From Nevskia sp. (GTDB lineage Bacteria > Pseudomonadota > Gammaproteobacteria > Nevskiales > Nevskiaceae): a stretch of 35,083 bases of DNA. The stretch spans positions 2,688-37,770 of the forward strand of contig NZ_JAHFRY010000026.1 of the NCBI RefSeq assembly GCF_023266035.1. Reading direction: 5' to 3'. Below are positions 1-35,083 of the stretch, in pieces; positions within the stretch are counted from its first letter, which is position 1, and each line of letters begins with the position of its first letter. The position numbers and the translations under genes are program-made. The notes under the pieces were generated by a model. That model was not told the DNA's origin. It ran no database searches and saw nothing but the letters and a program-made list of their open reading frames with translations.

Positions 1-222
1 AACATGACCTCCCGCCACCTGCGCCGCCTGCTCAGCGCCGAGGGCTCCTCGTATCGCGCCCTCGCCGACGAAGTCCGTCAGGCGCTGGCCGAAGAACTGC
101 TGTCCACTGCCCGGATGAAAATGGATGAAGTCGCCGAACGACTCGGTTACGCCGAACGCGCCAGCTTCGCGCACGCTTTCAAGCGCTGGAAAGGAGTGTC
201 GCCCAGTGTCTATCGCGGCTGA
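1..222 (+). CDS. AraC-family transcriptional regulator, C-terminal part (gene begins before window)
   Basis: This is the last 73 codons of a regulator whose start lies upstream of the window. The visible part is the second half of an AraC/XylS double helix-turn-helix DNA-binding domain. It has the recognition segment DEVAERLGYAERASFAHAFK followed by RWKGVSPSVYRG, the usual family ending. The same ending (LGYSDLANFSHAFKRW) is found in the second AraC protein of this window at 23451-24452, so both probably belong to the Arabinose_bd/HTH_18 type. Its last 17 bases overlap the start of glucokinase, so it is probably co-transcribed and translationally coupled with glk and glgP and may control them. 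The ligand-binding part is not visible, so the effector cannot be named. Confidence 0.9.
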   Translation, partial: NMTSRHLRRLLSAEGSSYRALADEVRQALAEELLSTARMKMDEVAERLGYAERASFAHAFKRWKGVSPSVYRG

Positions 223-1213
223 GCCGGCCACGCCGGCGCCGGTGTTGCTGGTCGGCGACGTCGGCGGCACCAACACGCGGCTGGCGTTCGCAGTATCGGC
301 GGCCGATGGCTTCCGTCTCGATGAACTCAGCCGTCACGACACACCCGAAGACATGCCGGCGCTGCTGTCGCGCCAGCTGGCTGGCCGCAAGGTCGACATC
401 GTCGCGCTCTGTGGCGCCGGGCCGCTGCGCGACGATGGCAGCCTCGCGCTCAGCAACAACCCCTGCGTGCTCGATCCGGTTGCGATCGCCAAGGCCACCG
501 GCGCGCGGCGAGTGATCATCGTCAACGACTTCGAGGCGATCGCCCAGGCGGTGCCGGCCCTACAGCCGACTGACCTGCGCGAGATCCAGACCGGTGTCGA
601 GCACGCCGCAGCAGCGCGGCTGGTCATCGGCCCTGGCACTGGCCTGGGTGTGGCGAGCCTGATCGCTCATGACGGTGACTGGGTGGTGCTGCCCGGCGAA
701 GGCGGCCATGTCGATCTGGCGCCGGTCGACGATGCCGAGGTCGATGCCTTCCTGAAGCTGCGTGCCAGCCACGGGCCGCTCTGCGCCGAATCGCTGGTGT
801 CCGGCAGCGGCTTCGCGAAACTGCACGCTGTACTGAGCGACGGCCCGTTGCTCGAACCGCCGGACATCGTCGCCGCAGCCCGCAGTGGCGATGCCGTCGC
901 CGTGACGGCGATGCAGATGTTCGCGCGCTGGCTGGGCCGGGTCGCCGGCAATGCCGCACTGATCGTCGGCGCGCGCGGCGGGGTCTGGATCGCCGGCGGC
1001 ATCGTGCCCGCCTGGGGTGAGGACTTCGATCGCGCAGCCTTCCGCGATGGCTTCTGCGCCAAGCGCGGCTTCGAGCAATGGCTGGCGGCCATCCCCGTGC
1101 AGTTGATCATCCACCCACAGCCCGGGCTGATCGGTCTGGCCCGACTCGCCGCTGCTGCCATCAGCACGAATTTTGCTGGTCATAGCGATCGCGGCGAACA
1201 ACACTTGGAGTGA
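206..1213 (+). CDS. glk: Glucokinase
   Basis: ATP-dependent glucokinase making glucose-6-phosphate in the cytoplasm, of the bacterial Glk (ROK-unrelated, E. coli-like) family. The chosen start is GTG 206: AAGGAG lies at 191-196, nine bases upstream, and the frame further upstream would run through the AraC gene. The phosphate-binding motif GDVGGTNTR is at residues 17-25, NDFEAIAQAVP follows further on, and GPGTGLGVASL is the second nucleotide-binding segment. The length of 335 residues compares with about 320 in E. coli. The start overlaps the AraC stop, and the glgP start follows four bases after the glk stop, so the three form one unit. Free glucose from glycogen debranching (GlgX, MalQ) would enter the Entner-Doudoroff route through this enzyme. 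Confidence 0.95.
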   Translation: MSIAAEPATPAPVLLVGDVGGTNTRLAFAVSAADGFRLDELSRHDTPEDMPALLSRQLAGRKVDIVALCGAGPLRDDGSLALSNNPCVLDPVAIAKATGARRVIIVNDFEAIAQAVPALQPTDLREIQTGVEHAAAARLVIGPGTGLGVASLIAHDGDWVVLPGEGGHVDLAPVDDAEVDAFLKLRASHGPLCAESLVSGSGFAKLHAVLSDGPLLEPPDIVAAARSGDAVAVTAMQMFARWLGRVAGNAALIVGARGGVWIAGGIVPAWGEDFDRAAFRDGFCAKRGFEQWLAAIPVQLIIHPQPGLIGLARLAAAAISTNFAGHSDRGEQHLE

Positions 1214-1217
1214 AGCC

Positions 1218-3746
<2,529 letters not shown>

Positions 3747-3834
3747 ACGAAAAGGGTATGTCACGCCCGGAACCGCTAACATGGCCAACGGGAAGTCAGA
3801 CGCCTGCAAATAAATCGAAAATTCCCGGCTTCAC

Positions 3835-3863
3835 CTCAACGCGTTGAGTGGGGTGCTCAACGC
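3835..3863. repeat. Three CTCAACGC-type elements forming a palindrome and an alternative hairpin
   Basis: CTCAACGCGTTGAG (3835-3848) is a perfect 14-base palindrome. A further CTCAACGC lies at 3856-3863, so GCGTTGAG at 3841-3848 can pair either with the copy on its left or with the copy on its right (8-bp stem, loop of seven). This could be a binding site for a dimeric regulator or part of the transcript end of glgP. No T-run follows it. Confidence 0.45.
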
Positions 3864-3928
3864 TCGGAAATGATCCTGTCTGTTTGGCGATCAGACGAGG
3901 TCATTCCTTCATGAGAGATCAGCCGTAT

Positions 3929-3955
3929 TCGGCTCGGGCGCATCGCCCGAGCCGA
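3929..3955. terminator. Strong hairpin downstream of glgP
   Basis: A perfect 12-bp stem (TCGGCTCGGGCG with CGCCCGAGCCGA) closes on the three-base loop CAT. It lies 182 bases after the glgP stop. No T-tract follows, so it is not a textbook intrinsic terminator. It may stop or protect the 3' end of the glk-glgP transcript. Confidence 0.5.
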
Positions 3956-4030
3956 TGATGTTGCGCAGCTGGGTGACTGCAATGTCACATCGGGGCGATG
4001 TCGTTTGAGCGCTGCACCGTTGAATGATGC

Positions 4031-4050
4031 GGCCCTTCAAGGCCCTTCAA
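4031..4050 (+). repeat. Perfect 10-base tandem duplication upstream of the alginate lyase
   Basis: GGCCCTTCAA occurs twice head to tail, ending 29 bases before the lyase start codon and just upstream of the AT-rich TTTATAAAAA. It could be a duplicated operator half or a simple local duplication. The sequence alone does not decide. Confidence 0.6.
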
Positions 4051-4079
4051 CCATTTATAAAAATCCAGGGATCTTCTGA

Positions 4080-4940
4080 ATGAAAAGCGTCTGCAGGGCC
4101 TTCGCGTGGAGCACCCTCATGCTGTTTCCAGTTCTGGGCCTCGCCCAGATGGAGTCCTCGGGGCTATTGAAGCCGAAACCCAAGCCGAAGCCGACGCCCG
4201 CCGTCAGCACCGTCCGCTGGCAGAACTACGGGAAGCTGACCTTGCCGGTGGACGCCAACAAGGATGGCGTAGCGGACGATATCCAGGCATCCGAGCTTGA
4301 TACCTACTCGTCGTCGTACTTCTATGCCACCAAGGCCGGCCAGAAGACTTCGGAAGGCTATTCAGCAGCCAATGGTGAAACCGTCTTCTGGGCTCCGGTC
4401 AACGGCGGCGGCAAGACCAAAAGCACCGACACGGTTCGCTCCGAGCTACGGGAGCAGCTGACCCTGGGCAAGGATGGCGACAACTGGTCGATTGAAGGAA
4501 CGCACATCCAGACCGGCACCGTCAGAGTCACCAAGCTGCCGAAAGCGAAAGTTTCCGGCGCGCCGGTCAAGACCATCGTCGCCCAGATCCACGTCTTCAA
4601 TTCCAATTCGCCGCCGCTGAAACTCCAGTTCTCGTCATCGAGCGCCGAAGGCACTGTCGTCTACGCCATCTACAACGATTCGCCGACGCGCAACGGCTAC
4701 AGCATCTCGCCGAAGATCAAAATGGCCCTGAAGGAATCGTTCACCTACGAGCTGAAGATGGCCGATGGCATCATGACCACCAAGGTCAACGGCCAACTTC
4801 TCAACACCCGGGACATGCGCGCGAACTGGAGCAATTCCAGGTTCTATTTCAAGGCCGGCAACTACGTGCAGAACACCACCAAGGAAGCGACCGGCAATGC
4901 TGAAGTCGTCTACTCGGCACTGACGGTCACGCATAACTGA
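4080..4940 (+). CDS. Secreted polysaccharide lyase family 7 (alginate lyase)
   Basis: Cleaves alginate by beta-elimination. The three PL7 signatures are present in order: RSELR at 120-124, QIH at 169-171 and YFKAGNYVQ at 256-264; the catalytic His and Tyr are expected at 171 and 262. In this family Ile in QIH is generally linked to activity on guluronate-containing alginate. A signal peptide of about 22 residues ends at LGLAQ. A KPKPKPKP stretch (31-38) follows, probably a stiff linker or surface-contact segment, and DANKDGVADD (58-67) resembles a calcium-binding loop. ATG 4080 has CAGGG nine bases upstream. The gene stands alone, with no transporter or DEH reductase nearby. Its end product would reach central metabolism as KDPG, the substrate of Eda in this window; that link is inference. 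Confidence 0.88.
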   Translation: MKSVCRAFAWSTLMLFPVLGLAQMESSGLLKPKPKPKPTPAVSTVRWQNYGKLTLPVDANKDGVADDIQASELDTYSSSYFYATKAGQKTSEGYSAANGETVFWAPVNGGGKTKSTDTVRSELREQLTLGKDGDNWSIEGTHIQTGTVRVTKLPKAKVSGAPVKTIVAQIHVFNSNSPPLKLQFSSSSAEGTVVYAIYNDSPTRNGYSISPKIKMALKESFTYELKMADGIMTTKVNGQLLNTRDMRANWSNSRFYFKAGNYVQNTTKEATGNAEVVYSALTVTHN

Positions 4941-4963
4941 GCGTCGCAGGACTCAAAGACAAA

Positions 4964-4992
4964 GCTCGGCAGCGATCTGGACTCTGCCGAGC
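4964..4992. terminator. Bidirectional terminator hairpin between convergent genes
   Basis: A 9-bp stem, GCTCGGCAG (4964-4972) with CTGCCGAGC (4984-4992), encloses an 11-base loop. Read on the minus strand the stem is followed by TTTGTCTTTG, so it fits an intrinsic terminator for the gene at 5047-6180. It lies 24 bases after the alginate lyase stop and may serve both genes. Confidence 0.65.
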
Positions 4993-5046
4993 GTTCTGAG
5001 ACTTTCTGCAGCCTCGCAATCCGCAAGTGTCTGCTCGACCGTAGGA

Positions 5047-6180
5047 TCAGTGCCTGAGCAGGGCCAGCCCCAATTCGAGCATGATCAACAGCACGATGGC
5101 CGCTTCCATGAAGGCACCGCGAGCGCCGGAAGCTTCGTCGTACAGCGCGGTATAGGTCTCGCGGATAATCGCCAGCTTGCGATTGACGGCGGCGGTGACA
5201 TTGGCGACGCGGAACTGGTCCAGCGCCGCCGAGTAGATGCGGGCCAGGTAGACGTCTTCGGTGACCTGCAGCGCGTTGTCGACCTGCTCGGTGATCTCGG
5301 TGACTTCGGCCACCAATGTGTGCAGACGCCGGGCCAAACGGGCGAAGCGGCGCGGTGCCAGCAGATTGAAGATGCCGCCTGAACTGCGTTCGGCTTCGAC
5401 GAGGTCGTACATGCGCGGCAGCTCGTCATCGAGCAGGCCGTCGTAGTAGCGCAGTTCCAGCAGCTGCGCGTTGGCGACTTCGATGACATCGGCAACGTCA
5501 GTCTCTTTGCGCGGCTCGTAGATGAACGCGCGATCCCAGGTCAGCACGACCAGATCATCCTCGTAGTACGAATAGCGATGACGCAGCAGATCGCGGCGCG
5601 CGCCTTCAGACAGCTTGCGCCGCTCGCCGGACAGCAGCGGCACCAGATCGACCCGCTCCTGCAGTTCCGCCGCCGTCAGCGGCTCGCTCCAGCGATGGAC
5701 GATGCCGAGCAGGTAGTCCTCCTGCATCGTCGATTCGCCGGGCCTGATCAAGGCCGGTGCCAGAATCTGCCGCAGCGGTTCGAGCAGGTTCTGCCACAGC
5801 GCGTTGCCGGCTTCCGGGCCGACGGCATCATCGAGCGCATTGGCCAGCCGGCTGTAGTCCTGCCAGTCGAGATCGGTGACGGCGATGCGCAGCATCAGGG
5901 TCACCACACCGAAATCGTAGAGCCGGGCACTCACCACCACCGGCAATACCTGGCCTTCGAGCGTCAGGCTGATGCCTTCGAGGCTCAGCAGCACCGGCGG
6001 CACCTCGAAGGCCACCGCCTTGGCCGGCGTCATGCTCAGCTGGCTGCGGCTGCTGCCGGTGCGCACCTGGGCCGCCCAGATCGCTTCGGCCTTGGCCAGA
6101 TCGATCGCGTAGGCGATGTCGAACAGGCGCAGCGCCATCAGCGCACCGGATTCGACCCGGAGTGAATCGAGGGCTTTCAT
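5047..6180 (-). CDS. Uncharacterised protein with a C-terminal membrane anchor, possibly RMND1/DUF155-like
   Basis: A protein of 377 residues whose function I do not recognise with certainty. It is mostly soluble and charged. A motif-like segment YYEDDLVVLTWDRAFIYEP is near the middle, then LLELRYYDGLLDDELPRMYD. A long helical, probably coiled region follows, and a single hydrophobic segment of about 18 residues forms the very C-terminus, ending LALLRH. This order (acidic core, coiled region, C-terminal helix) is like that of RMND1/DUF155 (yeast Rmd1/Sif2) proteins, but the match is by pattern only. ATG 6180 is the first start; no strong ribosome site precedes it, and Met15 is an alternative. 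It is convergent with the lyase gene and is followed by the hairpin at 4964-4992. Confidence 0.72.
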   Translation of the reverse strand: MKALDSLRVESGALMALRLFDIAYAIDLAKAEAIWAAQVRTGSSRSQLSMTPAKAVAFEVPPVLLSLEGISLTLEGQVLPVVVSARLYDFGVVTLMLRIAVTDLDWQDYSRLANALDDAVGPEAGNALWQNLLEPLRQILAPALIRPGESTMQEDYLLGIVHRWSEPLTAAELQERVDLVPLLSGERRKLSEGARRDLLRHRYSYYEDDLVVLTWDRAFIYEPRKETDVADVIEVANAQLLELRYYDGLLDDELPRMYDLVEAERSSGGIFNLLAPRRFARLARRLHTLVAEVTEITEQVDNALQVTEDVYLARIYSAALDQFRVANVTAAVNRKLAIIRETYTALYDEASGARGAFMEAAIVLLIMLELGLALLRH

Positions 6181-6222
6181 GCAGCCATGCTGACACGGGC
6201 TGATGACAGCGCGTCGCGTCGG

Positions 6223-6600
6223 TCATTCGACGACGGTGATCGCACCGTTCATGTCCTCGTGGCCTGCGCCACAGAAGACATCGCAGAGAAAATCAAAGCG
6301 GCCCACCTCCTGCGGCGTCAGCCGCAGATGGCTGACCTGACCCGGCACCATCGTGGCTCGCAGCTTCAGTTCCGGCGCGCTGAAGCCCATGACGATGTCC
6401 TCGGTGCTGAGTTCGATGTCCACCGTCTCCCCCTTCTTCAAGGTGAGCTGAGCCGGAATGAACTCGTAGCGTTTCGAGGAAACCTTGACCATCCGGATCT
6501 TCTGCACCGGGGGATCGCTGGCCCAGCCAGCAGTAAAGCCGAAGGCCCCGGCTGCGGCCACCAGCAGACCCGCCGCCACAGGCTGAATGGATCTTTTCAT
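6223..6600 (-). CDS. Exported cupredoxin, cytochrome c oxidase subunit II-like CuA domain
   Basis: A 125-residue protein with an N-terminal export segment (GLLVAAAGAFGFTAGWAS) and one cupredoxin fold. CDVFCGAGHEDM at residues 106-117 is the CuA-type CxxxCxxxHxxM metal-binding motif of COX subunit II and nitrous-oxide reductase. The upstream ligand position, usually His in a DVxHSF segment, is Met71 here (EDIVMGFSAPEL), so one standard CuA ligand is changed. There are no transmembrane hairpins like those of a real oxidase subunit and no oxidase genes nearby. It probably binds copper or carries electrons in the periplasm. ATG 6600 is 11 bases after the stop of the phosphoesterase gene, and the two form an operon. 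The longer open frame upstream of it overlaps that gene and is not coding. Confidence 0.88.
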   Translation of the reverse strand: MKRSIQPVAAGLLVAAAGAFGFTAGWASDPPVQKIRMVKVSSKRYEFIPAQLTLKKGETVDIELSTEDIVMGFSAPELKLRATMVPGQVSHLRLTPQEVGRFDFLCDVFCGAGHEDMNGAITVVE

Positions 6601-6611
6601 CGGCGTCTCCC

Positions 6612-7520
6612 TCAGGCCTTGACCGGCAGCTCGCTCAGCGAAGTGCCCTCGTGCCCGGCCTTCACTTCGCGGAAGCCCAGGCCCTTGTACGGGGCGGCTG
6701 AATCCCAGGGAATCGGGCCCTTCTTCGGCACCGACAGGGGCGCCGGCAGCGGCCACATCAGGCCTTGTGCGGAGTGGTGGGCGATGTGCCCCGTCATGTG
6801 GTGATTTTCCTGATGAATGTGCCCATAGAAGACGGTGACGTATTCGAACGGCAGCAGAAGGTCGACGGCCTTGCCGCCATCCGGAGTCGCCCAATCCCAG
6901 CTCGGCGCGAGGTCGAACAACGGCCGATGCGTGAGCACGACGATCTGCTGCTCCCGGTCCCGTCCGGCCAGATCGGCGGCGAGCCAGGCGAGCTGCGCTT
7001 CGCCGAGGTTGGCAGTCGGGTCGGAGACGTTGTCCAGCGCGATGAAATGCACGCCCTTGTGATCGAAGCTGTAATGGGTTTCGCCAAAAAACTCCCTGAA
7101 CGCCTTGCCATTGTCGAGCGCGGCATCGTGCTCGCCGGCCAGATAGCGGATGTTGCGGACGTTCAGCCCGGCGGCGATGTCGCGGAATTCGCTCATGCGC
7201 TGCCGACGCACGGCCGGGTCGTCGGTGGTCTGTATCAGATCGCCCGTGAAGACGATGAAATCCGGCGGCGTGGCGAGCGCATTGACCTCGGCTATCGCCT
7301 TCTTCAAGGTGCCCTCGAAATCGGGATTGACAGCCGGATTGCTGAAACCCCAGTGGGTGTCCGAAAGCTGGACGAAATAGAAGTCTTCCGCAGCTGCGGG
7401 CGGTTTCTTGCGAGCGGCGAATGCCGGGGTTCCGAACCCTGCCAATCCGGAGGCGAAAACCACGCCGCCGCCGTACCCTGTCAGCTTGATGAACTGCCGG
7501 CGATCCATTTTCTTCTGCAT
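6612..7520 (-). CDS. Tat-exported calcineurin-like metallophosphoesterase
   Basis: The N-terminus MDRRQFIKLTGYGGG is a twin-arginine signal, and a cleavage site is likely near AFA (33-35). Metal-site motifs follow in order: SDTH at 53-56, GD at 93-94, GEHD at 129-132, LTHRP at 196-200 and GHIHQ at 233-237. In the third motif the usual Asn of GNHD/E is Glu, so a bridging ligand is altered. The enzyme should hydrolyse a phosphoester outside the cytoplasm; the substrate is unknown. AGAGGA precedes ATG 7520 at good spacing; Met5 is a second choice. The Tat route suggests folding, possibly with metal, before export. It heads a two-gene operon with the cupredoxin and is divergent from the sigma factor gene, which suggests it belongs to that regulon. 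Confidence 0.9.
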   Translation of the reverse strand: MQKKMDRRQFIKLTGYGGGVVFASGLAGFGTPAFAARKKPPAAAEDFYFVQLSDTHWGFSNPAVNPDFEGTLKKAIAEVNALATPPDFIVFTGDLIQTTDDPAVRRQRMSEFRDIAAGLNVRNIRYLAGEHDAALDNGKAFREFFGETHYSFDHKGVHFIALDNVSDPTANLGEAQLAWLAADLAGRDREQQIVVLTHRPLFDLAPSWDWATPDGGKAVDLLLPFEYVTVFYGHIHQENHHMTGHIAHHSAQGLMWPLPAPLSVPKKGPIPWDSAAPYKGLGFREVKAGHEGTSLSELPVKA

Positions 7521-7688
7521 GTCGAATTCCTCTTTTCAAGTGAGAGCCATGTCCAGTGCGGACTGCCTGATGCATACCGTCGGCAGCGCAGGAATATTCC
7601 TGGCGAAATTTTTCGTCGCCGACGGAATAAACGGTCGGGACATGCGGTACTCGCTGCTTGGAATATCGGATCGTGGCGGAGTCTTTTC
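7521..7688. promoter_or_regulatory. Divergent control region with three GGAATA elements
   Basis: GGAATA occurs on the + strand at 7591-7596, 7624-7629 and 7660-7665. The first lies in the palindrome GGAATATTCC (7591-7600), so it also reads GGAATA on the minus strand towards the phosphoesterase gene. GGAAT/GGAAC is the usual -35 core of ECF sigma promoters, and CGTC at 7614-7617 lies 17 bases after the first copy, a fitting -10 position. This suggests autoregulation of the sigma operon and co-control of the divergent operon. GGAG at 7678-7681 is the sigma gene's ribosome site. Confidence 0.5.
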
Positions 7689-8231
7689 TTGATCGATGAC
7701 AGCGCTGCCGCCCGCTTTGCCGCCATGGCAGCGCCGCATCTCGACGCCGCTTACAACCTGGCCCGATGGCTCACACGCGATCCGCATGACGCCGACGACG
7801 TGGTGCAGGAGGCTTACCTGCGGGCGTTCCGCTTCTTCGACGGCTTTCGCGGCGGCGATGGCCGCGCCTGGCTGCTGACCATCGTCCGCAACACCTGCTA
7901 CAGCTGGCTCGAGCAGAACCGCTTTTCATCGATCCACGTGGAATACGACGATCGGCTCGACAGTCTTCATGACGACGACGAAGGCAGACCCATGCATCGA
8001 CTCGACCCCGAACAGCTGCTGCTGCAAGCAGGCCAGCAGCAACTGATCGAAACCGCCTTGCAGCAGCTGCCGATCGAGCACCGCGAGATCCTGGTGCTGC
8101 GTGAACTGGAGGAGCTGTCGTACCGGCAGATCAGCGAGATCGCAGGAATTCCGATGGGCACCGTGATGTCGAGACTGTCCCGGGCGCGGTTGCAGCTTCG
8201 GCGCAGCATCGAAGCGATGGAGCAACGATGA
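7689..8231 (+). CDS. RNA polymerase ECF sigma factor (RpoE-like)
   Basis: A 180-residue sigma-70 family extracytoplasmic-function factor. Region 2 contains DADDVVQEAYLRAFRFF (about residues 35-50), with GRAWLLTIVRNTCYSW after it. Region 4 contains LPIEHREILVLRELEELSY and the recognition helix GIPMGTVMSRLSRARLQL. TTG 7689 is taken as start because GGAG (7678-7681) is seven bases upstream and IDDSAAARF begins the conserved part; the open frame reaches much further upstream but there lies antisense to the phosphoesterase gene. The stop overlaps the anti-sigma start as ATGA, a typical coupled sigma/anti-sigma pair. The likely targets are its own promoter and the divergent metallophosphoesterase-cupredoxin operon. 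Confidence 0.93.
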   Translation: MIDDSAAARFAAMAAPHLDAAYNLARWLTRDPHDADDVVQEAYLRAFRFFDGFRGGDGRAWLLTIVRNTCYSWLEQNRFSSIHVEYDDRLDSLHDDDEGRPMHRLDPEQLLLQAGQQQLIETALQQLPIEHREILVLRELEELSYRQISEIAGIPMGTVMSRLSRARLQLRRSIEAMEQR

Positions 8232-9022
8232 AGACGATGAACTGTGACGAAGCGCAGGAACTGCTTTCCGCATTCAATGACGGCGAGCTCGATCTGACGC
8301 TCGGCCTGGCATTGGAGGCCCATCTCGAAAGCTGCCCGGACTGCCGGGCGGCCCATCGCTCTCAGCAGGAGCTGACGGCGGCGCTGCGGCACGGCGCGAC
8401 CTACTACCCGGCACCCGCGCTGTTGCGCGCGCGGCTGAATGCGCAACTACCAGGGAATCCGGAGCAGACCGCCCGGCAGATTCCGACGCTGCCCGACCGT
8501 CGTCGCCGCAGTTCCGTCTGGGCCACGGCGCTGGCCGCGGCGCTGGTCATCGGGGTTGGCGTCAATCTGGTGCTAATGAGCCTGCAGCGGCAGTCGGCGT
8601 TGACCGACGAAGTCGTTGCCGGCCATGTGCGCTCACTGATGGTGGCGCACCTCGACGACATCGTCTCGACCGATCAGCACACGGTCAAACCCTGGTTCAC
8701 CGGCAAGCTCGATTTCTCGCCTCCGGTTCACGATCTCGCCGCCGAAGGGTTTCCACTCGCCGGCGGACGCATCGACTACATCAACCACCGACCGGTGGCC
8801 GCGCTCGACTATCGCCGACGGCAGCACGTCATCAACCTGTTCGTCTGGCCTGTGCCGGATCGCAGGGCAACCTCACCCGAAACCAGCAAGCGTGCCGGCT
8901 ACAACATTGCCCGCTGGAGCATCGACGGTATGGACTACTGGGCCGTGTCCGATCTCAATGCAAGCGAATTGCTGGGTTTTGCCCAGCAGCTGCGGACCCT
9001 CGAAAGGCCGACCGGACCTTAG
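8228..9022 (+). CDS. Membrane-spanning zinc-finger anti-sigma factor
   Basis: A 264-residue partner of the ECF sigma factor. The N-terminal zinc-binding anti-sigma domain shows HLESCPDC (His32, Cys36, Cys39), the HxxxCxxC motif. One membrane helix lies at about 98-118. The periplasmic part contains TVKPWFTGKLDFSPPV and VINLFVWP, typical of a widespread group of proteobacterial transmembrane anti-sigma factors. ATG 8228 overlaps the sigma stop (ATGA), giving equal production of the pair. It should hold the sigma factor at the membrane until a periplasmic signal releases it. The signal cannot be read from the sequence; zinc/thiol or copper/oxidative stress is a guess based on the metal proteins next door. 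Confidence 0.9.
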   Translation: MKTMNCDEAQELLSAFNDGELDLTLGLALEAHLESCPDCRAAHRSQQELTAALRHGATYYPAPALLRARLNAQLPGNPEQTARQIPTLPDRRRRSSVWATALAAALVIGVGVNLVLMSLQRQSALTDEVVAGHVRSLMVAHLDDIVSTDQHTVKPWFTGKLDFSPPVHDLAAEGFPLAGGRIDYINHRPVAALDYRRRQHVINLFVWPVPDRRATSPETSKRAGYNIARWSIDGMDYWAVSDLNASELLGFAQQLRTLERPTGP

Positions 9023-9052
9023 AACCCACCAGGAACCGAGGACATCGGCTGT

Positions 9053-9775
9053 CTACATGCCCGGCAGGAACCGCCCCGTCCGAGCGACGTAATCGCGGTA
9101 AGGCTCGCCCAGTTCGGCCTTCAGACCTTTTTCCTCGAAGTGCACGCCGATGAAGATGTAGATCGACATGCCGAGGCTGAACAGCAGATGGCTGCTGGTC
9201 ATCACCGGTGTCGCCCAGAAGGCGATGAAGATGCCGCTCATCATCGGATGGCGAATCCAGCGATAGAAGAAGTGCTCCTTGAACGCGATGGGCGTATAGC
9301 TGCGGCGTACCAGATTCAGCCAGACCTGACGCAGGCCGAACAGGTCGAAATGGTTGGTCAGGAAGGTGGAGATCAGCACGATCAGCCAGCCCAGCGCGGC
9401 CAGTGCGTACAGCGCCATCGCCAGCGTGGCGTTGTCGATCTGCCAGATCACACCCGGCAGCGGCTGCCAGTACAGGTAGGTGAGGATCAGCACGATGTTG
9501 GTCGCCAGCACATAGCTGCTGCGCTCGACCACCTGCGGCATGAAATGGGTCAGCCAGCGCTTGAAGCCGGGCCGGGCCATGACGCTGTGCTGGACGCCGA
9601 ACAGAGCGATCAGTCCGAGGTCGACGATCAGCGCTGTTGCCATCGGCCCAGGCTCGCCGCTGCTGACCGATTTCGGCACCACGACATCGTTCAGGAAGCC
9701 GATCAGATAGAGGAACACGGCGAAGAACAGGCTGTAGCAGACCACGCCGTAGACGAAGGACAGATAGCGGCTCAC
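9053..9775 (-). CDS. Membrane methyltransferase of the MddA (methanethiol S-methyltransferase)/NnrU type
   Basis: A 240-residue integral membrane protein with about five or six hydrophobic helices. FGVQHSVMARPGFKRW near residue 60, ERSSYVLATN near 85, DLFGLRQVWL near 145 and the cofactor-site-like RWIRHPMMSGIFIAFWATP near 175 all fit the isoprenylcysteine carboxyl-methyltransferase-like superfamily. They are closest, as far as I can recall, to MddA, which methylates methanethiol to dimethyl sulfide using S-adenosylmethionine. NnrU-like proteins share the fold, so the substrate is not certain. GTG 9775 is preceded by GGGAG at good spacing. It is convergent with the anti-sigma gene with only 30 bases between, and divergent from the SDR gene. 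Confidence 0.85.
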   Translation of the reverse strand: MSRYLSFVYGVVCYSLFFAVFLYLIGFLNDVVVPKSVSSGEPGPMATALIVDLGLIALFGVQHSVMARPGFKRWLTHFMPQVVERSSYVLATNIVLILTYLYWQPLPGVIWQIDNATLAMALYALAALGWLIVLISTFLTNHFDLFGLRQVWLNLVRRSYTPIAFKEHFFYRWIRHPMMSGIFIAFWATPVMTSSHLLFSLGMSIYIFIGVHFEEKGLKAELGEPYRDYVARTGRFLPGM

Positions 9776-9955
9776 TGCTTTCTCCCAGATGAAGGTGCAG
9801 CAGACCTAAGTCGGACCACTGTCGTTAGTTATCAAGCAGCGATTAGACGGCTGGCGTACAAGCCGCGCAAGCCGCCGCGGGCAAGCCCTAGCCTGCATTC
9901 CAGCGCCGGCCTTGCCATGCTCGGCGTCCGCTGTTTTCGCCTGAGGATCGCCACC

Positions 9956-9997
9956 ATGAACCTGCCCCTGCCCTACCCGATGGGAATTGCCCGATGA
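9956..9997 (+). CDS. Possible 13-codon leader ORF overlapping the SDR start
   Basis: ATG 9956 opens a 13-codon frame (MNLPLPYPMGIAR) with GAGG eight to ten bases upstream. It stops at TGA 9995-9997, overlapping the ATG of the SDR gene as ATGA. This arrangement fits translational coupling of a short leader peptide to the SDR. It may equally be chance. Confidence 0.3.
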   Translation: MNLPLPYPMGIAR

Positions 9998-10734
9998 GCC
10001 GCCCGACTGCCGTGGTCATCGGTGTCGGCGCTGAACAAGGCATCGGTGCCGCAGTCTCCCGCCGCTTCGCCAGCGCCGGTCATCACGTGCTGGTCGCCGG
10101 GCGTACGGCCGCGAAGATCGAAAAGGTGGTGGCGACGATCGTCGCTGCCGGCGGCAGTGCGACTGCGGTACCCACCGATGTCACCCAGGAGGCCGACGTG
10201 ATCCGCCTGTTCGATCAGGCGATGTCGCCCGGTGCCGGCTTCGAGCCGGCCGATGCCGTGGTGTTCAACGCCGGCAACAACGCGATCATCGATTTCACCC
10301 AACTGACCGCGGCTCAGTTCGAGGATTTCTGGCGCGTCGGCTGCTATGCCGGCTTCCTGGTCGGCCGCGAAGCAGCGAGGCGCTTGTTGCCGCTCGGCCG
10401 TGGCACGGTGATCTTCACCGGCGCTTCGGGCAGCCTGCGCGGCAAGCCGGGCTTCGCGCATTTCGCCGCCGCCAAGGCCGGGCTGCGGATGATCACGCAA
10501 AGCATGGCGCGCGAATACGGACCGAAAGGCCTGCACATTGCCCATGTGCTGATCGATGGCGGTGTCGACGGCGATCGCCTGCGCAACGCGCTTCCCGGCT
10601 ACATCGAGAAGGCTGGCAACGATGGCTTGCTCGATGTCGATGCGATTGCCGAAAACTACTGGACGCTGCACTGCCAGCAACGTTCAGCCTGGACCCAGGA
10701 ACTGGATCTGCGGCCGTACAAGGAAGCCTTCTGA
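9994..10734 (+). CDS. Short-chain dehydrogenase/reductase family protein lacking the catalytic Tyr
   Basis: A 246-residue Rossmann-fold SDR. The nucleotide-binding GVGAEQGIG is at about 10-18, and AGRT (35-38) after the second strand suggests NADP(H). FNAGNN replaces the usual NNAG. At the active site the normal YxxxK reads FAAAK (Phe157, Lys161), and the usual Ser position is Ala144 with Ser145 next to it, so the standard Ser-Tyr-Lys triad is incomplete. The segment SLRGKPGFAHFAAAK, followed by AHVLIDGGVDGDR, is that of a known SDR subgroup with Phe at this place, so it is not a sequencing error. Substrate unknown. ATG 9994 has GGGA about nine bases upstream and overlaps the leader ORF. A terminator follows at 10753. 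Confidence 0.88.
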   Translation: MSRPTAVVIGVGAEQGIGAAVSRRFASAGHHVLVAGRTAAKIEKVVATIVAAGGSATAVPTDVTQEADVIRLFDQAMSPGAGFEPADAVVFNAGNNAIIDFTQLTAAQFEDFWRVGCYAGFLVGREAARRLLPLGRGTVIFTGASGSLRGKPGFAHFAAAKAGLRMITQSMAREYGPKGLHIAHVLIDGGVDGDRLRNALPGYIEKAGNDGLLDVDAIAENYWTLHCQQRSAWTQELDLRPYKEAF

Positions 10735-10752
10735 GACGGTTCTCCAAAAGAA

Positions 10753-10779
10753 AAGCCGCCCGCGCAAGGCGGGCGGCTT
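10753..10779. terminator. Intrinsic terminator between convergent genes
   Basis: An 11-bp GC-rich stem, AAGCCGCCCGC with GCGGGCGGCTT, has a five-base loop. On the minus strand it runs into TTTTCTTTTGG, an ideal U-tract for the gene at 10813-11136. On the + strand it lies 18 bases after the SDR stop and can act there too. Confidence 0.85.
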
Positions 10780-10812
10780 CCCGAGGATGACCAACCAGAC
10801 TACAAACCGCGA

Positions 10813-11136
10813 TCAGCGCGTGGTGGTTTTCTGCAGGTGCGAAAACTTCGCGCGCTTCCAGGCTTCGATCGAATCCAGCTTCGGTGCTTCGACGCCATCG
10901 GCCGCGGCGACCGCCTTGCCGTCAGTTGCGAACAGCGCCGGATGCTTGGCCTGCTGCCAGGCCTCGATAGAACCCGCGGCCGGCTTGGTGTCGGCAGATT
11001 CGGGCGCCGGCACGGCGTTGTCCGTGGTCGGATAGAGCCAGTGATGCTTGGTTTTCTGCCAGTCGTTGGCCATGGCGGAGGGCGCGGTGATGACTGCCGC
11101 GAGCGCGGCGATGGTCAGGAATTGTTTGATGGACAT
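10813..11136 (-). CDS. Small secreted protein with three W-x3-K-x3-L repeats
   Basis: No known function recognised. ATG 11136 is chosen because GAGG lies about eight bases upstream; an in-frame start 12 codons earlier has no such support. The first 24 residues form a signal peptide ending SAMA, followed by NDW. The mature protein of about 83 residues is built from three units with Trp, Lys and Leu at fixed spacing: W26-K30-L34, W60-K64-L68 and W93-K97-L101. The period is 33-34 residues, and SIEAW precedes the second and third. Between them are Ala/Pro/Asp-rich links. The protein should be periplasmic or extracellular. The next gene on the same strand (11254-11658) is also a small exported protein, and a strong terminator follows at 10753-10779. 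Confidence 0.78.
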   Translation of the reverse strand: MSIKQFLTIAALAAVITAPSAMANDWQKTKHHWLYPTTDNAVPAPESADTKPAAGSIEAWQQAKHPALFATDGKAVAAADGVEAPKLDSIEAWKRAKFSHLQKTTTR

Positions 11137-11253
11137 GAGGTGTACCTCGTCTCGGACGAAAGGAAAAGCCAAACCCTTCGAGTGATGGCAGGGAAGCCAT
11201 CGGGCACGAGACCACGGCCGGATACGGCAGCCCGATGCCGTACCGGCCCGGAC

Positions 11254-11658
11254 TCAGATCCGCAGACGTGCCGTGACGAGGTAGGTGAGGGAGCCCGGCG
11301 ATACCACCGCCGCATGGCGGGCGCGCGGTATTCGTGGAATCGGCGGGCGATGCTGCAGTGAAGCCGTGGCCTGAGGCTGCGGCCAGGCGGCCGGCAGGTG
11401 GACCGGCTGGGGATCGGTCAGCTGTGCTGCCAGGGCGTCCTGATCGTCCGTCTGACGCGGGTTGCGGCTGGCGAGATCGAGCGCGACGTCGCAGGACGAG
11501 CCGCGATCCTGCGGCGCTTCGCCTTGCGGGTCGGCAACCAGAGCGTGCAGCTTGCAGGGCTCGGCTGCCCCGAATCCCACCGCTTCGCAGGCGTACACCA
11601 CCCGCAACTGCATCAGCAGCGCGAGGATGACAACAACGAGGGCGGGAAGCTTCTTCAT
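11254..11658 (-). CDS. Small exported hypothetical protein with Cys pairs
   Basis: A 134-residue protein of unknown function. ATG 11658 (MKKLPALVVVILALLMQLR) starts a clear signal peptide ending near VVYA. The mature part begins CEAVGFGAAEPCKLHALVAD, has a further Cys in SSCDVALDL, and ends in a Pro/Arg-rich tail. Three Cys near the mature N-terminus suggest disulfides or metal binding. I recall similar short proteobacterial secreted proteins with FRVAYAC-like ends, but no function for them. No strong ribosome site is seen; a TTG 15 codons upstream is possible. It lies about 117 bases before the repeat protein gene on the same strand and may share its transcript. Confidence 0.62.
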   Translation of the reverse strand: MKKLPALVVVILALLMQLRVVYACEAVGFGAAEPCKLHALVADPQGEAPQDRGSSCDVALDLASRNPRQTDDQDALAAQLTDPQPVHLPAAWPQPQATASLQHRPPIPRIPRARHAAVVSPGSLTYLVTARLRI

Positions 11659-11864
11659 GGTGCAGTGTCCGCACAGTTTCAGTGCATTGACTGCCGCTGA
11701 CAACAGAAGTTCAGCTGATTTCGTTCAAATCATCGAGATTAATGAAGACAAAACAATGCTTTGACTAATTACTGACGAGTTCCGCCTTCCCCACCCAAAT
11801 AAAGTAATCGCACCAATAAAGAGCAATCACGCTGAACGAAAAATCATCGCTACGCCTTTGGCGA

Positions 11865-12485
11865 TCAGCGCAGCCGGCCCACAGCCCTCGCCAGTTCAGT
11901 GATTCCCGCCCAGTCGCCAGCAGCGACCATCGCCGGTGGCGCCAGCCAGGAGCCGCCGACGCAGGCGACATTCGGCAGCGCCAGATAGCCATGGGCGCTG
12001 GCGGCATCGATGCCCCCGGTCGGGCAGAACAGCACGTCGGAAAACACCGAAGCCAGTGCCTTCAGCAGCGGGATGCCGCCGGCGGGCGCCGCAGGAAAAA
12101 GCTTCAGCGCGCGGAAGCCGGCATCGCGCGCGGCCAGCACTTCGCTCGGCGTCATCGTGCCGGGCAGGAACGGCAGGCCGGACTTGTTGATCGCATCGAG
12201 CAGTGCCGGCGTGGCACCCGGGCTGACGCCGAACTGCGCGCCAGCGGTGATCGCGGCGAGCACATCGTCCGGGCTGGTCACGGTGCCGACGCCGACGATG
12301 GCATCCGGCACTGCTTGGCGAATGGCGCGCACGCAGTCGAGCGCGATCGGCGTGCGCATGGTTACTTCGAGCACGCGCACGCCGCCGTCGACCAGGGCCT
12401 GGGCGAGCGGCACGGCGTGGCGAATGTCGCTGAGCACGATGACCGGCATGACCGGGCCGGCTTTCATGATGTCGATGATCTGCAT
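11865..12485 (-). CDS. eda: KDPG/KHG aldolase
   Basis: 2-Keto-3-deoxy-6-phosphogluconate aldolase, the last Entner-Doudoroff enzyme, giving pyruvate and glyceraldehyde-3-phosphate. It is a 206-residue class I aldolase barrel. LEVTMRT with Glu40, GVGTV at 65-69 and the Schiff-base lysine in ALKLFPA (Lys128) are all present, and PTGGID forms the phosphate site. ATG 12485 follows edd by 93 bases on the same strand, so edd-eda is probably one operon. It is also the point where glucuronate- and alginate-derived KDPG would enter, which matters given the alginate lyase at 4080. Confidence 0.95.
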
Positions 12486-12578
12486 GCTGCGGTTTCCGTT
12501 TTTGGTTCGTTCTTATGGCGTGGATTCGAAGATCCACTGCCCGCCCTGTTCAGCCCCTGCCCAAGCCCCAATCAACCT

Positions 12579-14465
12579 CTATTCAGCGCTCGGATTCTCA
12601 TGCTCCACCGGCCAGAGATCGGCCGTCACCGCCGGCGGTGCCAACCCGCCGCCGAAGATCACTGCGCCGGTTTCCGCCGTGCTGACCATCGCCCGTGCCG
12701 ACGCGAACAACTCGCGCCCCATGCCGCTTTCGTTGCCGGACAGATCGGCCGTCGCCGGCAGCCGCGCCGCCCACTCGGCGGCGTCGACCAGCGCTTCCAG
12801 CGTGCCGGCCTCGGCATCGAGACGGATCAGATCGCCATCGCGGACCCGGTCCAGCGCGCCGCCGGCCAGACATTCCGGCGACACATGAATCGCCGCCGGC
12901 ACCTTGCCGGATGCGCCGGACATGCGGCCATCGGTGACCAGCGCCACATGGAAACCTTCGTCCTGCAGCACCGCCAGCGGCGGCGTCAGCTTGTGCAGCT
13001 CCGGCATGCCGTTCGCACGCGGGCCCTGGTAGCGAACCACGGCGACGAAATCGCGACGCAGGTCGCCGCGCTTGAACGCCGCCTGCACCGCTTCCTGGGA
13101 ATCGAAGACCAGTGCCGGCGCTTCGACGATCCGATGTTCCGGCTTCACCGCCGACACTTTGATGACAGAGCGGCCGAGGTTGCCGGTCAGCCGGCGCAGG
13201 CCGCCATCGGCACTGAAAGGATTCGAGGCCGGGCGCAGCACGCTGTCGTCGCCGGATACCGCCGGCGCGTCGCGCCAGACGAGCTTGCCGTCGCCATCGA
13301 GAAACGGCTCCTGGGCATAGGCAGCCAGCCCCGGCCCGGCCACGGTCTGGACATCGCCGTGCAGCAGGCCCGCGGCCAGCAGTTCGCGGATCAGATAGCC
13401 CATGCCGCCGGCGGCATGGAAATGGTTCACGTCGGCCTTGCCGTTCGGGTAGATGCGCGCCAGCAACGGCACCACACCGGACAGATCGGAGAAATCATCC
13501 CAGTCGATGACGATGCCGGCGGCGCGCGCCATCGCGATCAGGTGGATCGTGTGATTGGTCGAACCGCCGGTGGCATGCAGGCCGACGATGGCGTTGACGA
13601 TGGCGCGCTCGTCGACGATCGCGGCGATCGGCGTGTAGGTATCGCCGAGCGTGGTCAGCGCGGCAACGCGCTTGGCGGCGGCCGCGGTCAGCGCATCGCG
13701 TAGCGGCGTGTTCGGATTGACGAAGGCGGCACCGGGCAGATGCAGGCCCATGACCTCCATCAGCATCTGGTTCGAATTCGCGGTGCCGTAGAAAGTGCAG
13801 GTACCGGGGCCGTGATAGCTCTGCGCCTCGGATTCCAGCAGCGCATCGCGGCCAACCTTGCCCTGCGCGAACAGTTGCCGGACCTTGGCCTTGTCGTCGT
13901 TCGGCAGGCCGGACGGCATCGGCCCGCCCGGCACGAAGACCGTAGGAAGATGACCGAAGCTCAGCGCGCCGATCACCAGGCCGGGCACGATCTTGTCGCA
14001 GATGCCGAGCATCAGCGCGGCATCGAACGTGTTGTGGCTGAGCGCGATCGCGGTCGACATGGCAATGACATCGCGCGAGAACAAGCTCAGCTCCATGCCC
14101 GGCTCGCCCTGGGTGACGCCATCGCACATCGCCGGCACGCCACCCGCGAACTGGGCGACGGCAAAGGCCTCGCGCGCAGCCTGCTTGATGATCGCCGGGT
14201 AGCGCTCCAGAGGCTGGTGCGCGGACAGCATGTCGTTGTATGCGGAGACGATCGCCAGATTCGGCCAGCGGCCGGCGCGCAGCTGCGATTTGTCGCCGCT
14301 GTCGGATGCGGCAAAGGCATGGGCGAGATTGGTGCAGCCCAGACGGCCACGCGCCGTGCCGGATTCGCGCGCGGCATCGATGCGCTTCAGATAAAGGGCC
14401 CGCAGCGCCTGGCTGCGGTGCCGGATACGTGCAGTAACCGCAGCAACGACCGGATTCAACGACAT
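12579..14465 (-). CDS. edd: Phosphogluconate dehydratase
   Basis: 6-Phosphogluconate dehydratase, converting 6-phosphogluconate to KDPG; a 628-residue member of the IlvD/Edd family with an iron-sulfur cluster. Cysteines in the family positions are Cys114 ([10 protein letters not shown]), Cys156 (GICDKIVPG) and Cys223 ([15 protein letters not shown]). ATG 14465 (MSLNPVV) is preferred because CGGAG lies five bases upstream; an in-frame start six codons earlier has no support. It is first in the edd-eda operon and divergent from zwf-pgl, so the whole pathway is expressed from one 122-base region. Confidence 0.96.
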
Positions 14466-14587
14466 GATCACTCCGTGATGCACACCGATCGGATGGCAGG
14501 AAAACAGCTAGCGATACTCGGTGGCCTAGGGCAGGCAAGATAGCACTGCAAGAACGATGCAAAAGCGGTCAACAACTCAGGAACCCC
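14466..14587. promoter_or_regulatory. Divergent promoter region between edd and zwf
   Basis: The 122 bases between the two start codons must contain both promoters. ATCACTCCGTGAT (14467-14479) is a 5-3-5 inverted repeat sitting over the edd ribosome site. I see no clear HexR-type box (TGTAATTAAATTACA). The zwf ribosome site is CAGGAA at 14578-14583. Confidence 0.5.
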
Positions 14588-16048
14588 ATGGCACAAGCAC
14601 CCTGCTTCGATCTGGTTTTCTTCGGCGGCACTGGCGATCTGGCGCTGCGCAAGCTGCTGCCGGCGCTGTACTACCGACATCGCGATACCAAGGATTGCAG
14701 CGGCTGGCGGATCATTGCCGTGTCGCGGCAGCCGATGGAAACCGCGGCCTATCTGGAGCTGGTCCATGAGGCCTTCCAACGCTTCATTCCGGCCAAGGAT
14801 TTCAATGAAGCGGGCTGGCAGCGCTTTTCCACCCGCATCGAGTATCTGTCGCTCGACGGCCTGAATCCGGACGATTACGGCCTGCTGGCCCGCACTCTCG
14901 CCGACTCGGCCGATCGCGTGCGCGTGTTCTATCTGTCGACCGCCGCCAGCCTGTTCGCGGCGATCTGCGAGAACCTGGCCAAGGCCGGGCTGGTCACCGA
15001 TCTGAGCCGTGTGGTGCTGGAGAAACCGCTCGGCTTCAGCCTCGAAAGCGCCACCGCGATCAATGAAGCGGTCGGCCGGATCTTCCGCGAGCCGCAGATC
15101 TTCCGCATCGACCATTACCTCGGCAAGGAAACGGTGCAGAACCTGATCGCGCTGCGCTTCGGCAACTCGATCTTCGAGCCGCTGTGGCATCGCGCCAGCA
15201 TCCGCGACGTGCAGATCACCCTGGCGGAAACGGTCGGCGTCGGCGATCGCGGCGAGTACTACGACCATTACGGTGCACTGCGCGACATGGTGCAGAACCA
15301 CGCACTGCAACTGCTCTGCATCATGGCCATGGAACCGCCGTCGTCGATCGACCCGGACGAGATCCGCGACGAGAAACTGAAGGTGCTGCGCGCGCTGCGG
15401 CCGTTCACGCCGGAAGACGTGCGCAACAAGATCGTCCGCGGCCAGTACCGCGCAGGAGCGATCGACGGCAAGGCGGTGCCCGGCTATCTCGACGAAACCG
15501 GCATCCCCGAAGGCTCGACCACCGAAACCTTCGTGTCGATGCGGGTCGATGTCGACAACTGGCGCTGGGCGCGGGTGCCGTTCTACATCCGCACCGGCAA
15601 GCGGATGCAGGAGCGGATGTCGGAGATCGTCATCAACTTTCGCGCCGTGCCGCACGCCATCCTGCCCGGCAATGATGCCGGCGCGGTCAATCGGCTGGTG
15701 ATCCGTCTGCAGCCGGACGAAGGCATCGAACTGCACGTGCTGGCCAAGGTGCCGGGCGCGGACATGCGGGTGAAGCCGGTCAAGCTCGATCTGGATTTCG
15801 CGGAAACCTTCAAGACCCGCCAGTGGGACGCCTACGAACGCCTGCTGATGGACGTGATCAGCGGCAACCTCACCTTGTTCATGCGCCGCGATGAACTCGA
15901 TGCCGCCTGGCAGTGGGTGGACCCGATCCACGCCGCCTGGGCGGCCAGTTCCGATGCGCCGAAGACCTATTCGTCAGGCACCTGGGGCCCGACGGCGTCG
16001 AGCGCTCTGATCGTTCGCGATGGTCTGAGCTGGAAGGAGGAAACCTGA
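14588..16048 (+). CDS. zwf: Glucose-6-phosphate 1-dehydrogenase
   Basis: Oxidises glucose-6-phosphate to 6-phosphogluconolactone with NADP or NAD. The protein has 486 residues, the normal length. The Rossmann motif GGTGDLALRK is at 13-22, EKPLG at 145-149, and the active-site segment RIDHYLGKE at 173-181 contains the substrate-binding His176 and Lys180. FYIRTGKRM and the C-terminal DPIHAAW also fit. ATG 14588 has AGGA five bases upstream. pgl follows after only two bases, so zwf-pgl is one operon, divergent from edd-eda. Confidence 0.97.
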   Translation: MAQAPCFDLVFFGGTGDLALRKLLPALYYRHRDTKDCSGWRIIAVSRQPMETAAYLELVHEAFQRFIPAKDFNEAGWQRFSTRIEYLSLDGLNPDDYGLLARTLADSADRVRVFYLSTAASLFAAICENLAKAGLVTDLSRVVLEKPLGFSLESATAINEAVGRIFREPQIFRIDHYLGKETVQNLIALRFGNSIFEPLWHRASIRDVQITLAETVGVGDRGEYYDHYGALRDMVQNHALQLLCIMAMEPPSSIDPDEIRDEKLKVLRALRPFTPEDVRNKIVRGQYRAGAIDGKAVPGYLDETGIPEGSTTETFVSMRVDVDNWRWARVPFYIRTGKRMQERMSEIVINFRAVPHAILPGNDAGAVNRLVIRLQPDEGIELHVLAKVPGADMRVKPVKLDLDFAETFKTRQWDAYERLLMDVISGNLTLFMRRDELDAAWQWVDPIHAAWAASSDAPKTYSSGTWGPTASSALIVRDGLSWKEET

Positions 16049-16050
16049 GC

Positions 16051-16776
16051 ATGGCCCCCATCGAGAACGGCAAGAACATCGAAAATCGCATCGAGCACCA
16101 GTTCGACGATGCCGCGACGGCAGCCGAAACGCTCGCCGCGCTGGTCGCCACGCAGCTGGCCGACGCGCTGCTCGAGCGCGGCGTCGCCTCGCTGGTGGTC
16201 TCCGGCGGCAAGAGCCCGATTCCGTTCTTCGCTGCTCTTCGTGTGCTGCCGCTGGACTGGTCCAAGGTCTGGATCACGCTTGCCGACGAACGCTGGGTCG
16301 AACCCTCTTCCGCCGACAGCAACGAGCGCCTGCTCCGCGAACATCTGCTGCGCGATGCCGCCGCCACTGCCCGTTTCGTGCCGCTGAAATCCGCATTCGG
16401 AACTGCGGAAGCAGGACTGGCCACCAGCAGTGCGGCGCTGGCGGCGGTCCCGCGGCCGTTCGACGTCGTCGTCCTTGGCATGGGTGAAGACGGGCATACC
16501 GCTTCGCTGTTTCCCGGCACCAGCGGCCTGCCTGCCGCGCTGCTGATGGACGATCCGGCCACGCTGGCGGCGATCACGCCGCTGACCGCACCACATCAGC
16601 GAATCAGCCTGCGCCTGCCGGCCTTGCTCGACAGCCGCTGCATCCACCTGCCGCTGAGCGGCGCCAGCAAACTCGCCGTCTACCAGCGCGCGCTGGCCGA
16701 GAACGATCCGCTGCAATGGCCGATCGCCGCCGTGCTGCATCAGGCGAAAGTGCCGGTCAACCTCTGGCTTTCCTGA
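16051..16776 (+). CDS. pgl: 6-Phosphogluconolactonase
   Basis: Hydrolyses 6-phosphogluconolactone to 6-phosphogluconate, the step between Zwf and Edd. The protein has 241 residues, as in DevB/SOL-type enzymes. SGGKSPIPFF at 51-60, ADERWVEP at 78-85 and GMGEDGHTASLFPG at 143-156 are the family signatures. ATG 16051 has the strong site AAGGAGG (16034-16040) ten bases upstream, lying inside the end of zwf, and starts two bases after the zwf stop. The frame is open further upstream, but there it overlaps zwf. Confidence 0.95.
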   Translation: MAPIENGKNIENRIEHQFDDAATAAETLAALVATQLADALLERGVASLVVSGGKSPIPFFAALRVLPLDWSKVWITLADERWVEPSSADSNERLLREHLLRDAAATARFVPLKSAFGTAEAGLATSSAALAAVPRPFDVVVLGMGEDGHTASLFPGTSGLPAALLMDDPATLAAITPLTAPHQRISLRLPALLDSRCIHLPLSGASKLAVYQRALAENDPLQWPIAAVLHQAKVPVNLWLS

Positions 16777-16830
16777 ATCTGAGTCTGTGGGCGCTGAGGC
16801 CGTCACGCGCGGCTTCTGCAGCATTGGGCA

Positions 16831-16880
16831 ATCAGTCATACTGAACTTCGTGTTCATAAATCGTTTACACGACGACTGAT
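16831..16880. promoter_or_regulatory. Nested inverted repeats upstream of the FadL-like gene
   Basis: ATCAGTC (16831-16837) pairs with GACTGAT (16874-16880), and inside it TCGTGT (16848-16853) pairs with ACACGA (16867-16872). The centre is AT-rich (TCATAAATCGTTT). The structure lies about 90 bases before the porin start and about 55 after pgl. It could be an operator overlapping the porin promoter or a transcript hairpin. CATAAA is the only -10-like element seen. Confidence 0.35.
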
Positions 16881-16967
16881 GAATGCCCACAGCTGACCGG
16901 CCGTGGTCGCGCCCGTCAAACCACAGAACAGATCCGCCTTCGGGACGGAATCGATCAGGGAACATTG

Positions 16968-18248
16968 ATGAAACTGCCAACGCCGCGTACCGGAGCCTTG
17001 CTGCTGTCCGCCTCTTCCGCGCTGCTCAATCCGGCCTGGGCGGGCAATGGCCTCAACGTCACCGGCATCGGCGCGCAATCGCTGGCAATGGGCAGTGCCG
17101 ACATCGCCGTGCCGGGCAGCACGACGGCGGTGGTGCTCAATCCGGCGAACCTGACCCAGATTCCCGGGTCACGGTTTGATGCCTCGCTCCACCCGTTCGT
17201 CACCTTCGGCTACCACCATTCGGATGATCTGAACGTCAATCAGACCACCGATCAGCCGTACGGCATGCTGCTGAATTCCAGCTATTCGACCAAGCTGTTC
17301 CGGCCCGATCTGAGCTTCGGCATCGGCATGTTCGTCGCTGGCGGTGCCGGTTCGGAATACGAGGACATGAAGACGGTGTTCGGCACCACCGACGAGTACT
17401 CCGCGATCTTCGGCGTCACCAAACTGGCCACCGGCCTCGGCTGGCAGGTCACGCCCCGCTTGAGCCTCGGCCTCGCGCTCAACGCCTCGTACGCGTCGCT
17501 CCGCCAGAAGCTCTACCCGAAGACTTCGGACGCCGCATCCGCTTTCTATGGCCTGCGGCTCGACGGTGCCGACGGCGTCAGCTACAACGGCCGCGTCGGC
17601 CTGCTGTATCAGGTGACCGACACGGTGAAGATCGGCGCCACCTATGCGACGGTCAACAAGCTCAAGCTGGAAGGCGGCGAATTGAGCGTCAACTACACCG
17701 CCATCGACCAGGGCGTTGTGCGCTATGGCGATGCCACGGTCAAGGGCTTTGCGCTGCCGGAAGACTTCGGCGTCGGCATCGCCTGGCAGGCCACGCCGAC
17801 CGTGCTGATTTCCACCGAAGTCACCTGGCTGAACTGGTCCGGCGCGGCCAACAACGTGGTGCTCGACGCGCGTGGCCCGAGCAGCACCGACGCCGCCGTG
17901 CCGGCGACCGTGCAATTGGTGCAGGCGTTGAATTTCCGCGACCAGTTCGTGTTCGCGCTGGGCATGGCCTATGACACCAGCCCGGAAACCCGCGTGATGG
18001 TGGGCATCAACCTCGCCCGCAACCCGATCCCGAACGAGAACGTCACTCCGACGATCAATCTGACCCAGGAACTGGAATTCAACGCTGGCTTCCGCCGCAT
18101 CCTGTCGAAGCACTGGGAAATCTCTTCGGCCGTGCAGTTCCAGCCCGGCAAGTCGGAAGCGGCGAACAACCCCGCCCAGCCGTTCACCAATGCTCGCGAA
18201 GGCTACGGTGTGTTCGCGATCGTGCTGGAAGTGAGCCGACGCTGGTAA
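16968..18248 (+). CDS. FadL/OmpP1-family outer-membrane transport protein
   Basis: An outer-membrane beta-barrel of the long-chain fatty acid/hydrophobic compound transporter family, 426 residues. A signal peptide ends near NPAWA (about residue 25). The mature N-terminus GNGLNVTGIGAQSLAMGSAD and the following STTAVVLNPANLTQI are the family's hatch-domain signatures. PEDFGVGIAWQ and the C-terminal strand ending SRRW fit a barrel inserted by BAM. ATG 16968 is used because AGGG (16957-16960) is seven bases upstream; TTG 16965 is also in frame. The neighbours are two SDRs in convergent orientation and, further on, the CYP153 module, so uptake of alkanes, terpenoids or fatty acids is likely; the exact substrate is not visible. 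Confidence 0.9.
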   Translation: MKLPTPRTGALLLSASSALLNPAWAGNGLNVTGIGAQSLAMGSADIAVPGSTTAVVLNPANLTQIPGSRFDASLHPFVTFGYHHSDDLNVNQTTDQPYGMLLNSSYSTKLFRPDLSFGIGMFVAGGAGSEYEDMKTVFGTTDEYSAIFGVTKLATGLGWQVTPRLSLGLALNASYASLRQKLYPKTSDAASAFYGLRLDGADGVSYNGRVGLLYQVTDTVKIGATYATVNKLKLEGGELSVNYTAIDQGVVRYGDATVKGFALPEDFGVGIAWQATPTVLISTEVTWLNWSGAANNVVLDARGPSSTDAAVPATVQLVQALNFRDQFVFALGMAYDTSPETRVMVGINLARNPIPNENVTPTINLTQELEFNAGFRRILSKHWEISSAVQFQPGKSEAANNPAQPFTNAREGYGVFAIVLEVSRRW

Positions 18249-18256
18249 GGCCCTGA

Positions 18257-18285
18257 TTCCGGGACCGATCGGATCGGTCCCGGAA
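18257..18285. terminator. Hairpin between convergent porin and SDR genes
   Basis: TTCCGGGACCGATC (18257-18270) is followed, after one base, by its inverse complement up to 18285, so about 12 bp of stem with a small loop can form. It lies eight bases after the porin stop and eight before the end of the SDR gene. No T-run on either side. It is probably a shared transcript end. Confidence 0.6.
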
Positions 18286-18293
18286 GCTGAACG

Positions 18294-19082
18294 TTACTGC
18301 GCGGTCAGACCGCCATCGATCACCAGCTCCGAGCCATTCATCCACTTGGTGGCGTCGCTTGCCAGATAGATCACCGCGTTGGCGACATCGCTGGGCTCAC
18401 CGAAGCCCATCGGATGAAGGCCCTTGATCGCCGCTTCGGCCGCTGCATAGTCTGGCGCCAGGCCAAGCTTGACGAAGTCCTGGACGAAGTTCGTGCCCAT
18501 CTGGGTATCGACGACGCCGGGGTGGATCGAATTGACCCGGATGCCGGTACCGAGTGCCGCGCACTCGATCGCCGCCGCCTTGGTCATCAGGCGCACCGCG
18601 CCCTTGGACGCGTGATAGGCGACATGCGCCGTGGTGCCGATGATGCCGGCGACCGACGACAGGTTGATCACCGAGGCACCCGGCTTCATCACCCGCAGCG
18701 CGTGCTTCATGCCGAGGAACACGCCAGTGACGTTGACCTCCATGACCCGCTTGAAGTCATCTACCTCGCACTGGGTGATCAGCGCAGCAGTCTCGATGCC
18801 TGCATTGTTGACCAGCACATGAAGGCCGCCGAGCTTGGCGACCGCTGCCGCGACGGCCTGTTCCCACTGCGCTTCGACGGTCACGTCATGGTGGAAGTAT
18901 TCGGCCTTGCCGCCGGCGGCGCGGATGCGCGCCACCGTGGCTTCACCGACAGCGTCCAGCACGTCGGTCACCAGTACCGCAGCACCGGAGGCCGCCAGCG
19001 CTTCGGCCACCGCGGCGCCGATACCGCGGGCACCGCCGCTGACCAGCGCGACCTTGCCATCCAATCGAAAGGGGTTGCTCAT
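18294..19082 (-). CDS. Short-chain dehydrogenase/reductase
   Basis: A classical SDR of 262 residues. The cofactor motif GGARGIG is at 16-22, Asp40 after the second strand favours NAD(H), NNAG is at 92-95, the catalytic Ser is near 143 and YHASK at 156-160 gives Tyr156 and Lys160. The C-terminus MNGSELVIDGGLTAQ is typical of cyclic-alcohol and hydroxysteroid dehydrogenases. It is a paralogue of the gene just upstream (19142-19909). The ATG at 19082 is preceded by TAGCGAGGAGAAGA, the same 14 bases as before that gene. The substrate is unknown; a secondary or cyclic alcohol is the best guess. Confidence 0.93.
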   Translation of the reverse strand: MSNPFRLDGKVALVSGGARGIGAAVAEALAASGAAVLVTDVLDAVGEATVARIRAAGGKAEYFHHDVTVEAQWEQAVAAAVAKLGGLHVLVNNAGIETAALITQCEVDDFKRVMEVNVTGVFLGMKHALRVMKPGASVINLSSVAGIIGTTAHVAYHASKGAVRLMTKAAAIECAALGTGIRVNSIHPGVVDTQMGTNFVQDFVKLGLAPDYAAAEAAIKGLHPMGFGEPSDVANAVIYLASDATKWMNGSELVIDGGLTAQ

Positions 19083-19141
19083 CTTTCTTCTCCTCGCTAC
19101 GCGATCGTGATTTTTGATTTTGGGAAGCTACGCACAACGGC

Positions 19142-19909
19142 TCACTGCGCCGTATAGCCGCCATCGATGACCAGCTCGGAGCCGGTCACGAACTTGGACT
19201 CGTCACTGGCCAGATACAGCACACCGTAAGCGACGTCCATGACATCGCCGACGTGGCCGATCGGATGCAGGCTGTCGAGCCCGGCACGGCCTTCGGCGAC
19301 ATCGCCGATCGACTTCAGGAAATCCTCGACCATCGGCGTCCAGATATAGCCCGGATGCACCGAATTGACGCGCACCTTGAGGCCGTTCTTGCCGCAGTGC
19401 AGGGCCGCCGATTTGGTGAAGATGCGCACGCCGCCCTTGCTGGCGTTGTAGGCCGCGAGATTCGGATCGGCGACGATGCCTTCGATCGACGCGATGTTGA
19501 TGATCGAGCCGTTCTTGCCGGTCATCACCGGAATTGCGTACTTGGTGCCGAGGAACACGGCATCGAGATTGACCGCCATGGTCTTGCGCCAATCCGCGAG
19601 CGTTGCATCCACGGCGCTGCCGGGAATCGCGATGCCGGCGTTGTTGACCAGCACATGCAGCGCGCCGAAACGTTCGACGGTGGCCGCGATCGCCGTCGGC
19701 CAGCTGGCTTCATCGGTCACGTCCTGCTGGATGAAGATCGCTTCGCCGCCCGCAGCCTTAATCGCCTTGACCACTTTCTCGCCGGCCGCGATATCGAGGT
19801 CGCTGACCACGACTTTCGCGCCCTCCTTCGCCAGCAGCAAAGCACAAGCCTCGCCGATTCCTTTCGCGCCGCCGGTGACCAAAGCCACCTTGTTACTGAC
19901 TCGCGCCAT
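19142..19909 (-). CDS. Short-chain dehydrogenase/reductase, tandem paralogue
   Basis: A classical SDR of 255 residues, first gene of a two-gene unit with 18294-19082, separated by 59 bases. GGAKGIG is at 13-19, Asp37 after the second strand suggests NAD(H), NNAG is at 89-92, Ser141 and YNASK (154-158) complete the active site. SVHPGYIWTPMVEDFL and VTGSELVIDGGYTAQ match the cyclopentanol/hydroxysteroid dehydrogenase type. The ribosome site GAGGAG is in the shared 14-base TAGCGAGGAGAAGA, suggesting the pair arose by duplication including the leader. All active-site residues are kept in both copies, so both should be active, probably on related substrates. Confidence 0.93.
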   Translation of the reverse strand: MARVSNKVALVTGGAKGIGEACALLLAKEGAKVVVSDLDIAAGEKVVKAIKAAGGEAIFIQQDVTDEASWPTAIAATVERFGALHVLVNNAGIAIPGSAVDATLADWRKTMAVNLDAVFLGTKYAIPVMTGKNGSIINIASIEGIVADPNLAAYNASKGGVRIFTKSAALHCGKNGLKVRVNSVHPGYIWTPMVEDFLKSIGDVAEGRAGLDSLHPIGHVGDVMDVAYGVLYLASDESKFVTGSELVIDGGYTAQ

Positions 19910-20101
19910 GCCGTCTTCTCCTCGCTATTGTTCTGCTGTTCTTGGGGGACTGCTGTTTGAGGGACCGACGCTAACAGGCGCTACCCGGACCTCCCCTACA
20001 CACACGGGTAGGACGGTGCGCCGCGGGCGGTATGCCTATTGCCTGTAGCGAGGGAAGGCGCATTCGCGCCGTCCACCTTCAGCATCGGGAATACCGTGTC
20101 C

Positions 20102-22033
20102 ATGAAACCTCATCGCCTGCTGGCAGCCTTGCTGCCGGCCCTGATCCTCGGTCTGAGCGGCTGCGGCAAACGGGCCGAAGCGCCCTCGCCCGCCGCCAGC
20201 GCTGCAGCACCCGCCCATGTGTTCAGCGAGGAAATCCGCACCCGCCAGCAACTGGTGCAGGTGGCGCTGGCGCGCGAGCCGGCCGATCTGATCCTGCGCG
20301 GCGCCAAGGTGCTGAACGTGGTCACCCGCGAATGGCTGCCGGCGCAGGACATCGTCATCAAGGGCTCGCGGATCGCCTGGGTCGGGCCGCAGGGCGGCTG
20401 GCCCGGCACGGCCACCGAGACCGTCGATGCCAGCGGCGAATGGGCGGTGCCCGGCTTCGGCGAATCGCACAAGCACATCGAGAGCACCTACCTGACGCCC
20501 GAATACGAAGCCGCGCTGGTGATCCCGCACGGCAACACCTGGACGGTCGAGGACAGCCACGAAATCTCCAATGTGATCGGCGACCACAACGTCGATTTCT
20601 GGCTGCGCGCCGAACGCGCCGGCAGCCCGCTGAAGATCTTCCCGTCGATCGGCTCGGCGACGCCGCCAACGGTCTACGAGCACGGCGGCGGCTACTACGG
20701 CTACCGCGAGATGTCGGCGTTCATGGAAGCGGATCAGCGGGTGATCTCGCTCGGCGAAGTGATGGACTGGCCGGCGGTCAACGATCCGAACAATGGTGCT
20801 CATCAGCGCATCTGGGAAATGATCCAGGTGACGGTCGATCACGACGGCGTTGTCGAAGGTCACGGCGGCGGGCTGGTCAAGGCCGAGGAGATCAACGCCT
20901 TCGCAGCGGCCGGTCTCGCCTCCGATCACGAAGCGCGGTTGCCGCAGGAAGCCTTCGACAAGCTGCGCCGCGGTGTCTTCATCGAATCGCGTGTCGATCT
21001 CACCCGGGTGCTGATTCCGCTGCTGCTCAAGGAAAACCTGCAGGACTGGTCGAACATCTCGGTGACCACCGACGACCGCGACGTGCTCGCCACCCAGCAG
21101 CTCGGTTCGATGGACTACAACATCCGCACCGCGATCGAAGCCGGCCTGGCGCCGGAGATCGCCTACCAGCTCGGCAGCTACAACACCGCGCGGCACTTCC
21201 ACATCGAGCATCTGGTCGGCTCGATCGCGCCCGGCCGCTACGCCGACGTGGTGCTGCTCAGCGATCCGAAGACGGTGGCGATCAGCCGCGTCTATGCCAA
21301 CGGCAAACTCGCCGGCAAGGGCACCGAGTACCAATTGCCGATCCCGAAGATCGACTACCCGGACTGGGCGCTGCAGACGATCAAGCTCGGCCGCGAGATC
21401 GGCGCTGCCGACTTCCGCATCGCGGCACCCGCCGGCCGCAAGGACGTGAACGTCGCGCTGATGGAACCGTTCTGGTTCGCGCCCGAATTCATCACCGACA
21501 CCTTGCCGGTGCAGGCCGACGGCAGCGTCGTCGCCGATCCGGCGCGCGGCATCATCAAGGTCGCCTTGGTCGACCGCTACCACGATACCGGGGCGGTCTC
21601 GAAGATGTTCTGGCGCAACGTCGGGCCGAAGACGCCGGGCGCCGCGCTGGCCAGCTCGCAGTCGCACGATCTGCACAACATCTGGGTCGCCGGCAACGAC
21701 GATGCCGCGATGGCGCTCGCCGTCAACACCATCGCCGGCATGCATGGCGGCTGGGCGCTGGTCAGCGAAGGCAAGGTCGTCGCCAAGGTGCAGCTCGACA
21801 TCGGCGGGCTGATGACGGCGCGGCCGGTCAACGAAGTCGCTGCCGAGATGGAACACCTGCATCAGGCCGCCGATGCCATGGACTGGATCAACAACCCCGG
21901 CCTGCCGGACCGCATGCGCTTCGCTTTCCTGACCGCCTCACCGTGGAAATGGCAGCTGGTCGCGCCCTATGACGGCAACCCGGGCGGCTTCGTCAATGTG
22001 GTCACCGGCGAGACCCATGCGGTGATCTGGTAG
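20102..22033 (+). CDS. Lipoprotein amidohydrolase of the adenine deaminase family
   Basis: A 643-residue amidohydrolase. The body follows adenine deaminase (Ade) from end to end: PGFGESHKHIES with metal ligands His123 and His125, PHGNTWTVEDSHEISNVIG, GEVMDWP with Glu219, VEGHGGGL, AAGLASDHE with His276, TTDDRD, and GSIAPGRYADVVLL. Family members deaminate adenine to hypoxanthine and ammonia with a binuclear metal centre. Unusually, residues 1-21 are a lipoprotein signal with lipobox LSGC (Cys21), followed by an Ala/Pro-rich linker, so the enzyme should be membrane-anchored outside the cytoplasm. Substrate may differ from adenine. ATG 20102 has GGGA 11 bases upstream; GTG 20096 is an alternative. 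The HupE/UreJ-like gene follows after six bases. Confidence 0.85.
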   Translation: MKPHRLLAALLPALILGLSGCGKRAEAPSPAASAAAPAHVFSEEIRTRQQLVQVALAREPADLILRGAKVLNVVTREWLPAQDIVIKGSRIAWVGPQGGWPGTATETVDASGEWAVPGFGESHKHIESTYLTPEYEAALVIPHGNTWTVEDSHEISNVIGDHNVDFWLRAERAGSPLKIFPSIGSATPPTVYEHGGGYYGYREMSAFMEADQRVISLGEVMDWPAVNDPNNGAHQRIWEMIQVTVDHDGVVEGHGGGLVKAEEINAFAAAGLASDHEARLPQEAFDKLRRGVFIESRVDLTRVLIPLLLKENLQDWSNISVTTDDRDVLATQQLGSMDYNIRTAIEAGLAPEIAYQLGSYNTARHFHIEHLVGSIAPGRYADVVLLSDPKTVAISRVYANGKLAGKGTEYQLPIPKIDYPDWALQTIKLGREIGAADFRIAAPAGRKDVNVALMEPFWFAPEFITDTLPVQADGSVVADPARGIIKVALVDRYHDTGAVSKMFWRNVGPKTPGAALASSQSHDLHNIWVAGNDDAAMALAVNTIAGMHGGWALVSEGKVVAKVQLDIGGLMTARPVNEVAAEMEHLHQAADAMDWINNPGLPDRMRFAFLTASPWKWQLVAPYDGNPGGFVNVVTGETHAVIW

Positions 22034-22039
22034 CCGGCG

Positions 22040-23179
22040 ATGCGCGCCGTTGCGCACCTGTCCGCGGCGTTGCTGCTATGGCTGATCAGCACGTCGCTGC
22101 AGGCGCATCTGCTTAACATGACGCGCGTGCAGGTGAACCTGGGTGCCGACGGCAGCATCGTCGTCGACCTGTCGCTGGACCTGACTCGCGCAGCCGGCGG
22201 TGGCGCGGCCTACTACCAGTTCAGTCGTGCCGCCACGCCGCTGAACGATGCCGCGCTCGCGCCGCTGCTGAGCAAGCTGACGCAGGCCATCGAGGTACGG
22301 CTGGATGCTGCGGCGATTCCGCTGCAAGTCAGCGAAGTGCAGCTGCCGGCCGCTTTGCCCGAAGCCGAATTCCTTAGTCCGGTCGCCTGGCCGATGACGG
22401 AGATTCAGCTGCGCGGCCAACTGCCCACCAATGCCGGCAACGGCGCGCTGCAACTGAGCTTCGATCCCACGTTCGCGTTCGAGGAACCGATCGCGCTGAC
22501 CCTGCAGCGGCCGGACAACGGCGGCCGCATGACTCGCTGGCTGGTCGCCGGCCAGTTGAGCCCGCTGTTCCCACTGAGTGCCGCGTCGATCGCGGCCGTA
22601 TCGGAGCCAGAGCCAACATGGCAGACGCTGGCGCGTTACCTGCGCTTCGGCTTCCTGCACATCATCCCGCGCGGTCTCGATCACCTGCTGTTCGTGGTCG
22701 GGCTTTACCTGGGCACGCGCAAGCTGCGCAGCCTGCTGGTGCTGGTGACCACCTTCACCGTCGCCCACTCGCTGACCTTGATTCTGGCCAGCTTCGGCGC
22801 GCTGCGAGTTCCAGCGTCGGTGGTCGAGCCGCTGATCGCGCTGTCGATTGCCTGGATCGGCATCGAGAATCTGCGTGCCGGTGGTGATCGCGCCACCCGC
22901 AGTCGCGTGCTCATGGTCTTCGCCTTCGGCCTGCTGCACGGCCTAGGCTTCGCCGCCGCGCTCAAGGAACTAGGCTTGCCACCGTCGAACTTTCTCGGCG
23001 CGCTGCTCAGCTTCAATGTCGGCGTCGAACTCGGTCAGCTGACCGTGATCGCGCTGGCCTTGCTGCTGACCTTCCGCTGGCGGCGGCATGCGTCCTGGCG
23101 GCGCTGGATCGTGATGCCGGGGTCGTTGGCGATCACGCTGCTGGCGCTGATCTGGGCGGGACAGCGCCTGCTGGCTTGA
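22040..23179 (+). CDS. HupE/UreJ-like membrane protein with an N-terminal periplasmic domain
   Basis: A 379-residue protein. It has a signal sequence (1-22, ending LQA), a periplasmic beta-rich domain to about 195 and then about six membrane helices. HIIPRGLDHLLF, TTFTVAHSLTL, GLLHGLGFAAAL and SFNVGVELGQL are the conserved His/Asp/Asn motifs of the HupE/UreJ_2 family. HupE and UreJ relatives are linked to nickel or other metal transport; the function of this extended subgroup is not established. It starts six bases after the lipoprotein deaminase stop, so they form an operon. A role in supplying metal to that exported metalloenzyme is a possible but unproven link. Confidence 0.85.
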   Translation: MRAVAHLSAALLLWLISTSLQAHLLNMTRVQVNLGADGSIVVDLSLDLTRAAGGGAAYYQFSRAATPLNDAALAPLLSKLTQAIEVRLDAAAIPLQVSEVQLPAALPEAEFLSPVAWPMTEIQLRGQLPTNAGNGALQLSFDPTFAFEEPIALTLQRPDNGGRMTRWLVAGQLSPLFPLSAASIAAVSEPEPTWQTLARYLRFGFLHIIPRGLDHLLFVVGLYLGTRKLRSLLVLVTTFTVAHSLTLILASFGALRVPASVVEPLIALSIAWIGIENLRAGGDRATRSRVLMVFAFGLLHGLGFAAALKELGLPPSNFLGALLSFNVGVELGQLTVIALALLLTFRWRRHASWRRWIVMPGSLAITLLALIWAGQRLLA

Positions 23180-23186
23180 CCGCCGC

Positions 23187-23373
23187 TCAGCCGGCGCGGC
23201 GCAGGGCGGCGATGTGCGCCATGGGGTCGGCGATCAGGCAATCCTCGAATGTCTTCGCCGAAGCAAGGGGCGCAGTGGCCGGATCATGCGTCGGGCTCAT
23301 CGAGATCACGTCCAGTGGCCAACGCACCGGCTCGATAAACAGGCTCCAGTCGCGCTCGAACCACAGCACCCGC
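23187..23373 (-). pseudogene. malQ remnant with internal deletion
   Basis: A short reading frame that copies part of the 4-alpha-glucanotransferase gene at 26417-28495. Positions 23275-23373 match 26826-26924 with about 12 differences in 99 bases by eye, without gaps. The translation gives LWFERDWSLFIEPVRWPLDV and then SMSPTHDP, matching MalQ around residues 527-554. It then jumps to FEDCLIADPMAHIAALRRAG and a stop. That resembles the C-terminal end of other MalQ proteins, so about 100 codons are missing between. The start, the catalytic Asp455 and Glu503 regions and most of the gene are absent, so it cannot be functional. It lies in the gap between the HupE-like and AraC genes. Confidence 0.75.
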
Positions 23374-23450
23374 TTCCGCGAGGAACTGAACCTGCGCGCA
23401 TCAGCTAGCGTCCTCGTACCTGCGCGATCCGCGCCTGATGGTCGCGATGC

Positions 23451-24452
23451 CTATCGCGCGGAAGCCTCGGACGAACTCCGGCGGAAGACACCGGGCGACA
23501 CCCCGGTCCACCGCTTGAAGGCGTGCGAAAAGTTGGCCAGATCGCTGTAGCCGAGCATGTCCGCAATCGATTCGAGCGACAGCGACCGGTCGGCGAGCAG
23601 GAGCATGGCGCGGTGCTGAAACACGGATTCACGGAGCGCGCGAAAGCTTGTGCCGGCTTCGGCGAGGCGACGCTTCAGCGTGCTCACCGACAGGTGCAGC
23701 GTCGGGGCGGCCTCTTCGATGGAGATCAGGCTCCGATGGGTGTCCAGCAGTCTGCGTAGTCGCTCGGTGATGTCGTCGCCGATACCAAGAGTCGCCATCC
23801 GCGCCTGTAATCCGGCCAACTCTGTCTGGTAGGCGATCGGATCGGCGAAGCGGCAGGCGGCCTGCAGCGTGGCGCGGGATACGACGATCTGGTGGCGCGG
23901 CGCATTAAAGCGAAAGCCGTCGGTGCCGCCGGCCGGTTGCTGCTGAAAGCCGGCCGGCCGTGGCCAGGCAATGTCGATGGCAAGGCCGTGTGGCTGGTCT
24001 GACAGCAGTTGCAGCAGGCGGTTGATCGCTGCCGCGCAGTAAAAGACCAGGAAGCGGTCGAGCACCGGATCGCTGGATGCGGCCGTCAGCACGACGGCGG
24101 TATCGGTGTCGCGCTCCACCAGGCGCGCGGACAGGCTGTTGGAGAGCAGTGGCAGGAAGGCGAGCAGGCGCATGACCTCCTGGATCGTCGCGGCACTGAC
24201 CAGCGACAGGCTCAACGGCGAGTACGAGGTGAGCCGCGCCTGCTCGCCGGCGGCATGGCCGAGCAGGGCGGCCTGATCGGCGTCGAGCGCCGGGAACACC
24301 TCGCGGAACCAGCGCAGCGGCGTCTGCACGCCCTGCCGCACCATCGCCGTCAGCTCGCAGCCTTCGCGCTGCATCAGCGCGTGAAAGCGCGCGATCGCGT
24401 CGGCGTCGAGCACCGGCGAATCGAGCAGCTGCGCAAGGATATGCGCCGTCAT
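23451..24452 (-). CDS. AraC-family transcriptional regulator, divergent from the P450 operon
   Basis: A 333-residue regulator with an N-terminal arabinose-binding-like effector domain (YSPLSLSLVSAATIQEVMRL belongs to it) and a C-terminal AraC double helix-turn-helix. The latter contains HLSVSTLKRRLAEAGTSFRAL and ADMLGYSDLANFSHAFKRW. The start MTAHILAQLL at 24452 is preferred as it fits the family's N-terminus and leaves 140 bases for a divergent promoter; an in-frame ATG at 24524 would add 24 residues and has no ribosome site. AraC proteins of this class often activate hydrocarbon-degradation genes, so it probably controls the ferredoxin-CYP153 operon that starts on the other strand. The effector, perhaps an alkane or alkanol, is inference. 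Confidence 0.9.
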   Translation of the reverse strand: MTAHILAQLLDSPVLDADAIARFHALMQREGCELTAMVRQGVQTPLRWFREVFPALDADQAALLGHAAGEQARLTSYSPLSLSLVSAATIQEVMRLLAFLPLLSNSLSARLVERDTDTAVVLTAASSDPVLDRFLVFYCAAAINRLLQLLSDQPHGLAIDIAWPRPAGFQQQPAGGTDGFRFNAPRHQIVVSRATLQAACRFADPIAYQTELAGLQARMATLGIGDDITERLRRLLDTHRSLISIEEAAPTLHLSVSTLKRRLAEAGTSFRALRESVFQHRAMLLLADRSLSLESIADMLGYSDLANFSHAFKRWTGVSPGVFRRSSSEASAR

Positions 24453-24549
24453 CTGCGGCTCACGATAGGGAATGGCGATACGCAACTGAGCTGTTCTCAC
24501 AATTTTATGGCACACCCGGAACATAGGCCAGGCAGCGCCCCGGGCACAA

Positions 24550-24586
24550 GATAGGTGGACCCAAAGGCCCGCGAGGGCCGCCTATC
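24550..24586 (+). promoter_or_regulatory. Two-stem hairpin just before the ferredoxin start
   Basis: GATAGG (24550-24555) pairs with CCTATC (24581-24586), and inside it GGCCC (24566-24570) pairs with GGGCC (24575-24579) over a GCGA tetraloop. The right arm ends at the first base of the AGGAG ribosome site. If transcribed, the structure would lie in the leader of the ferredoxin-P450 mRNA and could influence translation. It could also be a DNA operator of the AraC protein. Confidence 0.45.
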
Positions 24587-24592
24587 AGGAGC

Positions 24593-24922
24593 ATGCAGCA
24601 CGTGGCCATCATCCGATTCGCGCAGCACACCGGCACCACTCGGGATGTGCCGCTGACCGAGGGAAGCAACTTGATGGATCTGGCACGGGCCAATGCGGTG
24701 CCGGGCATTGATGGCGACTGCGGCGGCAGCTGCGCCTGCGGCACCTGCCACGTGATCGTCGATGCCGCCTGGGCCGCACGGCTGGCACCGGCCAACGCCG
24801 AGGAGGAACGCATGCTGTCGATGGCGGTCGACCGCCAGCCGCATTCGCGTCTGGCCTGCCAGATCATCGCCACGGCAGCCCTCGACGGCCTGCGCCTGCA
24901 AGTTCCCGAACATCAGTTCTGA
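24593..24922 (+). CDS. [2Fe-2S] ferredoxin, adrenodoxin/putidaredoxin type
   Basis: A 109-residue electron carrier. The cluster ligands are Cys43, Cys49, Cys52 (CGGSCACGTC, the Cx5Cx2C pattern) and Cys89 (RLACQI), with PGIDGDCGG before them; Cys47 is an extra cysteine. This type hands electrons to class I bacterial P450s, and the CYP153-like gene starts 22 bases downstream, so it is the natural partner. AGGAG at 24587-24591 lies only one base before ATG 24593, too close for normal use. GTG 24602 (VAIIRFAQ) sits ten bases after it and may be the true start. No ferredoxin reductase gene was found in the window. Confidence 0.93.
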   Translation: MQHVAIIRFAQHTGTTRDVPLTEGSNLMDLARANAVPGIDGDCGGSCACGTCHVIVDAAWAARLAPANAEEERMLSMAVDRQPHSRLACQIIATAALDGLRLQVPEHQF

Positions 24923-24944
24923 GCCCACCACCGGAGCGCGCGCC

Positions 24945-26357
24945 ATGAACAACACCACCCAGCAGTGGGTCGACGAGAAACTCACCCGCGCCTTGGACAA
25001 AGTGCAGGCCACGGTGCCGATGGATCTGCAGATCAAGGGCATGCACCTGTTCCAGAAGGCCCGGCGCCGCGTGCTCAAGCGTCCGCCGCCGCTGCCGTTG
25101 GTCGAAACGCCGTTGCCGGCGGTGGACAGCCTGCCGCTTGAACGCATCGATGTGACCAGCCCCTTTCTGTATCGCCAGGGTGTCTGGAAGTCCTACTTCC
25201 AGCGCCTGCGCGACGAAGCCCCGGTGCATTGGCAGGGCCAAACGCCGTTCGGTGGCGTGTGGTCGATCACCCGCTACGACGACATCCTCGCCGTCGACAA
25301 GGACCACGAGCGCTTTTCGGCCGAGCCGTTCATCATCATGGGCGAGACGCCCGATGGCTTGGCGCTTGAAATGTTCATCGCCATGGACCCGCCACGGCAC
25401 GATCGCCAGCGCCTTGCCGTGCAGGGCGTGGTCGCGCCGAAGAATCTGCAGGAGATGGAGTCGCTGATCCGCAGCCGCGTGCAGGAAGTGCTGGACGAAC
25501 TGCCAGTCGGCGAAGCCTTCGACTGGGTGCCGCGGGTGTCGATCGAGCTGACCGCGCGGATGCTCGCCACCTTGCTGGATTTCCCGTACGAGCAGCGCCA
25601 CAAGCTGGTGTTCTGGTCGGACCTCATCTCCGGCAGCACCGAGGCCACCGGCGGCACCTCCACAGCCGACGAGATCTTCGAAGGCATTCCTGAGATGGCG
25701 CGGCAGTTTGCCCAGCTCTGGCACGACAAGGCCGCGCGCCTGGCTGCCGGCGAACAGCCGGGCTTCGATCTGATCACCCTGTTGCAGTCCAGCCCGGATA
25801 CCCGCGATCTGATCAAGCGGCCGATGGAGTTCCTCGGCAACTTGACGCTGCTGATCGTCGGCGGCAACGACACGACGCGAAATTCCATGAGCGGCGGCGT
25901 CTATGCGTTCAACAAGTTTCCGAAGGAGTTCGCCAAGCTCAAGGCCAACCCGGGCCTGATCCCGAACATGGTGTCGGAGGTCATTCGCTGGCAGACCCCG
26001 CTGGCCTACATGCGCCGTGTCGCCACGCAGGACACCGTGCTCGGCGGCCAGTTCATCCGCAAGGGCGACAAGCTGGTGATGTGGTACGCCAGCGGCAACC
26101 GCGACGAGCGCAAGTTCGATCAGCCGGATGCCCTGATCATCGACCGCCCCGATGCGCGCCAGCACATGGCTTTCGGCTTCGGCGTGCATCGCTGCATGGG
26201 TAATCGCCTGGCCGAACTGCAGCTCAAGATCCTGTGGGAGGAACTGCTCGCACGCTTCGAACACATCGATGTGCTGGCCGAGCCGGAAATCGTGCAGTCC
26301 AACTTCGTGCGCGGCTACTCGAAGATGATGGTGAAGCTCACCCGCAAAGCGGTCTGA
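24945..26357 (+). CDS. Cytochrome P450, CYP153-type alkane hydroxylase
   Basis: A soluble class I P450 of 470 residues, the same length as known CYP153A proteins. I-helix GGNDTTRNSMSGG lies at about 306-318, ExxR at Glu345-Arg348 (SEVIRWQTPLAYMRR), and the haem loop FGFGVHRCMGNRLAELQL has Cys417. MWYASGNRDERKF and VQSNFVRGYSK near the end are typical of CYP153, which hydroxylates the terminal carbon of medium-chain alkanes, cyclic alkanes or limonene-like compounds. ATG 24945 has GGAG (24933-24936) eight bases upstream. It is in an operon with the ferredoxin, under the divergent AraC gene. A reductase must be supplied from elsewhere. The assignment to CYP153 is from motif recall and should be strong; the exact substrate is open. 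Confidence 0.93.
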   Translation: MNNTTQQWVDEKLTRALDKVQATVPMDLQIKGMHLFQKARRRVLKRPPPLPLVETPLPAVDSLPLERIDVTSPFLYRQGVWKSYFQRLRDEAPVHWQGQTPFGGVWSITRYDDILAVDKDHERFSAEPFIIMGETPDGLALEMFIAMDPPRHDRQRLAVQGVVAPKNLQEMESLIRSRVQEVLDELPVGEAFDWVPRVSIELTARMLATLLDFPYEQRHKLVFWSDLISGSTEATGGTSTADEIFEGIPEMARQFAQLWHDKAARLAAGEQPGFDLITLLQSSPDTRDLIKRPMEFLGNLTLLIVGGNDTTRNSMSGGVYAFNKFPKEFAKLKANPGLIPNMVSEVIRWQTPLAYMRRVATQDTVLGGQFIRKGDKLVMWYASGNRDERKFDQPDALIIDRPDARQHMAFGFGVHRCMGNRLAELQLKILWEELLARFEHIDVLAEPEIVQSNFVRGYSKMMVKLTRKAV

Positions 26358-26416
26358 AAGGGACGCAAGGCCTGGTTAACGAGGCCGTCGATACCGCTGC
26401 CTCGCCCCGCCGACCG

Positions 26417-28495
26417 TCATCGCTGCTGTCGTCGGCCGGCGATCCGGTTGATACGGGTCGCTACCGTCGACGCCAGCAGCGCATCGGCCGCCATTCCCGG
26501 CAGCCGGCGCCGCCAGTTCGGATGCTCGTCGATCGTCCCCGGCACGTTCGGCTGCTCGATGACGCCGAGCAGGTCCTCGGCCGGGATCAGGGCCAGCGGC
26601 GACGGCGTGGCGGCGACGAAGGCACAGGCGGCATCAACGACTCGTGACGGTTCATCGACCGCCGGCATCTCGCCCGTTGCGGCACCGGCATGGACGAAGG
26701 CCGCCCACAGCTTGCCGCGATCGATCTCGCGGCCGGCGCGGTCGCTGGCTTCGTCCTGGCCTTCGCCGTACAGCGCGAGCTGGGCACGCCAGTCGATGTC
26801 CCGCGCCGTCCACCAGCCGGCGACGGTGGCCAGATCGTGCGTGGTGGTCATCGAGACCACGTCCAGCGGCCAGCGCGCCGGCTCGATGAACAGGCCCCAG
26901 TCTCGCTCGAACCACAGCACCCGCATGCCGAGAATGCCGGCCGGGCTCATGCGCTGGCGGAAGCCATCGGGCACGGTGCCCATGTCCTCACCGATGATCA
27001 CGGCGCGGTGACGCCATGACTCCAGCGCGATCAGGCCGAACAGTGCTTCGATCGGATATTGCAGATAAGCGCCTTCGCGCGGCCCGGCGCCATCGGGCAC
27101 CAGCCACAAACGCCCGAGGCCGATGACGTGGTCGATGCGCAGGCCGCCGGCATGGCGCAGCTGCGCGCGCAGCAGTTCGAGGAACGGCGCATAGGCGCCA
27201 TCGATCAGGGCGCGCGGCGAATACGCGGTCAGACCCCAGCATTGGCCGAGCGCATTGAGCGCATCCGGCGGCGCGCCAACCGACAGACCCTGCAGGAAAT
27301 CCTGCGGCCGGCTCCAGCCGTGACTGCCGCCACCATCGGCACCCACCGCGAGATCGCTGATCAGGCCAATCGCCATGCCGCCGGCTTTCGCGGCAGTCTG
27401 CGCGCCCTTCAAGCCCAGATCGGCCAGCCATTGCAGACGCAGATGGAAGGCGACTTCGTCGGCCTGCGCATCGGCATACGCGGCGACTTCGGCGCTGAGC
27501 GGATCACGGAACGGCGCCGGCCAATCCTGCCAGTGCCACAGCGGTGGCGTCTGCGCGAGGAAGTGCGCCTGCAGCGCTTCGAAGCGAGCGTGATCGCGCA
27601 AGCTGGCACCGCCCTCGGCGATGAAGCGCGCGCAGTCCTCGCGCAACGTTTCCGGCAAGGCATCGAAACCGGCGAGCAGCACACGCGCCAGCCGCAGCCG
27701 GATGCGCGCAGCTGCTGGCCAGTCGACCAGTGGCTCGACTTCGAGACGAGCGCTTTCTTCGGTCAGACCTTCGGCAGCCAGTGCGGCATCGACGGCAGCA
27801 CGGCCGAACACTTCCGAAAGATCGACGTGCAGCGCATTCAGGAACAGACGGCTCGATGGCGAATACGGACTGAAGCGCTCGACATCGGCCGCAAACAGCG
27901 CATGCACCGGGCTGACTGCCAGCGCATCGGCACCGCGTTCGCCAAGGCTGCACGCGAAGCCCGCCAGGCCGGCATAACTGCCGATACCGCCATCGCCGGC
28001 CGAGCGCAGCGAGTAGATCTGCGCAGTCAGGCCCCAGAGTCGGCGCTCGCCGACCAGATCCTGCACGGTGAACGCAGACGGCGGCACCACGGCGAGCTGT
28101 ACTTGCTGGCCGTTGAGGCTCAGCGCGTGGTAGCCGATCGTGTCGAACGGGCCGATGTTGCAAACGCCGTACGTGTTGCAGTCAGCGCTGCCGGTCAGCG
28201 TCGCGCCACTTTCCAGAATCAGCGTGTAGGCACGCGCGGCTTGGTCAGCAAGGCGACCGACTTCGACGGTCTCGCCGGCCCGCACCACCAGCATCGGCGC
28301 CAGCCGCGCGTTGTCGTGTGCAGCGCTGAGCCGATGCAGTTCCCGAGCACAGGCTTGGTCATCGTCTACCTGATAGCCAAGCGCGCCGAGCACCGCCTGC
28401 AAGGTGGTGAGGCTGACTTCGCGATGCACGCCCTGCCAATCGATCCAGTGCGTCGCCAGACCGGCAGCGATGGCGAGTTCATGCAATGCGGACAT
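26417..28495 (-). CDS. malQ: 4-Alpha-glucanotransferase (amylomaltase)
   Basis: GH77 enzyme transferring maltodextrin segments between glucans and releasing glucose. The protein has 692 residues. It has an N-terminal extension of about 140 residues as in E. coli MalQ. The catalytic barrel shows VSPVHALFAADVERFSPYSP (195-212), nucleophile Asp455 in LRIDHVIGLGRLW, acid/base Glu503 in GEDMGTVP, and Asp554 in TTHDLATVAGWW. The C-terminal PGTIDEHPNWRR is also typical. ATG 28495 starts three bases after the glgX stop, and its ribosome site GGAG lies within the end of glgX, so it is the third gene of glgB-glgX-malQ. It would recycle the short dextrins left by GlgX and GlgP. A damaged partial copy lies at 23187-23373. 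Confidence 0.96.
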   Translation of the reverse strand: MSALHELAIAAGLATHWIDWQGVHREVSLTTLQAVLGALGYQVDDDQACARELHRLSAAHDNARLAPMLVVRAGETVEVGRLADQAARAYTLILESGATLTGSADCNTYGVCNIGPFDTIGYHALSLNGQQVQLAVVPPSAFTVQDLVGERRLWGLTAQIYSLRSAGDGGIGSYAGLAGFACSLGERGADALAVSPVHALFAADVERFSPYSPSSRLFLNALHVDLSEVFGRAAVDAALAAEGLTEESARLEVEPLVDWPAAARIRLRLARVLLAGFDALPETLREDCARFIAEGGASLRDHARFEALQAHFLAQTPPLWHWQDWPAPFRDPLSAEVAAYADAQADEVAFHLRLQWLADLGLKGAQTAAKAGGMAIGLISDLAVGADGGGSHGWSRPQDFLQGLSVGAPPDALNALGQCWGLTAYSPRALIDGAYAPFLELLRAQLRHAGGLRIDHVIGLGRLWLVPDGAGPREGAYLQYPIEALFGLIALESWRHRAVIIGEDMGTVPDGFRQRMSPAGILGMRVLWFERDWGLFIEPARWPLDVVSMTTTHDLATVAGWWTARDIDWRAQLALYGEGQDEASDRAGREIDRGKLWAAFVHAGAATGEMPAVDEPSRVVDAACAFVAATPSPLALIPAEDLLGVIEQPNVPGTIDEHPNWRRRLPGMAADALLASTVATRINRIAGRRQQR

Positions 28496-28498
28496 CGT

Positions 28499-30669
<2,171 letters not shown>

Positions 30670-30673
<4 letters not shown>

Positions 30674-32589
30674 GACTGGGCCACCAGCAGCAGACAGGCG
30701 AGCGGCGGAAGGCTCAAGGAGAGGCTGGCCGGCCAGCCGTGGCTGGGCCCGTCGAGCGCTACAAGATCGCCAACGTTGGCGACATCACTGCCGCCGTAGC
30801 GCGCGGCATCACTGTTCAAGCGCTCCTGCCAGACACCGGCTTTCGACACGCCGACGCGATAGCCATGCAGCACTCGCGGCGTGAAGTTGCAGACCATCAG
30901 CACGGCCGGCGCCGCGCCTGTCGGATCGAAGCGCAGCCAGGCGAAGACGCTGTTGACAGTGTCATCGACCACCACCCAGCGGAAGCCGCGCGGATCGCAG
31001 TCGCCACGATGCAGCGCCGGTTCACTGCGGTACAGCGCGTTGAGATCGCCGACCCAGCGCTGCAAGCCGGCCTTCTTCGGATCAGACAGTCCCGCCCAGT
31101 CCAGCTGGCTGTCGTGATTCCACTCGCGTTCCTGGGCGATCTCGCCGCCCATGAACAGCAGCTTCTTGCCCGGATACGCCCACATCAGCCCGTAGTAAGC
31201 GCGCAGGCCGGCGTGGCGTTGCCAGGCATCGCCGGGCAGCTTGGCGACCAGCGCCTTCTTCAGATGCACGACCTCGTCATGCGACAGCGGCAGCACGAAG
31301 GCTTCGGCATGCGCATAGGTCAGGCCGAAGGTGATGTCGGCGTGATGCCAGCGGCGCTGCGCAGGATCGCGCGCGAAGTACTGCAAGGTGTCGTGCATCC
31401 AGCCCATGTTCCACTTGTAAGCAAAGCCGAGGCCAGCAGCAGACGTGTCGGCAGTGACGCCGGGCCAGGAGGTCGATTCCTCGGCGATCACGATCGCGCC
31501 CGGGCAGCGCTCGGCGACCACGGCATTCAGTTCGCGGACGAAGGCGATCGCTTCGAGGTTCTCGCGGCCGCCGTGGACGTTCGGTATCCACTGGCCGGCC
31601 GGCCGCGAGTAATCCCGGTGCAGCATCGAGGCGACCGCGTCGACACGTAGTCCGTCGATGCCGTAATGCTCGATGAAGTGCAGCGCGCTGCCGATCAGGA
31701 AGCCACGCACCTCGTTGCGGCCGTAGTTGTAGATCAGCGTGTTCCAGTCCGGGTGATAGCCCTCGCGCGGGTCTTCGTGCTCGTAGAGCGCGGTGCCGTC
31801 GAAACGGCGCAGGCCGTGGCCATCGGCCGGGAAATGCGCTGGCACCCAGTCGAGAATCACGCCGAGGTCCGCGGCATGGCAGGCGGCGACGAAGCGGCCG
31901 AAGGCTTCCGGCGTGCCGTAGCGCGCGGTCGGCGCGTACAGGCTCAGCGGCTGATAACCCCAGCTGCCACCGAACGGATATTCCATCACCGGCATCAGCT
32001 CGATGTGGGTGAAGTTCAGCGAGGCGACGTAGGGCACCAGGCGCTCGGCAAGCTGATCCCAGTCCGGTGCTGGCCCGCTGCCGAAATCGTTGCGCTGCCA
32101 GGAACCGGCGTGGACTTCGTAGATCGCGATCGGCGCATCGCGGCGCTGGCGCTTGCCGCGGTCCGCCAGTGGCGCAACCGGCATTGACGCGGCTGCCACG
32201 ATCGAAGCCGTGCCTGGCGGCACTTCGGTCTGACGAGCGAACGGATCGGCCTTCAGCACGCGGGCGCCATCGCGGTCGATGACTTCGAACTGGTACAAGG
32301 CGCCGACTTCGAGACCGGCGATGAACAGTTCCCAGATGCCGGCCTCGGGCCGCAGCTGCATGACATGGGCGCGGCCGTCCCAGCCGTTGAAATCGCCGAC
32401 CACGGCAAGCTGCCGGGCATTCGGCGCCCAGACCGCGAAACGCACGCCCGGCAGTTCGTCGACGATCATCGGCTGCGCGCCCATGACCCGGCCGAGCTCA
32501 TGGTGGCGGCCTTCGGCGAACAGGTGCAGATCGAGTTCGCCGAGCAGTGGCGCGGGACATCGTGTCGGCGGGGTGACGGCTGGGCTCAT
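30670..32589 (-). CDS. glgB: 1,4-Alpha-glucan branching enzyme, short form without the N1 domain
   Basis: GH13 branching enzyme that makes the alpha-1,6 links of glycogen. At 639 residues it is about 90 shorter than E. coli GlgB (728): the first CBM48 motif [20 protein letters not shown] lies near residue 50, so the extra N1 domain is missing, as in the known short class. The catalytic residues are in [20 protein letters not shown] (nucleophile Asp), [11 protein letters not shown] (acid Glu) and [13 protein letters not shown] 32589 is the first start; no ribosome site precedes it, but a small open frame upstream ends on it (TGATG). It heads glgB-glgX-malQ and is divergent from glgC-glgA. Confidence 0.96.
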
Positions 32590-32789
32590 CAGTATTGGGA
32601 ATTCGGTGGGTCACGATGCGCCCGATGTTCACACGGCGGAACGGTGATCAGGGCCGGCAGCGGCGGCGATCGTCCATGGCATCGAATTCGCATGCATCGT
32701 GCCGTCGCACCACAGCGGTGCGCAGCCTGCAGCAAAGCCGCCAGCCCCAAAATGGCAATGGCCGTGATGAACGGCACCGTCAGCGTCAT
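32589..32789 (-). CDS. Possible 66-codon ORF ending on the glgB start codon
   Basis: A small frame in the glgB-glgC gap, beginning [23 protein letters not shown], a plausible signal peptide or membrane helix, followed by a Cys/Arg/Pro-rich tail without recognisable domains. Its TGA overlaps the ATG of glgB, and glgB lacks its own ribosome site, so coupling is conceivable. Its own start at 32789 has only a poor ribosome site, and the tail looks like non-coding GC-rich sequence, so it may be spurious. Confidence 0.3.
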
Positions 32790-32799
32790 CCGCGGCGGT

Positions 32800-32833
32800 C
32801 ATAATCCCAACACATGCAGAGGAGACAGCGTTC
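32800..32833 (+). promoter_or_regulatory. Candidate -10 element and ribosome site of glgC
   Basis: CATAAT (32800-32805) matches five of six bases of a sigma-70 -10 box and would start a transcript near 32812. I see no good -35 at 17 bases. GAGGAG (32819-32824) lies nine bases before TTG 32834 and supports that start. Confidence 0.4.
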
Positions 32834-34090
32834 TTGTCCACGCAGCCTGAAGTGCGTTTCGTCAGCCGCGCCACGCGCGAAACCCTGGCTCTGGTGATGG
32901 CCGGTGGCCGCGGTTCGCGGCTGATGCAACTGACCGCCAATACCGCCAAGCCGGCCGTGCCGTTCGGCGGCAAGTTCCGGATCATCGATTTCACCTTGTC
33001 GAACTGCATCAACAGCGGCGTGCGCCGGGTCGGCGTGCTGACCCAGTACAAGAGCCACGCGCTGATCCGTCATCTGCAGATGGGCTGGGGTTTCATGCGC
33101 GGCCAGTTCGGCGAGTTCGTGGAACTGCTGCCGGCCGAACAGCGCAGCGAAGGCATGAGCTGGTACACCGGCACGGCCGACGCGGTGTACCAGAACATTC
33201 CGTTCATCCGTGCCCACGAGCCGGCGCATGTGCTGATCCTGGCCGGCGATCACATCTACAAGATGGATTACGGCCCGATGCTGGCGCAGCACGTGGCCAC
33301 CGGCGCGCAGGTCACGGTCGGCTGTCTGGAAGTGCCGCTCAAGGATGCGACCGAGTTCGGCGTGATGACCATCGCCGAGGACAAGCGCATCGTCCGCTTC
33401 GACGAGAAGCCGAAGAATCCGCAGCCGATGCCCGGCAAGTCCGACGCCGCGCTGGCGAGCATGGGCATCTACGTGTTCGATGCCCGCTTCCTGCTCGACT
33501 TCCTCAACCGCGATGCCGGCGTCAGCGAATCCAGCCACGACTTCGGCCACGACATCATCCCCAAGGCGATTGCCGAAGCGGCGGTCTACGCCTATCCGTT
33601 CCGCGATCTCTACGACAGCAGCAAGCAAGGTTACTGGCGCGATGTCGGCACTGTCGACGCGTTCTGGCAGGCCAACCTGGAACTGACCGACGTGCTGCCG
33701 GAGCTGAACCTCTACGACCAGCGCTGGCCGATCTGGACGCACGCCGCCCAGCTGCCGCCGGCCAAGTTCATCCTCGACAAGCCGGGCGAGCGCGGCTACG
33801 CGGTCGATTCGATGGTCAGCGCCGGCTGCATCGTCGCCGGTGGTGAAGTGCGCAATTCGGTGCTGTTCAACAACAGCCGGGTCGAGACCGGCAGCAAGGT
33901 CAGCCAATCGGTCCTGCTGCCCGGCGTCACCGTCGGCCGCAATTGCGTGATCAACAAGGCCGTGATCGACGAAAACTGCGTGGTGCCGGACGGCACCTTG
34001 ATCGGCGAAAACAGCGGCGGCCCGGCCAGCTATTACCATGTGACCAAGACCGGCGTGACCCTGGTCACCAAGGAAATGCTGGAGTCCTGA
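32834..34090 (+). CDS. glgC: Glucose-1-phosphate adenylyltransferase (ADP-glucose pyrophosphorylase)
   Basis: Makes ADP-glucose from glucose-1-phosphate and ATP, the committed step of glycogen synthesis. The protein has 418 residues. The nucleotidyl-transfer loop [13 protein letters not shown] is near residue 23 and [15 protein letters not shown] follows with the activator-region Lys. [30 protein letters not shown] and the left-handed beta-helix C-terminus are all present. The start is TTG 32834 with GAGGAG nine bases upstream. It overlaps glgA by one base, giving a glgC-glgA operon. Allosteric control by glycolytic or Entner-Doudoroff intermediates is usual for the family but the effectors cannot be read here. 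Confidence 0.97.
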
Positions 34091-35083
34091 TGAAGGTTCT
34101 GTTTGCGGCCAGCGAAGCGCTGCCGCTGGTCAAGACCGGTGGCCTCGCCGACGTTGCCGGCGCCCTGCCCGGCGCGCTGGCGGCGCTCGGCGTCGACATT
34201 CGCGTGGTGCTGCCGGCCTATCGCGGCACCCTGGACAAGCTCGAAGCGCCGATCCGGCTCGGCACGCTTACGGTGCGCGGCCAGCCGTTCGTGATCTGGC
34301 AAGGCCGCGTGCCGGGCTCAGCAGTGCTGCACTGGCTGATCGACTATCCGCCGCTGTACGGCCGCGAAGGCGATCCCTATCACTCCCGGCAGCATCAGCC
34401 CTGGGCCGACAACGCCTGGCGCTATGGCTGCTTCGCCGAGGCCGTGGCGCGGCTGGCATTGGGCGAAGCGACCGCTGGCTGGAAGGCCGACGTCGTTCAC
34501 GGCAATGACTGGCAGACCGGCCTGACCGCGGCCTGGCTGAAGCTGCGCGATCCTTCGCCGCGCTTCGTGTTCACCATCCACAACCTGGCCTACAGCGGCC
34601 TGTTCCCGCGCAGCGCCTTCGAAGCGCTGGGCCTGCCGCCCGGCTGGTGGGCAATCGACGGCCTGGAATTCCACGGTCAGATGTCGATGCTGAAAGCCGG
34701 CTTGTACTGGGCCGATGCGATCACCACGGTCAGCCCGAACTACGCGCGCGAGATTCGCAGCCCGCGCTTCGGCCACGGCTTCGATGGCCTGCTGGAACAT
34801 CTGTCGCCCCGGCTCAGCGGCATCCTCAACGGCATCGACGATGCCGTGTGGAATCCGGCAACCGATGGCCATCTGGCCCAGACCTACACCGCCGCCAGCC
34901 TGCGCACCGGCAAGGCTGCGAACCGCGTTGCGCTCAGTGCCGAGCTGGGCCTGCGCTATGACAGCTCGCAGACCCTGGTCGGCATCATCGGCCGGCTGAC
35001 CGAGCAGAAAGGCTTCGATGTCGTGCTACAGGCACTGCCCGAACTGATGCAGCTGCCGATCCAGCTCGCCATGCTCGGCGCCG
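34090..35083 (+). CDS. glgA: Glycogen synthase, N-terminal part (runs off window end)
   Basis: GT5 starch/glycogen synthase using ADP-glucose. The first 331 codons are visible. [22 protein letters not shown] at the N-terminus carries the ADP-glucose-binding KTGGL motif. VVHGNDWQTGL, FTIHNLAYSGLFP, TTVSPNYAREI, ILNGIDDAVWNP and GIIGRLTEQKGFD follow in the family order, the last opening the second Rossmann domain. ATG 34090 shares one base with the glgC stop (TGATG), so it is translationally coupled. About 150 residues are missing beyond the window. No frame problems are seen. Confidence 0.97.
   Translation, partial: MKVLFAASEALPLVKTGGLADVAGALPGALAALGVDIRVVLPAYRGTLDKLEAPIRLGTLTVRGQPFVIWQGRVPGSAVLHWLIDYPPLYGREGDPYHSRQHQPWADNAWRYGCFAEAVARLALGEATAGWKADVVHGNDWQTGLTAAWLKLRDPSPRFVFTIHNLAYSGLFPRSAFEALGLPPGWWAIDGLEFHGQMSMLKAGLYWADAITTVSPNYAREIRSPRFGHGFDGLLEHLSPRLSGILNGIDDAVWNPATDGHLAQTYTAASLRTGKAANRVALSAELGLRYDSSQTLVGIIGRLTEQKGFDVVLQALPELMQLPIQLAMLGA

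Follow-up and report, generated by a model that had tools for sequence, protein, structure and literature searches.

According to passages in PMC6180224, PMC6527743 and PMC3511301, the ECF26 sigma factor RpoE4/EcfR4 of Sinorhizobium meliloti and its membrane anti-sigma factor adjoin sorT-sorU-azu2, which encode an exported sulfite oxidase and its carriers, a cytochrome c and a pseudoazurin. RpoE4 drives the sulfite oxidase, cytochrome and pseudoazurin from a promoter similar to the one described below, as set out in PMC6180224. Among relatives that have a similar promoter, Sinorhizobium RpoE1 and RpoE4 and a Starkeya relative respond to sulfite, but preliminary data showed no such response for RpoE3 and RpoE6 (PMC3511301, PMC6527743). 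The locus analysed here, in a window of 35,083 nt from Nevskia sp. (contig NZ_JAHFRY010000026.1), likewise combines an ECF sigma factor and a membrane anti-sigma factor with an exported enzyme and a carrier, and both systems have a −35 GGAAT(A). In contrast to the sulfite oxidase of the RpoE4 system, the enzyme here is a metallophosphoesterase-fold protein, and the −10 is mostly GGT(A/T/C) instead of the CGTC given for the sulfite promoters in those passages.

Table 1. Genes, motifs and predicted promoters of the locus (positions in the window)
Feature	Position	Strand	Remarks
CuA-like cupredoxin gene	6223..6600	-	125 aa; N-terminal hydrophobic stretch, taken as signal sequence
Copper-ligand motif Cys106-x3-Cys110-x3-His114-x2-Met117	6250..6285	-	codons
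Met71 codon	6388..6390	-	position of the first CuA His
Metallophosphoesterase-fold gene	6612..7520	-	302 aa; N-terminal twin-arginine (Tat-type) motif; PF00149
GEHD codons	7125..7136	-	residues 129-132; Glu130 where GNHD has Asn
Predicted phosphoesterase-cupredoxin promoter GGAATA-N16-GGTA	7575..7600	-	GGAATA 7595-7600, GGTA 7575-7578
GGAATA palindrome AGGAATATTCCT	7591-7600		readable on both strands
Predicted sigma/anti-sigma promoter GGAATA-N16-GGTA	7624..7649	+	GGAATA 7624-7629, GGTA 7646-7649
Third GGAATA	7660..7665	+	motif scan: without -10 at the conserved distance
ECF sigma factor gene	7689..8231	+	180 aa; probable TTG start; Pfam and NCBIfam
Anti-sigma factor gene	8228..9022	+	264 aa; 4 bp overlap with sigma gene; zf-HC2

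The first-pass annotation of this DNA had described a sigma/anti-sigma pair facing a phosphoesterase/cupredoxin operon, and all four genes lie at the coordinates it gave. Judged by gene neighbourhoods, they are one conserved four-gene module. The cupredoxin gene lies 3′ of the phosphoesterase gene on the same strand in 78 of 80 related loci, once as a fusion and in the 77 unfused loci at a distance of −17 to 26 bases. A sigma homologue is present in 71 of the 80 loci and an anti-sigma homologue in 68. Both are missing from eight, five of which have less than 2 kb or less than 600 bases of sequence on one side; the other three (L009, L020 and L059) lack the pair although 2.7 kb or more of sequence flanks them on either side. 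In an even draw of 397 Pseudomonadota genomes, the cupredoxin was the next gene for 20 of 21 phosphoesterase relatives, and sigma and anti-sigma genes lay within 1.5 kb of 18. The first-pass annotation had named missing co-occurrence in other genomes as a reason to drop its reading; the co-occurrence was found in both samples, and these adjacencies lend good support to its proposal of a joint action of the two metalloproteins. No MddA gene was found near the module in any of the 80 related loci.

Three GGAATA elements separate the operons, one of them readable in both directions, as had been claimed. Two are followed by GGTA at a spacing of 16 bases and are predicted promoters, one for each operon. 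The third was rejected because a −10 element is absent at the conserved spacing, and it is probably not a promoter. The 16-base-spaced motif precedes the phosphoesterase gene in 54/80 related loci, compared to 0–1 at any one of the other spacings between 10 and 24, and the sigma gene in 50/71, with 0–2 for every other spacing; shuffled controls gave <0.1. The phosphoesterase count depends on the pattern, GGAATA giving 54/80 and GGAAT[AT] with a longer stretch 60/80. Although two back-to-back matches within one short gap are unlikely to arise by chance, this conservation across loci is the stronger evidence for the predicted promoters. A wide regulon in the source genome was unsupported: GGAATA-N16-RGTH matched nine times in 4.5 Mb, and the reversed control matched six times. 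The intergenic pair accounts for two of the nine matches, a third lies within the sigma gene near position 7940, and six fall outside the window, four overlapping long frames, one preceding only a doubtful 67-codon frame and one preceding nothing. Downstream of one of the four overlapping matches (L203), at 220 bases, lies a plausible membrane-protein frame.

The sigma gene most likely starts with the TTG at 7689. Its product has sigma2 and sigma4 domains only (Pfam Sigma70_r2 and r4_2), and its best NCBIfam match, PRK12533, scores 225 bits, under the cut-off of 248. With the adjacent anti-sigma factor (zf-HC2, 41.9 bits in Pfam), which has one apparent transmembrane segment, read from the sequence, and a C-terminal domain, it belongs to the ECF sigma factors with a neighbouring zf-HC2 membrane anti-sigma factor. 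The conserved GGAATA-N16-RGT agrees with the ECF26-type promoter (−35 GGAATA, −10 GT) in the consensus printed in PMC6180224. The sigma factor shares 39% identity over 137 residues with the RpoE6 candidate on pSymA, and the profile similarity of the anti-sigma factor is confined to the N-terminus.

The cupredoxin matches Cupredoxin_1 (41.3 bits) and COX2 (26.4 bits) in Pfam and the Thermus CuA domain at an E-value of 4e-10. Like the CuA domain in subunit II of Thermus ba3 cytochrome c oxidase (PDB 2cua), it has the C-x3-C, His and Met ligands, and these four residues (Cys106, Cys110, His114, Met117) are invariant in all 79 aligned cupredoxins, including that of the window. The fold likewise agrees, as judged on the model of a fused relative (L009), whose CuA part aligns with 2cua over 94 residues (Z 15.4, rmsd 1.2). 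In contrast to the CuA domain, the window protein stands alone, and Met71 (DIVMGF) lies opposite a Thermus His (DVIHGF), the first CuA ligand. This substitution had been read as a departure from the textbook ligand set. It is real, but it is a natural dimorphism and no isolated departure: the column holds Met in 39 cupredoxins, His in 39 and a gap in one, so that half of the relatives share the Met. Placed on the phosphoesterase tree, the Met/His label requires six changes, four of them forced by well-supported branches.

The phosphoesterase-fold protein belongs to Metallophos (PF00149; 43.7 bits, curated cut-off 21.5), and Arg7 and Arg8 of its Tat-type motif are kept in 80 and 81 of 81 aligned phosphoesterases, respectively. 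The GEHD in place of GNHD pointed out by the first-pass annotation is no local oddity but a family-wide trait, found in 80/81 aligned proteins, all 21 even-sample Pseudomonadota relatives and all 48 chosen rows. The canonical dimetal motif GN[HR][DE], with its Asn ligand, is thus lacking in the window protein, whereas it is present in 43 of 44 readable non-GEHD PF00149 genes. Among solved structures, its nearest relatives carry annotations as phosphodiesterases and purple acid phosphatases. On the L009 model the fold is that of GpdQ (3d03; Z 23.9, rmsd 3.0, 237 aligned) and Rv0805 (3ib7; Z 21.3, rmsd 6.2, 252 aligned), and all metal ligands but one are shared with these enzymes. Identity to them is only about 20%, and in contrast to their GNHD, as aligned, the family has an invariant GEHD, along with a Tat-type motif and a carrier as partner.

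The gene that follows the GEHD gene nearly always encodes a small electron carrier, and the carriers are not related to one another, being cupredoxins (CuA-like or type-1), HiPIP, Rieske protein or cytochrome c. The carrier is CuA-like at 78 of the 80 related loci; a type-1 cupredoxin occupies this slot at 17 of 21 even-sample loci (Pfam confirmed all five that were scanned), a HiPIP at L023 (28.3 bits, cut-off 22), a Rieske protein at L119 (48.7 bits, cut-off 20.3) and, by pattern, at L120 and L121, and Haem_bd with cytochrome c at L128. Cytochrome c was assigned by pattern at five further Acidobacteriota loci, among which the rows of L133 and L134 are identical. In one myxococcal MAG (L009), phosphoesterase and CuA-like domain are fused in a single 398-aa ORF. 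As for a carrier-coupled periplasmic oxidoreductase in a SorT-like role, the carrier is encoded together with the enzyme.

A carrier lies downstream of 40/43 GEHD loci, compared to 0/45 other PF00149 genes (Fisher 6.7e-22, uncorrected for shared ancestry). The controls came from ten of the Pseudomonadota genomes, which hold 57 PF00149 matches; nine are GEHD, and 45 of the other 48 were compared, 44 of them readable, since L166 has no readable ORF. The carrier patterns were written after carriers had been seen, and identical patterns were applied to the controls, two of which (L163, L166) have a carrier pattern upstream and none downstream. Split or truncated genes (L136, L138, L140) and the fusion L117 were left out of the 43; all four carry GEHD, and a carrier follows the first three. 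The three GEHD loci without a downstream carrier are L088, an even-sample locus whose slot holds a TPR gene, L139, where a cytochrome c lies one gene further on, and L172, with a type-1 cupredoxin pattern upstream. Copper is not a general feature, because HiPIP, Rieske protein or cytochrome c replace the cupredoxin elsewhere. That the carrier is swapped for unrelated ones while the pairing persists suggests redox chemistry by the enzyme, and coupling of the GEHD protein with an electron carrier is strongly supported by these comparisons. We recognised no published description of this pairing in full-text searches of the literature; the group table of the 2021 ECF re-classification, which may list the neighbourhood, lay outside this search.

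A cytochrome c gene, assigned by pattern, lies directly upstream of the phosphoesterase gene in 10 of the 80 related loci. Eight of these ten have no promoter motif at the phosphoesterase; the motif precedes the cytochrome gene in five of the eight, and in seven upstream-cytochrome loci in all. Downstream of GEHD homologues on rhizobial plasmids lies a cytochrome c gene (SoxA/TsdA-type by Pfam in Phyllobacterium), with SCO and oxidase subunit genes in the neighbourhood. In the regions viewed from Streptomyces and rhizobia, the pairing has no such sigma gene alongside, and in Mycobacteroides it adjoins a different sigma gene. The GEHD branch was found in Pseudomonadota, Acidobacteriota, Myxococcota, Bdellovibrionota, Cyanobacteriota/Melainabacteria and Actinomycetota; relatives occur in only 18/199 Acidobacteriota genomes, and in 2/146 and 1/188 genomes of two other phyla.

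We consider it rather probable that the locus is a self-regulating periplasmic redox module under sigma control, with electrons passing between a dimetal protein of the phosphoesterase fold and its carrier. The sigma factor, set free by its anti-sigma factor upon a periplasmic signal, would act on the conserved GGAATA-N16-GGTA promoter before its own operon and on the divergent copy in front of the phosphoesterase-cupredoxin operon. Export of the enzyme would take place in the folded state, after it has bound its metals, which are probably iron or manganese. Its second metal site, with Asp/Glu/His/His instead of Asp/Asn/His/His, would be redox-active and give electrons to, or take them from, the carrier, which may link to the respiratory chain. 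First candidates for the substrate are reduced sulfur compounds, for example sulfite, and oxidants. More tentatively, GEHD proteins may be a new class of periplasmic oxidoreductases on the metallophosphoesterase fold, in which the change from the Asn of GNHD to Glu would have converted a dimetal site for hydrolysis into a diiron-like site for redox chemistry, serving interchangeable high-potential carriers, be they CuA-like, type-1 copper, HiPIP, Rieske or cytochrome c.

The retention of every other metal ligand in all 48 chosen GEHD rows means that the protein may still be a hydrolase. Purple acid phosphatases are redox-sensitive, and together with phosphodiesterases they are the nearest solved relatives; a mixed-valent iron centre could hydrolyse phospho- or sulfo-esters in one oxidation state only, set by the carrier, so that activity would track periplasmic redox poise. 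We regard this as unlikely, since such an enzyme has no obvious need for a dedicated carrier in most operons, let alone for the two carriers of some loci or the nearby oxidase of rhizobia.

The CuA-like fold of the partner, and the occurrence of SCO and oxidase genes around the homologue of rhizobia, would also suit a pair that builds or repairs a copper centre or terminal oxidase, with the cupredoxin carrying copper; HiPIP, Rieske and cytochrome c partners in other lineages are ill-suited to copper delivery, which makes this improbable. The envelope-stress module of the first-pass annotation comes near to a reading in which two unrelated stress proteins share only a regulon. A common promoter and sigma factor would indeed account for their co-location, yet the fusion of both proteins in L009, the replacement of carrier types, and the persistence of the pairing without such a sigma factor (Streptomyces, rhizobia) or with a different one (Mycobacteroides) speak against it, and we think it improbable.

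If the redox reading is true, a large superfamily annotated as phosphoesterases includes a redox branch that a single residue, in GEHD, sets apart. The Met/His dimorphism at the CuA ligand position provides paired natural variants for copper biochemistry, and a recurrent sigma/anti-sigma system gains concrete targets, an enzyme and its carrier.

All four genes claimed for the locus by the first-pass annotation, an ECF sigma factor and its anti-sigma factor divergent from a phosphoesterase and a CuA-like cupredoxin, were borne out by gene calls and Pfam. The sigma gene is taken as starting at TTG 7689, giving the 180-residue protein used in the analysis; putative signal sequences, Tat motif and transmembrane segment were assigned by eye. 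The genome containing the window is 4.5 Mb in size, and the closest phosphoesterase relative among the fetched loci belongs to a Hydrocarboniphaga MAG (77% identity).

The co-occurrence search proposed with the annotation upheld the association of these genes. Among the best 80 of at least 579 related loci by phosphoesterase similarity, which are not an even sample, the cupredoxin directly follows the phosphoesterase in 78, once as a fusion, and the 77 unfused cupredoxin genes begin at distances of −17 to +26 bases from the phosphoesterase end, often with a 4-base overlap. Sigma homologues occur in 71 of these loci, anti-sigma homologues in 68 and the complete divergent layout in 53; some sigma matches, e.g., those in cyanobacterial loci (34–39% identity, without anti-sigma), may be other ECF sigma factors. 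In an even sample of 397 Pseudomonadota genomes, 21, including the window's own, encode a phosphoesterase relative at E ≤ 1e-30, with the cupredoxin as next gene in 20 and both sigma and anti-sigma within 1.5 kb in 18. The three remaining loci still carry GGAATA-N16-[AG]GT before the phosphoesterase, and for two of them a sigma homologue lies elsewhere in the genome. Among 19 sigma-matching records of a plasmid collection, at least 6, one of them from Gemmatirosa, also have a phosphoesterase match within ~1.5 kb.

Each of the two operons is preceded by a predicted promoter of the same type (see table). Within 200 bases ahead of the phosphoesterase, GGAATA-N16-[AG]GT[ACT] is found in 54 of the 80 loci, and ahead of the sigma gene in 50 of 71, compared to shuffled-sequence averages of 0.06 and 0.03, respectively, and other spacings from 10 to 24 occur 0 to 2 times each. 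With one extra base fixed, the motif occurs 98 times at the two expected places over all loci and twice in a backwards-read control; elsewhere in the loci, 24 copies precede a frame of at least 60 codons. Of the 21 even-sample loci, 14 have a match to a slightly looser pattern ahead of the phosphoesterase, and six of the other seven represent one family-level lineage. The motif resembles the ECF26 promoter consensus printed in the excerpt of PMC6180224, but its −10 element is mostly GGT(A/T/C). Three further GGAATA-N16 motifs in locus L078 (1329, 1767 and 3815, plus strand) each precede a related small protein with a signal-like start.

Predicted promoters and neighboring genes in the window
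Feature	Position	Strand	Basis
Predicted phosphoesterase promoter	GGAATA 7600-7595, 16 bases, GGTA 7578-7575	minus	sequence
Predicted sigma promoter	GGAATA 7624-7629, 16 bases, GGTA 7646-7649	plus	sequence
Methanethiol S-methyltransferase MddA	9053-9775	minus	302.1 bits (cut-off 270)
Alginate lyase family protein	4080-4940	plus	138.1 bits
4-alpha-glucanotransferase, two CBM48/alpha-amylase-type proteins, nucleotidyl transferase (resembles a glycogen-metabolism cluster)	26420-34087

The metal ligands that the annotation had singled out as departures from the textbook are present, but are not peculiar to the window. GEHD, with Glu130 in place of the Asn of GNHD, is found in 80 of 81 aligned phosphoesterases (the other has GEND), although the search patterns behind the 80 loci did not contain it, as well as in all 21 even-sample relatives and in 48 of 48 broader chosen rows, including Sinorhizobium, Phyllobacterium, Streptomyces and Mycobacteroides. 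The remaining metal ligands (D54, H56, D94, H131, H198, H234 and H236) are invariant across these 48 rows. In the cupredoxins, the Cys, Cys, His and Met ligands are invariant (79/79), and the first-His column is split evenly between Met and His, 39 each, with one gap. Mapped onto the phosphoesterase tree, this Met/His label requires six changes, four forced by well-supported branches. Rv0805 is the top profile match among solved structures (E 8e-15), with Glu130 aligned to its Asn97, the residue mutated in PDB 2hyo, and in the five alignments inspected of 44 structure matches GEHD stands opposite GNHD or the N97A mutant.

In the Myxococcales locus L009, phosphoesterase and cupredoxin form one 398-residue ORF; an apparently similar fusion in L038 has an undetermined residue in its frame. 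An AlphaFold2 model was built for the L009 fusion (pLDDT 79.4, pTM 0.67); its N-terminal part matches GpdQ 3d03 (Z 23.9, rmsd 3.0, 237 aligned) and Rv0805 (3ib7: Z 21.3, rmsd 6.2, 252 aligned; 2hyp: Z 19.7, rmsd 2.7, 207 aligned), and its C-terminal part CuA domains (6pty, Z 15.6; 2cua, Z 15.4; both rmsd 1.2, 94 aligned).

The partner changes across lineages. A type-1 rather than CuA-like cupredoxin is found in 17 of the 21 even-sample loci, its more distant part (Pfam-confirmed on the five scanned), and a HiPIP in Methylotenera. Acidobacteriota, where 18 of 199 genomes have a relative, pair the phosphoesterase with CuA-like or type-1 cupredoxins, Rieske proteins (L119–L121) or cytochromes c (L128–L130, L132–L134; Pfam on L119 and L128). 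Relatives are rare in the phylum of L009 (1/188 genomes, its own) and in the cyanobacterial phylum (2/146). Plasmid gene orders are sigma, Rieske protein, type-1 cupredoxin, phosphoesterase in Mycobacteroides, and cupredoxin, phosphoesterase in Streptomyces. On plasmids of Phyllobacterium and Sinorhizobium, a cytochrome c gene, SoxA/TsdA-type by Pfam in Phyllobacterium, lies on one side of the GEHD gene, and on the other is a gene read as cupredoxin-like, for which Pfam gives only a carboxypeptidase-regulatory-like domain; SCO and oxidase subunits lie nearby, the oxidase directly in Phyllobacterium and ~6 kb off in S. meliloti. Pattern matching places a cytochrome c gene immediately 5′ of the phosphoesterase, in the same orientation, in 10 of the 80 loci; eight of these lack the motif at the phosphoesterase, and the conserved promoter precedes such a cytochrome in seven loci, five of which belong to those eight. 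Thus, the partner is an electron carrier, but no one particular kind.

As a control, the same carrier patterns were applied to 45 of the 48 non-GEHD PF00149 matches from ten of these Pseudomonadota genomes, and none has a carrier within 700 bases downstream (two show a pattern match upstream), compared to 40 of 43 GEHD loci (22 loci from Acidobacteriota and Cyanobacteriota). The Fisher p-value of 6.7e-22 is descriptive only, since the patterns were drawn up once the carriers had been seen, and because related genomes do not count as independent samples. The exceptions are L088, with a TPR gene in the slot, L139 and L172.

Similar arrangements were also seen. L024 harbors a second, divergent module (592-2233), in which a type-1 cupredoxin-like gene, as read from its sequence, lies behind a GGAATA motif and is followed by another phosphoesterase homologue (33% identity). 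In L174 (1173-2419) the sigma gene is overlapped, at the usual anti-sigma place, by a protein with an apparent transmembrane segment and a Rieske domain, possibly a redox-sensing anti-sigma factor. S. meliloti pSymB carries another ECF and blue-copper locus, in which SMb20593 and an amicyanin gene come after RpoE8 (ECF29) (excerpt of PMC6180224).

A sulfur connection of the module may be considered, as a lead only: RpoE1, RpoE4 and Starkeya SigE are described in excerpts of PMC3511301 and PMC6527743 as sulfite-responsive sigma factors with a similar promoter, and rhizobial GEHD genes neighbor soxYZ (S. meliloti) and the SoxA/TsdA-type gene. As another sulfur hint, a motif at 3867 (minus strand) in L007 (Sulfuriferula) precedes an exported protein read as DsrE-like. 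MddA, convergent to the anti-sigma gene, is a sulfur gene adjoining the window's module, yet it is present in none of the 80 related loci.

What the comparison establishes for the module is a promoter logic common to both operons, the pairing and its fusion, the replacement of the carrier and the invariant Glu. Since non-homologous carriers replace one another, the conserved trait is probably moving electrons, not copper binding, which speaks against a role in metal delivery, and the carrier would exchange electrons with the dimetal centre of the phosphoesterase. Tat usually exports proteins that are already folded and loaded with metal. The Asn-to-Glu change would leave one metal site with Asp/Glu/His/His ligands, a combination similar to that of redox diiron sites. 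The main rival is a hydrolase gated by the oxidation state of its dimetal centre; our best guess is that this centre turns over a redox substrate.
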